This document shows, one piece after another, positions 1 through 64,000 of a stretch of 64,000 nt of DNA. The stretch's first letter is position 1; each line of letters starts with the position of its first letter. This DNA comes from Streptomyces chartreusis NRRL 3882. GTDB lineage: Bacteria > Actinomycetota > Actinomycetes > Streptomycetales > Streptomycetaceae. The notes under the pieces are model-generated. The model saw only the letters and a program-made list of their open reading frames with translations, was not told the origin of the DNA and searched no databases. The DNA is taken from contig NZ_LT963352.1 of NCBI RefSeq assembly GCF_900236475.1, positions 2,232,001-2,296,000 of the forward strand, read 5' to 3'. The position numbers were made by a program, and so were the translations under genes.

Positions 1-1511
1 GAAGCCCAGTTGAGCGCCTCGGCGTCCTTTCCGGTGGCGCTGCGCACCACCTGGCCGTCGACGAGGAGTTCGAGGGCGGTGGGGTGGTCGGACCCGGCGG
101 GGTGGTTGCCGCCGCCGATGAGGAAGTTGATGTGCTTCTTGTCGATGGTGAACTCGGGCGAGGTGAGGGTGCCCGTGGTGGAGTCGCCGTTCAAGAAGCT
201 GTTGACCAGGCCGCTGCCCAGGAACCCGGAGACCTCCTGCTGGTTGGGGAGGGTGCCGGTGGCCGGGGCCGAGCCGAAGGCGTCTCCGGTCGCCGTCCAG
301 TCGCCGTAGCTGCCGCCTTCGAAGTCGGCGAGGACCGTGCCCGCGGGCGGGTCTCCCCGCTCCAGGAGCGTCCCGGGCTCGTGCGGGTGCCGTCCGCCGC
401 CGACCTTGAAGTTCAGGTAGGGGCTGTCGACGGTGAACTCGGGCGAGGTGAGGGTTCCGGTGGTCGCGTCACCTCCGTGGAAGCTGTTGGCGAGGCCCTT
501 GCCGTCGAAGCCCTCGACGGTCCCCTGCCCGGCCAGCGCCCCGGCTGTCGGTCCGTCGCCGAACGCGGTGCCGGTGGACGACCACGTGTCGAAGCCGGTC
601 CCCTCGAAGTCCTGCATCACCGTGCCGGCGGGCGGCGTGTACGTGCCCTTGTCCTCGGCGGTGAACTTCTTGCCGTCGAAGTCGCCGACGAAGTACTGGG
701 CGGCCGAACCGCCCGCGATGCCGCCGGGGTTGATGTTGACGACGAGGACCCACTTGATGTTGTTCTTGTTCCCGTCGACCGCGAGGGGGAACAGGTCGGG
801 GCACTCCCACACGCCGCCCGTCGCGCCGGCCGGCCCGAACTCGCTGAGCAGGTCCCAGTCCTTGAGGTTCTTGGACGAGTAGAACCGCACCTTGTGCTCG
901 GTGGACAGTGAGACGGTCATCAGCCAGCTCTTGGTCGGCGCGTACCACTGGACCTTGGGGTCGCGGAACTCCCTGGAGCCGATGTCGAGGACGGGATTGC
1001 CCTCGTACTTGGTCCAGGTGCGGCCCCGGTCGGTGCTGTAGGCGAGCGACTGGGCCTGTGTGCCCGTGTCCTTGTGGTGGCTGGTGTAGATCGCCACCAT
1101 GGGCGGGTTCTTCTCGGTGCCGAAGCCGGTGGTGTTGCCCCAGTCGACGACCGCGCTGCCCGAGAACACCATCTCCTCGTCGTCGTGCGACAGGGCGAGC
1201 GGGAGCTCCTTCCAGTGCACGAGGTCCTGGCTCACCGCGTGCCCCCAGGACATGTCGCCCCAGGAGTTGCCGTTGGGGTTGTACTGGTAGAAGAGGTGGT
1301 ACTCGCCCTTGTAGTACACGAGACCGTTGGGGTCGTTCATCCAGTTCTTCTCGGGGGTGAAGTGGAACTGGGGCCGGTAGGTCTCGGAGTACGGCGGGGT
1401 GTCGGCGGCGACGGCCTGGGGGGTCGGCGCGGCTGCGGACAGGGCGCAGACGGTCGCCACCGCCGCGATCATCCGGATCCGGGCATGCCGGGGTACACGT
1501 CCTGAGCTCAT
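1..1511 (-). CDS. Secreted GH32 fructan hydrolase (levanase/inulinase type), C-terminus cut off by window edge
   Basis: Predicted to hydrolyse beta-fructosides (levan, inulin or sucrose) outside the cell. The first 36 or so residues form a signal peptide ending near AVAA. The GH32 five-blade propeller carries all three signature motifs: WMNDPNG with the nucleophile Asp60, FRDP (about 182-185) and WECPD with the acid/base Glu236. Two tandem beta-sandwich-like repeats of about 95 residues follow the catalytic domain, each containing TTGTLTSPEF and a GGG(R/N)HP motif. The reading frame is open to base 1, so 503 codons are visible. The start at 1511 is backed by AGGAGA a few bases upstream. Tandem operators lie about 115 bp upstream, linking it to the neighbouring fructose import genes. 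Levan versus inulin preference cannot be read from sequence. Confidence 0.9.
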   Translation of the reverse strand, partial: MSSGRVPRHARIRMIAAVATVCALSAAAPTPQAVAADTPPYSETYRPQFHFTPEKNWMNDPNGLVYYKGEYHLFYQYNPNGNSWGDMSWGHAVSQDLVHWKELPLALSHDDEEMVFSGSAVVDWGNTTGFGTEKNPPMVAIYTSHHKDTGTQAQSLAYSTDRGRTWTKYEGNPVLDIGSREFRDPKVQWYAPTKSWLMTVSLSTEHKVRFYSSKNLKDWDLLSEFGPAGATGGVWECPDLFPLAVDGNKNNIKWVLVVNINPGGIAGGSAAQYFVGDFDGKKFTAEDKGTYTPPAGTVMQDFEGTGFDTWSSTGTAFGDGPTAGALAGQGTVEGFDGKGLANSFHGGDATTGTLTSPEFTVDSPYLNFKVGGGRHPHEPGTLLERGDPPAGTVLADFEGGSYGDWTATGDAFGSAPATGTLPNQQEVSGFLGSGLVNSFLNGDSTTGTLTSPEFTIDKKHINFLIGGGNHPAGSDHPTALELLVDGQVVRSATGKDAEALNWA

Positions 1512-1624
1512 GATGTCTCCTGTGCCGCGGCCGTCCGGGCGCAGCGGAGCACGGACGCCCGGTGCGGAACCGACCGAAAAGTGACGCCTCGGTCGGCGCC
1601 CTCGTCCAAGGCGCCGACCGAGAA

Positions 1625-1652
1625 GTCATCGTTGACTTGTGTCATCGATGAC
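1625..1652. promoter_or_regulatory. Tandem LacI-type operator pair upstream of the GH32 gene
   Basis: Two 12-bp dyads, GTCATCGTTGAC (1625-1636) and GTCATCGATGAC (1641-1652), have centres 16 bp apart. The second extends to a perfect 14-bp palindrome, TGTCATCGATGACA (1640-1653). The same arrangement and spacing recurs at 2873-2900, so both are probably bound by the LacI-family protein at 6025-7056. Binding is inferred. Confidence 0.75.
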
Positions 1653-1735
1653 ATCGAGTGGCCCGATGATGGCCGCCATGCGGCCGATGCGTCAACGGTT
1701 CGGTCGTGACGGCCTCTTCGCGACTCCGCCGTCCG

Positions 1736-2698
1736 TCATGCGCGTTCGGGCGTGGCGAGTTGCTCCAACTGGCGCTGCCACGGGGGGTTGGGGCCGGCGA
1801 CCGAGCAGGTCAGGGCCGCGACCCGGGTGGCGAACCGGCAGGCTTCGGCGACATCGTCGAGGCGGAGTTCCGTCAGCCGGCCGCCGAGCAGGCCGCGGGC
1901 GCCCAGGTGGTGCAGCAGCCCGGCCGTGAAGGAGTCCCCCGCCCCGACCGTGTCGGCGACGCTCGTCGGCACGGCCGGAACCTGGATGCGTTCGCCGTCG
2001 AGCGAGGCCAGGGCGCCGTCGGCGCCCCGCGTGATCACCACGAGCCGTGCCCCGGCGGCGTGCCAGGTGTCGCACGCCTCCTCGGGCGGCGTGCCCGGCA
2101 GCAGGAGTTCCAGGTCGTCCTCGCTCAGCCGCAGTACGTCGGTGAGGGCGCACCAGTGCGCCAGCCGGGCACGGTAGACGTCGGGGTGCACCAGCAGCGG
2201 CCGGACGTTGGGGTCGATGCTGATGGTCGCGCGAGGGGCGGCCGCCGCCAGGAAGTCCTCCACAACCGCCGCCCCGGGCTCCCGGACCAGGGCCAGGGAT
2301 CCGGTGTGCACGCAGGCGGCCTCGGACAGGTCCACTCGCGCCAGTTCCTCGGCTGTCCACTGCCAGTCGGCCGTGTTCTGCGCGTGGAAGGAGAACGCGG
2401 CCTGCCCCTGGGCGTCCAGTTCCGCCACGGCCAGTGTGCTCGGTTCCGCCGCCGTGACGGCGCTCGACAGGTCCACTCCGGACGTCTGCAGGTGGTCGCG
2501 GAACAGGCGGCCGAACACATCGCCCGACAACCGCGCGAGGAAGCGGGCCGGGGTGCCGAGCCGGGCCAGCGACACTGCCGTATTCGCAGGTCCGCCGCCG
2601 GGCAGGACGCGCAGGGCGAGTTCGTTCGAGGGGCCCCCGGGTTCGGCGAACGCGTCCGCGACGCACTCCCCCAGGACGGTGATCTGGCGCGGGCTCAT
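1736..2698 (-). CDS. PfkB-family carbohydrate kinase (probable fructokinase)
   Basis: A 320-aa ribokinase/PfkB-fold kinase expected to phosphorylate the imported sugar in the cytoplasm. Sugar-binding motif 1 appears as GGGPANTA near residues 34-41. The ATP-site motif DTVGAGDSF near 249-257 holds the catalytic base Asp255. The length is normal for the family. It reads toward the GH32 gene and is divergent from the ABC importer, with the operator pair at 2873-2900 in the shared upstream region. Hydrolase, importer and kinase together point to fructose, though ribokinase-fold kinases cannot be assigned a substrate from motifs alone. Confidence 0.85.
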   Translation of the reverse strand: MSPRQITVLGECVADAFAEPGGPSNELALRVLPGGGPANTAVSLARLGTPARFLARLSGDVFGRLFRDHLQTSGVDLSSAVTAAEPSTLAVAELDAQGQAAFSFHAQNTADWQWTAEELARVDLSEAACVHTGSLALVREPGAAVVEDFLAAAAPRATISIDPNVRPLLVHPDVYRARLAHWCALTDVLRLSEDDLELLLPGTPPEEACDTWHAAGARLVVITRGADGALASLDGERIQVPAVPTSVADTVGAGDSFTAGLLHHLGARGLLGGRLTELRLDDVAEACRFATRVAALTCSVAGPNPPWQRQLEQLATPERA

Positions 2699-2872
2699 GG
2701 GCTGCTCTTCTCTGACGGAACATTCCTGACGAACGTATGACGAACCGGGCGCGTCGTGGTGCGAATGCAGGACGTCTGCGGAGGGGCGGCGGTCGCGTGC
2801 GTTGCCGATTTGTGACGAGTGCAGGGCATTGACGTTTCCGGGAGACGGAGTCCATCATCCTCGCCATGCAGT

Positions 2873-2900
2873 GTCAACGATGACATAAGTCAACGATGAC
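2873..2900. promoter_or_regulatory. Tandem LacI-type operator pair in the kinase/importer divergent promoter
   Basis: GTCAACGATGAC occurs twice (2873-2884 and 2889-2900), with centres 16 bp apart. The first copy extends to TGTCAACGATGACA (2872-2885). Spacing and half-sites match the pair at 1625-1652. The site lies 62 bp before the importer start at 2962 and 175 bp before the kinase start, so it could control both directions. It also argues against an importer start at 2896, which would fall inside the operator. Confidence 0.78.
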
Positions 2901-2961
2901 ACCCCGGGCGGCCTGCTCTGACCCCGACCCCGTGCCGCTCGCTATCCCACAGGAGTCGATC

Positions 2962-3978
2962 ATGCCTCGCACCACTCGCCTTTCCTCCTCCCTTCTCAGA
3001 GCCGCCGCTGTCACCGGCGTCGCGGCCCTCACCCTGACGGCCTGTGGATCCGGATCGGGATCGGGCAGCACGAGCACCGGCTCGGGCGAGGTCAAGGTCG
3101 GTCTGATCACCAAGACGGACACCAACCCGTTCTTCGTCAAGATGAAGGAGGGCGCGGAGAAGTCCGCGAAGGCCGAGGGCGTCAAGCTCATGACCGCGGC
3201 GGGCAAGTTCGACGGCGACAACGCCGGGCAGGTCACCGCGATCGAGAACATGGTCGCCGCCGGTGTGAAGGGCATCCTGATCACCCCGAGCGACTCCAAG
3301 GCGATCGTGCCCGCGATCGAGAAGGCCAAGGCCAAGGGCGTCCTGGTCATCGCCCTGGACACCCCGACCGAGCCGCAGAGCGCGGTCGACGCCCTCTTCG
3401 CCACCGACAACCTCAAGGCCGGTGAGCTGATCGGCGAGTACGCCAAGGCCGCGATGAAGGGCAAGACCGCGAAGATAGCCGCCCTCGACCTCGCGCCGGG
3501 CGTCTCCGTCGGCGTCCAGCGGCACAACGGCTTCCTCAAGGGCTTCGGCGCCACCGACAAGGACGTCGCCTGCGCCCAGGACACCGGCGGCGACCAGTCC
3601 AAGGGCCAGACGGCGATGGAGAACTGCCTCCAGAAGGAGCCCGGCATCAACGTCGTCTACACCATCAACGAGCCCGCCGCGCTGGGCGCGTACACCGCGC
3701 TCAAGGCCAAGGGCCGGGAGAAGGACGTCCTGATCGTCTCCGTCGACGGCGGCTGCACCGGCACCAAGGCCGTCAAGGACGGCAAGATCGCCGCCACCTC
3801 GCAGCAGTACCCGCTCAAGATGGCCGCCGAGGGCGTCAAGGCCGTCGTGACGTACGCCAAGGACGGCAAGAAGGCCTCGGGTTACACCGACACCGGAGTC
3901 ACCCTGATCACCGACAAGGCGCAGGACGGGGTCGCTTCCAAGGACACCTCCTACGGCCTGGACAACTGCTGGGGCTGA
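2962..3978 (+). CDS. Sugar ABC transporter substrate-binding lipoprotein (fructose/ribose type, FrcB-like)
   Basis: A 338-aa periplasmic-binding-protein-like lipoprotein that should capture a monosaccharide at the outer face of the membrane. The N-terminus is basic and hydrophobic and ends in the lipobox LTAC (Cys28), followed by a Gly/Ser linker. The mature part begins [15 protein letters not shown], typical of the RbsB/FrcB type-I fold (Peripla_BP_4). The start at 2962 was chosen because CAGGAG lies just upstream and it gives a clean lipoprotein signal; an in-frame ATG at 2896 would overlap the operator. It leads an importer operon with the permease and ATPase. Fructose is inferred from the GH32 gene and kinase next door. 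Confidence 0.88.
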
Positions 3979-4009
3979 GCCGCCCCCGACGACCGTACGC
4001 ACCCCAGGC

Positions 4010-4053
4010 GGGGCGGCCGACCCCCACCTCCCCGACCGGGGGACGGCCGCCCC
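4010..4053 (+). promoter_or_regulatory. Strong intercistronic hairpin between binding protein and permease
   Basis: A perfect 10-bp stem, GGGGCGGCCG (4010-4019) with CGGCCGCCCC (4044-4053), encloses a second stem of five C (4021-4025) and five G (4038-4042). No T-run follows. Such hairpins after binding-protein genes usually stabilise the upstream mRNA or partly terminate, giving more binding protein than membrane components. That role is inferred here. Confidence 0.7.
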
Positions 4054-4115
4054 CTCGTTCCCTTGTCCTCCGGCAAGGAGAGACACGGACTTCTGTCTTC
4101 CGACAAGGACTTCGT

Positions 4116-5129
4116 ATGACAGCCACGACCACGCCCCCGAGCACGTCCTCGCCGTACTCCGGGCTCAAAGCGCCGACCACGGCCCGCAGACTGCTCACTG
4201 CACCGACCACCGGCCCGCTGGTCGCCCTCCTTCTGGCCTGCGCCTTCTTCTCCGTCTCGACCGACCAGTTCCTGACCGGCGGGAACTTCTCGCTGATCGT
4301 GCAGCAGGTCATGGTCGTCGGCACGCTCGCCATCGGTCAGACCCTGATCATCCTCACGGCGGGCATCGACCTGTCGTGCGGTGCCGTCATGGCGTTCGGC
4401 AGCATCATGATCGCCAAGATGGCCGCGGAGGGCTCCCTGCCCCCGCTCGCCGCGATCGCCCTGGGCATCGCCGTCTGCGGCGGATTCGGGCTGCTCAACG
4501 GAGTGTTGGTACAGAAGATCCCGCTGCCGCCGTTCATCGTCACCCTCGGCATGCTCAACGTGGCGTTCGCGCTGACCCACATCTACTCCGAGGAGCAGAC
4601 GGTCACCAACCTGCCCGGCCCGCTGACGGCCCTCGGCCAGACCTTCCCGCTGGGCAAGACCGACATCACCTACGGCTCGCTGGTCACCATCGCCCTGTTC
4701 CTCCTCCTCGCCTACGCGCTGAGCAGCACCGGCTGGGGCCGGCACGTCTACGCGCTGGGCAACAGCCCGGAAGCGGCGCGGCTGAACGGCATCCGCACCT
4801 CCCGCCTGACCATCGGCGTCTACACCGTGGCCGGTCTCCTCTACGGCGTCGCCGCCCTGCTGCTCATCTCGCGTACCGGGGTGGGCGATCCGCAGGCCGG
4901 GCAGACCGACAACCTCGACAGCATCACCGCCGTGGTGCTCGGCGGCACCAGCCTCTTCGGCGGACGCGGTTCGGTCCTGGGCACGTTCATCGGCGTCCTC
5001 ATCGTCGGCGTCTTCCGCAACGGCCTGCAACTGATGGGGGTCGCCTCGATCTACCAGACCCTGATCACCGGCGTCCTGGTCATCCTCGCGGTGACCGTCG
5101 ACCAGATCTCCCGGAAGAAGGCCCGATGA
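4116..5129 (+). CDS. Sugar ABC transporter permease (RbsC/FrcC-like)
   Basis: A 337-aa polytopic membrane protein of the BPD_transp_2 family that should form the homodimeric channel of the importer. After a polar N-terminus of about 30 residues it has eight to ten hydrophobic segments. It carries the family-typical stretches LTAGIDLSCGAVMA and LGGTSLFGGRGS; the latter is the cytoplasmic-loop region that contacts the ATPase. ATG 4116 is preceded by AAGGA. The stop codon overlaps the ATPase start (ATGA at 5126-5129), so the two are translationally coupled. Confidence 0.9.
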   Translation: MTATTTPPSTSSPYSGLKAPTTARRLLTAPTTGPLVALLLACAFFSVSTDQFLTGGNFSLIVQQVMVVGTLAIGQTLIILTAGIDLSCGAVMAFGSIMIAKMAAEGSLPPLAAIALGIAVCGGFGLLNGVLVQKIPLPPFIVTLGMLNVAFALTHIYSEEQTVTNLPGPLTALGQTFPLGKTDITYGSLVTIALFLLLAYALSSTGWGRHVYALGNSPEAARLNGIRTSRLTIGVYTVAGLLYGVAALLLISRTGVGDPQAGQTDNLDSITAVVLGGTSLFGGRGSVLGTFIGVLIVGVFRNGLQLMGVASIYQTLITGVLVILAVTVDQISRKKAR

Positions 5130-5953
5130 CCTCCCCCACCCCCGTCCTTCAGGCCCGCGGTCTGGTCAAGCGCTACGGCCATGTCACCGCCATCGACGGC
5201 GCCGACTTCGACCTGATGCCCGGCGAGGTCCTGGCCGTCATCGGCGACAACGGAGCCGGCAAGACCAGCCTCATCAAGGCGCTCACCGGCGCGCTGGTCC
5301 CCGACGCGGGCGAGATACGTCTGCACGGCGAGCCGATCCAGTTCTCCGGTCCGCAGAGCGCACGCGCCCACGGCATCGAGACGGTCTATCAGGACCTCGC
5401 GGTGGCCGCCTCCATGGACATCGCCTCGAACATGTTCCTGGGGCGCGAGCTGCGCCGCCCCGGTGTTCTCGGCAGTGTCTTCCGCATGCTGGACAAGAAG
5501 CGCATGCGCCAGGAGGCCGCCGAGCACATGGCGGACCTGAAGATCGGCCTGCGTTCGCTGACCCAGGCCGTCGAGACCCTCTCCGGCGGACAGCGGCAGG
5601 CCGTCGCGGTGGCCCGTTCCGTCGCCTGGGCCCGCAGCGTCGTCGTCATGGACGAACCCACCGCCGCCCTCGGCGTCAAGGAGTCCGGTCAGGTCCTCGA
5701 CCTCATCCGCCGGGTCCGGGACAGGGGGATGCCGGTGGTCCTGATCAGCCACAACATGCCGCACGTCTTCGAGATCGCGGACCGGATCCACGTCCACCGA
5801 CTGGGCCGGCGCGCCGCCGTCATCAAGCCGTCCGACTACTCCATGGCGGAGGTCGTCGCCATCATGACCGGCGCGCTCGCCGTCGATGAGGCCGGAGGTA
5901 CTGTCGTAGCGGATTCCGAGGCCGCGAAGGCCGCGGGAGTCCAGGCCAACTGA
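5126..5953 (+). CDS. Sugar ABC transporter ATPase, single-domain FrcA type
   Basis: A 275-aa ATPase that powers the importer from the cytoplasmic side. It shows Walker A GDNGAGKTS (40-48), signature LSGGQ (152-156), Walker B VVVMDEP (172-178) and a switch His in LISHN. It has one nucleotide-binding domain rather than the fused pair of RbsA/XylG (about 500 aa), which is the pattern of the fructose importer FrcBCA. The reading frame stays open upstream, but the ATG at 5126 overlapping the permease stop is the natural start. LacI follows 71 bp later, probably on the same transcript. Confidence 0.9.
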   Translation: MTSPTPVLQARGLVKRYGHVTAIDGADFDLMPGEVLAVIGDNGAGKTSLIKALTGALVPDAGEIRLHGEPIQFSGPQSARAHGIETVYQDLAVAASMDIASNMFLGRELRRPGVLGSVFRMLDKKRMRQEAAEHMADLKIGLRSLTQAVETLSGGQRQAVAVARSVAWARSVVVMDEPTAALGVKESGQVLDLIRRVRDRGMPVVLISHNMPHVFEIADRIHVHRLGRRAAVIKPSDYSMAEVVAIMTGALAVDEAGGTVVADSEAAKAAGVQAN

Positions 5954-6024
5954 CGACAGGACCACTCACGGGTTCCGGCCGAGGCCGCGGCCGGGACCGA
6001 CGAGCACAGGAGACTGTTTCCCCC

Positions 6025-7056
6025 ATGGCAGCGAAACGCCGCCCCACCCTGGCAGACGTCGCCCGCGAAGTGGGTGTCAGCGCCAAGACCGTCTCCCGCG
6101 TCCTCAACGAGGACGGGCCCGTTTCGGCCGAGACCCGGGAACAGGTGCTCGCCGCCGTGGCCAAGCTCGGTTTCCAGCCGAACCTCATGGCCCGCAACAT
6201 CCGGGTGGGCGGGCCCGACACCACGATCGGACTGGTCATCCCCGATCTGGCCAACCCCTTCTTCGGAGCCGTGGCGAGGAGCATCGAGGACACGGTCCGC
6301 GACCGTGGCCTGACCCTGCTCATGGGCTCCTCCGCGGACGATCCCGACCGCGAGCGCTCGTTGACGGACAAGTTCCTCGCCCGCCGGGTCAGCATCCTGA
6401 TGGTCGTGCCGTCCGTCGGTGCCGACCACTCCCACCTCAAGCCCCACCGCGCCGCGGGGCTGCCCGTCGTCTTCATCGACCGCCCGGGAGCGGGCCTGGC
6501 CACGGACAGCGTCGTCAGCTCCAACCGGGACGGCTCCCACGAGGGCGTCGCCCACTTGATCGCCCACGGGCACCGCCGCATCGGCTTCATCGGCGACCTG
6601 CCCACCAAGCTCTACACCCGACGCGAGCGCCTCGCCGGCTACCGCTCGGCCCTTGGGGACGCCGACATCCCCTACGACCGCTCGCTCGTCGCCAGCGCAC
6701 ACGACCAGCGGGGGGCCGAGGCCGCGACCTCGAAGCTGCTCGGCCTGGCCGACCCGCCCACGGCCCTGTTCGCCGGCAACAACATCATGGCGCTGGGCAT
6801 CGTCGCCGAACTCGCCCGCAGCAAGCGCAAGGACGTGGCCGTCGTCGCCTTCGACGACGTCTCCCTCGCCGAGGCACTCGAACCGGCCCTGACCGTGGTC
6901 GCCCAGGACCCCGAGGAGATCGGCAGAACAGTGGCGGCCACCGCCCTGGCCCGGCTCGACGGCGACCGCTCCCGTGCCCGCACCGTCACCGTACCCACCC
7001 GGTTGATCGTCCGCGGATCGGGCGAACAACCCGCGTCCGGCGCCCGGGAGGCGTGA
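6025..7056 (+). CDS. LacI-family transcriptional repressor of the fructan/fructose regulon
   Basis: A 343-aa regulator. The N-terminal helix-turn-helix (about residues 8-28, TLADVAREVGVSAKTVSRVL) is followed by the hinge region and a periplasmic-binding-protein-like effector domain (IGLVIPDLANPFF onward). Length is standard. ATG 6025 has AGGAGA upstream. Its location after the importer ATPase, and the two palindromic operator pairs in front of the GH32 gene and the kinase/importer, make it the obvious regulator. A sugar or sugar phosphate is the likely inducer. I see no matching operator directly upstream of lacI, so it may be read mainly from the importer promoter. Confidence 0.9.
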   Translation: MAAKRRPTLADVAREVGVSAKTVSRVLNEDGPVSAETREQVLAAVAKLGFQPNLMARNIRVGGPDTTIGLVIPDLANPFFGAVARSIEDTVRDRGLTLLMGSSADDPDRERSLTDKFLARRVSILMVVPSVGADHSHLKPHRAAGLPVVFIDRPGAGLATDSVVSSNRDGSHEGVAHLIAHGHRRIGFIGDLPTKLYTRRERLAGYRSALGDADIPYDRSLVASAHDQRGAEAATSKLLGLADPPTALFAGNNIMALGIVAELARSKRKDVAVVAFDDVSLAEALEPALTVVAQDPEEIGRTVAATALARLDGDRSRARTVTVPTRLIVRGSGEQPASGAREA

Positions 7057-7074
7057 CCGGGGCGCGGAGTTGGT

Positions 7075-7425
7075 TCACTGTTCCGCCTCGTTCGCGAACC
7101 GCAGGGAGATGCCGCGAAGAACGTCGGCGGCGGAGATGTCGGTGCGTCCCTCGTCATGGACTTCGGCGAGTTGGACGAAGGCGAACGAGAAGCAGTTGGC
7201 GATGCTCACGAGGGTGGGCCCCAGTTCCTCGGCGATGAGGTCCGCGGCCGCGCGGCCGCCGGCATCCGCGGGAAGCCGGATCCGCGGCAGGGTCTCTGCG
7301 AGAAGCGCGGAGACAGCCCCGGTCAGTGCGACCTGCCCACCGGGGTTCTCGCGGACCTGCCGCCGCACCTCCAGTGCCTCGGTGAGCATCCCGACGACCT
7401 TCTGCATGATCTCTCGCTGCTCCAT
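7075..7425 (-). CDS. Hypothetical actinobacterial protein, 116 aa
   Basis: I do not recognise this protein. It is mostly helical and acidic, with no signal peptide, membrane segment or cysteine pair. It begins with a charged helix and has LPADAGGRAAADLIAEELG in the middle. It converges on lacI with 18 bp between the stops. No good ribosome-binding site precedes the ATG at 7425; a second in-frame ATG lies at 7407. Codon use is typical of the window, so it is probably a real gene. Confidence 0.6.
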   Translation of the reverse strand: MEQREIMQKVVGMLTEALEVRRQVRENPGGQVALTGAVSALLAETLPRIRLPADAGGRAAADLIAEELGPTLVSIANCFSFAFVQLAEVHDEGRTDISAADVLRGISLRFANEAEQ

Positions 7426-7573
7426 GGGCGCAGCCTAGACCGCACGCTCGGTGAATCCTGTCTCAAAGCATGAACACAAATTACACACATCCTCTCTACA
7501 CACTGGGTTCCCATGGTCTAGATTGACCGTGCTTCAGCTGTTCGAACACGAGGCGACCAGTAAGGATCTATAG

Positions 7574-7790
7574 GTCCGGCGCTACGAAAAACCAGCAGTC
7601 GCGTTCCCCCGCGCCGGACGTGGGGTTGATCAATTCCTGGAGCCCGGAAGGGGGGCAGGACATGCGAGTCCGCTGCCTCCAGGGTGGGTTGTTCACGCAG
7701 CGCTGAAGCAACCGGGAAGTCATGCGGGGGGCGGGGGCCTCCCGAGGGGAGGAACAGCACGGCGCGGGAGGCGGGGGCGCCTCCCGGCGC
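7574..7790 (+). promoter_or_regulatory. Structured 5' leader of the exopolysaccharide operon (possible attenuator or riboswitch-like RNA)
   Basis: Several consecutive inverted repeats lie between the probable promoter area and the first gene. A perfect 9-bp stem joins GTCCGGCGC (7574-7582) to GCGCCGGAC (7611-7619) around a 28-nt loop. CCTGGAG (7636-7642) pairs with CTCCAGG (7677-7683) and encloses a smaller hairpin. GGTTG (7687-7691) pairs with CAACC (7709-7713). CCTCCC/GGGAGG (7738-7752) has a 3-nt loop. GGGAGGCG (7766-7773) pairs with CGCCTCCC (7778-7785) around GGGG. The last two hairpins share arm sequences and could swap partners. I do not recognise a known riboswitch class. Function is inferred. 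Confidence 0.5.
7662..7706 (+). CDS. Possible 14-aa leader peptide in the exopolysaccharide leader
   Basis: A 14-codon ORF (MRVRCLQGGLFTQR, then TGA) preceded by the purine-rich GGAAGGGGGGCAGG a few bases before ATG 7662. It runs through the CTCCAGG arm (7677-7683) of one leader stem and most of the next, so ribosome position could affect folding. No run of a single amino acid stands out. Chance occurrence is quite possible in such G-rich sequence. Confidence 0.25.
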   Translation: MRVRCLQGGLFTQR

Positions 7791-7842
7791 AGTAGCAGTG
7801 TGAGGCGAACACCTCGAACCACTGGCGACCTGGGGGGGTCCT

Positions 7843-9321
7843 GTGCATCAGGGGGAATTGGTCGACCCGTTTCCGTCGGCGCGCGGGCGTCTGGCGAACG
7901 GGGCAGTCAGCCGGCCCGCGACCGACTGGGAGCAGCGGTACCGCCGTACCGTGATCATCAGCGACACCGCGGCCACCGCCTTCGTGGTGGCCGCGATCGG
8001 TAACTTCTTCGGAGCCCGGGACGCGGCCAACTGGCACGAGAAGTGGGGAATTCTCGCCTTCGGCACCGAGCTGCTGGTGCTGTGTGCGCTCGCGGTGGGC
8101 CGGGCGTGGGTTCCGGCCGTGCTCGGCCAGGGCGCCGAGGAATTCCGCCGGCTCGGACGCTCACTGTTCGCGGCGACCGTCGTACTGGCGCTCGGCGGGA
8201 TCGCCCTGACCTCGCGCAACATCAAGCTCTGGATCTTCGTCGCGATTCCCGCGATCGCGCTCGTCACCATGACCGCGCGGTATCTGCTGCGCCTCTGGCT
8301 GCACAAACAGCGCAAGGAAGGACGGTGCCTGAGACCGGTGCTCGCTGCCGGGAGCCCCGACACCGTGCGCGATCTCATCACCCGGACCCGCAAGTTCCCG
8401 CACATCGGCTGGCGGGTGGAGGCGGTGTGCACGACGGACGGCCGCGGGCTCGACGGTGACGAACTGGACGGAGTGCCGGTCGTCGGTCAACTGGAGGACG
8501 TCGCCAAGCACGTCCGCCACGACGGCTACCGCGTCGTCGCGGTCACACCGGACCCGCACTGGTCACCGGACCGGCTGCAGCGGCTGGCCTGGAACCTCGA
8601 AGGCAGCGACACCGAGATGGTCGTGGCGCCCGTGCTGATGGAGGTGGCCGGCCCGCGGCTGCACGTCGACGCGGTGCTCGGGATCCCGCTGCTGCGGGTC
8701 AGCATGCCGGCCTTCACCGGGGGCCGCCGGGTGGTCAAAGGGGTGGTCGACCGAGTAGGCGCAACGTTTCTGCTGATGTTGTTCGCGCCGCTGATGGTGC
8801 TCGTCGGGCTGCTCGTGCTGGTGGACAGCCGGGGCGGGGCGTTCTATCGCCAGCGCAGGGTCGGCAAGGACGGCCGCGAGTTCACCATTCTCAAGTTCCG
8901 CACCATGGTCGCCGGGGCTCACGGGGCCCGTGCGGAGCTGGCCGACCGCAACGAGGGCGCGGGCCCGCTGTTCAAGCTCCGCCGGGATCCGCGGGTGACC
9001 CGGGTGGGAGCGGTGCTGCGCCGGTACTCGATCGACGAGCTCCCGCAGCTTTTCAACGTGCTCACCGGATCGATGTCGCTCGTCGGTCCGCGGCCTCCGC
9101 TGCCGGAGGAGTCCGCCGCGTACGGCCCGGACATCCGGCGGCGACTGCTGGTCAAGCCCGGGCTCACCGGCCTGTGGCAGATCAGCGGACGCAGCGACCT
9201 GTCGTGGGAGGAGGCGGTCCGGCTGGACCTGCGGTACGTGGAGGACTGGTCGCTCGCCCTGGACACAGTGATCTTGTGGAAGACGCTGCGTGCGGTGCTC
9301 CACGGGCAGGGGGCCTACTGA
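7843..9321 (+). CDS. Polyprenyl glycosylphosphotransferase (WbaP/CpsE-like initiating enzyme)
   Basis: A 492-aa membrane enzyme that should start each repeat unit by moving a sugar-1-phosphate from its nucleotide carrier onto undecaprenyl phosphate. The N-terminal half has several membrane helices and a CoA-binding-like domain (around 165-250). After one more membrane helix near 305-325, the C-terminal bacterial sugar transferase domain shows KFRTM, DELPQLFNVLTGSMSLVGPRPP and PGLTGLWQ, all hallmark motifs. GTG 7843 follows a G-rich ribosome-binding site. It is the first gene of the long co-directional run. The sugar transferred (Glc, Gal or other) cannot be told from sequence. Confidence 0.9.
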   Translation: MHQGELVDPFPSARGRLANGAVSRPATDWEQRYRRTVIISDTAATAFVVAAIGNFFGARDAANWHEKWGILAFGTELLVLCALAVGRAWVPAVLGQGAEEFRRLGRSLFAATVVLALGGIALTSRNIKLWIFVAIPAIALVTMTARYLLRLWLHKQRKEGRCLRPVLAAGSPDTVRDLITRTRKFPHIGWRVEAVCTTDGRGLDGDELDGVPVVGQLEDVAKHVRHDGYRVVAVTPDPHWSPDRLQRLAWNLEGSDTEMVVAPVLMEVAGPRLHVDAVLGIPLLRVSMPAFTGGRRVVKGVVDRVGATFLLMLFAPLMVLVGLLVLVDSRGGAFYRQRRVGKDGREFTILKFRTMVAGAHGARAELADRNEGAGPLFKLRRDPRVTRVGAVLRRYSIDELPQLFNVLTGSMSLVGPRPPLPEESAAYGPDIRRRLLVKPGLTGLWQISGRSDLSWEEAVRLDLRYVEDWSLALDTVILWKTLRAVLHGQGAY

Positions 9322-9394
9322 TGCGCGGGGGTCGTCAAACGGCCGGCGCGCGGACCGCAGGCCGTAGGGGCCTGCCTGGGGGGAGGAACGGGTC

Positions 9395-10711
9395 ATGAGA
9401 GTCAGCGTTTTCGGGCTCGGCTACGTGGGCTGCGTGTCGGCCGCGTGCCTGGCCAGCATGGGGCACGAGGTCATCGGGGTGGACGTCAACCAGGTGAAGG
9501 TCGACCTGGTCAACGACGGCAAGGCCCCGGTGGTCGAGGAGCGGATCGGCGAGCTCATCGCCGAGGTCGTGCGGACCGGAGCGTTGCGCGCCACCGGCGA
9601 CGTCCGCGAAGCGATCATGGGCAGCGAGGTGTCACTGGTCTGCGTGGGCACGCCGTCGGAGCCCAACGGCAGTTTGTGCACGACGTACTTGGAACGGGTC
9701 ACGGAGCAGATCGGCGCCGCACTGGCCGAGCAGGGGGGCCGGCACACCGTCGTGTTCCGCAGCACCATGCTCCCCGGCACCTGCCTGAACCTGCTGGTGC
9801 CGATCCTGGAGAAGTACGTCGGCGGCACGGCCGGGGTGGACATCGGGGTCGCGGTCAACCCGGAGTTCCTGCGCGAGGGCACGAGCGTGCGGGACTTCTT
9901 CGACCCGCCCAAGACCGTCATCGGCGAGCTCGACCCGGCGAGCGGCGACGCGGTGGCGGCGCTGTACGAGGGCTTGCCCGGCGAGGTGTTCCGGGTGCCG
10001 GTCCCGACGGCCGAGGCGATCAAGTACGCGGACAACGCGTTCCACGGCCTCAAGATCGGCTTCGCGAACGAGCTGGGCGCGGTGTGCCAGGCGCTCGGAG
10101 TGGACTCGCACCAGGTGATGGACGTGTTCCTGGCCGACCGCAAGCTGAACATCAGCCCCGCCTACCTGCGGCCCGGCTTCGCCTTCGGCGGCTCCTGCCT
10201 GCCCAAGGACCTGCGCAGCCTCGTCCACGCGGCGCAGCGGGCCGACGTCTCGGTGCCCATCCTCGCCCATGTGCTGCCCTCCAACTCCGACCATCTGCAG
10301 CGCGCGGTGGAGCTGGTCGAGCGCACCGGCAAGCGCCGGGTGGGCCTGTTCGGGCTGTCCTTCAAGCCCGGCACCGACGACCTCCGCGAGAGCCCGCTCG
10401 TCGAGCTGGCGGAGAAGCTCTTCGGCAAGGGGTACGACCTGCGGATCCACGACGCCAACGTCAGCCTCTCCCGGCTGCTCGGCGCCAACCGCGAGTACAT
10501 CGAGACCCGGCTGCCGCACCTCGCGCAACTGCTCGCGGATTCCGTCGAGGAGGTGCTCGATCACGCCGAGGTGGTCCTGGTCGGGACCAGGGACCCGGCT
10601 GTGCTGTCGGCGCTGCCCCATGGGGACGGCCCGGTGATCGTCGACCTCATCCGCCTTCCCGACGCCGAGGCGCGCCGGACCGAACCGGGGTACGTGGGCC
10701 TTGCTTGGTGA
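9395..10711 (+). CDS. GDP-mannose 6-dehydrogenase-like nucleotide-sugar dehydrogenase (AlgD-like)
   Basis: A 438-aa UDPGDH-superfamily enzyme making an NDP-uronic acid by two-step NAD oxidation. The Rossmann motif GLGYVG is at residues 7-12. GGSCLPKD carries the catalytic Cys at position 268, the same number as in Pseudomonas AlgD. The C-terminal domain reads DLRESPLVELAEKLFGKGYD and then GANREYIE, which resembles AlgD more than UDP-glucose dehydrogenases. The predicted product is therefore GDP-mannuronate, giving an acidic polysaccharide. UDP-glucose or another substrate remains possible. Its stop overlaps the next gene. Confidence 0.85.
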   Translation: MRVSVFGLGYVGCVSAACLASMGHEVIGVDVNQVKVDLVNDGKAPVVEERIGELIAEVVRTGALRATGDVREAIMGSEVSLVCVGTPSEPNGSLCTTYLERVTEQIGAALAEQGGRHTVVFRSTMLPGTCLNLLVPILEKYVGGTAGVDIGVAVNPEFLREGTSVRDFFDPPKTVIGELDPASGDAVAALYEGLPGEVFRVPVPTAEAIKYADNAFHGLKIGFANELGAVCQALGVDSHQVMDVFLADRKLNISPAYLRPGFAFGGSCLPKDLRSLVHAAQRADVSVPILAHVLPSNSDHLQRAVELVERTGKRRVGLFGLSFKPGTDDLRESPLVELAEKLFGKGYDLRIHDANVSLSRLLGANREYIETRLPHLAQLLADSVEEVLDHAEVVLVGTRDPAVLSALPHGDGPVIVDLIRLPDAEARRTEPGYVGLAW

Positions 10712-11966
10712 CGCAGTCAGCGGCGACGGGGCGGGCCGGCGCGCGCTGATCCTGGTGGAGAACCTGTCGGTGCCGTTCGACCGGCGGGTGTGGCAGGAGT
10801 GCACGACGCTTCGCGACGCGGGCTGGGAGGTGCACGTCATCTGTCCCCGGGGGGAGAAGCGGGACACGGAACCGGAGGCGGTGATCGACGGGGTCCGGAT
10901 CCACCGCTACCCGTTGCGCGCGGCCACCGGAGGGCCGGCCGGCTACCTGCGGGAGTACGGATCGGCGCTGTGGCACACGGCCCGGCTGGCCCGGAAGGTC
11001 GGCCCGGTCGACGTGGTCCACGCCTGCAACCCGCCCGACCTGCTGTTCCTGCCGGCACTGTGGCTGAAGCGACGCGGTGCGCGGTTCGTCTTCGACCAGC
11101 ACGACCTGGTGCCCGAGCTGTACCTGTCCCGGTTCGACCGCGGTGAAGACCTGCTCTACCGCGCCGTGTGCGCGCTGGAACGACGGACCTACCGGGCCGC
11201 GGACATCGTGCTCGCCACGAACGAGAGCTACCGGGACGTCGCGGTGCGCCGGGGCGGCAGGCGCCCCGAGGACGTCTTCGTCGTGCGCAGTGCGCCCCAG
11301 ATCGAGCGGTTCCGACCGGTGCCGCCCGAGCCGGAGTTGAAGCGCGGCAAGCCTCATCTGCTGTGCTACCTCGGTGTCATGGGCCCGCAGGACGGCGTCG
11401 ACTACGCCCTGCGCGCCCTCGCGAAGCTGCGCGACGAGGTCGGGCGGACCGACTGGCATGCGGTGTTCGTCGGCGCCGGTGACGCCTTCGACGCGATGGT
11501 GGAGCTGTCCCGGCGGCTCGGTCTCTCCGAGCAGGTGCAGTTCACCGGGCGCATTCCGGACGCCGACCTGGTGCGCTACCTGTCCACCGCGGACGTGTGC
11601 CTCTCGCCCGACCCGCGCAACCCGCTCAACGACGTGTCGACCATGAACAAGGTCCTGGAGTACATGGCGATGGGCCGGCCGATCGTCTCGTTCGACCTGA
11701 AGGAGGCGCGCGTCTCCGCCGGTGACGCCGCCGTCTACGCGCCCGCCAACGACGAGGCCCAGTTCGCCAAGCTGATCGGGCTGCTGCTGGACGATCCGGA
11801 GAAGCGGGCCCGGATGGGCGAGATCGGCCAGGAGCGGATCAGCGGGCCGCTCTCCTGGCGGAACTCGCAAGCGTCGCTGCTCGCCGCCTACGCCGCTGCC
11901 TGCCGTGACCACCCTCCGGTGTCGGCGAGCGACCCGGTCCGCACAGGGAAGAGGCCGCGGCATTGA
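10701..11966 (+). CDS. Glycosyltransferase family 4
   Basis: A 421-aa GT-B retaining glycosyltransferase expected to add one sugar to the lipid-linked repeat unit at the inner membrane face. The N-terminal acceptor domain opens with LILVENLSVPFDRRVWQE, characteristic of a GT4 subgroup in exopolysaccharide loci. The C-terminal Glycos_transf_1 domain contains the stretch MNKVLEYMAMGRPIV, with its conserved Glu. The TTG start at 10701 overlaps the end of the dehydrogenase by 11 bp; no better start is in frame before the conserved N-terminus. The stop overlaps the next start. Confidence 0.85.
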   Translation: MLGDAVSGDGAGRRALILVENLSVPFDRRVWQECTTLRDAGWEVHVICPRGEKRDTEPEAVIDGVRIHRYPLRAATGGPAGYLREYGSALWHTARLARKVGPVDVVHACNPPDLLFLPALWLKRRGARFVFDQHDLVPELYLSRFDRGEDLLYRAVCALERRTYRAADIVLATNESYRDVAVRRGGRRPEDVFVVRSAPQIERFRPVPPEPELKRGKPHLLCYLGVMGPQDGVDYALRALAKLRDEVGRTDWHAVFVGAGDAFDAMVELSRRLGLSEQVQFTGRIPDADLVRYLSTADVCLSPDPRNPLNDVSTMNKVLEYMAMGRPIVSFDLKEARVSAGDAAVYAPANDEAQFAKLIGLLLDDPEKRARMGEIGQERISGPLSWRNSQASLLAAYAAACRDHPPVSASDPVRTGKRPRH

Positions 11967-13333
11967 GCGATGACACGATCCGCCTGGTCACGATCGGACG
12001 GATTCTCCGTCGGAGGTGGCGGCTTCTCGCCCTCCTCACCGTGGTGGGCGCGCTCGTCGGCTACGGCACCTCGGTGCTGTTTCCGCCGCGGTACACGACA
12101 TCGGCGTCGGTACTGCTGCCGGGCCAGTGGGAAGAGCGCGAACTGCTGACTCAGGTGGACATCGCGACCAGTTCGGCGGTGGTCGACCGCGCGGGCGCCG
12201 CGCTCGGCTGGAGCGGGGTCAGCGGTGCCGAACTGCGGGATCGGGTCAGCGCCAAGGCCGCCGACGGGAACATCATCAAGATCTCGGGTACGGCCGACAC
12301 CCCGGAGCGCGCGCAGCGGCTCTCCGACCAGGTGGCCCAGCAGTTCGTCACCTTCGCCGCGCGGATCGCGGGCGGCAGCACCGACCCCGAAGCGGCCACG
12401 GGGACCGAGGCGCTGCGCAAGAGGGTGGCGGAGACCAACCGCCGCATCACCGACCTGGCCCGTGCGGCCGATCCGGGGCAGACCGTGGAGAGCGTGCAGG
12501 CCCGTACCGAACTCGAGAAGCTGCGTACCACGCTGCTGGAGGCCATGAAGAAGCTGGACGAGGCCGACCCGGCGACCGACAAGGCCGGCATGGTCGTCAT
12601 GGGGCCGGCGGCCCGTCCGACCGGCGAGGCACCGCCGACGCGGATGCAGCTCGTCGCCGCCGGGGCGCTGGTCTTCTTCCTGCTCACGATCATCGGCCAT
12701 CTCGCCGCCGCACGGATGAGTCGCCGGCTGCGCACCGAACCGGAGATCGCCGCGGCGCTCGGCTCGACGCTGCTGGGCACCGTCGACGTGCCCGAGGAAC
12801 CGCACGGCGCGCAGCGGCCGGAAGACGGAGACCCCCGGGCCCGGATCCGCCGGCTTCTCGGCGTCGACACCCGGTGGGACCTGCCGGCCCCGCAGCGGTC
12901 CGGCGACGAGGCCGGCAGACGGATCCGCTACCGGCGGGTGTGCGCTCGCCTCCGGGACCAGTTGCCCGCCCCCCGGCGGCTGCTGGTGGTCGTACCGGAC
13001 GGCGACGAGATCGCCCGCCGGGCCGCCCGACGGCTCGTCGCCGAGGCCGAGAGCGATCCGCAGCTGCGAGTGGTGGAGGTGTCGGTGGACCGGCCGATCG
13101 TGCCGGACCGCGTCACCGAGTCCGGTGCCCTGGTCGTCCTGAGCGCGGGCAGCCGGACCGCTGAGGAGCTCGCCGGAATCGCCGAGGCGTGCGCGGACGG
13201 CAGGCATGAGGTCGTCGGCATCGTCGTCGCCGGCACGGTCCGCGCCCCTGAGACGCGGTCGGCCGGCCATCCTCCGGATGACGCCACTCTCACGCTCGCG
13301 GTTCGCGGCCAGGCGACGGGAGGTTCGGTGTGA
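11963..13333 (+). CDS. Wzz-like chain-length/co-polymerase protein with degenerate kinase-like tail
   Basis: A 456-aa polysaccharide co-polymerase-like protein. A membrane helix near residues 20-40 is followed by an extracytoplasmic helical region and a second helix near 230-250. The cytoplasmic tail of about 200 residues keeps the outline of a BY-kinase fold (VVLSAGSRTAEELA, then VVGIVVAGTV) but has no Walker A lysine motif. It should help set polymer length together with the Wzy-like protein. TTG 11963 overlaps the GT4 stop; its own stop overlaps the next Wzz-like gene. See the paired gene for comparison. Confidence 0.78.
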   Translation: MSDDTIRLVTIGRILRRRWRLLALLTVVGALVGYGTSVLFPPRYTTSASVLLPGQWEERELLTQVDIATSSAVVDRAGAALGWSGVSGAELRDRVSAKAADGNIIKISGTADTPERAQRLSDQVAQQFVTFAARIAGGSTDPEAATGTEALRKRVAETNRRITDLARAADPGQTVESVQARTELEKLRTTLLEAMKKLDEADPATDKAGMVVMGPAARPTGEAPPTRMQLVAAGALVFFLLTIIGHLAAARMSRRLRTEPEIAAALGSTLLGTVDVPEEPHGAQRPEDGDPRARIRRLLGVDTRWDLPAPQRSGDEAGRRIRYRRVCARLRDQLPAPRRLLVVVPDGDEIARRAARRLVAEAESDPQLRVVEVSVDRPIVPDRVTESGALVVLSAGSRTAEELAGIAEACADGRHEVVGIVVAGTVRAPETRSAGHPPDDATLTLAVRGQATGGSV

Positions 13334-14883
13334 CGACGGGCACGACGTCGGAGTCGCCGACCGCCACTCCGCTTTTCGATCTGCAGGCGCTGGTGGTGGC
13401 GGTGCGCAGGCGCCGCCGCCTCTGGTACGCCCTGGCGCTCCTCGGCCTGCTGGTCGGCGCCGCGGTGGCGGTCCTGCTGCCGCCGCCGCCCACCGCGGTG
13501 ACCAAGGTGCTGGTCGCGCACGAGGAGGACCAGCCGAACGACACCGGAACGCTGATCCGTACCGACGTCGAGCTGTTGCAGACCACCCGGATCGCCGGCA
13601 AGGCCCTGCAGTCGCTCAAGTCCCGGGAGAAGCCCGAGGACTTCATGCGGGACTACCGGGGCACCGGCCTGACCAACAACCTGCTGCAGATCACGGTGAC
13701 AGGTGACAGCGACACGGCGGCGGTGGCCCGCGCCAAGGCGCTGGCCGACGCGTTCGTGACTGACCATGTGCGGCGGATGCGGGAAACCGCGCAGGCCGAG
13801 GCCAAGGCCCTGATCGACCAGCGTGACCGCATGCGGGACGAACTCGCCCGGGTCAACAAGGAGATCGGGGACCGGTCGCCGGACAGCGACCCGAAGGCGT
13901 CGGCGAGCATCGAGTCGCTCTTCGCCCGCCGGGCCGAACTCAACTCGCGCATCGCCGATTTCGACCAGCGCGCCGCGGACGCGCGCACCGGCACGCCGCA
14001 GGTCGTCGCCGGCACGCAGATCGTGGACGCCCCGCGCGCGGTGCGGCACTCCCTGCCCAAGGCCGTTGTCACCGACGCCGCGATCGGGGTCGTCCTCGGG
14101 CTCGTCCTCGGGCTCGCGCTGGCCGCGGTCGGCACGGTGGTGGCGGATCGCCCCGTACTGCGCCGGGACATCGCGGCGAACCTGGGCGCCTCGGTCATCG
14201 CGGAGCTGCCCCGCCGGTCGGGCAGGCTGTGGCAGCGCCGACGGACCCGGGCCACACGCGAACGGCTCACCGCGACCCTGGCCCGCATCGCGCGCGGCTC
14301 CGCGGAACCGGTGTCGCTGCTGGAACTGGGCTGTGCGCGCAGCACGAGCGTGATCGCCCTGGACCTCGCCCGGGCCATGGCGGCGGAGGGGCCGGTGACC
14401 GTCATCGACGGTCTGCCCGGCCCGCAACTCGCAGGCCGCCGCCACAAGCCAGGGGATCCGACCGTGATCAGCGGCGAGCGTGCCGCGGCCGCGTCGCCCG
14501 AGGAGCGCCGGATAGGCGTCGGCTCGGTGGCGCCCGGCACGGCGTGGACCGACCTCCAGTACCTCGGCACCCGGACCGTGCTCGTCGTGCGGGCGGGGCA
14601 CGGCAGCGCCGCATGGCTGCACACCGTGGCGCGGCAACTCGCGGACCAGCACATTCCGGTGATCGGCGTGGTGCTGATCGACCCCGATCCGCGCGACCGG
14701 ACCGACGGCACATTGTGGGACGGGCTGCACACCGCGCTGCGCGGCCGGAGCGAGCGGACGGCCCGGGAGAACGGTGGGGGTACCTCCCACGCCGTCCAGG
14801 CGGTGGGAGAGGGCCGGCTGCGGACGGAACGGCTGCCGATGTGGGCCGCACGCGTCCCGGACAACGACCAGGAGGCGCGGTAG
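13330..14883 (+). CDS. Second Wzz-like protein with pseudo-BY-kinase domain
   Basis: A 517-aa relative of the previous protein: membrane helix at about 30-50, a long coiled-coil-prone extracytoplasmic part (about 150-220, rich in Glu, Arg and Gln), and a second helix near 245-270. The cytoplasmic domain resembles a BY-kinase/ParA fold (SLLELGCARSTSVIALDLAR, then VTVIDG), but the P-loop position reads GCARSTSV without the catalytic Lys. The tail lacks a tyrosine cluster. It is probably structural or regulatory in polymerisation and export rather than an active kinase. GTG 13330 overlaps the upstream stop. Confidence 0.75.
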   Translation: MTTGTTSESPTATPLFDLQALVVAVRRRRRLWYALALLGLLVGAAVAVLLPPPPTAVTKVLVAHEEDQPNDTGTLIRTDVELLQTTRIAGKALQSLKSREKPEDFMRDYRGTGLTNNLLQITVTGDSDTAAVARAKALADAFVTDHVRRMRETAQAEAKALIDQRDRMRDELARVNKEIGDRSPDSDPKASASIESLFARRAELNSRIADFDQRAADARTGTPQVVAGTQIVDAPRAVRHSLPKAVVTDAAIGVVLGLVLGLALAAVGTVVADRPVLRRDIAANLGASVIAELPRRSGRLWQRRRTRATRERLTATLARIARGSAEPVSLLELGCARSTSVIALDLARAMAAEGPVTVIDGLPGPQLAGRRHKPGDPTVISGERAAAASPEERRIGVGSVAPGTAWTDLQYLGTRTVLVVRAGHGSAAWLHTVARQLADQHIPVIGVVLIDPDPRDRTDGTLWDGLHTALRGRSERTARENGGGTSHAVQAVGEGRLRTERLPMWAARVPDNDQEAR

Positions 14884-14886
14884 GAC

Positions 14887-16821
14887 ATGTGTGGCATCGC
14901 AGGTACGTACCTATGGCCGGACGGGAAGCTGGTGACCGACCGGCTCACCGACACCCTCGCCCACCGCGGTCCGGACGGGGCGGGCCGGTACGGCCACCCC
15001 GCCGGTGACGGCGAAGTGCACCTCGGGCACCGCCGGCTGGCCATCATCGACCTGTCCGAGACCGGCGCCCAGCCGATGGTCTCGGACGGCCTCGCCCTGA
15101 CGTACAACGGCGAGCTGTACAACGCGCCCGAGCTGCGTGCCGAGCTGGCAGCCACCGGGGTGCGCTTCCGCGGTACCTCCGACACCGAGGTGCTGCTGGA
15201 GGCCTGGCGGCGCTGGGGCACGGACTGCCTGCCCCGGCTGCGCGGCATGTTCGCGTTCGGGATCTTCGACGAGCGCACCGGTGAACTGGTGCTCGCCCGC
15301 GACCAGCTCGGCATCAAGCCGCTGTTCCTGCTCCGGCGCGGCGAGGGCCTGGTGTTCGCCTCCGAGCTCAAGGCGCTCGCCGCCGCGACCGGCGGCTCGC
15401 TGCAGGTGGACCATGCGGCGCTGGTCTCCTCGCTGCTGTACTACTGGGTGCCGGACTCACGGTGCGCGTTCCGCGAGGCGGAGAAGCTGCCGCCGGGGAG
15501 CTGGCTGCGGTGCCGGCCCGACGGCCGGGTGGAGCGCGGCCGGTTCTGGGACCTGAAGGACGTCGCCGCCGAGGGCCGGGAGCGCGCCCGGGCCGGCGAG
15601 CGGCCGGACCTGGCCGCCGTCGTCGAGGAGTCGACCCGGCGCCACCTGCTCTCCGACGTACCCGTGGCGACCTTCCTCTCCGGCGGGCTCGACTCCAGCT
15701 ACCTGACCGCGCTGGCGGCCCGCCACCAACCCGGGATCTCCGCTTACACGATCGGGTTCCGCGCCGAGGACGCCAGGTTCGAGGCGATGCCGGACGACCT
15801 GCGCTACGCCCGGCAGGTGGCCGGGCGGTTCGGCGTCGACCTGCACGAGATCGAGATCGCCCCGAACGTGCTCGATCTGCTCCCCGAGATGACGTACCAC
15901 CTGGACGAGCCGATCGGCGACCCGGCTGCGATCAACACGTACCTGATATGTACGGCCGCCCGGGAGGCCGGGGTCAAGGTGATGCTCTCGGGGATGGGCG
16001 CCGACGAGCTGTTCGCCGGGTACCGCAAGCACCTGGCCAACCTGCTCGCGCTGCGCTACCAGCGTGTCCCGCGGCCGCTGCGGCGCGGGGTGTCGGCGAC
16101 CGTGGACCGGCTGCCGGTCGCGACGGCCCGCCGGGGGTACCGGTCGGTGCGCTTCGCGAAGCGGTTCCTCTCCTTCGCGGATCTGCCGGAGGAGACGGCG
16201 TTCCGGCGCAGCTACACCATGTACGACCAGGACGAGCTGCTCGCCCTGGTCGACCCGGACCTGGCCGGGACGGTCGACGACGTGCTGACCGAGCATGCGG
16301 ACGTCTACCAGGACAACGACCTCGACGACTTCGTCAACCGCATGTGCCTGACCGATGCCCGGATGTTCCTGCCGGGCCTGAACCTCACGTACACGGACCG
16401 CTCCAGCATGGCCGCCTCGACCGAGGTGCGGGTGCCGTACGTGGACGTCGAGGTGGTCAGGGCGGCGTTCGCCGTGCCCGGCGATCGCAAGATCGTCGGA
16501 CGGCAGGGCAAGGCCGTCCTCAAGGAGGCGGCCACCTCGGTCCTGCCCCGGGAGATCGTGTACCGGCCCAAGGGCCTGTTCAGCGCCCCGCTGCGGGCCT
16601 GGATGAGCCGGGATCTGGCACCGCTGGTGCGCGAGGTGGTCAACGACGGCGAGCTCGTCCGTTCCGGGTTGCTGCGCCGCGACGCGCTGGCGCGGATGGT
16701 CGCCGAGGACGCCGCCGGGCAGCGGGACTTCTCCAAGCATCTGTGGCACGTACTGACGCTCGAGTACTGGTATCGCGACGCGACCTCTGGGTCCGGCCAG
16801 AGCACTCGGTTGACGGCTTAG
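14887..16821 (+). CDS. AsnB-type glutamine-dependent amidotransferase (asparagine synthase family)
   Basis: A 644-aa two-domain enzyme. The class II glutamine amidotransferase domain begins MCGIAG (nucleophile Cys2 once Met is removed), with AHRGPD and TYNGELYN. The synthase domain has the ATP pyrophosphatase loop LSGGLDSS (264-271). Catalysis uses Gln and ATP to amidate a carboxylate. In polysaccharide loci, homologues such as WbpS are thought to amidate uronic acids. Placement a few genes after the AlgD-like dehydrogenase and directly before the bi-domain oxidoreductase favours that over free asparagine synthesis, though asparagine synthetase is the default alternative. Confidence 0.85.
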   Translation: MCGIAGTYLWPDGKLVTDRLTDTLAHRGPDGAGRYGHPAGDGEVHLGHRRLAIIDLSETGAQPMVSDGLALTYNGELYNAPELRAELAATGVRFRGTSDTEVLLEAWRRWGTDCLPRLRGMFAFGIFDERTGELVLARDQLGIKPLFLLRRGEGLVFASELKALAAATGGSLQVDHAALVSSLLYYWVPDSRCAFREAEKLPPGSWLRCRPDGRVERGRFWDLKDVAAEGRERARAGERPDLAAVVEESTRRHLLSDVPVATFLSGGLDSSYLTALAARHQPGISAYTIGFRAEDARFEAMPDDLRYARQVAGRFGVDLHEIEIAPNVLDLLPEMTYHLDEPIGDPAAINTYLICTAAREAGVKVMLSGMGADELFAGYRKHLANLLALRYQRVPRPLRRGVSATVDRLPVATARRGYRSVRFAKRFLSFADLPEETAFRRSYTMYDQDELLALVDPDLAGTVDDVLTEHADVYQDNDLDDFVNRMCLTDARMFLPGLNLTYTDRSSMAASTEVRVPYVDVEVVRAAFAVPGDRKIVGRQGKAVLKEAATSVLPREIVYRPKGLFSAPLRAWMSRDLAPLVREVVNDGELVRSGLLRRDALARMVAEDAAGQRDFSKHLWHVLTLEYWYRDATSGSGQSTRLTA

Positions 16822-16840
16822 GAAATTCAGAGGAGTTCGG

Positions 16841-19027
16841 GTGAAGCAGGTTGTGCAGAACTACAAGAGCGGCGAGCTGGCGGTGCTCGACGTGCCGGTG
16901 CCGGGGTGCAAGCCGGGCGGTGTGCTGGTCCGCAGCGCCTTCTCGCTGATCTCCACCGGGACCGAGCTGATGAAGGTGTCCGAGGCCGGCATGTCGATGC
17001 TGGGCAAGGCCCGATCCCGACCGGACCAGGTGGCCAAGGTCATGCAGAGCGTGGCCACCAACGGGGTGCCCGCCACCTATCGCAAGGTGATGGGCAAGCT
17101 GGACTCCTACACGCCGCTGGGCTACTCGCTGTGCGGGGTGGTCGAGCAGGTCGGCGCCGGCATCGACGACGTGAAGGTCGGCGACCTGGTGGCCTGCGCC
17201 GGCAACGAGCACGCGTTGCACGCCGAGCTGAACTGGGTGCCGAAGAACCTCTACGCCCCGGTGCCGGACGGCCTCGCGCCGCGGCACGCGGCCTTCGGCA
17301 CCGTCGGCTCCATCGCGTTGCAGGGCGTCCGCCAGGGCGAGCCGCAGCTCGGCGAAGTGGCACTGGTCATCGGCCTCGGGCTGATCGGACAGCTGGTGGT
17401 ACAGCTCCTCGCCGCCTCGGGAGTCCGCGTCGTCGGCGCCGACCCCGACCCGGCACGCTGCGAACTCGCCGAGCGCCTGGGCGCCGCGGCCTGCGGCGAC
17501 CCCGCCTCCGCCGCCGTCGAGAACGCCGTCGCCGAACTCACCGACGGTCACGGCGTGGACCAGGTGTACCTGGCCGCCGGCGGCGGCAGCAACCAGCCCG
17601 TCGAGCTGGCCGCCAAGCTGGCCAGGGACCGCGGCCGGGTCGTCGACATCGGCAAGTGCCGCCTCGACCTGCCGTGGAACGCGTACTACGAGAAGGAACT
17701 CGACGTCCGCTTCTCCCGCAGTTACGGCCCCGGGCGCTACGACCCGTCGTACGAACTGGAGGGTCGCGACTACCCGATCGGCTACGTCCGCTGGACCGAG
17801 CGCCGCAACCTGGCCTGCTTCCTCGACCTCGCCGCCCGCGGCAAGGTCGACGTGGAGCCCCTGATCTCCCACGTCGCCGACTTCGACGACGCCGTCGAGA
17901 CCTACCAGCGTCTGAAGGACGGCGAGCTGAAGGCCATCACCGCGCTGTTCCGGTACCCCGGACAAGCGGGGGAAGCGGAGGCGAAGGCCCCTGCGGTGGC
18001 CGTGCCCGCTGTGTCCACCAAAGGCCTGAAGCCGAGCCCGGCCCGCGCCGCCAGGACGCCGGTGAAGCTGGCGTTCGTCGGCGCCGGGAACTACGCGACG
18101 TCGATGCTCCTGCCGCACCTGGCACAGCGCGACGGCGTCGAGCTGTCGACCGTCGTCACCACGACCGCGCTGTCCGCCGCCAACGCCCAGCGCAAGTTCG
18201 GCTTCGCCGAGGCGACCACCGACCTCGACGCCGTACTCGGCGACAAGGCCATCGACGCGGTGTTCGTGGTCACCCGCCACAGCTCGCACGCCGAACTGAC
18301 CCGCAAGGCGCTGCTGGCCGGCAAGACGGTGTTCGTGGAGAAGCCGTTGGCGCTCACCGAGGACGAGCTGGCCGGTGTGCTCGCGGCGGTGGAGGAGTCG
18401 GGCAACGACCGGCTGCAGGTGGGCTTCAACCGCCGGTTCGCGCCACTGCTGCAGGAGGCCAGGAAGCGGTTCGGCGCCCGGACCGGTCCGGCGAGCCTGC
18501 GCTACCTCGTCAACGCGGGCCGGCTGCAACACGGCAGCTGGTACCTCCAGCAGGGCACCGAGGGCTCGCGGTTCGCCGGTGAGGGCGGACACTTCATCGA
18601 CACGGCGAGCTGGCTGCTCGACGCCGACCCGGTGTCGGTGTACGCGACCGCCACGTCCGGCAACGAGGACCTGCAGGTCGTGCTGCGCTACCCGGACGGG
18701 TCCACCGCCACCATCAGCTACGTCACCACCGGCCCGGCCGGCCTCCCCAAGGAGACGCTGGACCTGGTCGCGGACGGCAAGGCGCTGCGGCTCGACGACT
18801 TCGTCCGCGCCTCGGTGTACGACCGCAAGCGGTGGGTCAGCTCGCGGCTGCCCAAGGCCCGGGACAAGGGCCAGAACGCCGAACTGGCCGCGTTCGTCAA
18901 GGCCGTACGGACCGGCGGGCCGATGCCGGTGCCGCTTCAGTCACTGGTCGCCACCACGGCCGCCACCCTCGCCGTGCAGGCCGGCCTGGCCGGCGGTGCG
19001 CCGGTGACGTTGGCGAGGCCCCGATGA
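16841..19027 (+). CDS. Bi-domain oxidoreductase: zinc-ADH-like domain fused to Gfo/Idh/MocA domain
   Basis: A 728-aa fusion. Residues 1-370 are an MDR (alcohol-dehydrogenase-like) domain with a Rossmann core near VIGLGLIGQLV (about 176). Residues 405-728 are a Gfo/Idh/MocA oxidoreductase with FVGAGNYATSM near 411 and the dinucleotide/active-site motif EKPLALT near 499. A proline- and alanine-rich linker joins them. The same fusion is well known next to AsnB-like and heparinase-like genes in Gram-negative surface-polysaccharide loci, but its exact reaction is not established to my knowledge. GTG 16841 follows GAGGAG. The stop overlaps the heparinase-like gene. Confidence 0.83.
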   Translation: MKQVVQNYKSGELAVLDVPVPGCKPGGVLVRSAFSLISTGTELMKVSEAGMSMLGKARSRPDQVAKVMQSVATNGVPATYRKVMGKLDSYTPLGYSLCGVVEQVGAGIDDVKVGDLVACAGNEHALHAELNWVPKNLYAPVPDGLAPRHAAFGTVGSIALQGVRQGEPQLGEVALVIGLGLIGQLVVQLLAASGVRVVGADPDPARCELAERLGAAACGDPASAAVENAVAELTDGHGVDQVYLAAGGGSNQPVELAAKLARDRGRVVDIGKCRLDLPWNAYYEKELDVRFSRSYGPGRYDPSYELEGRDYPIGYVRWTERRNLACFLDLAARGKVDVEPLISHVADFDDAVETYQRLKDGELKAITALFRYPGQAGEAEAKAPAVAVPAVSTKGLKPSPARAARTPVKLAFVGAGNYATSMLLPHLAQRDGVELSTVVTTTALSAANAQRKFGFAEATTDLDAVLGDKAIDAVFVVTRHSSHAELTRKALLAGKTVFVEKPLALTEDELAGVLAAVEESGNDRLQVGFNRRFAPLLQEARKRFGARTGPASLRYLVNAGRLQHGSWYLQQGTEGSRFAGEGGHFIDTASWLLDADPVSVYATATSGNEDLQVVLRYPDGSTATISYVTTGPAGLPKETLDLVADGKALRLDDFVRASVYDRKRWVSSRLPKARDKGQNAELAAFVKAVRTGGPMPVPLQSLVATTAATLAVQAGLAGGAPVTLARPR

Positions 19028-20967
19028 CCATGAGCGCGGGCTGGTACCTGCGGCGGCTGTCCCGGATGGGACCGCAGGAGGTCGCGGGCCGGGTGGGGGA
19101 CGCGGTGCGCAGGCGGCGGTGGCGCTCGGCGCGGCCCGACTGCCCGAGCGTGACCGGCGCCCGGTTCACCGCCGTGCTGCCCGCCGGGACGATCGCCGCG
19201 GTGCCACCGGACGCCGCGAAGCGTCTCATCGCCGAAGCGGACCGGCTGATGGCGGGGCACGCCGAGTACTTCGGCGTGGTCCGCGACGACCTGACCGACC
19301 CGGACTGGTGGTGCGACCCGAAGACCGGGCGCCGGGCCCCGGCGGGTTACGCCTTCGACGTGCCGTACCGGAACGAGGACGCGGTCGGGGACATCAAGCA
19401 GATCTGGGAGCTGTCCCGGCACCAGTACCTCACCGTGCTCGCCGCCGCCTACGCGGTCACGGGGAACGAGCGGTACGCCGAGCGCGTGGCCGAGCACCTG
19501 CGGTCGTGGTGGGCGGCCAACCCACCGCTGCGCGGCGTGCACTGGATCAGCGGCATCGAGCTGGGCATCCGGCTGCTGTCGTGGGTGTGGATCCGCAGGC
19601 TGCTCGACGGCTGGCCGGGCGCGGCCGGGCTGTTCGAGGACAACCCGGTGGCGCTGAAGCAGATCTGGCACCACCAGCGCTGGCTGGCTGCCTTCCCCAG
19701 CAGGGGGTCCTCGGCGAACAACCACGTCATCGCCGAGGCCGCCGGGCAACTCGCGGCGGCCTGCGCGTTCGGGTGGTTCCCCTCCTCGGCGCGTTGGCGG
19801 ACCGGAGCGCTGCGGTCCCTCGAGCGGCACCTGCGCGGCAACACCTTCCTGTCCGGCCTCAACCGCGAGCTGGCCTCCGAGTACCACGGCCTCGTGCTGG
19901 AGCTCGGCCTGGCCGCGGTGGCCGAGGCGGATGCCGCGGGCGTGCCGGTCCCCCCGTCGATCCGGCTGGTGCTGCTGCGGATGACCGACGCGCTCGCGGC
20001 GATCGTGGACAGCCGGCTCCGGCCGCCGCGCCAGGGGGACGCGGACGACGGACACGGGCTGGTCGTGGACGGCGAGGGCACCGACCGCTGGGCCTCGCTG
20101 CTCAGCACCGGGGAGGCGGTGTTCGGCCGGCTCGCCTGGTGGCCGGCGGTGACCGGCACCGATGTGCGCACCCCGCTGCTGGCCGCGCTCATCAAGCCCA
20201 CTGAACCGTCCGTGTCCCGCCCGGCAAGCCGACCGGCCCACTTCGCCGACGCGGGCATGACCATCCTGCGCGGTCCGGAGGGGATCTGGTGCCGCTGCGA
20301 CGGCGGTCCGCACGGTTTCCTGTCCATCGCCGCGCATGCTCACGCGGACGCGCTGTCCGTGGAGGTCCGGCACGACGGGATCGACGTGCTCGCCGACCCG
20401 GGGACGTTCTGCTACCACGGGCAGCCGGAGTGGCGGCAGTACTTCCGCTCGACCCTCGGCCACAACACCCTGCAGCTGGACGGCGGTGACCAGTCCGTCT
20501 CCGGTGGGCCGTTCCTGTGGACGCGGCACGCCAAGAGCCGCGTCCTGGTCGCGGACACATCCGGCGAGGGGGTGGCCCGCTGGTGTGCCGAGCACGACGG
20601 TTATCAGCCCTCCGTGCACCGCCGCCGGGTGGAGCTGACGGCCGCGAGCCGGGAGCTGAGGGTGGTCGACGAGGTGCGCGGACCGCGCCGGGCCGTGCAA
20701 CTGGCGTTCCACCTGGGCCCGGCGATCACCGCGGACCTCGTGGGAAACCGGGCCGTGCTCACCTGGACCCGGGACGGCGAGGACCGCTCCGCGGTGCTCG
20801 ACCTGCCCGGGCAGCTGAACTGGCGGGCGCATCGCGGCGAGAGTGACCCGCCGCTGGGCTGGTACTCCGCCGGCTTCGGCCGCAAGGAACCCACCACCAC
20901 GCTGGTCGGCACCGGCTTCGCCGGCGGCGTGGAGGGCTTCACCACCGTACTCAGGTTCGGCGGCTAG
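19024..20967 (+). CDS. Heparinase II/III-like polysaccharide lyase family protein
   Basis: A 647-aa protein with an N-terminal alpha/alpha toroid and a C-terminal beta-sandwich (Hepar_II_III). Candidate active-site stretches are SSANNHV (about 231-237), AHAHADALSVEV (about 436-447) and YHGQPEWRQY (about 464). These supply the Asn/His/Tyr typical of lyases acting on uronic-acid glycans. No signal peptide or membrane anchor is visible, so it is probably cytoplasmic, as with homologues in capsule loci where the role is unclear. The ATG at 19024 overlaps the previous stop; a second ATG lies two codons in. The open frame extends further upstream, but that part has no homology-like content. Confidence 0.8.
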   Translation: MTMSAGWYLRRLSRMGPQEVAGRVGDAVRRRRWRSARPDCPSVTGARFTAVLPAGTIAAVPPDAAKRLIAEADRLMAGHAEYFGVVRDDLTDPDWWCDPKTGRRAPAGYAFDVPYRNEDAVGDIKQIWELSRHQYLTVLAAAYAVTGNERYAERVAEHLRSWWAANPPLRGVHWISGIELGIRLLSWVWIRRLLDGWPGAAGLFEDNPVALKQIWHHQRWLAAFPSRGSSANNHVIAEAAGQLAAACAFGWFPSSARWRTGALRSLERHLRGNTFLSGLNRELASEYHGLVLELGLAAVAEADAAGVPVPPSIRLVLLRMTDALAAIVDSRLRPPRQGDADDGHGLVVDGEGTDRWASLLSTGEAVFGRLAWWPAVTGTDVRTPLLAALIKPTEPSVSRPASRPAHFADAGMTILRGPEGIWCRCDGGPHGFLSIAAHAHADALSVEVRHDGIDVLADPGTFCYHGQPEWRQYFRSTLGHNTLQLDGGDQSVSGGPFLWTRHAKSRVLVADTSGEGVARWCAEHDGYQPSVHRRRVELTAASRELRVVDEVRGPRRAVQLAFHLGPAITADLVGNRAVLTWTRDGEDRSAVLDLPGQLNWRAHRGESDPPLGWYSAGFGRKEPTTTLVGTGFAGGVEGFTTVLRFGG

Positions 20968-20975
20968 GGGGGCGC

Positions 20976-22499
20976 GTGGGGAGCAAGAGACGGCACTGGG
21001 CGTCGGCGGCGGCACCGCTCGCGCTGGCCCTGCTGGCGGCGACCGGCTGTGAGGGTACGACGGACGCCCAGGCAAGGCCGACCGCCGCGCCGTCGTCACC
21101 GCCTGTGGCCCGGGTGTGCGCCAAGCCCGCGGCCGGGCCGGCGAAGGCGCCGGCGGGCGCGGTGACCGTCGACCCCGCGGTGACCGGTGACCTGGCTGCC
21201 AAGACCAAGAGCAATCCCCCGAACACCACGTTCTGGCTTCGACCGGGCAAGCACAGGCTCGACCCGGACCGCTACGCCCAGGTCATCCCCAAGGAGGGGA
21301 ACAGCTACCTCGGCGCGCCGGGTGCGGTGCTCGACGGCGGCAAGAAGAACCAGTACGCGTTCGGCGGCGCCGCCAGCGACGTCACCATCCGCTACCTGAC
21401 CGTGCAGCGTTTCGTCGCGCCGCACAACGAGGGCGTGGTCAACCATGACTCGGCCGACGGGTGGGTGATCGAGCACGCGACGATCCAGAACAACTCCGGC
21501 GCCGGACTGATGGCCGGTGCCCGCCAGCGGGTCCGTGCCAGCTGTCTGCGCGGCAACGGTCAGTACGGCATGAACGCGTACAAGGCCACAGGCCGTATCA
21601 GCGACCTGGTGGTCGAAGGCAACGAGATCGTCGGCAACAACACCGGCGACTGGGAGCGACGGCGGAAGGGCTGCGGCTGCACGGGAGGCATCAAGTTCTG
21701 GGCGGTCGACGGCGCCGACGTACGCGGCAACTGGGTGCACGACAACCGCGGAACCGGGTTGTGGGCGGACACCAACAACAACGACTTCCGCATCGAGGAC
21801 AACGTGCTCGATGCCAACGACGGTGCCGCGCTGATCTACGAGACGAGCTACAACGCGGTCATCCGGAAGAACACGATCCGGCGGAACAACTGGGTCGAGG
21901 GCCGCAAGGCGGCCGACCGCGGCGACACCTTCCCGTTCGCGACCGTCTACCTGTCCGAGTCCGGCGGCGAACCACGGATCCGAGCCCGCACGGACAAGAT
22001 CGAGATCTACCGGAACGTGCTGGAGAACAACTGGTCCGGGATCACCCTGTGGGAAAACGCCGACCGGTTCTGCAACAGCCCGGCCAACACCTCGTCCGGT
22101 GACTGCACGTTGCTGGTGAAGGACACCGAGCGCTGCGCGCAGCCGGCGATCGCCACCGCACCGCTCTACGCCGACTGCCGGTGGAAGACCCAGCGGGTGG
22201 ACATCCACGGCAACCGCTTCGTGCTGGACAAGTCCGTCGTCGACTGCACGGTGAAGTGCGACCGCATGGCGGTGCTGGCCAACTACGGCACTTATCCGGA
22301 CTGGTCGCCCTACCAGGGCGAGCGCGTGGCCGAGGCGATCACCGGCCGGCAGCACAACCGCTGGCACGACAACGTCTACGTCGGACCGTGGACCTTCGTC
22401 GCCCACGACCCGAGCCGGACACTCGACCCCGGCCAGTGGCAGAGCGCGCCGTACCAGCAGGACGCGGGCAGCACGTTCCGCGCACGGGACGGTGGTTGA
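20976..22499 (+). CDS. Exported lipoprotein with right-handed parallel beta-helix (epimerase/lyase fold)
   Basis: A 507-aa surface protein. The N-terminal signal leads to a lipobox-like ATGC with Cys25, then a Pro/Ser-rich linker. The body consists of repeated short strands with Asn ladders (IRYLTVQRF, WVIEHATIQNN, LVVEGNEIVGNN, FRIEDNVLDAND), the NosD/Beta_helix pattern shared by pectate lyases and the alginate epimerase AlgG. Cysteine pairs (KGCGCTGG, DCTVKC) suggest disulfides. It may modify or bind the exported polymer. No single catalytic signature is clear enough to choose epimerase, lyase or acetylation helper. GTG 20976 is the start. Confidence 0.75.
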   Translation: MGSKRRHWASAAAPLALALLAATGCEGTTDAQARPTAAPSSPPVARVCAKPAAGPAKAPAGAVTVDPAVTGDLAAKTKSNPPNTTFWLRPGKHRLDPDRYAQVIPKEGNSYLGAPGAVLDGGKKNQYAFGGAASDVTIRYLTVQRFVAPHNEGVVNHDSADGWVIEHATIQNNSGAGLMAGARQRVRASCLRGNGQYGMNAYKATGRISDLVVEGNEIVGNNTGDWERRRKGCGCTGGIKFWAVDGADVRGNWVHDNRGTGLWADTNNNDFRIEDNVLDANDGAALIYETSYNAVIRKNTIRRNNWVEGRKAADRGDTFPFATVYLSESGGEPRIRARTDKIEIYRNVLENNWSGITLWENADRFCNSPANTSSGDCTLLVKDTERCAQPAIATAPLYADCRWKTQRVDIHGNRFVLDKSVVDCTVKCDRMAVLANYGTYPDWSPYQGERVAEAITGRQHNRWHDNVYVGPWTFVAHDPSRTLDPGQWQSAPYQQDAGSTFRARDGG

Positions 22500-22500
22500 G

Positions 22501-23748
22501 ATGGGGACGGACCACACGCCGAAGATCGTCGGGACGGTGTGGGGGCTGCTGGTCCTCAACACGCTCGGCTCCGCCGGGGCGAAGACCATCGTCCCGCTGC
22601 CCCGCTCCCTCATCCAGATGGTCACCATGGGCGCGCTGGTCGCCGCGTTCGCGCTGGCGCTCGCGGTCAATCTCCGGCTGCGCATCCGGGCCAGCGCCTA
22701 TGTGCTCCTGCTCACCCTGCTGCTGGTGCCGAGCGTGATCTCCAGCGCGGATCTGGAGTCGGGGTTCGGCGCGCTGTTCCGCTGCGCCCGGCTGGCTCTC
22801 TTCGTCGGCACGCTGTGGCTGCTCAGCCGCTGGTGGGACGGCGGCCCGACGTTCGTCAGGCATCACATCCGGATGTACTTCGTGGTCCTCGGGTCGGTGG
22901 CCGCCGGCCTGGTCATCTCACCGGGGGCGGCCATGCCCGAGCTCTACGGCGGGCGGCTGGTCGGCGCGTTGTGGCCGCTCACCCCGCCGCAGATCGGGCA
23001 GTACGCCGCGGTGATCACCGGGCTCACCGTGCTGCTCGTACTGGGCCGCCGGACCGACAGGGCCAGTGCGGCGCTGGTCATCGTGCCGGCACTCGTCCTG
23101 CTCGCGCTGACCCATACCCGGACGGCCACGCTCGGCCTGCTCATCGGGCTGGCGTTGGCGATCGGCTCGCTCGTCCTGACCAGCGCCGCCGCCCGCCGCT
23201 TCTTCGCCTGGGCGGTGGTGTGCGCCACGGTGGCCGCGGTGGCGTTCAGCTCCGCGCTGCGGGCGTGGTTCCTGCGCGGGCAGAGCCAGGAGAACTTCTC
23301 CAACCTCACCGGCCGGGCCAAGGTCTGGCACGCCCTGCTGGCAGCACCCCGGACGACCTCGGAGCACCTGTTCGGCGCGGGCCTGGGCGACAAGTCGTTC
23401 GGCGGGCTGCCGATCGACAACAGCTGGCTGGCCGTCTACCAGGAGCAGGGCATGATCGGCGTCGCCCTGGTGGCGGCGATCATCATCGTGCTGGGCGGCG
23501 TCGCGCTGCTGCGGCCACCGTCGCTGTCGAGGGCCTGCGCGATCTTCCTGATCAGCTACTGCGCGATCGCGTCGTACACCGAGGCCGGTCTCGGCGACGC
23601 CTCGCCGTATCTGCTGCATCTGGCCGTGGCCGCCTCGCTGCTGGCGGCACCTGCCACGGCCACTCCCCCCGCGGCGAACGACGGCTCGACGCCCGACGTC
23701 CCTCGACAACGCAGCCCGCGATGGGCCCGAAGACCGGAGGCGACCTGA
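22501..23748 (+). CDS. O-antigen ligase/Wzy-like polysaccharide polymerase
   Basis: A 415-aa membrane protein with about ten to eleven hydrophobic segments and a larger extracytoplasmic loop between residues about 255 and 310 (GRAKVWHALL, FGAGLGDKSFGG, DNSWLAVYQEQG), the Wzy_C/O-antigen ligase arrangement. It should join lipid-linked repeat units outside the membrane. ATG 22501 follows GGTGG and starts just after the lipoprotein stop; GTG 22492, three codons earlier and overlapping that stop, is the alternative. The C-terminal 45 residues are a polar tail. Confidence 0.8.
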   Translation: MGTDHTPKIVGTVWGLLVLNTLGSAGAKTIVPLPRSLIQMVTMGALVAAFALALAVNLRLRIRASAYVLLLTLLLVPSVISSADLESGFGALFRCARLALFVGTLWLLSRWWDGGPTFVRHHIRMYFVVLGSVAAGLVISPGAAMPELYGGRLVGALWPLTPPQIGQYAAVITGLTVLLVLGRRTDRASAALVIVPALVLLALTHTRTATLGLLIGLALAIGSLVLTSAAARRFFAWAVVCATVAAVAFSSALRAWFLRGQSQENFSNLTGRAKVWHALLAAPRTTSEHLFGAGLGDKSFGGLPIDNSWLAVYQEQGMIGVALVAAIIIVLGGVALLRPPSLSRACAIFLISYCAIASYTEAGLGDASPYLLHLAVAASLLAAPATATPPAANDGSTPDVPRQRSPRWARRPEAT

Positions 23749-23750
23749 GC

Positions 23751-24974
23751 ATGCACGTCCTCGTGGTGCACAACCGCTACGCCTCGGCGCAGCCGAGCGG
23801 GGAGAACAAGGTCGTCGACCAGGAGGTGGCGCTGCTGCGCGAGGCCGGCCACCGGGTCGAGGTGTTCGAGCGGCGCAGCGACGACATCGCCGCCCGGTCC
23901 CTGCTCGGCAAGGTCGCGGTGCCGCTCCTCGTGCCCTGGAACCCGGCGGTCCGCACGGAACTCGCCGCCCGGCTGCGCGCCGAGCGGCCGGACGTGGTGC
24001 ACGTCCACAACGTCTTCCCGCTCCTGTCGCCGGCGGTGCTCGCCGCCTGTGCCGACGCCGGTGTGCCCGCCGTCGCCACGCTGCACAACTACACCCAGGT
24101 CTGCCCGCCCGGCACGCTGCAGCGGGACGGCCGGCCGTGCACCGAGTGCGTCGGATCCACGGTGCCGGTGCCCGCCGTACGGCACGGCTGCTACCGCAAC
24201 TCCCGCCTCGCGACGGTGCCGCTCGCGGTCAGCCTGTCGGTCAACCGGCGGCGGTGGTGGTCCGGCGTGGAGCGGTTCTTCTGCATCTCCGCGGCGCAGC
24301 GCGACGTCCTGGTGCGGGCCGGCATGCCGGCCGAGCGGCTGGTCGTGAAGCACAACTTCGTGCCCGACCCGGACGACCGCCGAGCGGGCGGCGGCGAGCA
24401 TCTGCTCTGTCTCGGCCGGCTCGCGGAGGCCAAGGGCGTGCGGCTGCTCATGGCCGCGTGGGACGAGCTCGCGGCGAGCGGCGGTCTGGGCGTGCCGCTC
24501 CTGATCGCCGGCACGGGGCCGCTGGAGCCGGAGGTGACGGCCTGGGCGGCCGGCCGGGACGACGTGCGCTACGTCGGCCTGCTGGACACGGCGGAGTGCC
24601 GGAAGGCCATCGCACGGTCGGTCGCCGTGGTGGCCCCCTCGACGTGGCTGGAGGCGTTCGGCCTGGTGGTCGTGGAGGCGATGGCGGCGGGGGTCCCGGT
24701 CGTCGCCGCCGGCCACGGCGCCTTCGTCGAACTCGTCGAGGACGGGGTCACCGGGCTGCTGCACCGGCCGGGCGAGTCCGCCTCGCTCGCGTCCTGCATA
24801 CGCCGGATCGCGGCCGAGCCGGACGCCAACCGGGAGATGGGCCAGGCGGCCCGGCGCCGTTACGAACAGGGTTTCAGCCCGGCGGTCGGCCTCGACCGCC
24901 TGGTTGACGAGTACCGCACCGCGATCGCGGGTCGGTCGGAAGCAACGGGGGACCGAATCAATGGGGGGCAGTAA
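23751..24974 (+). CDS. Glycosyltransferase family 4
   Basis: A 407-aa GT-B enzyme. The N-terminal donor/acceptor fold begins MHVLVVHNRY, then QPSGENKVVDQE. A Cys-containing stretch (QVCPPG, CTECVG) is typical of this subgroup. The C-terminal Glycos_transf_1 domain has LGRLAEAKG and the EX7E motif EAFGLVVVE near residue 300. It presumably adds a repeat-unit sugar. The same frame is open far upstream, but ATG 23751 begins at the conserved N-terminus, 2 bp after the polymerase stop. It ends directly against the methyltransferase start. Confidence 0.85.
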   Translation: MHVLVVHNRYASAQPSGENKVVDQEVALLREAGHRVEVFERRSDDIAARSLLGKVAVPLLVPWNPAVRTELAARLRAERPDVVHVHNVFPLLSPAVLAACADAGVPAVATLHNYTQVCPPGTLQRDGRPCTECVGSTVPVPAVRHGCYRNSRLATVPLAVSLSVNRRRWWSGVERFFCISAAQRDVLVRAGMPAERLVVKHNFVPDPDDRRAGGGEHLLCLGRLAEAKGVRLLMAAWDELAASGGLGVPLLIAGTGPLEPEVTAWAAGRDDVRYVGLLDTAECRKAIARSVAVVAPSTWLEAFGLVVVEAMAAGVPVVAAGHGAFVELVEDGVTGLLHRPGESASLASCIRRIAAEPDANREMGQAARRRYEQGFSPAVGLDRLVDEYRTAIAGRSEATGDRINGGQ

Positions 24975-26219
24975 ATGACACGATGCCGACTCTGCGGCTC
25001 GGCGACGCTGGCGAGCGTCGTCGATCTGGGGGCGACCCCGCCATGTGAGAGCTTTCTCGCCGCGGACCAACTGGACGAGCCGGAGCCCGCGTACCCGCTG
25101 CACCTGCGGGTCTGCACCGACTGCTGGCTGGCGCAGATCCCGCCGCTGATCACGCCGGAGGAGACGTTCAAGGAGTACGCCTACTTCTCCTCGTACTCGA
25201 CCTCCTGGGTGGAGCACGCGCGCACGTTCGTCGCCGACGCCGTACAGCGGGTGGGACTCGGCGCCGATGGCTCCGACGCCTTCGTGGTCGAGGTCGCGAG
25301 CAACGACGGGTACCTGCTGAAGCACGTGGTGGACCGGGGGATCCGCTGCCTGGGCATCGAGCCGTCGGTGAACGTCGGCGCGGCGGCGCGGGAGGCGGGT
25401 GTGCCCACGCTCACGGAGTTCCTGAGCCCGGAGACCGGCTCGGCCGTGCGCGCCGAACACGGCCCGGCCGACCTGGTCGTGGCCAACAACGTGTACGCGC
25501 ACATCCCCGACGTGGTCGGGTTCACCCAGGGGCTGCGCGCCCTGGTCGCCGACGACGGCTGGGTCTCCATCGAGGTGCAGCACCTGCTGACCCTGATCGA
25601 GGAAAACCAGTACGACACGATCTACCACGAGCACTTCCAGTACTACACGGTCGCGTCCGCGATCCGGGCCCTGGCGAGCGGCGGCCTCGCGCTCGTGGAC
25701 GTCGAGCTGCTGCCCACGCACGGCGGCTCCATCCGGCTGTGGGCCCGGCCGGCCGAGGTGGCCGGCGAGCCGAGCCGGCGCGTCGCCGACGTGCTGGACC
25801 GGGAGAAGGCCGCCGGGCTGCAGGAGCTGTCCGGGTACGCCGAGTTCTCCGCGCGGGTGGCAAAGGTGCGCCGGGACCTGCTCCGGTTCCTCGTCGAGGC
25901 CGCCGAGCGCGGCGAGACGGTCGTCGGCTACGGCGCCCCGGGCAAGGGCAACACCCTCCTCAACCACTGCGGCATCCGGCCCGACCTGCTCGCGTACACG
26001 GTCGACCGCAATCCGTACAAGCACGGCAGGTTCACCCCGGGCACCCGCATCCCGATCCTGCCGCCGGAGCAGATAGCCGCCGACAAGCCGGACTACGTCC
26101 TCGTCCTCCCGTGGAACCTGCGGGCCGAGCTGACCGAGCAGCTCTCCTTCGTGCACGAGTGGGGCGGCCGCCTGGTCTTTCCCATCCCGGAACTGAGCAT
26201 TGTCGAGGTCAAGCGATGA
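24975..26219 (+). CDS. NDP-sugar C-methyltransferase (three-domain, TylC3/NovU type)
   Basis: A 414-aa SAM-dependent methyltransferase. The N-terminal zinc domain shows Cys4, Cys7, Cys47 and Cys50. The central Rossmann methyltransferase has VVEVASNDGYLLKHVV, and YHEHFQYYT is the conserved active-site stretch. The C-terminal C-methyltransferase domain includes GYGAPGKGNT and LPWNLRAE. Known members add a methyl to a carbon of an NDP-keto-sugar, making branched deoxysugars. It opens the tailoring group (methyltransferase, nucleotidyltransferase, deacetylase, SDR, DUF4910), with each stop overlapping or nearly touching the next start. Confidence 0.85.
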   Translation: MTRCRLCGSATLASVVDLGATPPCESFLAADQLDEPEPAYPLHLRVCTDCWLAQIPPLITPEETFKEYAYFSSYSTSWVEHARTFVADAVQRVGLGADGSDAFVVEVASNDGYLLKHVVDRGIRCLGIEPSVNVGAAAREAGVPTLTEFLSPETGSAVRAEHGPADLVVANNVYAHIPDVVGFTQGLRALVADDGWVSIEVQHLLTLIEENQYDTIYHEHFQYYTVASAIRALASGGLALVDVELLPTHGGSIRLWARPAEVAGEPSRRVADVLDREKAAGLQELSGYAEFSARVAKVRRDLLRFLVEAAERGETVVGYGAPGKGNTLLNHCGIRPDLLAYTVDRNPYKHGRFTPGTRIPILPPEQIAADKPDYVLVLPWNLRAELTEQLSFVHEWGGRLVFPIPELSIVEVKR

Positions 26220-27010
26220 AGGTCGTCCTGTTCTGCGGCGGTTACGGAATGCGGATGCGCAGCGGCGCCGCGGACGACGTGCCCAAGCCGATGGCGATGG
26301 TCGGCCCCAGGCCGCTGATCTGGCACGTCATGCGCTACTACGCACACTTCGGGCACAAGGAGTTCATCCTGTGCCTCGGCTACGGCGCCCACCACATCAA
26401 GGACTTCTTCCTCAACTACGAGGAGACGACGTCCAACGACTTCGTGCTGCGGGGCGGGCGGACCGAGTTGCTGTCCACCGACATCTCGGACTGGACGATC
26501 ACGTTCGCGCAGACCGGCATCGAGTCACCGATCGGCGAGCGCCTGCGCCGGGTGCGGCACCACCTGGACGGCGACGAGATGTTCCTCGCCAACTACGCCG
26601 ACGTGCTCACCGACGCCCCGCTGCCGGAGATGATCGAGAAGTTCGCGCAGCGCGACGCCGGTGCGTCGATGATGGTGGTGCCGCCGCAGTCCTCGTTCCA
26701 CTGCGTGGACCTGGGCGAGGACGGCCTGGTGGGGGGCATCACCGCGGTGAGCGAGCTGCCGCTGTGGGAGAACGGCGGCTACTTCGTGCTCCGCCAGGAG
26801 GTCTTCGACCACATCCCGGAGAACGGGGACCTGGTCGCCGACGGATGCGCCCAACTGGCCAAGCGCGGCCGGCTGGTGGCGCACCAGCACCGTGGCTTCT
26901 GGAAGCCGACCGACACCGTGAAGGAACGGGCCGCGCTCGACGAGGCGTACGCCCGCGGCGAGCGCCCGTGGGCCGTGTGGGAGCAGGACAGCGCGGCGGT
27001 GAGCGCGTGA
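26216..27010 (+). CDS. Sugar-1-phosphate nucleotidyltransferase (RfbF, glucose-1-phosphate cytidylyltransferase-like)
   Basis: A 264-aa nucleotidyltransferase with the signature FCGGYGMRM and KPMAMVGPRPLIWHVMRYY near the N-terminus. The FILCLGYGAHHIKDFF segment and the GGYFVL motif fit the cytidylyltransferase RfbF subgroup, which makes CDP-glucose. Here the carrier nucleotide remains uncertain, since no CDP-glucose 4,6-dehydratase is recognisable in the window. ATG 26216 overlaps the methyltransferase stop. It most likely activates the sugar that the neighbouring enzymes then modify. Confidence 0.82.
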   Translation: MKVVLFCGGYGMRMRSGAADDVPKPMAMVGPRPLIWHVMRYYAHFGHKEFILCLGYGAHHIKDFFLNYEETTSNDFVLRGGRTELLSTDISDWTITFAQTGIESPIGERLRRVRHHLDGDEMFLANYADVLTDAPLPEMIEKFAQRDAGASMMVVPPQSSFHCVDLGEDGLVGGITAVSELPLWENGGYFVLRQEVFDHIPENGDLVADGCAQLAKRGRLVAHQHRGFWKPTDTVKERAALDEAYARGERPWAVWEQDSAAVSA

Positions 27011-27657
27011 TCCGGCTCGGAGCCGGGCGACGCCCGGAGCGGATCGTCGCGGTGGGCGCGCACTGCGACGACATCGCCATCGGCGCCGGCGGCACACTGC
27101 TGACGCTGTGCCACGCCCGCCCGGGCCTCCGTGTCGACGCGCTGGTGCTCTCCGGCGGCGGCACCGATCGGGAGCAGGAGGAGCGGGCCGCGCTCGCCGC
27201 CTTCTGCCCGGGCGCCGACCTGCGGCTGACCGTGCTCAAGCTGCCGGACGGCCGGATGCCCGTGCACTGGGACGAGGCCAAGGCCGCGGTCGAGGAGCTG
27301 CGCGCGCAGAGCGACCCGGATCTGATCCTGGCCCCGCGCACCGACGACGCCCACCAGGACCACCGCGGCCTGGCACAGCTGATACCCACCGCGTTCCGCG
27401 ACCACCTCGTGCTCGGCTACGAGATCGTCAAGTGGGACGGCGATCTCGGCCGTCCGGCGGTGTACCAGCCGCTGTCGACGGAGATCGCCGAAGAGAAGGT
27501 GCGGCTGCTGCAGGAGCACTACCCCTCGCAGCGGCACCGGCCCTGGTACGACCGCGAAGCCTTCCTCGGGCTGGCACGGATCCGGGGCATCGAATGCCAC
27601 GAGCGATACGCCGAAGCGTTCGCCGTCACCAAACTCACGCTCAACCTGGGGGGTTGA
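27007..27657 (+). CDS. PIG-L/LmbE family deacetylase
   Basis: A 216-aa zinc hydrolase. The metal motif appears as GAHCDDIAIGAGG (Cys where most members have Pro: AHPDD) and DAHQDHRGL. Relatives remove N-acetyl groups from sugars (GlcNAc-PI, GlcNAc-inositol) or from natural products. Within this operon it may expose an amino group on the activated sugar. GTG 27007 overlaps the previous stop. Three bases separate its stop from the next ATG. Confidence 0.82.
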   Translation: MIRLGAGRRPERIVAVGAHCDDIAIGAGGTLLTLCHARPGLRVDALVLSGGGTDREQEERAALAAFCPGADLRLTVLKLPDGRMPVHWDEAKAAVEELRAQSDPDLILAPRTDDAHQDHRGLAQLIPTAFRDHLVLGYEIVKWDGDLGRPAVYQPLSTEIAEEKVRLLQEHYPSQRHRPWYDREAFLGLARIRGIECHERYAEAFAVTKLTLNLGG

Positions 27658-27660
27658 ACC

Positions 27661-28686
27661 ATGCGCGTACTGCTGACCGGACACCAGGGATATCTGGGAA
27701 CCGTCATGGCCCCGGTCCTCGCCGCCGCCGGACACGAGGTCGTCGGCCTCGACTCCGGCCTGTTCGCCGACTGCGTCCTGGGCCCGACGCCCGCCGACCC
27801 GCAGGGGCACCGGGTGGACCTGCGCGACGTCACGGCCGACCACGTGGCCGGGGTCGACGCCGTGGTCCACCTGGCCGCGCTGTCCAACGACCCGCTGGGG
27901 TCGCTGGCGCCGGAACTCACCTACGACATCAACCACCACGCGTCCGTGCGCCTGGCCCGGCTGGCCCGCGACGCCGGAGTGCGGCGCTTCCTGTACGCGT
28001 CGACGTGCTCGGTCTACGGCGCCGCCGGCGGCGACGACCTGGTGGGCGAGGACGCCCCGCTGCGTCCGGTGACGCCGTACGCGGAGTCCAAGGTGCGGGT
28101 GGAGGACGACCTGCACGCGCTGGCCGACGGCGACTTCACTCCGGTGTACATGCGCAACGCCACCGCCTTCGGCTACTCCCCCCGGCTGCGCGCCGACATC
28201 GTGCTGAACAACCTGGTGGGCCACACGCTGTTGTCCGGCCAGGTGCTGGTGATGTCGGACGGCACGCCCTGGCGCCCGCTGGTGCACGCCATCGACATCG
28301 CTCGGGCCTTCACGGCCGCGCTGAGCGCGCCGCGGGAAGCGGTGCACGACCGGGCGTTCAACATCGGCAGTGAGACCAACAACGTCACGGTCGCCGAGAT
28401 CGCCGAGCAGGTCGCCGAGGCGGTGCCCGGCTCGAAGGTGGTCATCACCGGGGAGACCGGTGCCGATCCGCGGTCGTACCGGGTGGACTTCTCGCGGTTC
28501 CGCGCCGCGATCCCCGGCTTCGACTGCGAGTGGACGGTGAAGCAGGGCGCCCTCGACCTCGCCGACGCCTACCGCACACACGGGCTGACCCAGGAGGACT
28601 TCGACCGCCGCTTCACCCGCCTCGCCGTGCTGCGCGCGGCGTCCGACGCCGGCACCGTCGACGACACCCTGCGGTGGCGCGGATGA
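27661..28686 (+). CDS. NAD-dependent epimerase/dehydratase (extended SDR)
   Basis: A 341-aa SDR with the cofactor motif TGHQGYLG (6-13) and catalytic YAESK (Tyr140, Lys144). ALSNDPLG and NIGSETNNVT are typical of nucleotide-sugar epimerase/dehydratase relatives found near C-methyltransferases. It probably dehydrates, reduces or epimerises the NDP-sugar made upstream. The position corresponding to the glycine-rich loop has Gln-Gly in place of Gly-Ala, which is tolerated in the subgroup. Its stop overlaps the DUF4910 gene. Confidence 0.85.
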   Translation: MRVLLTGHQGYLGTVMAPVLAAAGHEVVGLDSGLFADCVLGPTPADPQGHRVDLRDVTADHVAGVDAVVHLAALSNDPLGSLAPELTYDINHHASVRLARLARDAGVRRFLYASTCSVYGAAGGDDLVGEDAPLRPVTPYAESKVRVEDDLHALADGDFTPVYMRNATAFGYSPRLRADIVLNNLVGHTLLSGQVLVMSDGTPWRPLVHAIDIARAFTAALSAPREAVHDRAFNIGSETNNVTVAEIAEQVAEAVPGSKVVITGETGADPRSYRVDFSRFRAAIPGFDCEWTVKQGALDLADAYRTHGLTQEDFDRRFTRLAVLRAASDAGTVDDTLRWRG

Positions 28687-29981
28687 CCGCGGCCGGCGCA
28701 CAGCCGACGACCTCGACCGGCGACGAGATGTACGCGCTGGTCGAGCGGCTGTACCCGCTGTGCCGCAGCATCACCGGCGACGGGGTGCGCGCCACCCTGG
28801 ACATCGTCGGCGAGTACATCCCTCTGCAGGTGCATGAGGTGCCGACCGGGACCCAGGTGCTCGACTGGACGGTGCCGCAGGAGTGGAACATCCGGGACGC
28901 GTACATCGCCGACGCCACCGGCCACCGGATCGTCGACTTCGCCGCGTCCAGCCTGCACGTGCTCGGCTACAGCGTGCCGGTGTCGGCGACCATGCCGCTG
29001 GCCGAGCTGCGCGCGCACCTGCACACCCTGCCGGACCACCCGTCCTGGGTGCCGTACCGCACGAGTTACTACAAGCCGGAGTGGGGGTTCTGCCTGGCCC
29101 AGGAGACCCTGGACGCGATGCCGGACGGCGAGTACGAGGTGCGCATCGACTCCACGCTCGCCGACGGCCACCTCACCTACGCCGAGCACGTGGTCCCGGG
29201 GCAGGTCGCCGACGAGGTGATCGTCTCCTGCCACGTCTGCCACCCGTCGCTGGCCAACGACAACATGGCCGGTGTCGCGGTGGCGACGTTCCTGGCCCGG
29301 GCGCTGGCGGAGCAGACCCCGTACTACACCTACCGGTTCATCTTCGCGCCCGGCACCATCGGGGCGATCACCTGGCTGGCGCGCAACGCGGAGCGGGTGG
29401 ACCGGGTCAAGCACGGGCTGGTGCTGGCCTGCGCCGGCGACCCGGGGCACCTGACGTACAAGCAGAGCAGGCGCGGCGACGCGGAGATCGACCGGGTGAT
29501 GCGGCACGTGCTGTCCGCCTCCGAACGCCCGCACCGCGTCGTCGAGTTCACTCCGTACGGCTACGACGAGCGGCAGTTCTGCTCGCCCGGGTTCAATCTG
29601 GGCGTGGGCTCGCTCACCCGGACCCCGTACGCGGGCTATCCCGAGTACCACACCTCGGCGGACAACCTGGACTTCGTCTCCCCCGAGGCGATGGCGGACA
29701 CGCTCGCCGTCTGCCGCGAGGCGTTCGCCGTCCTGGACTGCAACCGGCGGTACCTCAACCTCAGCCCCTACGGTGAACCGCAGCTGGGCCGACGTGGGTT
29801 GTACGACGCGCTCGGCGGCCGCAGCGACACCAGGCAGGCCCAGATGGCCATGCTCTGGGTGCTCAACCTCTCCGACGGCGAGCACAGTCTGCTGGACGTC
29901 GCCGAGCGGTCCGGGCTGCCGTTCGACACCGTCGCCACCGCGGCCGGCGCCCTGCACGGCGCCGGGCTGATCAAGGCATGA
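28683..29981 (+). CDS. DUF4910-family, M28 aminopeptidase-like zinc protein
   Basis: A 432-aa protein of the DUF4910/DUF2172 type. LYPLCRSITGDGVR opens the family domain. The M28-like metal site is visible as SCHVCHPSLANDNMAG (about 181-196) and YHTSADN near 322. A C-terminal winged-helix-like region follows (about 365-432). Such proteins recur in surface-sugar and antibiotic loci beside nucleotidyltransferases and deacetylases, but no reaction is established to my knowledge; amide hydrolysis or formation on a sugar is plausible. ATG 28683 overlaps the SDR stop; its stop overlaps the flippase. Confidence 0.78.
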   Translation: MTAAGAQPTTSTGDEMYALVERLYPLCRSITGDGVRATLDIVGEYIPLQVHEVPTGTQVLDWTVPQEWNIRDAYIADATGHRIVDFAASSLHVLGYSVPVSATMPLAELRAHLHTLPDHPSWVPYRTSYYKPEWGFCLAQETLDAMPDGEYEVRIDSTLADGHLTYAEHVVPGQVADEVIVSCHVCHPSLANDNMAGVAVATFLARALAEQTPYYTYRFIFAPGTIGAITWLARNAERVDRVKHGLVLACAGDPGHLTYKQSRRGDAEIDRVMRHVLSASERPHRVVEFTPYGYDERQFCSPGFNLGVGSLTRTPYAGYPEYHTSADNLDFVSPEAMADTLAVCREAFAVLDCNRRYLNLSPYGEPQLGRRGLYDALGGRSDTRQAQMAMLWVLNLSDGEHSLLDVAERSGLPFDTVATAAGALHGAGLIKA

Positions 29982-31285
29982 CGCCGATGACCACCGAGGG
30001 GGAGGATCCCCAGGCAACGGCGCCGCCGGCCGGATCCGCCCGGCGGGCCCTCGCCGGGCGGCTGTCCTGGGGACTGGCCGACCAGGCGGCCTCCAGCATG
30101 AGCAACTTCGCGGTGGGCATCTACGTGGCCCGTTCGCTGGGGGTGACCGCGTTCGGCGTGTTCAGCCTGGCCTGGGTGACCTACGGCGTGGTGCTCAACG
30201 TCTCCCGCGGACTGGCCACCGACCCGCTCGTGGTGCGCTTCAGCGGCGTGTCGGACGCGTCCTGGCGGGGGGCGGTGGCCCGGTCGTCGGGTACCGCGCT
30301 CGGCGTCGGTGCGGCCATCGGCGCGGCGTGTCTGGTGGCCGGGCTCGCTCTCGGCGGCCGTGTGGGGCCCGCGTTCGCCGCCCTCGGCGTCATGCTGCCG
30401 GGGCTGTTGCTGCAGGACGCCTGGCGGTTCTCGTTCTTCGCCGCCGGCACCGGGCGGAAGGCGTTCGTCAACGACGTCGTGTGGGGCGTCGCGCTCGTCC
30501 CGGCCATGATCGTGGCGGCCCGCGTGGGCAGCGTGGCCGCTTTCGTGCTCGCCTGGGGCGCGTCCGCCACGGTGGCGGCGGGGTACGGCTACGTCCAGTC
30601 CGGCATCCGGCCCCGGGTGACCGAGGCGCGCGGCTGGCTTCGCGAGCAGCGCGACCTCGGCTACCGGTACCTGGTCGAGAACGTCAGCCTCAGCGGCGCG
30701 AGCCAACTGCGGGCGTACGGGCTCGGCGCGATCGTCGGGATCGGCGCGGTGGGTGCGGTGCGGGGCGCCGAGCTCCTCCTCGGCCCGTTCCTCGCCGTGC
30801 TGATGGGTCTTTCGCTGGTCACCGTCCCGGAGGCGGCACGGGTGCTGCGGCAGGCCCCGCACCGCCTCGGCTCGTTCTGCCTGCTGCTGGGCGGCGGGCA
30901 GGCCGCCGCCGCGCTGCTCTGGGGCGGGGCGCTGCTGCTGGTGCCGGACCGGCTCGGCGAGCTGGTCCTCGGCGGCGTCTGGCACTCCGCCGCGGAGCTC
31001 ATCGTGCCGGTCACCCTCGGCGTCGCGGGCGCCGGCCTCGGCACCGGCGCGGCGGCCGGACTGCGCGCGCTCGGCGCGGCCCGGCGCAGCCTGCGCTGCC
31101 AGCTGTTCGCCTCCGCCTGTTACGTCGGCGGTGGGCTCGGCGGGGCGGCCGTCGCCGGCACGGCCGGCTCGGCCTGGGGCGTCGCCTCGGCGACACTCGC
31201 CGGCTCGGCCGTGTGGTGGCTCCAGTTGCGGTCCGCCCTGAGCGAGCGCCTGAAAGAACCCATCCCTGAAGTGAGGACGTCATGA
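29978..31285 (+). CDS. Wzx-like polysaccharide flippase (MATE/MVF superfamily)
   Basis: A 435-aa membrane protein with about twelve hydrophobic segments after a polar 30-residue N-terminus. The first helix region, LSWGLADQAASSMSNFAVGIYVARSLG, is typical of polysaccharide biosynthesis/flippase proteins. It should flip the undecaprenyl-linked repeat unit to the outer face, where the Wzy-like enzyme acts. Together with the Wzy-like polymerase and the Wzz-like pair it completes a Wzx/Wzy-type route. ATG 29978 overlaps the DUF4910 stop; a second ATG follows two codons later. Confidence 0.82.
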   Translation: MTPMTTEGEDPQATAPPAGSARRALAGRLSWGLADQAASSMSNFAVGIYVARSLGVTAFGVFSLAWVTYGVVLNVSRGLATDPLVVRFSGVSDASWRGAVARSSGTALGVGAAIGAACLVAGLALGGRVGPAFAALGVMLPGLLLQDAWRFSFFAAGTGRKAFVNDVVWGVALVPAMIVAARVGSVAAFVLAWGASATVAAGYGYVQSGIRPRVTEARGWLREQRDLGYRYLVENVSLSGASQLRAYGLGAIVGIGAVGAVRGAELLLGPFLAVLMGLSLVTVPEAARVLRQAPHRLGSFCLLLGGGQAAAALLWGGALLLVPDRLGELVLGGVWHSAAELIVPVTLGVAGAGLGTGAAAGLRALGAARRSLRCQLFASACYVGGGLGGAAVAGTAGSAWGVASATLAGSAVWWLQLRSALSERLKEPIPEVRTS

Positions 31286-32229
31286 CCGCCCATCCCCGGC
31301 TGAGCATCGGCCTGCCCGTGTACAACGGCGAGGAGTACCTGGCCGAGTCGCTCGACGCCCTGCTCGGGCAGACCTACGAGGACTTCGAACTGGTCATCTC
31401 CGACAACGCCTCGACCGACGGGACCGAGGACATCTGCCGCAAGTACGCGGCGCAGGACTCACGCATCCGGTACCTCCGGCTGCGCCGGAACATCGGCGCC
31501 GCGCCGAACCACAACTACGTGTTCACCGAGTGCCGCGGCGAGCTGTTCAAGTGGGCCTCGCACGACGACCTCTACGCCCGGGACCTTTTGCGGCGCTGCG
31601 TGGAAGCGCTGGACGAGCGGCCGGACGTGGTCCTCGCGCACTCCGACCAGGCGGTCATCGACGGCGAAGGACGGGTCAAGGTCCCGTACGAGTACGGGCT
31701 CGCCACCGCCTCGCCGCACGCGCCGGAGCGCTTCCGCAGTTTCCTGTTCGAGCCCGGGGGCGACGACTTCTACGGGGTGATGCGTGCCGACATGCTGCGC
31801 CGGGTGAAGCCGCACGACAGCTACCACCACGCGGACCGCACGTTCGTCGCCGAGATCGTCCTGCACGGGCCCTTCCACCAGGTTCCGGAGCTGCTGTACT
31901 TCCGCCGCGACCACCCCACCCGCGCCGAGCGGGCGAACCCGTCCAAGCGCTCCCGGTGCGTCAACCTGGACCCGCGCCGGGCCGGCCTGCTGCACCCGAC
32001 GCCCCGGCTGCTCGCCGAGTACGTCTGGGGCTTCGCCTCCGCGATCCGGCGGGCGCCGTTGTCCGCGGCCGACCGGCGCGCGTGCTACCGGCACCTGGCC
32101 GCGTGGATGACCAGCCGGGTCCGGCCGGGCGCCGGCGAGCGGGTCGAGGACCGCGCCCCGGTCGACCCTGCCAAGCTCACCGTCTCCGTGGACGCCCTCG
32201 TCGCGGGCCGTGAGGGGCGGCGGGCATGA
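31282..32229 (+). CDS. Glycosyltransferase family 2
   Basis: A 315-aa GT-A inverting transferase. It begins PRLSIGLPVYNGEEYLAES, with the nucleotide-binding Asp in VISDNASTDGT and a KWASHDDLY segment that supplies the DXD-like metal site. The C-terminal part is variable, as usual for acceptor specificity. It adds a repeat-unit sugar. ATG 31282 overlaps the flippase stop, and its own stop overlaps the pyruvyltransferase start. Confidence 0.85.
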   Translation: MTAHPRLSIGLPVYNGEEYLAESLDALLGQTYEDFELVISDNASTDGTEDICRKYAAQDSRIRYLRLRRNIGAAPNHNYVFTECRGELFKWASHDDLYARDLLRRCVEALDERPDVVLAHSDQAVIDGEGRVKVPYEYGLATASPHAPERFRSFLFEPGGDDFYGVMRADMLRRVKPHDSYHHADRTFVAEIVLHGPFHQVPELLYFRRDHPTRAERANPSKRSRCVNLDPRRAGLLHPTPRLLAEYVWGFASAIRRAPLSAADRRACYRHLAAWMTSRVRPGAGERVEDRAPVDPAKLTVSVDALVAGREGRRA

Positions 32230-33452
32230 AACCCGGGAAACGTGTGGGGGTGTTCGGCCTCCTCGGCTCCGGCAACCTCGGCAACGACGGCTCGCTGGAG
32301 GCCGTGCTCGGATACCTGCGCGCCGAGCACCCGGACGCGGTCGTGGACGCCCTGTGCGGCGGGCCCGAGGCCGTCACGGCCCGGTTCGGGATCCCCGCCA
32401 CACGGCTGCACTGGAACCGCGCGGAGTACCGGACCGCGTCACGTGTGGGCGCGGTCGCGTCGAAGGGGCTCGGCAAACTCGTCGACGTCTTCCGCACCGC
32501 CGCCTGGGTGCGCCGGCACGACGTGGTGATCGTGCCGGGCATGGGCGTCCTGGAGGCCACGCTGCCGCTGCGGCCGTGGGGCTTCCCGTACTCGCTGTTC
32601 CTGCTCTGCGCGAGCGGCAGGATGCTCGGCACCCGGGTCGCGCTGGTCGGCGTCGGCGCCGCCCCGATCCGCGACCGGCCGACCCGGGCCCTGGTGCGCT
32701 GGTCGGCGCGGCTGGCCGCGTACCGGTCGTACCGGGACACCCAGTCCCGCGACGCGATGCGGGCGACGGGTGTGGACACCGCACGCGACGAGGTCTACCC
32801 GGACCTGGCGTTCGCCCTGCCGACGCCCACGCCGCCGAAGAGCGCGCCCTCGGGCCCGCCGGGCCAAGTCTGCGTCGGCGTCATGGACTTCCACGGCGGC
32901 AACGACGACCGCGCCCAGGCCGACGAGATACACCGGCGCTACCTCGACGGGACGACCCGGTTCGTGCGGGCGCTGGTCGAGGACGGCAGGCCGGTCCGGT
33001 TGCTCACCGGCGACCAGTGCGACGCGTCGGTGGTGGACGCGATCCTCGACGCGGTGGACTCACCACTGGTCACCGCTGCCGAGACGGCCTCGCTGGCCGA
33101 CCTGATGAAGGAGATGGCGGCTGCCGACACCGTGGTGGCGATCCGCTACCACAACCTGATCTGCGCGCTGAAGACCGGGACGCCGACGCTCGCCGTCACC
33201 TATGCGGCGAAGAGCGACGCGCTCATGGACCGGATGGGCCTCGGCGCTTACTGCCACCCGGCACGCGAGGTCGACGCCGACCGGCTGCTCGAGCAGTTCC
33301 GGGACCTGGAGAAGCACTCGGCGGTCCTGCGGCAGACCCTCACGGAGCGGAACCAGGTCGCCGCACAGCAACTCGAGGACCAGTTCGCCGCGTTGACCAC
33401 GGCCCTGTTCCCGACGACCGACCACCCCCACACCCTGCGGAAGGCTTCATGA
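32226..33452 (+). CDS. Polysaccharide pyruvyl transferase family protein
   Basis: A 408-aa GT-B-like protein of family PF04230. GLLGSGNLGNDGSLEA near the N-terminus and AIRYHNLICALKTGTPTLAV in the C-terminal half are the family hallmarks. Members transfer pyruvate from PEP onto sugars as a ketal (as in CsaB and WcaK), adding negative charge to the polymer. Some relatives act as other transferases, so the reaction is likely but not certain. ATG 32226 overlaps the previous stop. Its stop overlaps the RmlC-like gene. Confidence 0.8.
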   Translation: MKPGKRVGVFGLLGSGNLGNDGSLEAVLGYLRAEHPDAVVDALCGGPEAVTARFGIPATRLHWNRAEYRTASRVGAVASKGLGKLVDVFRTAAWVRRHDVVIVPGMGVLEATLPLRPWGFPYSLFLLCASGRMLGTRVALVGVGAAPIRDRPTRALVRWSARLAAYRSYRDTQSRDAMRATGVDTARDEVYPDLAFALPTPTPPKSAPSGPPGQVCVGVMDFHGGNDDRAQADEIHRRYLDGTTRFVRALVEDGRPVRLLTGDQCDASVVDAILDAVDSPLVTAAETASLADLMKEMAAADTVVAIRYHNLICALKTGTPTLAVTYAAKSDALMDRMGLGAYCHPAREVDADRLLEQFRDLEKHSAVLRQTLTERNQVAAQQLEDQFAALTTALFPTTDHPHTLRKAS

Positions 33453-34000
33453 AAGCGACCGAAGTCCCGGAGATCGCCGGCGCGTACCTGTTCGAGCCGA
33501 CGCCGTACGCCGACGAGCGCGGCTTCTTCTGCCGCACCTTCGACGCCGACGTCGTCCGCTCGGTGGGCCTCGACCCGGACGCCTTCGTCCAGGACAGCCT
33601 GTCCCGCTCGGTCGGGGGCGTGCTGCGCGGCCTGCACCTGCGCTCCGGCGCCGGCGAGGCCAAGCTGGTGCGCTGCTCGTACGGGAGGATCTTCGACGTC
33701 GTCGTGGACCTGCGGCCGGACTCGCCGACGTACCTGGGCCGGGCCTTCTTCGAGCTGTCCGGCGAGACGCAGGTGACCCTGTACATCCCGGCGGGGTGCG
33801 CGCACGGCTTCCAGGCGCTGACCGAGACCGCCGACACCTCGTACCGGATCGACCGCCCGCACGATCCGGCGGAGGACGTGACGATCGCCTTCGACGACCC
33901 GGAGCTCGCGATCCCCTGGCCGCTGCCGGTCACATCGATGTCCCAGCGGGACCGGGAGGCGCCGAGCCTCGCCGAGGCCCTGAAGCAAAGAGAGAAGTGA
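33449..34000 (+). CDS. dTDP-4-dehydrorhamnose 3,5-epimerase-like cupin (RmlC family)
   Basis: A 183-aa cupin matching RmlC in length and order of motifs: DERGFFCRTFDAD, the catalytic-His segment GVLRGLHLR, KLVRCSYGRIFDVVVDLR, and IPAGCAHGFQAL. It epimerises C3 and/or C5 of a 4-keto NDP-sugar. No rmlA, rmlB or rmlD partners are in the window, so it probably serves the branched or amino sugar made by this operon rather than plain rhamnose, or it uses a keto-sugar supplied from elsewhere. ATG 33449 overlaps the upstream stop. Confidence 0.85.
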   Translation: MKATEVPEIAGAYLFEPTPYADERGFFCRTFDADVVRSVGLDPDAFVQDSLSRSVGGVLRGLHLRSGAGEAKLVRCSYGRIFDVVVDLRPDSPTYLGRAFFELSGETQVTLYIPAGCAHGFQALTETADTSYRIDRPHDPAEDVTIAFDDPELAIPWPLPVTSMSQRDREAPSLAEALKQREK

Positions 34001-34007
34001 GGCCGGC

Positions 34008-35351
34008 GTGGACACCGAAATCACCGAAGGGACCGAGGAGTTCGCCCTCCCCCGGTCGCGGACAGCGAACGAGCGGCTGCACGCCATGGTCCCCGGGGGC
34101 GCGCACACCTACGCCAAGGGCGACGACCAGTACCCCGCGGACCTCGCCCCGGTCATCAGCCACGGCCACGGTGCCCATGTGTGGGACGTCGACGGCAACC
34201 GTTACATCGAGTACGGCTCCGGCCTGCGGTCGGTCAGCCTCGGCCATGCCCACCCGCGCGTGATCGAGGCGGTGCGGCGGGAACTCGACCGCGGCAGCAA
34301 CTTCGTCCGGCCGTCCATCGTGGAGGTCGAGGCCGCGGAACGCTTCCTGGCCACGGTGCCGACCGCCGAGATGGTGAAGTTCGCGAAGAACGGCTCCGAC
34401 GCCACCACCGCCGCCGTCCGCCTCGCCCGCGCCGCCACCGGGCGCCCGCGGGTGGCCCTCTGCGCCGACCATCCGTTCTTCTCCACCGACGACTGGTTCA
34501 TCGCCACCACGCCGATGTCCGCCGGCATCCCGGCGCCGACCACCGACCTCACCGTGGCGTTCCCCTACGGTGACCTGGCCGCCACGGAGGAACTGCTCAC
34601 CCGGTACCAGGACGAGATCGCCTGCCTGATCCTCGAACCCGCCACCCACACCGAGCCGCCGCCCGGGTACCTCGCAGGCCTGCGCGAACTGGCCGACCGG
34701 CACGGCTGCGTCCTGATCTTCGATGAGATGATCACCGGCTTCCGCTGGTCGGAGGCGGGCGCCCAGGGGCTGTACGGCGTCGTCCCCGACCTCTCCACGT
34801 TCGGCAAGGCCCTGGGCAACGGGTTCGCCGTCTCCGCCCTGGCCGGGCGCCGCGAGCTGATGGAGCGGGGCGGGCTGCGTCACCCCGGCGACCGGGTGTT
34901 CCTGCTGTCCACCACCCACGGTGCGGAAACGCACTCCCTGGCAGCCGCGATGGCCGTGCAGACCACCTACGTCGAAGAGGGCATCACCGCGCGCTTGCAC
35001 GCCCTCGGCGAGCGGTTGGCCGCCGGTGTCCGCGACGCCGCGGCGAGCATGGGCGTCGGTGACCACGTCGTCGTCCGGGGCCGGCCCAGCAACCTGGTCT
35101 TCGCCACCCTCGACGAGAAGGGGCAGCCGTCGCAGCGGTACCGCACCCTGTTCCTGCGCCGGCTCCTCGGGGGCGGGGTGCTGGCCCCGTCGTTCGTGGT
35201 GAGCAGCGCGCTCAGCGACGCCGACATCGATCACACCGTCGACGTGGTGGCCCAGGCATGTGCGGTGTACCGGAAGGCACTGGACGCCGGTGACCCCACA
35301 CCCTGGCTGGCCGGACGGCCGGTGAAACCGGTATTCCGCCGCACGGCGTGA
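34008..35351 (+). CDS. Class III PLP aminotransferase, glutamate-1-semialdehyde aminomutase-like
   Basis: A 447-aa fold-type I PLP enzyme. DEMITGFRWS carries the cofactor-contacting Asp239, and STFGKALGNGF carries the Schiff-base Lys267. It resembles HemL, but the polysaccharide-operon setting and absence of other heme genes nearby suggest it transaminates a keto-sugar or attaches an amino substituent. GTG 34008 follows a short gap after the RmlC-like gene. It is the last gene of the co-directional run; a hairpin and repeat lie directly after its stop. Confidence 0.8.
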   Translation: MDTEITEGTEEFALPRSRTANERLHAMVPGGAHTYAKGDDQYPADLAPVISHGHGAHVWDVDGNRYIEYGSGLRSVSLGHAHPRVIEAVRRELDRGSNFVRPSIVEVEAAERFLATVPTAEMVKFAKNGSDATTAAVRLARAATGRPRVALCADHPFFSTDDWFIATTPMSAGIPAPTTDLTVAFPYGDLAATEELLTRYQDEIACLILEPATHTEPPPGYLAGLRELADRHGCVLIFDEMITGFRWSEAGAQGLYGVVPDLSTFGKALGNGFAVSALAGRRELMERGGLRHPGDRVFLLSTTHGAETHSLAAAMAVQTTYVEEGITARLHALGERLAAGVRDAAASMGVGDHVVVRGRPSNLVFATLDEKGQPSQRYRTLFLRRLLGGGVLAPSFVVSSALSDADIDHTVDVVAQACAVYRKALDAGDPTPWLAGRPVKPVFRRTA

Positions 35352-35369
35352 CGTCGGGCGTGACGGGAC

Positions 35370-35397
35370 CTGACGTGACGTGACGTGACGACGTCAG
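35370..35397. terminator. Hairpin with (TGACG)4 loop at the end of the exopolysaccharide operon
   Basis: CTGACGT (35370-35376) pairs with ACGTCAG (35391-35397). The intervening sequence is part of four exact TGACG copies (35371-35390). It sits between two convergent genes and overlaps the stop of the PAP2 gene at 35394. There is no T-run, so termination strength is uncertain. Confidence 0.5.
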
Positions 35398-36077
35398 CGA
35401 CGCTCCCGCCGACCGGCGTCGGCCATCCGGTCGACCAGCCGGTCGGCCATCCGGTCGACCAGCCACGCGGTGGCCGGGACCACCGCCAGCGCGGTGCACC
35501 AGCCGCCGAGGACGTCGGTCGGGTAGTGCGCCCCCAGGGCGACCTGCGCCCAGCCCATGGCGGCGCCGGCCACCAGCGCCGCGGCGAACACGAGTGACGT
35601 GCCGGCCGTCCTGCCGAGGCCGAGCCGGCCGGTCGCGAGCAGCGCCACCACGAGGGCGAACGCGGTGAGGAAGGCGGTGTGCCCGCTCGGGTAGGACAAG
35701 TTGCCGTCGCCGTGGATGGTGCGTCCCACCAGGGACTTGAGCAGCGTCGCCGTTCCCACGGCCACGCCGGCGCCGGCAACGACCAGCACCGCCGCGCGAG
35801 GACGCCGAAGCAGCAGGCAGCCCGTCACGGTGACCACGACCAGCGTCGCCGCTCCCACGGGCTCACCCAGGAAGTCCGTGGCCAGAGCGACGTGCCGCCA
35901 CGACGGCCCCACACCGTCCACCGCCGCCCAGATCCGCGCGTCCACCCCGCCGGGCTCGCTGTCGTCGGCATACCGGACGCCGAGCACGACGACCACCAGC
36001 GCGGCGAGAGCCGCCATCAGCCCGAGCCACGGGCGCAGCGATCGGGGCAGCACGGCGGCCGCCGACCGGCCGGTCAC
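35394..36077 (-). CDS. PAP2-family membrane phosphatase
   Basis: A 227-aa protein with about six membrane helices and the phosphatidic acid phosphatase 2 motifs. They run in order as KSLVGR in place of the usual KXXXXXXRP, then YPSGHTA, then GAHYPTDVLGG with the catalytic His. Members dephosphorylate lipid phosphates, including undecaprenyl diphosphate. Recycling the lipid carrier for the adjacent polysaccharide is an attractive but unproven role. GTG 36077 was chosen because GGTGG precedes it and the sequence further upstream in frame is not protein-like. The last 25 residues repeat LVDRMAD, from a DNA duplication. Confidence 0.8.
   Translation of the reverse strand: MTGRSAAAVLPRSLRPWLGLMAALAALVVVVLGVRYADDSEPGGVDARIWAAVDGVGPSWRHVALATDFLGEPVGAATLVVVTVTGCLLLRRPRAAVLVVAGAGVAVGTATLLKSLVGRTIHGDGNLSYPSGHTAFLTAFALVVALLATGRLGLGRTAGTSLVFAAALVAGAAMGWAQVALGAHYPTDVLGGWCTALAVVPATAWLVDRMADRLVDRMADAGRRERR
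35418..35464. repeat. 24-bp tandem duplication in the 3' end of the PAP2 gene
   Basis: The unit beginning GTCGGCCATCCGGTCGAC occupies 35418-35441 and repeats at 35442-35464, identical over 23 bases. It stays in frame and encodes the doubled LVDRMADR near the protein C-terminus. It looks like a recent slippage event next to the TGACG repeats. Confidence 0.8.
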
Positions 36078-36766
36078 ACGCCCACCGCGTCCGGCCGGCC
36101 TGCGGTAGGTCGCCCTGCCGTTGTCGGCCGTGACCGGTAGCAGGCCCCCTGCTCCAAGGGCCCGCCGATACGGCGTTTCGCACCAAGGGCCAACTGTCCG
36201 CCCACCCGCGCTGCACCTCCCCCTCCCGTCGAGGCCGCCGACATGGCCCGGGATCGTCCCCAACGATCCGATCGCGGCACACCACCGTCGGACAGTCCGC
36301 GTGGCAACACGCGTCGAGCCTATGCCCATTCCCCTTGCGGGATCAGCGGCAGGTGTAGGCGAAGGACGCTGACCCCGTGTGCCGGCTGGGGGCCGGCTGT
36401 TCCGTCGCATCCGACTGTCACCGCCCGGGCCCGCCTCCTCGGCGGGCCCGGTGCCACCCGCTGGCCCGGGATTACCGTGACCGGTCCCGGCGTGCGAGTG
36501 GTTTTGCCTCGCCCCCCGGTCCGGGTTCCTTCCGGTGTCCGTGCCTCCCCTTGCCGGATCCGCCATCCCCTGCGGCCCCCGGGTGAGAGCCCACGCCCCC
36601 ATCCCCGTCGGCTGGGCCGATGCCGCGGTTGTCCGTCCCGCCGTTCCGCTCGCCGATGTCAAGACGCACGTGGCGGCCCTGCTGACGCAACCGGGTCTTC
36701 CGAACCGGATGTGGCCGGCCTGCCGGCGGCGACGCACCGTCAGCCCCTCTCATCAGCCCCGTCCCG
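36078..36766. other. Intergenic stretch without a convincing gene, with one strong hairpin
   Basis: No frame in these 689 bases gives a protein-like sequence with a ribosome-binding site. The only clear element is a perfect 10-bp inverted repeat, CGGGCCCGCC (36426-36435) with GGCGGGCCCG (36441-36450) and loop TCCTC. It could end the efflux-pump transcript, which runs leftward. The long size for a Streptomyces gap suggests lost gene content. Confidence 0.5.
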
Positions 36767-38290
36767 TTACGGCTTGCTCGCCATGAACTGCTCCGCGGGC
36801 TCCTCGTGGACCTCGGTGGTCTGCTCCTGCGGCGCCGACTTGGGTAGCCAGCGCAGGGCGGCCGTTCCGAGGGCGGCGTGCAGAAGGCTCGCCGCGACCA
36901 CGACGACGTGCAGGCCGGTGACGAACGCGGACTTCGCGTCCTGGATCACCGATGGGAGCAGAGAGGGCAGCGTGAGGGTCTCGTCGAGGGTGGGGGCGAG
37001 GTCCGGGCCCTGGAGGCGGAAGAGCAGCGCGGCGAGCGAGCCGAGGATAGCGATGCCGAGGGCGTTGCCGATCTCGTTGCTGGTCTCGGCGATCGCGCCG
37101 GCCGAGCCCGCCCGCTCCGCGGGGACCGCGCCGACCGCGGTGTCCGCGACGACGGCGAAGGAGATCCCGTATCCCGTTCCGGCGACCACGGTCGAGGCGA
37201 TGTACCAGCCGATCCCGCCGGTGACCGTGGTGGGGAGCAGCAGCAACAGGCCGCCCGCGATGGAGAAGTGGCAGATGAGGAGCGCGGCCCGCTTGCCGAT
37301 GCGTTCGACGACGGCCGGTGTGACGATGCAGGAGACGGTGAGGGCCGCCGCGCCCGGGAGGGCGAGGAGCGCCGCGTGCAGGACGCTCAGGTTCAGTACG
37401 GACTGGAGGTAGATGCCGGACAGGTACGCCGCCGCCGACCACGCGGCCAGGGGCAGCAGGCCCGTGATGGCGGCGATGGTGAAGACGCGGTCGCGGAAGA
37501 GGGAGAAGTCGATCAGCGGGTTGTCGAGGTGCCGTTGGCGCAGGCCGAAGAAGGTCAGTACGGCGATGCCGACGATCACCGTGGTGATCGGGAGGGCCGA
37601 GATCCCGTCGGCGGCCAGGTGCTTGATCCCGTAGATCGTGAGCAGCAGGCCCCCGGCGGAGGTCACGACGCTGAGCGGGTCGACGCGGCCCGTCCCGCCC
37701 GACCGGACCTCTCGGAGGAGGACCGGCGCGAACACCAGGAACACGGCGATGACGGGGAGGTTGACGAGGAAGACCGAGCCCCACCAGAACTGGCCGAGGA
37801 GGGCGCCGCCGATGACCGGGCCGATGGCGAACCCGGCCGCGAAGGCCGCGGCGAAGATGCCGATGGCCTGGGCCCGGCGCCGGGGGTCGGGGAACAGCTC
37901 GCTCAGTACGGCCAGCGCCGAGGGCAGCAGGGTCGCGCCGGCCACGCCCATGAGCGCCCGGCAGGCGATGAGGAGTTCGGGGGTCGGTGCGAACGCGGCC
38001 CCGGCGGAGCCGAGTCCGAACACGGTCGCGCCGATCATCAAGAGCTTCAGCCGGCCGTAGCGGTCGCCGAGACTGCCGAAGGCGACCAGCAGGGAGCCGA
38101 CGGCGAAGCCGTAGCTGTCCAGGATCCACAGCGCCTGGTCGGCGGTGGGCGAGAGGGCCTGGCTGATCCGGGGCATCGCCAGGAACAGGATGGATCCGTC
38201 CATGGAGACGAGGAGTACCGGGCCGAGGACCACCGCGAGCCCGAGCCAGGCCCGCAGTCCGGGGGCGTTGTTCGCGTGCTGTCGTGTCAT
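36767..38290 (-). CDS. MFS drug-efflux transporter, DHA2 (14-TM) family
   Basis: A 507-aa proton-driven exporter with about fourteen hydrophobic segments. Motif A, GSLGDRYGRLKLL, lies in the loop after helix 2. LDSYGFAVGSLL and GPVIGGALLG fit EmrB/QacA-type pumps. The C-terminal tail is short and polar. ATG 38290 begins at MTRQHANN, 19 residues inside a longer open frame. It is divergent from an XRE-type regulator with 104 bp between the starts, the usual layout for a regulated efflux pump. The substrate is unknown. Confidence 0.87.
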   Translation of the reverse strand: MTRQHANNAPGLRAWLGLAVVLGPVLLVSMDGSILFLAMPRISQALSPTADQALWILDSYGFAVGSLLVAFGSLGDRYGRLKLLMIGATVFGLGSAGAAFAPTPELLIACRALMGVAGATLLPSALAVLSELFPDPRRRAQAIGIFAAAFAAGFAIGPVIGGALLGQFWWGSVFLVNLPVIAVFLVFAPVLLREVRSGGTGRVDPLSVVTSAGGLLLTIYGIKHLAADGISALPITTVIVGIAVLTFFGLRQRHLDNPLIDFSLFRDRVFTIAAITGLLPLAAWSAAAYLSGIYLQSVLNLSVLHAALLALPGAAALTVSCIVTPAVVERIGKRAALLICHFSIAGGLLLLLPTTVTGGIGWYIASTVVAGTGYGISFAVVADTAVGAVPAERAGSAGAIAETSNEIGNALGIAILGSLAALLFRLQGPDLAPTLDETLTLPSLLPSVIQDAKSAFVTGLHVVVVAASLLHAALGTAALRWLPKSAPQEQTTEVHEEPAEQFMASKP

Positions 38291-38340
38291 GGCGCCGACA
38301 CTCAGGCACGGCCGTGGCCGACAGCCATCCCCGTGGCGTG

Positions 38341-38362
38341 GGTACACCCGACAGGTACACCC
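38341..38362. promoter_or_regulatory. Direct repeat in the efflux pump/regulator divergent promoter
   Basis: GGTACACCC occurs twice, at 38341-38349 and 38354-38362, 13 bp apart. It lies 33-54 bases before the regulator start and about 50-70 before the pump start. A tandem direct repeat in a 104-bp divergent promoter is a good candidate operator for the regulator at 38395. Binding is inferred. Confidence 0.5.
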
Positions 38363-38394
38363 ACGGAGTGGGCGAGCGCCCTACGCTCGTGTGC

Positions 38395-39279
38395 ATGGAG
38401 AGTCTCGGAGCGTTTTTGAAGAGCCGTCGTGACCGGGTCACTCCGGCTGAGATCGGTCTGCTGACCTACGGCACCTCCCGGCGGGTCCCCGGTCTCAGAC
38501 GGGAAGAGCTCGCCCAGCTCGCGGGAGTGAGCGCGGGGTACTACACGCGTCTGGAGCAGGGGCAGGCCGAGACCGCCTCCGAGCAGGTACTCGACGCGCT
38601 CGCCCGGGTGCTCCGGCTCGACCAGGTGGAGACCGTCCATCTGCACAACCTCGCACGGCAGTCGGTGAAGCCCCGTTTGGGCGAACCGCCCCGCGAGGAG
38701 CCCCACCCGCGTGTACTGACCCTCCTGGAGTCACTGGGCGAGGCCACGCCCGCGGTGGTGCTCGGCAGGCGCGGCGACGTCCTGGCGTGGAACCGCACCG
38801 GGCACGCGCTGATCGCCGAGCACGTCCCCTTTGAGGCGCCACGAAATCCGCAGGAGCGCCCGTCGATCCCCAGGATGTTCTTCCTGGACCCGCACAGCCG
38901 CGGCATGTACCGCAACTGGCCGGAGCTCGCCGAGGTCCACGTCGCCTATCTGCGCCTCACCGCCGGCCGCTACCCCACGGACGCCCGGCTTGCCGGGCTG
39001 ATCGGCGAACTCCTCATGAACAGCGCGGACTTCGGCGCGATGTGGGCGACGGGTGACGTCTCCGACTGCACGACGGGGACCATGCATCTGCAGCACCCCA
39101 CCGTCGGGGCGGTGAGCGTGGACTACCAGGTGTGGCTCCAGCCCGACAGCCCCGACCACCGCGTCGAGATCTACACCCCCAACGACGCGACCTCCGCGGA
39201 CGCTTTGCGTCTGCTGAACCAGCAAAGCGGCTGGGGTGACGAGCCGGAGTCGACGACCGTACGGGCCGAGCAGCGCTGA
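38395..39279 (+). CDS. XRE-type helix-turn-helix regulator with MltR-like ligand-binding domain
   Basis: A 294-aa regulator. The N-terminal HTH_31/XRE domain spans about 6-75, with RRVPGLRREELAQLAGVSAGYYTRLEQGQ at its core. From about residue 100 the MmyB-like (MltR) ligand-binding domain follows, with VVLGRRGDVLAWNRTGHALI and the characteristic MYRNWPELAEVHVAYLRLTAGRYP. Such proteins commonly repress a divergent oxidoreductase or efflux gene, which fits the pump on the other strand. ATG 38395 begins the conserved domain; the longer open frame from 38284 would span the whole promoter. Confidence 0.87.
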   Translation: MESLGAFLKSRRDRVTPAEIGLLTYGTSRRVPGLRREELAQLAGVSAGYYTRLEQGQAETASEQVLDALARVLRLDQVETVHLHNLARQSVKPRLGEPPREEPHPRVLTLLESLGEATPAVVLGRRGDVLAWNRTGHALIAEHVPFEAPRNPQERPSIPRMFFLDPHSRGMYRNWPELAEVHVAYLRLTAGRYPTDARLAGLIGELLMNSADFGAMWATGDVSDCTTGTMHLQHPTVGAVSVDYQVWLQPDSPDHRVEIYTPNDATSADALRLLNQQSGWGDEPESTTVRAEQR

Positions 39280-40104
39280 GACCGCCCGCGCTCCTGCTCC
39301 TCCTGGGGGACGCCCGCGAGGGCGTCGAGGCAGTCGACGCTCCACCGCGATGCCCCGCGCCCGGAAACGCAGCTCCTCGCGGGCCTGCACGGCCCACTCG
39401 GCCCGGCCCGCGCAGCGCCCGGGTCACCCCGTCCAGCGCGCCGAGAGCGGTCGGATCCTCGCCATCCTGTCCGGGCTCCCTTCAAGTCTACGAGTCGGCC
39501 GACCAGTTGGTCGCAACAGCCGACGCCGAGGGACTCGACACGTTCGCGGTCAGCGGAGTCAGCCACTGGCACTGAGCGCGTCGTTCGCGCGTACCGACCC
39601 CCGCACCGCCGTGGCCGCCTCCATCTCCATCGCCGAGCAGGTCCCGCCAGAACAGCTCCGCGTGCGTCGGCCCCGCCGCGCCGTCTCCCTTGCCCTTCAG
39701 CCCCTCTGTCCAGCTCCGCGTCGACCGCGCAGCCACTCTCCGGGACGGAACACGCTGCCGTGACCAGTTGCCCGGTTCGGCGAACTGAAGGACGTGCTCG
39801 GCGACGTGGCTTCGCGCCAGAACCTTGCGGGATGTCCCGCTGTTGCCCTTGATCGTGGGCGCACCGCATCGTGCCCGGCAGCCCGCGCGGGACTCCTCGC
39901 GACAACATCGGCAGAACAGCCCGTACGGCCGCCGCCCCTGGGGTGACGCCTCATCAGAGCGTCATCCGAGCGTCAAGACGGCTGTCGCCGTCCGGGCCGA
40001 GATACTCAAAGACGATCACGTCGATTCGACAGCCACCGCAGGAACGCCAGGTCGGACAGCCTTCGCGAGCCGAAGAGGTGCTCCACACCGTAGAAAGCCG
40101 CGGG
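39280..40104. other. 825-bp stretch with gene remnants but no intact gene
   Basis: No ORF here has a credible start and protein-like composition. Two shreds look like eroded coding sequence. One is a plus-strand tail ending TFAVSGVSHWH at 39572-39574. The other is a minus-strand piece around 39350-39420 reading like WAVQAREELRFRARG but broken by frame changes. These suggest decayed insertions between the regulator and the conserved RNA methyltransferase. Confidence 0.4.
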
Positions 40105-41433
40105 TCAGGAACCCTTCGTCGCAGGCTCCAGAATCGCCACGCACTCCACATGATGCGTCATCGGAAACAGATCGAACGCCCGCAGCGTCCGCACCCGATA
40201 CCCGCCGTCCCGGAAGTACCCCAAGTCCCGCGCCAACGCCGCCGGGTCACACGCCACATACGCGATCCGCCGAGCCCCGAGCGAAGCCAGATGTTCCACC
40301 GTCTTCCGCCCCGCCCCGGCCCGCGGCGGGTCCAGGACGATGAGGTCGACCTCCGTGATCCCCGTCCGCGGCAGCACGCTCTCGACCTTGCCCTGCTCGA
40401 TGCGGACGCGGTCGAACTCGGCGAGGTTGTGCCGCGCGTCCTCCACCGCCCGCTTGCCGGACTCGATGCCGAGGACCGCGCCCTGCTCGCCGACCCGGTC
40501 GGCGAGGGCGCCCGCGAAGAGGCCGACGCCGCAGTAGAGGTCGAGGGCCATGTCGCCCTTGCGGGGCAGGAGGCCCTGCATGACGGCCGTCACCAGGGTG
40601 TCGGCCGCCCGCGGGTGGACCTGCCAGAAGCCGCCGTTGCCCACGCGGTGGGTCCGGCCGTCCGCGCGCTCGCGGACGAAGGGGCGGCCGTGGACGCGGT
40701 GGACGCCGCCGGAGCGCTCGTCCACGCGCAGCACCGACACCGGGCGGTCGAGTTCGACCAGCGGGAGGCGCGCGCCCGGCTTCGGCGTGAGGATCACCTG
40801 GCGGTCCTGCGAGCCCGTCGCCGCGATCGCCTCGACGGAGTCCATGCCGGTCCAGACCCGCTTCTCGATGCCCAGCTCGCTGACCCCCTCCGCGGCGATC
40901 ATGCAGTGGTCGATCGGCTCCACCTCGTGGGAGCGGTGCCGGCGCAGGCCCGCGCGGCCGTCGGCCGTGACCGCGTACTGGACGCGGGTGCGCCAGGACG
41001 GGACCTGGCCGGCGGGCACCTTGTCGCCCTCGGCGGGCATCACCGTGCCGTCCCAGCCGGCCTCCTCCGGGGTGAGCCCGGCGAGGTGCTGGAGCTGCTC
41101 GGCGATGACGTCGGCCTTCAGGCGCCGCTGCGCGCCCGGCTTGGCGTGCTGCCAGTCGCAGCCGCCGCAGCGGCCGGGGCCGGCGAACGGGCAGGGCACG
41201 TCGATCCGGTCCTTGGAGGCGTCCAGCACCTGCACCGCGTCCGCGCGCAGGAACCGGGCGCCCTCCTCGCCCTCCGTCACCCTGGCCACGACCCGCTCAC
41301 CGGGCAGCGCGTGCCGGACGAACAACACCTGGCCCTCCGAGGTACGGGCGATGCAGTGGCCGCCGTGGGCGACGGGGCCGATCTCGACCTCGTACTCCTC
41401 TCCCACCAGCGACTTCCTCGGTTCTGCCTGCAT
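40105..41433 (-). CDS. Class I SAM-dependent RNA methyltransferase with TRAM domain (TrmA/RumA, m5U family)
   Basis: A 442-aa enzyme expected to form 5-methyluridine in tRNA or rRNA. The N-terminal TRAM domain includes EYEVEIGPVAHGGHCIAR. The Fe-S-type cysteine stretch reads CPFAGPGRCGGCDWQHA. The methyltransferase domain has LDLYCGVGLFAGALA and LDPPRAGAGRK, and the catalytic Cys lies in YVACDPAALARDL. The start at 41433 (MQAEPRKS) is 19 residues inside a longer frame and matches the family N-terminus. Whether it modifies tRNA or 23S rRNA cannot be told. Confidence 0.88.
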   Translation of the reverse strand: MQAEPRKSLVGEEYEVEIGPVAHGGHCIARTSEGQVLFVRHALPGERVVARVTEGEEGARFLRADAVQVLDASKDRIDVPCPFAGPGRCGGCDWQHAKPGAQRRLKADVIAEQLQHLAGLTPEEAGWDGTVMPAEGDKVPAGQVPSWRTRVQYAVTADGRAGLRRHRSHEVEPIDHCMIAAEGVSELGIEKRVWTGMDSVEAIAATGSQDRQVILTPKPGARLPLVELDRPVSVLRVDERSGGVHRVHGRPFVRERADGRTHRVGNGGFWQVHPRAADTLVTAVMQGLLPRKGDMALDLYCGVGLFAGALADRVGEQGAVLGIESGKRAVEDARHNLAEFDRVRIEQGKVESVLPRTGITEVDLIVLDPPRAGAGRKTVEHLASLGARRIAYVACDPAALARDLGYFRDGGYRVRTLRAFDLFPMTHHVECVAILEPATKGS

Positions 41434-41543
41434 GGTGGGGTGACTCCAAAAACGTAAGGGGGAAACGGCCGAAGGGAAACGGCCGGACAACAGCCCACCA
41501 GTCTACGTGGGTGCCGCCCGGCCGCTTCACACGAGCCGTCGTC

Positions 41544-43634
41544 TCACGACTTGTGCTCGGTGGACTCCTTCGACCGCACCTGTGCGGGACCCCGCCGCAC
41601 CGAACCCGGCGCGTTCCACTCCTGCTGCCTGCGGGCCCGCCGCTTGGCCGCCTCGGAGGACTGGAGCTGGTACGGCACCGAGGTCACCATGATCCCCGGC
41701 GTGAACAGCAGCCGGCCCTTCAGCCGCAGGGCGCTCTGGTTGTGCAGCAGATGCTCGTACCAGTGGCCGACGACGTACTCGGGGATGATCACGGACACCG
41801 CGTCCCGCGGCGACTCCTTGCGCAGTCCCTTGACGTACTCGATGACCGGCCGCGTGATCTCGCGGTAGGGCGAGTCCAGGACCTTCAGCGGGACGTCGAT
41901 GCCGCGCCGCTCCCACTCCTCGCGCAGCGCCTTGGTCTCCGCCGGGTCGACGTTGACGCTCAGGGCCTCCAGGCTGTCCGAGCGCATCAGCTTGGCGTAG
42001 GCCAGGGCGCGCAGCGTCGGACGGTGGATCTTGGAGATCAGGACGACCGAGTGGATGCGGGACGGCCGTACGCTGTCGTCGCTCGGGCCCTCGGGGGCGG
42101 CGATCTCCTCGGCGACCCGGTCGTAGTGCTTACGGATGGCCGTCATCGTCGCGTAGAAGATCACCATGCCGAGCAGGGCGACCCAGGCGCCGTGCGTGAA
42201 CTTGGTGACGAGGACGACCACCAGCACGAGGCCGGTGAAGAAGGCGCCGAAGGCGTTGATGGCGCGCGAGCGGATCATGTGGCGGCGCTTGGCCTGGTCC
42301 TGCTCGGTGGCCAGGAGGCGGTTCCAGTGCCGGACCATGCCGGTCTGGCTGAGCGTGAAGGACACGAACACGCCGACGATGTACAGCTGGATCAGGCGCG
42401 TGGAGTCGGCTCCGTAGATCCCCACCAGGAGTCCGGCGGCGCCCGCGAGGAGCACGATGCCGTTGGAGAAGGCGAGGCGGTCGCCGCGGGTGTGCAGCTG
42501 GCGCGGCAGGTAGCGGTCCTGGGCGAGGATCGAGCCGAGCAGCGGGAAGCCGTTGTAGGCGGTGTTGGCGGCGAGGAACAGCACCAGCGCGGTGGCCGCG
42601 GCCAGGACGACGAACAGGAAGCTGCCCTTGCCGAAGACGGCCTCGGCGACCTGGGAGATCACCGGGTTCTGCACGTAGTCCGCGCCGAGCGGGACGCCGT
42701 TGTGGAAGAGGTCGCGGGCCGGGTTCTCGGCCATGCGGACCTTGGTCTCGGCGGCCAGCGCGATGATGCCGCAGAACATGGTGACGGCGAGCAGGCCCAT
42801 CATCGCGAGCGTGGTCGCGGCGTTCTTGGACTTGGGCTTGCGGAAGGCCGGGACGCCGTTGGAGATCGCCTCGACGCCGGTGAGGGCGGCGCAGCCGGAG
42901 GAGAAGGCGCGCAGCAGCAGGAAGACCAGGGCGAAGCCCGCCAGGCCCTGGTGCTCGGGTTTGATGACGTAGTCCGCCGTCGGTGCGCGCATGGTGTCGT
43001 CCAGGACCAGACCGCGGAAGGCGCCCCAGGCGATCATGGTGAAGACGCCGGCGACGAAGACGTAGGTCGGGATGGCGAACAGCGAGCCCGACTCCTTCAC
43101 CCCGCGCAGGTTCATCAGCGTCAGCAGCACGATCACGGCGAGCGCGCAGAGCACCTTGTGTTCGACCACGAACGGGATCGCGGAGCCCAGGTTCTCGATA
43201 CCGGAGGAGATCGACACCGCGACGGTGAGGACGTAGTCGACGAGGAGCGCGCTCGCGACCGTCAGCCCGGCCCGGGGGCCGAGGTTGGTGTTCGCCACCT
43301 CGTAGTCGCCGCCGCCGCTGGGATAGGCGTGCACGTTCTGCCGGTACGACGCCACCACGGTGAACATCAGCACGACGACCGCGACCGCGATCCACGGACT
43401 GAAGTGGTACGCCGTCACACCCGCGATCGACAGGACCAGCAGCACCTCCCCCGGCGCGTACGCGACGGAGGACAGCGGGTCGGAGGCGAAGACGGGTAGT
43501 GCGATGCGCTTCGGCAGGAGTGTTTCCCCCAGCCGGTCACTGCGCAGTGCGCGCCCGATCAGGATCCGTTTGGGCACGTCGGTCAGTTTGGACACAACAG
43601 TGGATCGTAAGCGTTCGATTGCGGGCTCGCCCAC
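41544..43634 (-). CDS. KimA-like APC-superfamily potassium importer
   Basis: A 696-aa permease with about twelve membrane helices and a cytoplasmic C-terminal domain of about 180 residues. The segments FASDPLSSVAYAPGEVLLVL, YPSGGGDYEVA and LLVDYVLTVAVSISSGIENL closely follow Bacillus KimA, a high-affinity K+ importer controlled by c-di-AMP. Two TrkA/RCK genes and kdpDE lie within 8 kb, supporting a K+ role. Two starts are possible. GTG 43634 has GAGGGG upstream but places a rare TTA codon at residue 9. GTG 43595 (VSKLTDVPKR) matches what I recall of homologues but has no ribosome-binding site. Confidence 0.85.
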   Translation of the reverse strand: MGEPAIERLRSTVVSKLTDVPKRILIGRALRSDRLGETLLPKRIALPVFASDPLSSVAYAPGEVLLVLSIAGVTAYHFSPWIAVAVVVLMFTVVASYRQNVHAYPSGGGDYEVANTNLGPRAGLTVASALLVDYVLTVAVSISSGIENLGSAIPFVVEHKVLCALAVIVLLTLMNLRGVKESGSLFAIPTYVFVAGVFTMIAWGAFRGLVLDDTMRAPTADYVIKPEHQGLAGFALVFLLLRAFSSGCAALTGVEAISNGVPAFRKPKSKNAATTLAMMGLLAVTMFCGIIALAAETKVRMAENPARDLFHNGVPLGADYVQNPVISQVAEAVFGKGSFLFVVLAAATALVLFLAANTAYNGFPLLGSILAQDRYLPRQLHTRGDRLAFSNGIVLLAGAAGLLVGIYGADSTRLIQLYIVGVFVSFTLSQTGMVRHWNRLLATEQDQAKRRHMIRSRAINAFGAFFTGLVLVVVLVTKFTHGAWVALLGMVIFYATMTAIRKHYDRVAEEIAAPEGPSDDSVRPSRIHSVVLISKIHRPTLRALAYAKLMRSDSLEALSVNVDPAETKALREEWERRGIDVPLKVLDSPYREITRPVIEYVKGLRKESPRDAVSVIIPEYVVGHWYEHLLHNQSALRLKGRLLFTPGIMVTSVPYQLQSSEAAKRRARRQQEWNAPGSVRRGPAQVRSKESTEHKS

Positions 43635-43778
43635 CCGCCACCCCTCATCGGCGTTCCGTCTGCTCTCCGAGTGAATTCAGATGCTGCTGCGGCTGAGGAT
43701 TCGGCAGGTCACCCGGATCCCATGCCTATATGACTAAGCCCTGTCCGTCTCCCGGCCGTTGCCGCCCCTGGAGGTCCC

Positions 43779-43898
43779 ATGCACCCCACCGCAGAACTGA
43801 TCGGCGCCGCGGCCGCCCTCGTAGCCCTCGGAATCCTCACGCTGGCGAGCGTCCGCAGCATCAGCCGCCGCAAGGACGTGTCGCCGGGGACCCGCTAG
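43779..43898 (+). CDS. Small single-span membrane protein, 39 aa
   Basis: ATG 43779 is preceded by a textbook GGAGGT five bases upstream. The sequence starts MHPTAELIGAAAALVALG, continues through one hydrophobic helix of about 19 residues (6-25), and ends in a basic/polar tail (SRRKDVSPGTR) before TAG 43896-43898. It is too short for routine ORF calling. It is divergent from the KimA-like permease and convergent with the PfkB gene, so it may be a small partner of the transporter; that is a guess. Function unknown. Confidence 0.65.
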   Translation: MHPTAELIGAAAALVALGILTLASVRSISRRKDVSPGTR

Positions 43899-43930
43899 AG
43901 ACAGGGCCGTGGCCGCACCGGAGGAGCCCG

Positions 43931-44875
43931 TCATCGGATTGCGTCGCTCTGCCCGCTGCTGACGCGCGCCCGCTCCAGCTCCGCCACCCCGGCGCGCAGT
44001 TCCTCCCGCCCGATGCTGTCGGCCCGGGTCGACGGGACCGTGCAGGCGTACGCCCCGGCCACTGCGCCGTGCAGGGCGCAGTGGCGGGGCGGGGCGCCGT
44101 GCAGCCAGGCGTGGAGGAACGCGGCGGCGAAGGCGTCGCCCGCGCCGTTGGAGTCGACCACCGGTGCCGGCGGCGTGGCGGCGGGTACGTGCGTCAGCTC
44201 GCCGTCGGTCAGCAGGTACGCCCCGTCCGCGCCGGCGGTGGCGACGACGGTCCGGGCCCGGCCCCGCTCGGTGATCCGCCGCATGATCCGCTCCGGGTCG
44301 GCCAGGGCCGTGCTGGAGAGGAAGACCAGGTCGGCCTGGTGGGCGAAGGGCTCGTGGTAGGGGTCGGCCCCGTCCCAGTCGTGCAGGTCGGTCGAGATCG
44401 TGATGCCCGCCTCGCGCAGAACGGGCAGCGCGTGCGCGCACGGCTGGGTGATGACGACATGGGCGTGCCGGCTGCGGGCGGCCAGTGCACGCACCGTCGC
44501 CTCGGGCAGCCGGTCCGTGTCGGCGGAGCGCGTGGCGTCGTACAGGGACATCCGCCGGCCGTCGGGTCCGACGAGGTTGACCGCGCGCTTGGTGCCGAGC
44601 GGCTGGGGGACGGCGGTGAGCGCGATGCCGCGGTCCTTGTGCAGGGCGCGGACCAGGTCGCCCTCGGGATCGTCGCCCAGCATGTCGACGTGGTGCGTGC
44701 GCAGCCCCAGCGCGCTCGCGGCCAGCGCGACGAAGTCCCCGCTCTGGCCCGCGCGCGTCACGATCCCGGGCCGGATCATGTGGCTGTCGGCGAACGGCAC
44801 GGGCAGCTCGGGCACGTGCACGATCGTGTCCACGCCCGCGCCGCCCAGGACGAGGACGTCGATCTCGCTGCTCAT
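43931..44875 (-). CDS. PfkB-family carbohydrate/nucleoside kinase
   Basis: A 314-aa ribokinase-fold kinase. The N-terminal stretch is DVLVLGGAGVDTIV, and the ATP/catalytic motif reads DSNGAGDAFAAAF with Asp as the base. The GG dipeptide of motif 1 is replaced by RAGQSGDFVA. The open frame continues upstream to 45067, but ATG 44875 has GGAGGAAT upstream and begins at the family N-terminus. The substrate is unknown (ribose-, sugar- or adenosine-type). It is divergent from the trkA pair. Confidence 0.82.
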   Translation of the reverse strand: MSSEIDVLVLGGAGVDTIVHVPELPVPFADSHMIRPGIVTRAGQSGDFVALAASALGLRTHHVDMLGDDPEGDLVRALHKDRGIALTAVPQPLGTKRAVNLVGPDGRRMSLYDATRSADTDRLPEATVRALAARSRHAHVVITQPCAHALPVLREAGITISTDLHDWDGADPYHEPFAHQADLVFLSSTALADPERIMRRITERGRARTVVATAGADGAYLLTDGELTHVPAATPPAPVVDSNGAGDAFAAAFLHAWLHGAPPRHCALHGAVAGAYACTVPSTRADSIGREELRAGVAELERARVSSGQSDAIR

Positions 44876-45120
44876 GTCGGATTCCTCCCCCGCCGAGGGC
44901 CGCGGGGCCCTCGGCAACCCCCTCGACTTTGCCGATACGTTGGAGTCGGGCAGTCGAACGCGGCACCGGCCCCGGAAGGCATCATGGCGTGATTCCACCG
45001 GCATGATGTTGCCCGGCGGCCCGCACTCCGGCCGCGACTGGCGCCTGGCGAGCCGAAAGAGAGACATGAGCAGGACATTGTTGATGGTCAGAGGGCCCGT
45101 AGGAAGTACGGTGTGACGCG

Positions 45121-45792
45121 ATGCATATTGTGATCATGGGTTGCGGAAGGGTGGGCTCCGCCCTGGCCCAGAACCTGGAGCAACAGGGCCACACGGTCGC
45201 CGTGGTCGACCAGGACCCCACCGCCTTCCGCCGCCTGGGGTCCTCCTTCGGCGGCCGCCGGGTCACCGGGGTCGGCTTCGACCAGGACACCCTGCGCGAG
45301 GCGGGCATCGAGGAGGCCGGCGCCTTCGCCGCCGTCTCCAGCGGTGACAACTCCAACATCATCGCCGCGCGTGTGGCCCGTGAGATGTTCGGCATCGAGA
45401 ACGTCGCCGCCCGCATCTACGACCCCCGCCGCGCCGAGGTCTACCAGCGCCTGGGCATCCCCACCGTCGCGACCGTCCGCTGGACGGCCGACCAGATGCT
45501 GCGGCGCCTGCTCCCCTCGGGCGCCGAGCCGCTGTGGCGCGACCCCACCGGCGGCGTCCAGCTCGCCGAGGTGCACACCTCCCCCGCCTGGGTCGGCCAC
45601 AAGATCAGCCGGATCCAGGAGGAGACCGGCGTGCGCGTGGCGTTCCTGACCCGGCTCGGTGAGGCGATCCTGCCCACCTCGCAGACGGTGCTGCAGGAGG
45701 GCGACCTGGTGCACGTGATGATGCGCACCGACGAGGTCGACACGGTCGAGGCGGCGTTCGCCAAGGGTCCCGAAGAGGAGGGCGGTCACTGA
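45121..45792 (+). CDS. TrkA-family potassium uptake regulatory subunit (RCK domain), first of pair
   Basis: A 223-aa cytosolic protein. The RCK_N Rossmann domain opens MHIVIMGCGRVGSALAQNLE with a nucleotide-binding Asp in VVDQD (about 28-32). The RCK_C domain follows from about residue 135. Such subunits gate K+ channels or transporters in response to NAD(H), ATP or c-di-AMP. Its stop overlaps the second trkA-like start (TGATG), giving a CeoB/CeoC-like pair. A Trk/Ktr membrane subunit is absent from the window, so the partner may be the nearby KimA-like permease or a distant channel. Confidence 0.88.
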   Translation: MHIVIMGCGRVGSALAQNLEQQGHTVAVVDQDPTAFRRLGSSFGGRRVTGVGFDQDTLREAGIEEAGAFAAVSSGDNSNIIAARVAREMFGIENVAARIYDPRRAEVYQRLGIPTVATVRWTADQMLRRLLPSGAEPLWRDPTGGVQLAEVHTSPAWVGHKISRIQEETGVRVAFLTRLGEAILPTSQTVLQEGDLVHVMMRTDEVDTVEAAFAKGPEEEGGH

Positions 45793-46469
45793 TGAGGGTC
45801 GCCATTGCCGGAGCCGGCGCGGTCGGCCGCTCGATCGCGGGCGAACTGCTGGAGAACGGCCACGAGGTCCTGCTGATCGACAAGGCGCCGACCGCCATCT
45901 CGGTCGAACGCGTCCCGCAGGCCGAGTGGCTGCTGGCCGACGCCTGCGAGATCACCTCCCTGGACGAGGCGGCGCTCCAGCGCTGCAACGTCGTCATCGC
46001 CGCGACCGGCGACGACAAGGTGAACCTGGTCGTCTCGCTCCTCGCCAAGACGGAGTACGGCGTCCCGCGGGTGGTCGCCCGGGTGAACAACCCGAAGAAC
46101 GAGTGGCTGTTCAACGAGTCCTGGGGCGTGGACGTCGCCGTCTCGACGCCGCGTCTGATGTCGGCCCTGGTCGAGGAGGCGGTGAGCGTGGGCGACCTGG
46201 TCCGCCTGCTCCGCTTCAGCCATGGCGACGCCAACCTGGTCGAGCTGACCCTGCCGGAGGAGTCGGCCCTGGCCGGCACGCAGGTCGGGGACGTCGAGTG
46301 GCCGGAGGACACGTCGCTGGTCACGATCATCCGCGGCACCCGCGTCCTGACGCCCTCCCGGGAGGACTCCCTGGAGGCGGGCGACGAACTCCTCTTCGTG
46401 GCCGCACAGGCCCGTGAGGAGCAGCTGGAGGACCTGCTGTCGGTACGCCGGGACAGCGCGGCGAGCTGA
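45792..46469 (+). CDS. TrkA-family potassium uptake regulatory subunit, second of pair
   Basis: A 225-aa RCK protein paralogous to the gene before it. It begins MRVAIAGAGAVGRSIAGEL with the binding Asp in LLIDK. DACEITSLDEAALQRC and VVARVNNPKNEWLF are typical TrkA features. The C-terminal RCK_C domain ends in a polar tail. ATG 45792 overlaps the upstream TGA, so the two are coupled and probably form a heteromer. A strong terminator begins 24 bases after the stop. Confidence 0.88.
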   Translation: MRVAIAGAGAVGRSIAGELLENGHEVLLIDKAPTAISVERVPQAEWLLADACEITSLDEAALQRCNVVIAATGDDKVNLVVSLLAKTEYGVPRVVARVNNPKNEWLFNESWGVDVAVSTPRLMSALVEEAVSVGDLVRLLRFSHGDANLVELTLPEESALAGTQVGDVEWPEDTSLVTIIRGTRVLTPSREDSLEAGDELLFVAAQAREEQLEDLLSVRRDSAAS

Positions 46470-46492
46470 GCGGGGCCTGCGCGAAGCAAGCG

Positions 46493-46526
46493 GAAGGGGC
46501 GTCCCGGATTTCCGGGACGCCCCTTC
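46493..46526 (+). terminator. Rho-independent-like terminator of the trkA pair
   Basis: A perfect 16-bp stem, GAAGGGGCGTCCCGGA (46493-46508) with TCCGGGACGCCCCTTC (46511-46526), has a minimal TT loop and is followed by TTTC. It lies between convergent genes and may serve both strands. Confidence 0.88.
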
Positions 46527-46589
46527 TTTCGGCTCTGGAACAGCTTCTACAGCTCAGGAACCGCTCTGGAGCCCTGCAGATCGGGAGGT

Positions 46590-47321
46590 TCACTGCTCGG
46601 CGGACCGAGCGGCAGCTTCCCGTTCCCTCTCCTGCGCGGCCTTCTCCTCCGCCTCCATCTCCGCGAACACATCGATCGGCGCGGGCGCCTTCGCCAGGAA
46701 GACCCACGTCAGCCACACGGCGAGCAGGAACGGCGGGATCTTCAGGGCGACCAGGACCCAGCCCAGCTGTGTGGTGTCGGCCCACCAGTACAGCGGGAAG
46801 AGGATCGCGCACTTGGCGAGCAGGATCGCGCCCCACGCGTAACTGGCCTTGGCGTACGCCTTCTTGCGGCCGGGGTTCCGCGTGCGCCAGGAGAGGTTCT
46901 CCTTGAAGACCGGGCCGAGGATCAGTCCGATCAGCGGGACACCGCACAGGGTGGTGACGATGTAGGCGAGTCCCAGACCCAGCGTGTAGAGCATGCCGGG
47001 CAGGTAGAAGTCCTTGGCGTTGCCGGTCATCATCGCGAAGACGACACCGAACGCCACGCCGAAGACACCGCTGAAGGCGTGCTTGACGGTGTCCTTCATC
47101 ACCAGCCGGACCGCGACCAGCACCAGCGACACGGCCAGCGCCGCGATCGCCGACAGGTGGAGGTCCTTGTTGATCGTGTAGATGGTGACGAACAGCAGGC
47201 CGGGCACCACCGTCTCGACCATGCCCCGCACGCCGCCGAAGGCTTCGAACAGGGCGGCCTCGGTCACCGCCCGGGCGTCGTCCGCAGATGTCTCTTCGGT
47301 CGGCTTGTCGAGCGACGTCAC
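46590..47321 (-). CDS. DUF3159 membrane protein
   Basis: A 243-aa actinobacterial protein with about five to six hydrophobic segments between residues 35 and 210. ALFEAFGGVRGMVETVVPGLLF is the conserved N-terminal stretch and ENLSWRTRNPGRKKAYAKAS the conserved loop. The C-terminal 25 residues are charged and coiled-coil-like (EEKAAQEREREAAA). No function is established for the family to my knowledge. It follows the OB-fold gene by 3 bp and is surely cotranscribed. The linked K+ genes are convergent, not in the same operon. Confidence 0.85.
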   Translation of the reverse strand: MTSLDKPTEETSADDARAVTEAALFEAFGGVRGMVETVVPGLLFVTIYTINKDLHLSAIAALAVSLVLVAVRLVMKDTVKHAFSGVFGVAFGVVFAMMTGNAKDFYLPGMLYTLGLGLAYIVTTLCGVPLIGLILGPVFKENLSWRTRNPGRKKAYAKASYAWGAILLAKCAILFPLYWWADTTQLGWVLVALKIPPFLLAVWLTWVFLAKAPAPIDVFAEMEAEEKAAQEREREAAARSAEQ

Positions 47322-47324
47322 CGG

Positions 47325-47723
47325 CTACTCCCGTCCGAGGGGTCTCAGTTCGTACTTGGGATTGAACAGCACCCGGCGGCCCCGGCTCATCGAGATCCGG
47401 CCCGATGCGATCAGCTTGCGCCCCGGCTCTATGCCCACGATGGAGCGCCTGCCGAGCCACACCACGTCCAGCGCGGCGGAGCCGTCGAACAGCTCGGCCT
47501 CCAGGGCCGGGACTCCGGCGCGCGGTCGCAGGGTGACCGTGCGCAAGGTACCAGTTACCGTCACTATCTGCCGGTCCTGGCAGTCGCCGATCCGGATACA
47601 GCCCGTGGTCTCGGTGTCCTCGCGCAGCTCCTCGGACTCCAGGTCCTCCTGTGACGAGGAGAGCCGGTCGAGCATGCGCCGGAACCGGCCCGCAGGCTTC
47701 TGCGAACGAGGAACAGCACTCAT
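47325..47723 (-). CDS. OB-fold nucleic-acid-binding domain protein
   Basis: A 132-aa protein. Residues about 50-130 form a tRNA_anti/OB-fold like that of RecG or SSB wedge domains: VTVTGTLRTVTLRP, LDVVWLGRRSIVGIEPG, LIASGRISMSRGRRVLFNPKYEL. The N-terminal 40 residues are polar. The start at 47723 (MSAVPRSQKP) was taken because further upstream the frame reads through kdpE-side sequence with no homology. No ribosome-binding site is obvious. It precedes and is coupled to DUF3159. Role in DNA or RNA metabolism unknown. Confidence 0.8.
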   Translation of the reverse strand: MSAVPRSQKPAGRFRRMLDRLSSSQEDLESEELREDTETTGCIRIGDCQDRQIVTVTGTLRTVTLRPRAGVPALEAELFDGSAALDVVWLGRRSIVGIEPGRKLIASGRISMSRGRRVLFNPKYELRPLGRE

Positions 47724-47776
47724 GTCTAGAGCGTACCGGGGCCTGCTGGAAGCCACGTAGTCCCGGGGCGGGTGCC

Positions 47777-48460
47777 TCACTTCTCGAACCGGTAGCCCAT
47801 CCCCGGCTCCGTGATGAAGTGCTTCGGATGGGAGGGGTCCGCCTCCAGCTTCCGCCGCAGCTGCGCCATGTACACGCGCAGGTAGTTGGTCTCCGTCCCG
47901 TACGACGGCCCCCACACCTCCTGGAGCAGCCGCTTCTGCCCGACCAGTCGGCCGCTGTTGCGGACCAGGACCTCCAGCAGGTGCCACTCCGTGGGAGTCA
48001 GCCGTACGTCCTTGCCTCCGCGGTCGACCTTCTTCGCGGCCAGGTCGACGCTGAACTCGCCGGTCTCCACGATCATGTCGTCCTCACCGCCCCCGGCCGG
48101 CTCCGCCCGGCGCACGGCGGCCCGCAGCCGGGCCAGCAGTTCGTCCATGCCGAAGGGCTTGGTGACGTAGTCGTCGGCGCCCGCGTCCAGCGCCTCGACC
48201 TTCTCGTCGGAGGAGTGCCGGGCGGACAGCACCAGGATCGGCACCCGGGTCCAGCCGCGCAGACCCCTGATCACCTCGACGCCGTCCATGTCGGGCAGGC
48301 CGAGGTCGAGGACGACCACGTCGGGGTGGCGGGCGGCGGCGAGCCGGAGGGCGGTGGCGCCGTCGTGAGCGGCGTCGACCTCGTACGCGCGTGCCCTGAG
48401 GTTGATCACGAGGGCGCGCACGATCTGCGGCTCGTCGTCGACCACCAGCACACGGGTCAT
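47777..48460 (-). CDS. kdpE: KdpE, OmpR-family response regulator of the potassium two-component system
   Basis: A 227-aa response regulator. The receiver domain has DDE (8-10), phosphoacceptor Asp52 in VLDLGLPDMDG, and Lys in VTKPFG. The C-terminal winged helix carries LTPTEWHLLEVLVRN and TNYLRVYMAQLRRKLE, matching KdpE. ATG 48460 overlaps the kdpD stop (ATGA). KdpE normally activates kdpFABC when K+ is scarce; those ATPase genes are not in this window, so its target must lie elsewhere or include the K+ genes just to the left. Confidence 0.9.
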   Translation of the reverse strand: MTRVLVVDDEPQIVRALVINLRARAYEVDAAHDGATALRLAAARHPDVVVLDLGLPDMDGVEVIRGLRGWTRVPILVLSARHSSDEKVEALDAGADDYVTKPFGMDELLARLRAAVRRAEPAGGGEDDMIVETGEFSVDLAAKKVDRGGKDVRLTPTEWHLLEVLVRNSGRLVGQKRLLQEVWGPSYGTETNYLRVYMAQLRRKLEADPSHPKHFITEPGMGYRFEK

Positions 48461-51015
48461 GAGGAGGCCTGCCTTTCCGGTTCTGCCGCGTGTTCCGCCG
48501 CGGGGACAAGCTCCGGGCGCGGTCCCGCCGCGCGGAGGGTGAGGACCATGGTGAGCCCGCCACCGGGCGTGTCCTCGGCGTCGAGCGTGCCGCCCATGGC
48601 CTCGGCGAAGCCGCGCGCCACCGCGAGCCCCAGTCCCACGCCGGCGCCGCGCGGAGCGTCGCCGTAGCGCTGGAACGGCTCGAAGATGCGGTTCTTGGCC
48701 TCGTCGGGTACGCCCGGCCCCCGGTCGACCACCCGCACCTCGACCCGGTCGGCGAGCGCGCTGGCGGCCACCAGCACGGGCGTGCCGGACGGACTGTACT
48801 TGACGGCGTTCTCGACGAGGTTGGCCATGGCCCGCTCCAGCAGCCCGGGGTCCACGTCGACCATGGGCAGCGTCTCCGGGACGTCCAGGCCGACGCTGCC
48901 CTCGGGTACGCCGCCGAGCGCCACCGGCACCACCTCGTCGAGGTCGATCTCGCGGATCAGCGGGGTGACCGTGCCGGTCTGGAGCCGGGACATGTCGAGC
49001 AGGTTGCCGACGAGATGGTCGAGGCGGTCCGCGCCCTCCTCGATGCCCGCCAGCAGCTCGGCCCGGTCCTCCTCGGACCACTCGACGTCCGCGGAGCGCA
49101 GGGAGGTCACCGCCGCCTTGATCCCGGCGAGCGGGGTGCGCAGGTCGTGGCTGACGGCGGCGAGCAGCGCCGTACGGATGCGGTTGCCCTCGGCGAGCGT
49201 GCGGGCCCGGTCGGCCTCCTCCTGGAGCCGGCGGCGGTCCAGGACGACGGCGGCCTGGGCGGCGAAGGCGGCCAGCACGCGGCGGTCCTCGGCGGGCAGG
49301 ACGCGGCCGGTGAGCGCGAGCGCCATGTGGTCCCCGACCGGCATGTCCACGTCCGCCTGGTCGGGCCGCTCGAGGGGACGTCCCTGCCCGACGCGGCCGG
49401 CACAGGTCCACGGCTCGACGTCGCCCGCCCGTTCCAGCAGGGCGGCCGACTCCATGCCGAAGGTCTCCCGGACCCGTTCCAGCAGGTCCTCCAGGCCGGT
49501 CTCGCCGCGCAGCACGTTGCCCGCGAGGAGGGACAGGATCTCGGACTCGGCCCGCAGCCGGGCCGCCTGGTGGGTGCGGCGGGCGGCGAGGTCGACCACG
49601 GAGGCCACCGCCACCCCCACCGCCACGAAGATCAGGATGGCGACGATGTTCTTCGGGTCGGCGATGGTCCACCGGTGCAGGGGCGGCGCGTAGAAGTAGT
49701 TCAGCAGCAGGGAGCCCACCGCGGCCGAGGCGAGCGCGGGGAGCAGCCCGCCGAGCAGGGCGGCCGCCACGGTCAGCGCCAGGAACAGCAGCATGTCGTT
49801 GGCGAGGCCCAGGTCGACGGTGTTGAGCAGCACCGCCAGGAGGGGCGGGCCGGCGACCCCGGCGATCCAGCCCCACACCCGGCGGGAGCGCCCGAGACGC
49901 GCGCCCCGGGCCACCGGCAGTCCACGGCCCTTGGCGACCTCGTCGTGGGTGACGATGTGCACGTCGAGGTCGGGGCCGGACTCCCGGGCGACGGTCGCGC
50001 CGACACCGGGTCCGAAGACGTACTGCCAGGTCTTGCGGCGCGAGGAGCCCAGCACGATCTGGGTGGCGTTCACACCGCGGGCGAAGGCGAGCAGCGCGGC
50101 CGGTATGTCGTCGCCCACGACGTGATGGAACGTTCCGCCGAGGTCCTCGACGAGCGTCCGCTGCATCGCCAGTTCCTTGGGCGAGGCCGAGGTCAGTCCG
50201 TCGCTGCGCGCTATGTAGACGGCGAGCACCTCGCCGCCGGCGCCCTTGTCGGCCAGCCGCGCCGCCCGGCGGATGAGCGTCCGGCCCTCGGGCCCGCCGG
50301 TCAGACCGACCACGATCCGCTCGCGCGAGCCCCAGATCCTCGAGACCCGGTGCTCGCTGCGGTACTGGGTGAGGTAGGCGTCGACCCGGTCGGCCACCCA
50401 CAGCAGCGCCAGCTCGCGCAGGGCGGTGAGGTTGCCGGGGCGGAAGTAGTTCGACAGGGCGGCGTCGACCTTGTCGGGCTGGTAGATGTTGCCGTGCGCC
50501 ATCCGCCGCCGCAGCGCCTCCGGCGACATGTCGACCAGCTCTATCTGATCCGCCCGGCGCACCACCTCGTCCGGCAGCGTCTCCTGCTGCCGCACACCGG
50601 TGATCGACTCGACGACGTCACCGAGGGACTCCAGGTGCTGGATGTTGACGGTCGAGACGACGTCGATCCCGGCCGTGAGCAGTTCCTCAACGTCCTGCCA
50701 GCGCTTGGTGTTGCGGGAGCCGGGGACGTTCGTGTGGGCGAGTTCGTCCACCAGGGCGACCTGCGGGCGGCGGGCGAGGACGGCGTCGAGGTCCATCTCC
50801 GAAAAGGCGCCGCCCCGGTGCTCCAGCTCCCGACGCGGCACCTGCTCCAGCCCGTGCAGCATCACCTCGGTGCGGGGCCGGTCGTGGTGCTCGACGAAGG
50901 CGACCACGCAGTCGGTGCCCCGCTCGATGCGGCGGTGCGCCTCGGACAGCATCGCGTACGTCTTGCCGACGCCCGGTGCCGCACCGAGGTAGATCCGAAA
51001 CTTGCCGCGTGCCAT
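48457..51015 (-). CDS. kdpD: KdpD, potassium-responsive sensor histidine kinase
   Basis: An 852-aa sensor. The N-terminal KdpD domain has Walker A GAAPGVGKTYAML and DELAHTN (Walker B region). A Usp-like domain (about 230-350) contains VGLTGGPEGRTLIRR. Four short membrane helices (DUF4118) lie about 380-480. A GAF-like region follows, then the kinase core with His623 in AVSHDLRTPL and N, G1 and G2 boxes (ENAVKYSP, DRGPGVPDE, GVGLGLAV). It is full length, with no broken motifs. It controls KdpE by phosphorylation and dephosphorylation in response to K+ and c-di-AMP. ATG 51015 is the start. Confidence 0.92.
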   Translation of the reverse strand: MARGKFRIYLGAAPGVGKTYAMLSEAHRRIERGTDCVVAFVEHHDRPRTEVMLHGLEQVPRRELEHRGGAFSEMDLDAVLARRPQVALVDELAHTNVPGSRNTKRWQDVEELLTAGIDVVSTVNIQHLESLGDVVESITGVRQQETLPDEVVRRADQIELVDMSPEALRRRMAHGNIYQPDKVDAALSNYFRPGNLTALRELALLWVADRVDAYLTQYRSEHRVSRIWGSRERIVVGLTGGPEGRTLIRRAARLADKGAGGEVLAVYIARSDGLTSASPKELAMQRTLVEDLGGTFHHVVGDDIPAALLAFARGVNATQIVLGSSRRKTWQYVFGPGVGATVARESGPDLDVHIVTHDEVAKGRGLPVARGARLGRSRRVWGWIAGVAGPPLLAVLLNTVDLGLANDMLLFLALTVAAALLGGLLPALASAAVGSLLLNYFYAPPLHRWTIADPKNIVAILIFVAVGVAVASVVDLAARRTHQAARLRAESEILSLLAGNVLRGETGLEDLLERVRETFGMESAALLERAGDVEPWTCAGRVGQGRPLERPDQADVDMPVGDHMALALTGRVLPAEDRRVLAAFAAQAAVVLDRRRLQEEADRARTLAEGNRIRTALLAAVSHDLRTPLAGIKAAVTSLRSADVEWSEEDRAELLAGIEEGADRLDHLVGNLLDMSRLQTGTVTPLIREIDLDEVVPVALGGVPEGSVGLDVPETLPMVDVDPGLLERAMANLVENAVKYSPSGTPVLVAASALADRVEVRVVDRGPGVPDEAKNRIFEPFQRYGDAPRGAGVGLGLAVARGFAEAMGGTLDAEDTPGGGLTMVLTLRAAGPRPELVPAAEHAAEPERQASS

Positions 51016-51146
51016 GGCCTCATTGTCTTCCGCTCCGCTGCCTGCGCAGCGTCGAGCTTACGGCCGGGAACAGCGGCACATCGGTGCCGGGCGCCTCGAC
51101 GGGAGCGTCCTTGACGGAACCCTGACGCGCCCGGCCGTTCAGCGGG

Positions 51147-52313
51147 TCACGCGGGGTTGTCGCCGTGGGTGAGGGTCTCCCAGGCGACGAAGAGGTTGTT
51201 GCTGCCGGCGGGACGGCCGCGCAGGGTCAGCGTCTCGGTGTTGGTCATGGCGTGTCCGAGACGGTTGGCCAGGGCGTTGTGGCCGACCTCGGGTACCGGC
51301 CCGAGCCCCGGCTTCAGCGAGCCGCCGCACAGCCAGCCGGGAGCGGCGGTACCGAGCTGGTACTTGGCGTGGAGGCCGAGCCCGTGCCGCAGCCGCTCGC
51401 CGACGTCGGTGCGGTAGAGGTCCTGCCCCTGGATCCGGCTGGTCTCCGCGACGTGCGAGATGGCCGAGAGGCCGTACCCGGTGTGGGTGAAGTCCCGGCA
51501 GGTCTCCTGGCTGAGACCGTCGACGAAGGTCGACTGGCCCTGCCAGTACTTGACGATCTTCTCCCGGGTGTCGAGGTTCTGGCTCGGCACGGTCTTCGGC
51601 AGGTCGCCGTCGGAGGTCAGGTAGACGTAGGCGGCCGTGCGCGTGCGGAACCTCGCCATGGCCTTGTCGTACGACGCCTTGTCCTCCAGGAAGACGGAGA
51701 TGCCGACGGCGGCCTCCATCATCGACAGTTCCCAGTTGCCGTTGGAGTGCGAGCCGTTGATCACCTCGGGCAGGTACACGGTGCGGAGCATGGTGGCGAA
51801 GCGGCCGGAGCCGGCCCAGCTCCCGGTGTACGTGTGCTTGATGATCTCGGCGGCCTTGGGCCAGGAGGAGCCGGCCCAGCCGGTCTGGAGGGGCGCGTTG
51901 CTGTTGGTGTGGTCCCTGATCACCGCGGACCAGGCGTCCATCAGCTCGATCGCCTTGCGGGCGTGCCGTTCGTCGCGGGTGACGTACCAGGCGAGGGCCT
52001 GGGTGTAGGCGGCGATCGCGTCCTCGCGTTCGTCGGTGCAGCCGAGGTCGGGGTTGGAGTACGAACCGCACTCGACGACCGCCCGGGGCCTGGGCGTGCG
52101 GTTCGGGTCGGCATACTTGCTCGCCATCATCTGGTCGAAGGCGCCCTTCCAGGGCTGGGCGCCGGCGTCGACCTTGGAGCGGGTGAAGTCCAGCTGGCCC
52201 TTGGAGACGGTGACTCCGGGGTGGACGAAGGTGCCGGGAGCGGCGTCGGCGGGCCGGACAAGGGCACCGGCGACGAGGGCGGCCGCGGCCGCGAGGAGTG
52301 CGGTTCTGCGCAT
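51147..52313 (-). CDS. Secreted alginate-lyase-family protein (PL5-like alpha/alpha toroid)
   Basis: A 388-aa protein with a signal peptide (MRRTALLAAAAALVAGALV, cleavage near ADAA). The mature alpha/alpha barrel shows NSNAPLQTGWAGSSWPKAAEI, NGSHSNGNWELSMMEA (Asn/His/Trp of the lyase cleft) and the CRDFTHTGYGLSAI segment, all typical of the Alginate_lyase family. It should cut uronic-acid polymers outside the cell by beta-elimination. The start at 52313 follows GGAAGG. It sits alone between kdpD and the DUF3710 operon, 16 kb from the exopolysaccharide genes whose AlgD-like enzyme may make its substrate. Confidence 0.8.
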   Translation of the reverse strand: MRRTALLAAAAALVAGALVRPADAAPGTFVHPGVTVSKGQLDFTRSKVDAGAQPWKGAFDQMMASKYADPNRTPRPRAVVECGSYSNPDLGCTDEREDAIAAYTQALAWYVTRDERHARKAIELMDAWSAVIRDHTNSNAPLQTGWAGSSWPKAAEIIKHTYTGSWAGSGRFATMLRTVYLPEVINGSHSNGNWELSMMEAAVGISVFLEDKASYDKAMARFRTRTAAYVYLTSDGDLPKTVPSQNLDTREKIVKYWQGQSTFVDGLSQETCRDFTHTGYGLSAISHVAETSRIQGQDLYRTDVGERLRHGLGLHAKYQLGTAAPGWLCGGSLKPGLGPVPEVGHNALANRLGHAMTNTETLTLRGRPAGSNNLFVAWETLTHGDNPA

Positions 52314-52425
52314 GCTTGGGGCCTTCCGTTCTCGTATGTGAACGTGAAGCGCCTTTATGAACAGACGCGTGGGACGGAGACGATAGGTACAGACCAATGC
52401 CCCGTCAAGGCTCCACGCACGAGAA

Positions 52426-52455
52426 AGAGCCGCACCCCTTGGGGAGTGCGGCTCT
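52426..52455 (-). terminator. Terminator of the DUF3710-dut operon
   Basis: AGAGCCGCAC (52426-52435) pairs perfectly with GTGCGGCTCT (52446-52455). The inner CCCTTGGGG tightens the loop. Read leftward, the stem is followed by TTTC, fitting termination after the DUF3710 stop at 52472. Confidence 0.78.
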
Positions 52456-52471
52456 GGTGTCTCTGCGACGC

Positions 52472-53215
52472 TCAGCGAACCTCGGTGATCTCCGGTCCGC
52501 GCTGGAGCTGGCCCATTCCGCCGGCGAAACGGGAGCCCTCCTCCTGCTGGACGCCCTCGGGAACCATCTGGGCGTCGTTGGGCAGCTTCAGGACGATCGG
52601 GTCGCGGGGCGCCATCGGGCCCTCACCGCGGACGACGACGGTGTCCCGGAAGATCTGCTCGAGCAGCCCGGCGGCCTGCGGCTGCACCGCGCCCTGGCCC
52701 GAGATGACCCCGCGCAGGAACCAGCGGGGGCCGTCCACACCGACGAACCGCACGACCTGGAAGCCGCCGGTGCCGTCCGGCAGCTGCACCGGCACCTGGG
52801 CCCGCAGCTCCCAGCCCAGCGGCCCCTCGACCTCGTCGACGATGCCGCCCTGCTGGGTGATGCCCGAGCCGATCTCCTCGCGCACCTCGGCCCAGATGCC
52901 CTCACGCTTGGGCGCGGCGAAGCCCTGCAACTGGATGGCGCTGTCCCGCAGCACGACCGTAGCCGCCACGATCGCGTCACCCGCGACCTCGACCCGCAGC
53001 TCCATGCCGTCGACGCCCGGCACGAACAGACCGCCCAGGTCGACCCGGCCCTCGCCCGGGTCGCGGACCTCGGAGCTGTCCCAGGGCCCGTCGGGCCGCG
53101 GCGCCGGCTCGAGCCTCAGGCGCTCACCCTCGCCGCCCGCCTCGCTGTCGACGACCTGCTCGGCCTCGCCGGCCGCGTCCTCGGCGGCATCCCTCTTCTT
53201 GCGACGTCCGAACAC
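52472..53215 (-). CDS. DUF3710 family protein
   Basis: A 247-aa conserved actinobacterial protein. It begins VFGRRKKRDAAEDAAGEAEQ with an acidic, disordered N-terminus, then the DUF3710 domain (PGEGRVDLGGLFVPGVDGMEL, GWELRAQVPVQLPDG, VDGPRWFLRGVISG). The tail ends RGPEITEVR. It is soluble with no catalytic motif I can name. The GTG at 53215 matches the usual family start and lies 1 bp after dut, so it is cotranscribed. Function is unknown. Confidence 0.87.
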   Translation of the reverse strand: MFGRRKKRDAAEDAAGEAEQVVDSEAGGEGERLRLEPAPRPDGPWDSSEVRDPGEGRVDLGGLFVPGVDGMELRVEVAGDAIVAATVVLRDSAIQLQGFAAPKREGIWAEVREEIGSGITQQGGIVDEVEGPLGWELRAQVPVQLPDGTGGFQVVRFVGVDGPRWFLRGVISGQGAVQPQAAGLLEQIFRDTVVVRGEGPMAPRDPIVLKLPNDAQMVPEGVQQEEGSRFAGGMGQLQRGPEITEVR

Positions 53216-53216
53216 G

Positions 53217-53786
53217 TCACTGTCCTTCCCGGTCGGATACGACCGAAGCGTATCGATTCCCACCCGCCTGACCGCCCAGGGCGGCCTGACCGCTTGTGTC
53301 GCTCGTCCCGTCCACCGCGGCGTGTCCTCCGGTGGACCCGAAGCCCCCCTCGGCCCGCGCGGAGCCGGGAAGCTCCGCCACCTCGCGGAAGCGGACCCTC
53401 TCGACCTGCTGGACGACCAGTTGGGCGATCCGGTCGAAGCGCTCGAACCGCACGGCCTCGCGCGGGTCGAGATTCACCACGATCACCTTGATCTCCCCAC
53501 GGTACCCGGCATCAACCGTCCCCGGGGCATTCACCAGGGCGACGCCGCAGCGGGCGGCCAGGCCGGACCGGGGGTGCACGAAGGCCGCGTACCCCTCCGG
53601 CAGCGCCACAGACACTCCCGTGGGCAGCACGGCCCGCTCGCCGGGCTCCAGTCGGCACGCCTCGGTGGTCCGCAGATCGGCTCCCGCGTCCCCTGGGTGG
53701 GCATACGACGGAAGCGGTACGTCCGGATCGACGCGCCGGATCAGCACGTCCACGGGCTGACGGCTCACAGGGCTCGTGGGGGTCAT
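53217..53786 (-). CDS. dut: dUTP diphosphatase (dUTPase)
   Basis: A 189-aa trimeric dUTPase that hydrolyses dUTP to dUMP and pyrophosphate. All five motifs are present in order: HPGDAGADLR, PRSGLAARCG, GTVDAGYRGEIKV (catalytic Asp and Tyr), RFDRIAQLVV, and the glycine-rich GSARAEGGFGSTGGH. A poorly conserved 30-residue tail follows motif V, longer than in the minimal enzyme. ATG 53786 overlaps the stop of the PaaI gene; the DUF3710 start follows 1 bp after the dut stop. Confidence 0.93.
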   Translation of the reverse strand: MTPTSPVSRQPVDVLIRRVDPDVPLPSYAHPGDAGADLRTTEACRLEPGERAVLPTGVSVALPEGYAAFVHPRSGLAARCGVALVNAPGTVDAGYRGEIKVIVVNLDPREAVRFERFDRIAQLVVQQVERVRFREVAELPGSARAEGGFGSTGGHAAVDGTSDTSGQAALGGQAGGNRYASVVSDREGQ

Positions 53787-54367
53787 GGGTTCACCTCGAA
53801 GGCGCGGGCGCGCCGGACCTGGTCCGGGTCGTTCATGGCCGCCTGGATCTCCTCCTGGCGGCCGTGGTCGACGAAGTGGTCGACCTTCACCTCGATGAAG
53901 AGCGCGTCGGCACGGACGGCGACGGGCCCGTCGGGGCCGCCGACGCGTCCGGTGGCGGTCGAGTAGATCTTCCGCCCGGCCACCGCCGTCACCTCCGCCT
54001 CCAGGTACAGCGTGGTGCCGACGGGCACGGGCCGCACGAAGTCGGTCTCCAGCCGTCCGGTCACGGCGATCGTGCGCAGCAGCCAGTTCAGCGAGCCCAG
54101 GGTCTCGTCCAGGGCCGAGGTGAGCACACCGCCGTGGGCGAGGCCCGGGGCGCCCTGGTGGGCGGGCTGCACCGTGAACTCGGCGGTGAGTGACACGCCC
54201 TCGCCGGCCCGCGCCTCCAGGTGCAGCCCGTGCGGCTGGTCGCCGCCGCAGCCGAAACACTGGCCGTAGTGCGCGCCGAGGAGCTCACCGGGCGCCGGGG
54301 CGTCCGGGTGCCGCACCGGTCGCACGGCGTCGGCCGGAGGCTGAAGAGCAGTGGAAGTACGACTCAC
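53783..54367 (-). CDS. PaaI-family hotdog thioesterase
   Basis: A 194-aa hotdog-fold protein. YGQCFGCGGDQPHGLHLEAR and AHGGVLTSALDETLG (the HGG and catalytic Asp/Glu helix) mark the PaaI/4HBT thioesterase family, which hydrolyses acyl-CoA. FVRPVPVGTTLYLEAEV fits the third strand. GTG 54367 is taken as the start; the open frame continues upstream, but over the divergent DUF3093 gene. Substrate unknown. Its stop overlaps dut by four bases. Confidence 0.83.
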   Translation of the reverse strand: MSRTSTALQPPADAVRPVRHPDAPAPGELLGAHYGQCFGCGGDQPHGLHLEARAGEGVSLTAEFTVQPAHQGAPGLAHGGVLTSALDETLGSLNWLLRTIAVTGRLETDFVRPVPVGTTLYLEAEVTAVAGRKIYSTATGRVGGPDGPVAVRADALFIEVKVDHFVDHGRQEEIQAAMNDPDQVRRARAFEVNP

Positions 54368-54425
54368 AGCCGGAGACCTTACCCGCGCGTCGGCCCCTCC
54401 CGGACACCGTGTCAAGCTTGGCTCC

Positions 54426-54884
54426 ATGCAGCTCTCCGCCGCCCCGTACGAAGAACGCCTGACCGCTCCCCGGTCCTGGTGGCTGATCTCGTTCCTGGTC
54501 GGGGTCTCCATGGCCCTGGTCCTGCTCCCGTTCGGCACGCTGCCGATGCTCGGCGGCCTGGCCGGCGGCACGGCGGTCGCGGCCGTCGCCGCGAGTTCGT
54601 ACGGCTCGGTCCGCATCCGTGTGGTGGGCGATTCCCTGATCGCGGGCGAGGCGAAGATCCCGGTGGCGGCCCTGGGCGAGGCGGAGGTCCTGGACGCGGA
54701 GGAAACCCGCGCCTGGCGCACCCACAAGGCCGACCCGCGCGCCTTCATGCTGCTGCGCGCCTACATCCCCACGGCCCTGCGCGTGGAGGTCACGGACCCG
54801 GAGGACCCGACCCCGTACCTGTACCTGTCCACGCGCGAGCCGGAGCGCCTTGCGGAGGCTCTGAGGGCCGCGAAGCCTGCGTAG
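54426..54884 (+). CDS. DUF3093 membrane protein
   Basis: A 152-aa actinobacterial protein with two close membrane helices at about 17-60, preceded by YEERLTAPRSWW and followed by the soluble SSYGSVRIRVVGDSLIAGEAKIP and AFMLLRAYIPTALRVEVTDPEDPTPYLYLSTR, both hallmarks of DUF3093. ATG 54426 starts at the conserved N-terminus, 75 bases inside a longer open frame. It is divergent from the thioesterase/dut operon with 58 bp between starts. No function established. Confidence 0.85.
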   Translation: MQLSAAPYEERLTAPRSWWLISFLVGVSMALVLLPFGTLPMLGGLAGGTAVAAVAASSYGSVRIRVVGDSLIAGEAKIPVAALGEAEVLDAEETRAWRTHKADPRAFMLLRAYIPTALRVEVTDPEDPTPYLYLSTREPERLAEALRAAKPA

Positions 54885-54954
54885 CACATTTGCGCGGGGC
54901 TTCATCCGGCAGCGGACGGCAGACCGACGGCACGCGCACCGCCTCGGCATCGCC

Positions 54955-55959
54955 TCAGCGACCGTCGTCGCGGTTGTCGCGTTTCCCGTCGCGGTTGTCG
55001 CGTTTTTCGTCGCGCTTGTCGTCCTCGCGCTTTTCCTGCTCGAGGCGGCCCAGGGGGTCGTTGGTGACCTCGCCCATCTCCAGGGCGTCCGCCGGACGTT
55101 CCAGGGCGGGGAGTGCCTCCAGGGCCTCCCAGGGCACCTGGATCTTGCGCAGGTCCTCGCGGATGCGGGCGGCGAGCTTTCTCGTCTCGCTGCGGTTCAT
55201 GGCCGCTCCGACGGCGGCGCCCACCAGGAACGGCACCAGGTTCGGCATGCTGCGGACCATCCGCTTCATGATCCGCTGGCGCAGCTCGCGCTTCATGCGG
55301 CTGTTCAGGGCCGTGCTCAGCGTGGACGGCTTGGTCGCGTCGATCCCGCGCTCCCCCGACCACGCGTCGAGGTACGCCGTGCTGCGCTGCTTGAGGTTGC
55401 CGGGCGGCCGTACGCCGTAGACCTCGTGGAGTTCGGCGATCAGCTTCAGCTCGATCGCCGCGACGCCGGTCACCTCGGCGGCCAGTTCCGTCGGCATCGC
55501 GGGCGGCACGGGAAGCATCGCGGCCGCGCCGATGCCCGCTCCGACCGTCGCCGTCGCCTTCGCCGCGCCCGCGACGAGTTTGTCCGCGAGCTCTTCGGGC
55601 CCCAGGCCCGGGAACTGCCTGCGCAGGGTCGCCAGGTCCCGTACGGGGACGCGCGGCGCCAGTTCGATGATCCGGTCGGTGAGGTACGCGAGCCCCGCAC
55701 GGGCCCGTGCGCCGCCCTTGCGGGCGCCTTCCCGGGCCTTCTCCCGGATCGCCCCCGCCCGTCGTCGGGCGACGGGTGCGGGGACGTCCAGGGACGCCGG
55801 GAGGTCACCCCGGTCCGCTGCCGGTTCGAGCGAGGCCGCCTCCGTACCGGTTGAGCCTCGCTCGTCGTCACGCGCGCCGTGCTGCGGGCCGTCGATCGGC
55901 CCTTCGTCCGCTTTCCGCTGGGAGAAGCGGCGCTTCCAGGGAGGGGTCGAGCCAGTCAC
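54955..55959 (-). CDS. Conserved hypothetical membrane-associated protein, possibly EcsC-like, with C-terminal KRDNRD repeats
   Basis: A 334-aa protein. The N-terminal 65 residues are polar, then a basic helix (AIREKAREGARKGGARARAG) leads into a helical domain with hydrophobic, glycine-rich stretches (ATVGAGIGAAAMLPVPPAMP, LVPFLVGAAVGAAM). AAIELKLIAELHEVYG resembles EcsC-family proteins, but I am not sure. The last 25 residues repeat a charged unit, KRDNRDG, encoded by a 21-bp tandem repeat (54967-55026), a likely variable region. GTG 55959 is the start. It is followed upstream by DUF4193 in the same direction. Confidence 0.65.
   Translation of the reverse strand: MTGSTPPWKRRFSQRKADEGPIDGPQHGARDDERGSTGTEAASLEPAADRGDLPASLDVPAPVARRRAGAIREKAREGARKGGARARAGLAYLTDRIIELAPRVPVRDLATLRRQFPGLGPEELADKLVAGAAKATATVGAGIGAAAMLPVPPAMPTELAAEVTGVAAIELKLIAELHEVYGVRPPGNLKQRSTAYLDAWSGERGIDATKPSTLSTALNSRMKRELRQRIMKRMVRSMPNLVPFLVGAAVGAAMNRSETRKLAARIREDLRKIQVPWEALEALPALERPADALEMGEVTNDPLGRLEQEKREDDKRDEKRDNRDGKRDNRDDGR
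54967..55026. repeat. 21-bp tandem repeat encoding a charged protein tail
   Basis: The 18-base core GTCGCGGTTGTCGCGTTT occurs at 54967-54984 and 54988-55005, with a third degenerate copy from 55009. The period is 21 bp, so the frame is kept and copy-number change would alter only the length of the KRDNRD tail. Confidence 0.75.
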
Positions 55960-55972
55960 GGCCGACCCGTCC

Positions 55973-56269
55973 TCAGTCGCAGTCGCGGCAGATCGGCTGA
56001 CCGTTCTTCTCCCGGGCCAGCTGGCTGCGGTGGTGCACCAGGAAGCAGCTCATGCAGGTGAACTCGTCCTGCTGCTTCGGGAGCACTCGGACTGCCAGCT
56101 CCTCGTTCGAGAGATCGGCGCCGGGCAGCTCGAGGCCTTCCGCGGCCTCGAACTCGTCGACGTCCACTGCGGAGGCCGACTTGTCGTTCCTCCGAGCCTT
56201 CAGCTCTTCGAGGCTGTCCGAGTCAACGTCGTCGTCGGTCTTGCGTGGAGTGTCGTAATCGGTTGCCAT
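55973..56269 (-). CDS. DUF4193 zinc-ribbon protein
   Basis: A 98-aa acidic protein that begins MATDYDTPRKTDDD and ends with a four-cysteine ribbon: CMSC and CRDCD, about 24 residues apart, with FLVHHRSQLA between. DUF4193 is widespread in Actinobacteria and often assumed to bind zinc; a transcription-related role is possible but not shown here. ATG 56269 lies 14 residues inside a longer open frame and matches the usual start. A 405-bp gap with palindromes lies upstream. Confidence 0.88.
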   Translation of the reverse strand: MATDYDTPRKTDDDVDSDSLEELKARRNDKSASAVDVDEFEAAEGLELPGADLSNEELAVRVLPKQQDEFTCMSCFLVHHRSQLAREKNGQPICRDCD

Positions 56270-56674
56270 GTCGCTCTCCCCCTCTGGGTGTCTGCGGTGT
56301 CTCCAGCGCACGTAACGCGTGAGAGGCCGGACTTGTGCCCGACCTGAGGCGGAGATTTTGCCTCACATCAAGGTCTGTTACTCAATCGACACCCAACCGG
56401 ACTCCTCACGAGTGATCGGCTTGGATGGCGATGGGGACCGTACACGGTCCGAATGCCGCACTACAAAGGCGTCTCACCGTGTACTTCCCGTGATCAAGAC
56501 CCCCGAAAACCGGGATTTTCCCGGCTTTCCGACAGGACACATGATCACGGAGAGTAGATGGCCAGAAAGGTGCCCCTGTGATCGATCACACACGAGGCAC
56601 GTGCCGTGAGATCTCGAAAATTCCGCGCAAAGCGAACATCCCCGTGTGCCGCCGAGTTGATCGGCGACATGATC
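56270..56674. other. Intergenic region between DUF4193 and cutS with several dyads
   Basis: No gene seen. It contains a 14-bp perfect palindrome, TGTGATCGATCACA (56577-56590), a 6-bp hairpin CCGGGA/TCCCGG with a TTT loop (56510-56524), and the inverted pair CCGTGATCA (56489-56497) and TGATCACGG (56542-56550). It is more AT-rich than its surroundings around 56340-56520, fitting the DUF4193 promoter. GTGATC recurs in these elements, suggesting a common binding protein. Confidence 0.5.
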
Positions 56675-57907
56675 TCAGATGGGCAGCGTGACTCGCATCA
56701 CGAGCCCACCTCCTTCGCGCGGCTGGGCGAAGATGTGCCCGCCGTGCGCCCGGGCCACCGACCGGACGATGGACAGACCGAGTCCGACGCCCTTGTCGCT
56801 GCCCGTGCGCTCCGTCCGCAGCCGCCGGAACGGCTCGAAGAGGTTGTCGATCTCGTACGCCGGCACGACCGGGCCCGTGTTGGAGACGACCAGGACCGCC
56901 TGGCCGTGCTGGACGTCGGTGGTGACCTCGACCCAGCCGCCCTCGGCCACGTTGTAGCGCACGGCGTTCTGCACCAGGTTCAGCGCGATCCGCTCCAGCA
57001 GCACGCCGTTGCCCTGGACGACCGCGGGCTTCTGCTCGCCGCGGATCCGCACGCCCTTGGCCTCGGCCTCGCCGTGCACCTGGTCGATGGCCTGCTCGGC
57101 GACCTCCGCGAGGTCCACCGGGCCCCGCTCGACGATCTGGTTGTCGCTGCGGGCGAGCAGCAGCAGGCCCTCGACGAGCTGCTCGCTGCGCTCGTTGGTG
57201 GCCAGCAGCGTCTTGCCCAGCTGCTGCAGCTCCACCGGCGCGTTCGGGTCCGACAGGTGCACCTCGAGGAGCGTGCGGTTGATCGCCAGCGGCGTTCTCA
57301 GCTCGTGCGAGGCGTTGCCGACGAAGCGCTGCTGGGCGGTGAAGGCGCGCTGGAGCCGCTCCAGCATGTCGTCGAAGGTGTCCGCCAGCTCCTTCAGCTC
57401 GTCGTCCGGGCCGTCCAGCTCGATCCGGCGGGACAGGTCGGAGCCCGCCACCGCGCGCGCGGTTCGGGTGATCCGGCCCAGCGGCGACAGGACGCGGCCG
57501 GCCATGGCGTAGCCGAAGGCGAAGGCGATGACCGCCAGACCGAGCAGCGCCAGCAGCGAGCGGCTGAGCAGGTTGTCCAGGGCGTTCTGGCGCTGCTCGT
57601 TGACGCAGTGGTTCATGGCGTTGTTGAACTCGCTGGGCGAGGCCTGGTCGGGCAGGTTGCAGATGTCGCTGGTGACCTTGCCCTCGACGATCTTGAAGGG
57701 CAGCTCGCTGCCCACGTTCAGCGCCTGCGCGGCCAGCAGGTAGATGATCGACAGCAGCAGGATGCCGGCGATCAGGAACATGCCGCCGTAGAGCAGCGTG
57801 AGCCTTATGCGGATGGTCGGGCGCAGCCAGGGGAGCGGCGGCGCGGGCCGCCGGGGGTCCCAGGTGGGCTTCGGGGGCGCCTTGGGAGGCGCGGGAGTGG
57901 TGGCCAC
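56675..57907 (-). CDS. cutS: CutS, sensor histidine kinase of the CutRS system
   Basis: A 410-aa membrane kinase. A proline-rich N-terminus precedes helix 1 (about 36-60). A short extracytoplasmic loop carries two cysteines, Cys83 and Cys101. Helix 2 (about 116-136) and a HAMP domain follow, then the kinase core with His201 in NASHELRTPL and N, G1 and G2 boxes (LNLVQNAVRYN, VSNTGPV, GVGLGLS). Published work on Streptomyces CutS links the cysteine pair to sensing extracellular redox or disulfide state and secretion stress. It lies 2 bp after cutR in the same direction. Length and order match S. lividans CutS. Confidence 0.9.
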   Translation of the reverse strand: MATTPAPPKAPPKPTWDPRRPAPPLPWLRPTIRIRLTLLYGGMFLIAGILLLSIIYLLAAQALNVGSELPFKIVEGKVTSDICNLPDQASPSEFNNAMNHCVNEQRQNALDNLLSRSLLALLGLAVIAFAFGYAMAGRVLSPLGRITRTARAVAGSDLSRRIELDGPDDELKELADTFDDMLERLQRAFTAQQRFVGNASHELRTPLAINRTLLEVHLSDPNAPVELQQLGKTLLATNERSEQLVEGLLLLARSDNQIVERGPVDLAEVAEQAIDQVHGEAEAKGVRIRGEQKPAVVQGNGVLLERIALNLVQNAVRYNVAEGGWVEVTTDVQHGQAVLVVSNTGPVVPAYEIDNLFEPFRRLRTERTGSDKGVGLGLSIVRSVARAHGGHIFAQPREGGGLVMRVTLPI

Positions 57908-57909
57908 GA

Positions 57910-58563
57910 TCAGATCCGGTAGCCGGAGCCGGGGACGGTGACGATCACGGGCGGCTCGCCGAGCTTGCGGCGCAGGGTCATGACCGTCACGCGGACGACG
58001 TTCGTGAAGGGGTCGGTGTTCTCGTCCCAGGCCTTCTCCAGCAGCTGCTCCGCCGAGACGACGGCGCCCTCGCTGCGCATCAGCACCTCCAGGACGGCGA
58101 ACTCCTTGGGCGCGAGCTGGACCTCCTTGCCGTCGCGGAAGACCTCGCGGCGGTTGGGGTCGAGCTTGATCCCGGCGCGCTCCAGGACCGGCGGCAGGGG
58201 CACGCTGGTGCGCCGGCCCAGGGCGCGCACGCGCGCGATGAGCTCACTGAAGGCGAACGGCTTGGGCAAGTAGTCGTCGGCGCCGATCTCCAGGCCCTCC
58301 ACCCGGTCGCTGACGTCGCCGGAGGCCGTGAGCATCAGCACGCGCGTGGGCATGCCGAGCTCGACGATCTTGCGGCAGACGTCGTCGCCGTGCACGAGCG
58401 GGAGGTCGCGGTCGAGGACGACCACGTCGTAGTCGTTGACGCCGATGCGCTCCAGGGCGGCCGCACCGTCGTACACGACGTCGACGGCCATGGCCTCCCG
58501 GCGCAGTCCGGTGGCCACCGCATCGGCGAGCAGTTGCTCGTCCTCGACGACGAGTACGCGCAC
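57910..58563 (-). CDS. cutR: CutR, OmpR-family response regulator
   Basis: A 217-aa response regulator, the same length as S. lividans CutR and, as far as I recall, near-identical in sequence. Receiver: VVEDE (5-9), phosphoacceptor Asp51 in VVLDRDLPL, and Lys in LPKPFAF. The winged-helix effector domain carries FAVLEVLMRSEGAVVSAEQL and VTVMTLRRKLG, with the typical VPGSGYRI end. It is phosphorylated by CutS. It begins the two-gene operon at ATG 58563; the 413-bp upstream region should hold its promoter. Confidence 0.93.
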   Translation of the reverse strand: MRVLVVEDEQLLADAVATGLRREAMAVDVVYDGAAALERIGVNDYDVVVLDRDLPLVHGDDVCRKIVELGMPTRVLMLTASGDVSDRVEGLEIGADDYLPKPFAFSELIARVRALGRRTSVPLPPVLERAGIKLDPNRREVFRDGKEVQLAPKEFAVLEVLMRSEGAVVSAEQLLEKAWDENTDPFTNVVRVTVMTLRRKLGEPPVIVTVPGSGYRI

Positions 58564-58976
58564 GTCCCTAGTCCTTCCTCATGTCCACCCGCGTAGCGCC
58601 GCACAGGCGCAGACGGGCAGGGGTCTTCGACGGTGTGTTGGTGTGTTGCCCTCCATCCTGCCCTTTTCGGCCATAAGTCGGCGGTAAGGCGGGTGAGGGG
58701 GCCGGGCCGATGCGGAATAAGAGATTTTCTCCCCTCGTTAGGTTTCCACGGAAGGGAGCTTGGGGAGGACGGCTTTACATCCCACGATCACGCTCTGCTG
58801 GCACCGCACCACCATGCGGTGCGCATCAACCCGCTTTGCCGCAGGGCGGGCGTGGGTGTCCGGCACCGTCGCCGCCCAGCTGAGCGGCGCTGGGCATCCA
58901 CCGGAGACGTGATCGTCCCTTCCGAACGGCACACCCCCGTGCCATCGACCCACGACCCAGGACGAGGGGGCGCAGC
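58564..58976. other. Divergent intergenic region between cutR and a small ORF, with two hairpins
   Basis: No further gene seen. On the side of the small ORF are a perfect 8-bp hairpin GCACCGCA/TGCGGTGC with a CCACCA loop (58801-58822) and GCCCAGC (58874-58880) pairing with GCTGGGC (58889-58895). Nearer cutR a more AT-rich patch (about 58705-58745) probably holds promoters. The long leader before a 57-aa ORF may be regulatory. Confidence 0.45.
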
Positions 58977-59150
58977 ATGGACGCATTCACCGCAGGACTT
59001 CTGCAGCGCATAAGGGCGACCGAGTCCGATCTGTCCCGGGCTCGCGACGAGGGCGACGACTTCCTCGTCGAGGTGGAGCAGGGCGAGCTCGACGACCTGC
59101 GCCGTCTCGCCGCCGAGCACGGTGTGGAGGTCGGCGCGACGAGCGTCTGA
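58977..59150 (+). CDS. Small acidic helical protein, 57 aa
   Basis: ATG 58977 follows GAGGGGG with good spacing. The protein begins MDAFTAGLLQRIRATESDLS, runs as two amphipathic helices rich in Glu, Asp, Arg and Leu, and ends GVEVGATSV before TGA 59148-59150. It has no membrane segment or cysteines. It is divergent from cutRS and ends just before a strong terminator, so it is a self-contained transcription unit. I cannot assign a function; a conserved small actinobacterial protein is likely. Confidence 0.75.
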   Translation: MDAFTAGLLQRIRATESDLSRARDEGDDFLVEVEQGELDDLRRLAAEHGVEVGATSV

Positions 59151-59159
59151 TCAGGCCGT

Positions 59160-59202
59160 ACGGAGCGGGCCCCGGCGAATCCAGCGCCGGGGCCCGCTCC
59201 GT
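59160..59202. terminator. Strong bidirectional terminator hairpin
   Basis: An 18-bp uninterrupted stem pairs 59160-59177 (core GGAGCGGGCCCCGGCG) with 59185-59202 (core CGCCGGGGCCCGCTCC), with loop AATCCAG. It lies ten bases after the 57-aa gene and downstream of the convergent inositol monophosphatase, so it can serve both. Confidence 0.88.
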
Positions 59203-59281
59203 CGTTCCGGGGCTCGCGTACGGCCGCTGTCCTCGCCCGCGGCCCGGGTGTGGCCCGTGGCTCACGGCCCGTGTGGCCGTG

Positions 59282-60097
59282 TCAGTCGTGCCAGGCGCCG
59301 AAGTCCTCCAGGAGGCGCTGGAGGGGCTCGAAGACGCCCGGGGTACCCGCGACTGCCAGATCTCCTGACGGGCGCTCTCCGGGGCGTCCACCGGTCAGCG
59401 CGCCCGCCTCCCGGGCGATCAGGTCGCCCGCCGCGAGGTCCCAGGCGTGCAGGCCGCGCTCGTAGTAGCCGTCGAGGCGCCCGGCGGCCAGGTCGCACAG
59501 GTCGACCGCGGCCGAACCGCCGCGCCGGATGTCGCGCAGCAGCGGGATCAGCCGCTGGGCGACCTCGGCCTGGTGGGCGCGGACCTCGTGGACGTAGTTG
59601 AAGCCCGTGGAGACCAGCGCCTGGTCCAGGGGCGGCGCGGGGCGGCAGGCCAGCCTGCGCTGGCCGTCCCAGGCGCCGGTGGCCCAGGCACCGCTGCCGC
59701 GCACGGCGTGGAAGGTCTCGCCGCGCATCGGGGCCGTGACGACTCCGACGACGGTCTCGCCGTCCTGCTCGGCGGCGACGGAGACGGACCAGGTGGGCAG
59801 CCCGTACAGGTAGTTGACCGTGCCGTCGAGCGGGTCGATGACCCAGCGGACGCCGCTCGTGCCCTCCGTGGCGGCGCCCTCCTCGCCGAGGATGCCGTCG
59901 TCCGGGCGGCGCTCGGCGATCAGGCCGGTGATCAGCTTCTCGGCCGCGATGTCCATCTCCGTGACGACGTCGATGGGGCTGGACTTGGTCGCGGCCACGG
60001 CGAGGTCGGCCGGGCGTCCGTCCCGCAGCAGCGCGCCCGCGCGCCGGGCGGCCTCCTGGGCGAGAGCGAGCAGATCCTTGTGCAGGGGGTCGGTCAC
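59282..60097 (-). CDS. Inositol monophosphatase family protein
   Basis: A 271-aa Mg-dependent sugar phosphatase. Motifs: GEEGAA (metal ligand Glu), WVIDPLDGTVNYLYG (the metal-binding DPLDGT), and HAWDLAAGDLIAREAG near the C-terminus (WD signature). It should hydrolyse inositol-1-phosphate or a related sugar phosphate. GTG 60097 has GAGGAG upstream. It follows the ferrochelatase gene by 8 bp in the same direction, so the two share a transcript. Confidence 0.88.
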   Translation of the reverse strand: MTDPLHKDLLALAQEAARRAGALLRDGRPADLAVAATKSSPIDVVTEMDIAAEKLITGLIAERRPDDGILGEEGAATEGTSGVRWVIDPLDGTVNYLYGLPTWSVSVAAEQDGETVVGVVTAPMRGETFHAVRGSGAWATGAWDGQRRLACRPAPPLDQALVSTGFNYVHEVRAHQAEVAQRLIPLLRDIRRGGSAAVDLCDLAAGRLDGYYERGLHAWDLAAGDLIAREAGALTGGRPGERPSGDLAVAGTPGVFEPLQRLLEDFGAWHD

Positions 60098-60105
60098 GGG
60101 GCTCC

Positions 60106-61233
60106 TCACGCGTAGGTGCTGTCGGCGCCGGCGGCGGCGGGGCGGGGGGCGCGGGCCGGGCAGCAGCCGACCGGGCAGAGGTGGTGGCTCGCCCCGAGGG
60201 CGCCCAGGGCGCAGGGGGTGACCTCCTGCCCGCGCTCGGCGGCGGCGCGCTCCACGACGAGCTCGCGGATCGCGGCGGCGAACCTCGGGTCGGCGCCGAC
60301 GGTGGCCGAGCGGCGCATCGGCAGCCCCAGCTCCTCCGCCTTGGCCTTGGCCTCCGTGTCGAGGTCGTAGAGGACCTCCATGTGGTCGGAGACGAACCCG
60401 ATGGGGGCGATCACCACGGCCGGGACACCGGCCGCGTGCCGCTCCTCCAGGTGGTCGCAGATGTCGGGCTCCAGCCACGGGATGTGCGGGGCGCCGGAGC
60501 GGGACTGGTAGACGAGCTGCCAGGGGTGGTCGACGCCGGTGCGCTCCCGGACGGCGTTGGCGATCAGCTTCGCCACGTCCAGGTGCTGCCTGACGTACGC
60601 GCCCCCGTCGCCGTGGTCCTGGACGGGCCCGGAGGTGTCGGCGGAGGCCGTCGGGATCGAGTGCGTCGAGAAGGCGAGGTGCGCGCCGTCCCGGACGTCC
60701 TCGGGAAGCTCGGCGAGGGACCGGAGCACCCCGTCGATCATGGGCTCGAGGAAGCCGGGGTGGTTGAAGTAGTGCCGCAGCTTGTCGACCTTCGGCAGCT
60801 CCAGCCCCTCGGCCTCCAGGGTGGCGAGCGAGTCGGCGAGGTTCTCGCGGTACTGGCGGCAGCCCGAGTACGAGGCGTAGGCGCTGGTGGCGAGGACCAG
60901 GATGCGGCGGCGGCCGTCGCGGACCATCTCGCGCAGCGTGTCCGTCAGGTACGGCGCCCAGTTGCGGTTGCCCCAGTAGACGGGCAGGTCCAGGCCGTGG
61001 TCGGCGAAGTCCTTGCGCAGGGCGTCCAGCAGGGCGCGGTTCTGGTCGTTGATGGGGCTGACCCCGCCGAAGAGGAAGTAGTGCTGCCCGACTTCCTTGA
61101 GGCGCTCCTTGGGGATGCCGCGCCCACGCGTCACGTTCTCCAGGAACGGGACAACGTCGTCCGGGCCTTCCGGGCCGCCGAAGGAGAGCAGGAGCAGGGC
61201 GTCGTAGGGGGTGACATCGCGCGCGTCTGGCAT
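60106..61233 (-). CDS. hemH: Ferrochelatase (coproporphyrin ferrochelatase, CpfC/HemH)
   Basis: A 375-aa enzyme that inserts Fe2+ into the porphyrin; Actinobacteria use coproporphyrin [24 protein letters not shown] opens the fold. AFSTHSIP carries the catalytic His, and [16 protein letters not shown] the distal acidic residues. Four cysteines match the [2Fe-2S] ligands described in Mycobacterium ferrochelatase: one in YSGCRQY and three in the C-terminal [18 protein letters not shown] stretch. ATG 61233 was chosen because the frame further upstream is not protein-like. It is divergent from the MFS gene. Confidence 0.92.
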
Positions 61234-61394
61234 GAGTCGATCCTGCCACCCTGCACTGACAGCCGGGAAACGGCGGGGTGACACCTGCGCGGCGGCCGGC
61301 CCCCGGGCGTGCCCTGACGGGTGCGTCGGGCACACACCGAGGCGTAATCTGTGTCGACTGCGTTCGCAGCTTACTGAGCCTTTCGGAGACCCCG

Positions 61395-62633
61395 TTGCCC
61401 AGCCCCTACCGCGCCCTGTTCGCCGCCCCCGGCTCCAAGGGTTTCTCCGCTGCGGGCTTCCTCGGTCGCATCCCGGTGTCGATGATGGGCATCGGCGTGG
61501 TCACGATGATCTCCCAGCTCACCGGGAGGTACGGCCTCGCCGGCGCCCTGTCGGCCACCGTCGCGCTGTCCGCCGCGGTGGCCGGGCCGCAGGTCTCGCG
61601 GCTGGTCGACCAGTTCGGGCAGCGGCGTGTACTGCGCCCGGCGACGCTGATCTCGCTGACCGCGGCGGCCGTCCTGCTGTTCGCGGCGCACTACCGGTGG
61701 CCGGACTGGGTGCTGTTCGTGGCCTGCGTCGGCGTCGGCTGCGTGCCGAGCGTAGGCGCGATGATCCGGGCCCGCTGGGCGGCCCTGTACCGGGGCACGC
61801 CGCAGCTGCACACCGCGTACTCCTTCGAGTCCGTGGTGGACGAGGTGTGCTTCGTCTTCGGGCCGATCATCTCCATCGGCCTGTCCACGGCCTGGTTCCC
61901 GGAGGCCGGTCCGCTGCTCGCCGCGTGTTTCCTGGCCGTCGGCGTCTTCTGGCTGACCGCGCAGCGCGCCACCGAGCCGGTGCCGCACCCGCGCGAGCAC
62001 CGCGGCGGCGGCACGGCCATGCGCTCGCGCGGCCTTCAGGTCCTGGTGGCCACGTTCGTGGCGACCGGGGCGATCTTCGGGGCGGTCGACGTGGTCACCG
62101 TGGCCTTCGCCGACGAGGAGGGGCACAAGGCCGCCGCGAGCGTCGTCCTCGCGCTGTACGCGGCCGGTTCCTGCGTGGCGGGCATGGTCTTCGGGCTGCT
62201 GCGCTTCGCCGGGGCGCCGGAACGCCGGTGGCTGCTGGGCGTGTGTGCCATGGCCGTGAGTATGATCCCCCTCCTACTGGTCGGAAACTTGCCGTTTCTG
62301 GCCGTGGCGCTGTTCGTTGCGGGTCTGTCCATCGCTCCGACGATGATCACGACGATGTCCCTCATCGAAGAGCACGTACCACGCGCGCAGCTCACCGAGG
62401 GCATGACCTGGGTGAGCACCGGGCTCGCGGCGGGGGTCGCACTCGGCTCCTCCGCGGCCGGCTGGGTGATCGACGCGGCCGGGGCGCGTGCCGGGTACGG
62501 GGTTCCGGCGGTGGCCGGGGCCGTCGCGGTCGCGGTGGGTTTCCTCGGATTCCGTCGGCTCAAGCGGCCGGCTACGGGTCGGGGAGGCTCCGTTGAGCAG
62601 CACAGCGAACGGAAAGAACGGCACGTGGCGTAA
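61395..62633 (+). CDS. MFS transporter, 12-TM
   Basis: A 412-aa major-facilitator protein with about twelve hydrophobic segments and a motif A-like loop, [12 protein letters not shown] longer cytoplasmic loop near residue 200 ([11 protein letters not shown]) splits the two halves. TTG 61395 follows CGGAG. The substrate is unknown; fold and length fit small-molecule efflux. The last 41 bases overlap the next gene, whose start lies inside it, so the two are coupled. Confidence 0.83.
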
Positions 62634-63912
62634 TTGGGGCGGCAATGTCTCCGCGCGTCCCGCGCGGGAGGTCGCCCCGGCCTCCGTCGACGAGCTGGCC
62701 GCCGCCGTGCGGCGGGCCGCCGAGGACGGCCTGAAGGTGAAGGCCGTCGGCACCGGGCACTCCTTCACGTCCATAGCGGCGACGGACGGTGTGTTGATCC
62801 GCCCTCAACTGTTGACCGGCATACGCGCCATTGACCGCGAGGCCATGACCGTCACGGTGGAGGCCGGCACCCCGCTCAAGAGACTCAACATGGCCCTCGC
62901 CCGGGAGGGACTGTCGCTCACGAACATGGGCGACATCATGGAGCAGACGGTCTCCGGCGCGACCAGTACCGGCACACACGGCACGGGCCGTGACTCCGGC
63001 TCGATCGCCGCCCAGATCAAGGGCCTGGAACTGGTCACCGCCGACGGCTCGGTCCTCACCTGCTCCGAGAAGGAGAACCCGGAGGTCTTCGCGGCCGCCC
63101 GTATCGGCCTCGGCGCCCTGGGCATCGTCACCGCGATCACGTTCGCCGTGGAGCCGGTCTTCCTGCTCACGGCGCGCGAGGAGCCGATGCCGTTCGACCG
63201 GGTCCTCGCCGACTTCGAGGAACTCTGGGCCGAGAACGAGCACTTCGAGTTCTACTGGTTCCCGCACACCGGGAACACCAACACCAAGCGCAACAACCGC
63301 AGCGCGGGCCCGGAGAAGCCGGTGCCGCAGCTGCAGAGCTGGTTCGAGGACGAGTTCCTCTCCAACGGGGTCTTCCAGGTGGCCAACTGGGTCGGCCGCG
63401 CGGCGCCCGCCACGATCCCCGCGATCGCCCAGATCTCCAGCAAGGCCCTGTCCGCCCGGACCTACACCGACATCCCTTACAAGGTCTTCACGTCTCCGCG
63501 CCGGGTGCGCTTCGTGGAGATGGAGTACGCCGTTCCGCGCGCGGCCGTCGTCGAGGCGCTGCGCGAGCTGAAGACGATGGTGGACCGCTCCGGCCTGAAG
63601 ATCAGCTTCCCCGTGGAGGTGCGCACCGCCCCGGCGGACGACATCACGCTGTCCACCGCCTCGGGCCGGGACACCGCCTACATCGCCGTCCACATGTTCC
63701 AGGGCACGCCCTACCAGCGGTACTTCACCGCGGCCGAACGGATCTTCACCGCCCACGAGGGACGTCCGCACTGGGGCAAGGTGCACACCAGGGACGCCGA
63801 GTACTTCTCCCGGGTGTATCCGCGCTTCGCCGAGTTCACGGCGTTGCGGGACCGACTCGACCCTGATCGGCGGTTCCAGAACGACTACTTGCGGAGGGTT
63901 CTGGGGGCGTAG
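62593..63912 (+). CDS. FAD-linked sugar-lactone oxidase (D-arabinono-1,4-lactone oxidase family)
   Basis: A 439-aa VAO-superfamily flavoenzyme. The N-terminal FAD_binding_4 domain has VGTGHSFTSIAATDG (GHSF, where relatives bind FAD covalently) and SGATSTGTHGTG. The C-terminal ALO domain has FVEMEYAVPR and the family signature PHWGKVH. Relatives oxidise aldonolactones or alditols such as L-gulono-1,4-lactone or xylitol with O2. TTG 62593 is preceded by GGGGAGG, which decides the start within a longer open frame. It overlaps the MFS gene by 41 bp. Confidence 0.87.
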   Translation: MSSTANGKNGTWRNWGGNVSARPAREVAPASVDELAAAVRRAAEDGLKVKAVGTGHSFTSIAATDGVLIRPQLLTGIRAIDREAMTVTVEAGTPLKRLNMALAREGLSLTNMGDIMEQTVSGATSTGTHGTGRDSGSIAAQIKGLELVTADGSVLTCSEKENPEVFAAARIGLGALGIVTAITFAVEPVFLLTAREEPMPFDRVLADFEELWAENEHFEFYWFPHTGNTNTKRNNRSAGPEKPVPQLQSWFEDEFLSNGVFQVANWVGRAAPATIPAIAQISSKALSARTYTDIPYKVFTSPRRVRFVEMEYAVPRAAVVEALRELKTMVDRSGLKISFPVEVRTAPADDITLSTASGRDTAYIAVHMFQGTPYQRYFTAAERIFTAHEGRPHWGKVHTRDAEYFSRVYPRFAEFTALRDRLDPDRRFQNDYLRRVLGA

Positions 63913-63944
63913 GCGACGCGCTGGGGGTGGTGTGCCCGGGACCC

Positions 63945-64000
63945 TCACTCCCCTCGGTGCTCGGTGACGGTGCCGGGCCGGTTGCCGTACCGCCGTCCTC
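63945..64000 (-). CDS. C-terminal fragment of a gene running in from the right
   Basis: Read leftward from the window edge, one frame gives GRRYGNRPGTVTEHRGE followed by TGA (63945-63947). Its composition looks protein-like, and it would converge on the lactone oxidase 32 bp away. Only 17 codons are visible, so neither family nor reality can be settled. Confidence 0.4.
   Translation of the reverse strand, partial: GRRYGNRPGTVTEHRGE

Follow-up and report, generated by a model that had tools for sequence, protein, structure and literature searches.

The closest described parallels to the locus analyzed here come from small RNAs that reach their mRNA targets through C-rich loops, and above all from the 6C family of actinomycete RNAs, which is entered as 'Cis-reg' in Rfam and treated as a small RNA in papers. 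In Mycobacterium abscessus, the RNA B11 represses eccB4 through either of its C loops, and the 5' UTR of this target carries a 6-G tract (PMC10470900); in M. marinum, B11 represses lipooligosaccharide genes via G tracks beside their ribosome-binding sites (PMC12395582). The 6C RNA is reported to rise during sporulation of Streptomyces coelicolor (PMC8388888), mutation of the 6C gene of that species was without effect according to a personal communication (PMC8539372), and Streptomyces has other C-loop small RNAs too (PMC3765725). According to the 2013 comparative RNA-seq paper that names the latter, it 'remains to be seen' whether mRNAs are targeted by C-rich loops in bacteria as GC-rich as these (PMC3765725). 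Within the accessible text of the literature found, no Streptomyces target of 6C is reported; nor are the 6C RNA and a Streptomyces polysaccharide operon joined in titles or abstract openings among the matches listed, which is weak evidence of absence. Here, we examine a conserved leader in front of such an operon in a 64-kb stretch of Streptomyces DNA (the window, 64,000 nucleotides), which belongs to a genome of 8.98 Mb in a single contig, and suggest that it could be a many-sited target of an RNA of this type.

With its predicted transcription start, the leader would occupy positions 7530-7842 of the + strand (~313 nt in this copy), and it precedes a run of + strand genes that extends to about 35351 and which, from strand and spacing, we infer to be one operon of ~27 kb. 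The first of these genes (7843-9321, +) encodes a polyprenyl glycosylphosphotransferase (PF02397). It had initially been labelled 'wbaP-like', a description that is good only in its general sense: the general exopolysaccharide transferase model TIGR03025 passes its cut-off and the WbaP-specific TIGR03022 does not. The genes behind it specify a nucleotide-sugar dehydrogenase, glycosyltransferases, Wzz-like proteins, an amidotransferase, a heparinase-like protein and a beta-helix protein, followed in our inventory by a methyltransferase, a PIG-L protein, an epimerase, a pyruvyltransferase and an aminotransferase.

Taken by itself, the sequence of the window copy shows inverted repeats and fold stability that are no more than chance would give. 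A single-sequence scan finds 41 pairs of inverted repeats of 6 nt or more across 451 bases, the fold of 7574-7790 has a z of -0.00 (100/200 dinucleotide shuffles are equal or better), and that of 7530-7860 a z of -1.09 (16/100 shuffles equal or better). The signal beyond chance is comparative, since it lies in a conserved block with a sharp border and in pair-preserving substitutions. When 149 relatives are aligned to the window and identity is averaged over bins of 20 bases, the values are 0.18-0.46 as far as 7459 and 0.60-0.92 from there to the start codon, so that the upstream border falls sharply near 7455. The conserved block of ~390 bp, about 7455-7842, thus comprises a promoter-like element plus the leader and reaches the start codon at 7843. 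The sequence-only reading had confined the element to 7574-7790; its repeats do lie there, and these limits are too narrow for a conserved unit that runs from about 7455 to 7843. Among 150 relatives, the shortest leaders measure roughly 200 nt and the longest roughly 490, and no two of the 150 sequences are the same.

The block has a restricted distribution. Its own genome contains a single copy by DNA, covariance-model and motif searches, the only further signal being a weak second match to the R2 model (E = 0.27). A DNA search of 392 Streptomyces genomes gave leader matches in 172 at E <= 0.001, though in ~25 of these (counted by eye) no match is better than 1e-6, and chance may account for them. 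When 293 genomes of the order were searched with a covariance model built on the 5' half of the leader (R1), 101 matched at E <= 0.01. Of these, 99 belong to the same genus; a further one represents a different genus within the family (E = 2.4e-7), and the last, a weak match, a different family (E = 0.003). R1 matched twice in each of two genomes, one of these pairs being split over contigs and the other including a weak match. Because the relatives found by DNA and R1 searches were chosen by leader similarity, the unbiased sample is that of loci picked by the protein of the first gene, for which the best 80 of 470 were taken (by their titles 78 Streptomyces, 1 Streptantibioticus and 1 named only 'Actinobacteria bacterium') and 13 with under 300 nt upstream were set aside. 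In the 67 remaining loci, the promoter motif is present at 4 or fewer errors in 65, a threshold to be read against 76 control pieces that never fell under 6; the 3' end of stem P6 is present at 5 or fewer errors in 67/67, and a run of at least six G precedes the start codon in 66/67. Streptomycetes with both operon and leader include S. viridochromogenes DSM 40736 and S. coeruleorubidus ATCC 13740. Comparison of 40 genomes gave the reciprocal result, as an orthologue of the first gene at 86% or more was found in all eight leader-positive genomes and a match above 60% identity in none of the 32 leader-negative ones (14 of the 32 had no match at threshold, and two, G328 and G361, have weak DNA matches to the leader). 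The leader block goes with one operon. There is one exception, genome G168, in which a decayed leader (L282, 138-400) is followed by unrelated sequence and no operon gene could be aligned in 20 kb. We also noted that 13 of the 80 protein-picked contigs stop 28-128 nt before the first gene, at the G/C hairpin array, which probably breaks short-read assemblies.

The upstream part of the block (7473-7528, +) is promoter-like by its conservation profile across the 149 relatives, and it is unique in its own genome even when up to 3 mismatches are allowed. The segment AACACAAATTACACACATCC (7473-7492), upstream of the promoter, has a bin identity of 0.75-0.86 beside an otherwise unconserved region and is a possible activator site. 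The inverted repeat GGTC-TAGATT-GACC (7515-7528), exact in 110/150 leaders, surrounds the -10-like hexamer TAGATT (7519-7524) and looks like an operator. A sigma-70 promoter scan found nothing at this region; the position of the hexamer would place the transcription start at about 7530-7532. The sequence TGGTCTAGA may resemble the DasR site.

The leader itself is a series of hairpin modules, several of which are deleted or repeated among relatives. P1 (7574-7582/7611-7619, +), whose 9-bp stem is perfect and closes a loop of 28 nt, is present just as had been described from the window alone; it is absent from some relatives, and of the 135 single-side changes counted in it 56 leave the bases able to pair, where a share of 0.30 is expected (p = 0.0024). 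The window copy is atypical in that the P2 hairpin is deleted, which leaves a remnant (7640-7655, +) that includes a G6 run at 7650-7655; the relatives carry the hairpin CCTTGGGTGC-GGGGA-GCACCCGAGG, whose inner part is found with 5 or fewer substitutions of 23 in 124/150 leaders, 116 of which have GGGGA as the loop (a looser count of 138 leaders includes chance P5 matches, that of the window among them). In P2, 95/153 changes preserve pairing in the inner part vs 0.38 expected (p = 8e-10) and 52/112 in the outer (p = 0.016). P3 (7654-7677, +) reads GGCAG-GAC-[ATGCGA]-GTC-CG-CTGCC; its outer part shows an excess (36/75 vs 0.32 expected, p = 0.0028) and its inner part none (11/36). P4 (GGTTG-TTCA/TGAA-G-CAACC, 7687-7713, +) keeps its pairs in 86.9% of cells, with neither an excess of pair-preserving changes nor a G-U bias.

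The P5 module is a tandem unit found in zero to five copies among the 150 leaders by two pattern counts, and the number of units differs between species. Unit 1 of the window (7726-7757, +) consists of the hairpin GGGGGGC-GGGG-GCCTCCC (7726-7743) and the tail GGGGAGGAACAG (7746-7757), and unit 2 (7765-7786, +) is CGGGAGGCG-GGGG-CGCCTCCCG. The G/C hairpins with interchangeable arms that had been noticed in this segment are real, as 7765-7773 pairs with 7778-7786 and 7737-7744 is complementary to 7765-7772 at 8/8 positions. Pairing is preserved in 49/77 changes in P5 vs 0.37 expected (p = 3e-6). P6 (CAGTG...CACTG, 7796-7824, +) is conserved in sequence, and its pairing gets no support from substitutions; in the window another possible partner for its CAC is the GTG at which gene 1 starts (7796-7845), a start codon used in 99/102 leaders as extracted. 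P7 and two 5' helices have no excess of pair-preserving changes.

Over all stems, when substitutions are counted as events along the tree, pairing survives 456 of 981 single-side changes (0.465), where a share of 0.359 is expected; these event counts, and those of G-U changes below, come from one parsimony reconstruction on one tree, and slid controls also exceed the expected share in 5/6 cases, by up to 0.08. Three versions of the structure were scored. In A1, A2 and A3, respectively, 87.3%, 88.9% and 93.5% of cells are paired vs 28-47%, 20-50% and 39-53% when slid, and their covariation scores are reached by 1/500, 2/500 and 29/500 shuffles; the score of the structure with the alternative P7 is reached by 146/500. 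No stem pair reached significance when all pairs in 66 sequences were tested with the tree taken into account, nor, in 102 sequences, did any of the 64 proposed pairs, of which 2 have p < 0.05 vs 3.2 expected; in these same 102 sequences the proposed pairs together score above both slid partners (p = 0.003) and the null (p = 3e-6). When events were placed on random branches, no helix had a still-pairing share clearly above the null (best tail 36/200) and P6 was below it, a result that does not favor the stems and to which we give little weight because the null held more changed cells (1846 vs 1183). The first alifold runs returned few pairs (10, 4 and 13). Covariation in the homologous leaders, on which the sequence-only reading had staked its multi-stem RNA, is modest: it is not absent, and neither is it strong, with no single pair significant. 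The direction of G-U changes gives information on the strand. Changes from Watson-Crick to G-U outnumber those to A-C by 296:174 overall, by 61:20 in P2 inner and by 29:7 in P5, and they run in the opposite direction in the first part of P4 (18:27) and in P6 inner (3:12). The overall figure is weak and is carried by single helices, since slid controls range from 0.49 to 0.63 vs 0.63 for the stems. The sense-strand bias of P2 and P5, together with the pair-preserving substitutions, suggests that the leader block probably acts as RNA of the operon strand. That it is a conserved leader RNA we regard as highly probable.

Runs of at least six G occur at 7.77/kb in the 150 leaders vs 0.142/kb (both strands) in the remainder of the window, an excess of ~55-fold. 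The leaders are 41% G, and their dinucleotide shuffles still hold 233 such runs vs 419 in the real sequences, so that composition explains part of the excess. The motif GGGGAGGAAC, by comparison, occurs 117 times in the leaders vs 0.4 in shuffled leaders; GGGGAGGA is absent from 48/150. Runs of at least seven G are rarer than in the shuffles (48 vs 114), exactly six being favored.

These tracts recur at ribosome-binding sites. That of the first gene is G7 in the window (7832-7838, +), and 148/150 leaders have at least six G at -16 to -1. Within the operon, the site of the second gene, the nucleotide-sugar dehydrogenase (start 9395), is GGGGGGAGGAAC (9378-9389, +), and GGGGGG forms the sites of gene 9, the beta-helix gene (20967-20972, +; start 20976), gene 12, the methyltransferase gene (24963-24968, +; start 24975), and gene 14, the epimerase gene (27648-27653, +; start 27661). 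With genes called by a simple ORF rule, G6 sites are found at 5 of the 17 called operon genes, the other 12 being without them, vs 1 of the 224 genes sampled in 20 segments of this genome and 0 of 24 other genes of the window (Fisher p = 3.4e-6; 4.4e-5 without the first gene). The contrast shrinks as shorter tracts are admitted, to 5/17 vs 11/248 background genes for at least five G (p = 0.0017) and 7/17 vs 51/248 for at least four (p = 0.052). In 20 relatives, 19 of them with an alignable first gene, a run of at least six G is kept at gene 1 in 19/19, at genes 2 and 12 in 16/19 each, at gene 9 in 8/16 and at gene 14 in 4/19; for at least five G, as read from the rows, the figures are 19/19 at each of genes 1, 2, 12 and 14 and 9/16 at gene 9. 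The G6 of gene 12 stands at different distances from the start in two sequence types. No run of at least six G was found in the relatives at gene 5 (0/9), 6, 7, 16, 17 and 18 (0/19 each), 10 (0/10) or 20 (0/14), the starts of genes 18 and 20 often being unsure, and several operon genes without such runs keep GGAGG-type sites.

In its longest form the P5 tail reads GGGGGGAGGAAC, which is also the sequence of the gene 2 ribosome-binding site. This sequence has two exact copies in its own genome, one of them at gene 2; the other (L309, 6213816-6213827, - strand) lies 8 nt before the ATG of a 427-codon frame, which is possibly another 6C target. Among 38 further genomes, it is present in 16/19 leader-positive and 9/19 leader-negative ones. 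About 14 of its 34 copies in the 19 leader-positive genomes lie within the operon, by position, and none of eight sites in six leader-negative genomes, which are a part of the sites there, stands at ordinary spacing before a long frame.

A candidate partner for these tracts is encoded in the same genome, in which a 6C RNA match scores 45.9 bits (E = 2.7e-4), slightly under the gathering score of 47, and displays the C-rich loops UCCUCCCCCCCC and CUCUCCCCCCC. Such matches at E <= 0.001 exist in 18/20 tested relatives, over the gathering score in nine of the 20, and are lacking in the other two. A perfect complement of at least 8 nt to loop 1 of 6C is found in 111/150 leaders vs 113/3000 overlapping control windows, and in the window's leader the longest one (8 nt) is held by the unit 1 tail GGGGAGGAACAG. 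The accessibility-corrected best energy averages -14.85 in 80 of the 150 leaders vs -3.36 kcal/mol in 80 control windows. The controls for both comparisons were drawn from one 64-kb window and their G content is unmatched to that of the leaders.

We propose that the leader offers several binding sites to a C-loop small RNA of the 6C type, which thereby controls translation of the operon, and we would put the chances that this is correct at about even. The proposal builds on the conservation, operon linkage, part of the structure, G-tract enrichment, 6C match and complementarity that are observed here; for binding of 6C to the leader, repression as its direction and the timing of the effect, we infer from these. 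Under this scheme, 7530-7842 would be transcribed as the structured 5' leader of the ~27-kb polysaccharide operon and would give a C-loop small RNA many places to land, the 6C RNA being the likeliest candidate. Its G tracts (the P2 loop GGGGA where present, the P5 loops GGGG, the P5 tails GGGG(GG)AGGA and the G6-G7 site of gene 1) would pair with the loops UCCUCCCCCCCC and CUCUCCCCCCC, as would the G-tract sites of the inner genes that start at 9395, 20976, 24975 and 27661. When 6C RNA is abundant, ribosome entry would be blocked and the mRNA probably destabilized. An extension that we consider rather unlikely is that the operon mRNA is both target and sponge of 6C: the tandem P5 units would soak up C-loop small RNA first, their copy number would set the threshold at which the operon is silenced, and operon transcription would feed back on other 6C targets.

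Several other explanations deserve consideration. The G6 tracts could be just an unusual style of ribosome-binding site, with leader hairpins that only protect or pace the mRNA and no small RNA involved. The tails GGGGAGGAAC do resemble a strong Shine-Dalgarno sequence, and the leader is G-rich as a whole. G6 pairs with the anti-Shine-Dalgarno CCUCC less well than GGAGG does (one G-U); nonetheless, this weaker-pairing form is kept at several genes while their neighbors keep GGAGG-type sites, only 1/224 background genes has it, and the longer match of the tracts is to the C7-C8 loops, all of which makes us think this explanation improbable, if the most serious of those considered in this section. 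The sequence-only reading had instead favored a new regulatory RNA with alternative folds, and a metabolite- or protein-binding leader that senses a polysaccharide precursor or a nucleotide signal would indeed be in keeping with a long, conserved, operon-specific leader with several hairpins. For 26/149 leaders, the predicted pairing between the ribosome-binding site and the last P5 arm exceeds 0.5 (the figure for the window is 0.0015). However, the mean predicted accessibility of the site equals that of shuffles (0.356 unpaired in 149 leaders vs 0.363 with a shuffled upstream part), for which reason fold-driven masking of the site was rejected; P4, P6 and P7 lack substitution support, and the deletion and repetition of hairpin modules among relatives are unlike a compact aptamer. 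Known families gave no agreement: none of 4227 Rfam families matches at gathering score, which eliminated them; Rfam 15 gave 0 matches at that score in the whole 64-kb window and a local search of the leader gave two chance-level ones only (E 3.1 and 8.1). Of the original claim there stand a conserved leader of a polysaccharide operon, support for part of its stems and an implied operon-strand RNA; the alternative folds as a switch are not supported, and the Rfam, masking and substitution tests found no sign of a riboswitch, which we judge to be an unlikely reading.

A leader that brings about processive antitermination, in the manner of the Bacillus EAR or of those that work with LoaP/RfaH, might also let RNA polymerase cross a ~27-kb operon, and long polysaccharide operons led by an RNA are known, epsC and JUMPstart being described as such in PMC2864571. 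The genome, however, has one NusG match, hence no LoaP/RfaH-type paralogue, and antitermination of that type was rejected on this ground; the leader also has no Rfam match, antitermination would leave the inner-gene G6 sites unexplained, and we think it most improbable. Still less credence is due to a G-quadruplex, formed by the tracts among themselves, as a block or control of translation: the P5 units do bring several G tracts close together, but the CCTCCC segments between them compete, the sites of most inner genes hold just one G6, and runs of at least seven G are depleted relative to shuffles. Finally, the block could be an untranscribed operator region that acts as DNA, as the conserved inverted repeat around the -10-like hexamer might suggest given that the start near 7530 is deduced from sequence; the sense-strand G-U bias of P2 and P5 and the pair-preserving changes imply RNA, however, and the conserved block reaches the start codon, so that we accord this possibility almost no credit. 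Two further candidates were discarded. A leader-peptide attenuator was rejected on finding that, across 102 leaders, the GGAACAGTG site is not in a constant frame with gene 1 and in some, the window included, runs into a stop at once. An ANTAR-target RNA, described as two neighboring stem-loops whose hexaloops have A1 and G4 (PMC8164766), was rejected since dual ANNGNN hexaloops occur in 1/150 leaders.

If the small-RNA proposal is correct, the operon would be a many-sited and easily scored target of 6C, a surface or matrix polysaccharide would be linked to a small RNA whose level is said to increase during sporulation, and repeated hairpins would be seen to evolve as tunable small-RNA sites.

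How does this locus compare with the systems described previously? It is like the EAR element, or epsC motif, of the Bacillus eps operon in being a conserved RNA tied to exopolysaccharide genes, and unlike it in having no Rfam match and in its G-tract pattern. With the actinobacterial ANTAR-target RNAs it shares actinobacterial hairpins near ribosome-binding sites, but not, in all but a single leader, their paired hexaloops. The RNAIII-type C-loop small RNAs of Staphylococcus aureus (named in PMC3765725) also target mRNAs through C-rich loops and belong to a different RNA family and phylum. The mycobacterial 6C/B11 targets differ from the Streptomyces leader, which is long, carries tandem G-loop hairpins with G-rich tails, belongs to another genus and is known here by its sequence. 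Nonetheless, the M. marinum lipooligosaccharide locus and M. abscessus eccB4 resemble it both in their G tracts near ribosome-binding sites and in that their genomes also encode a 6C-family RNA whose C-rich loops match these tracts, and, as with M. marinum B11, the sites belong to several genes of one surface-glycan locus.
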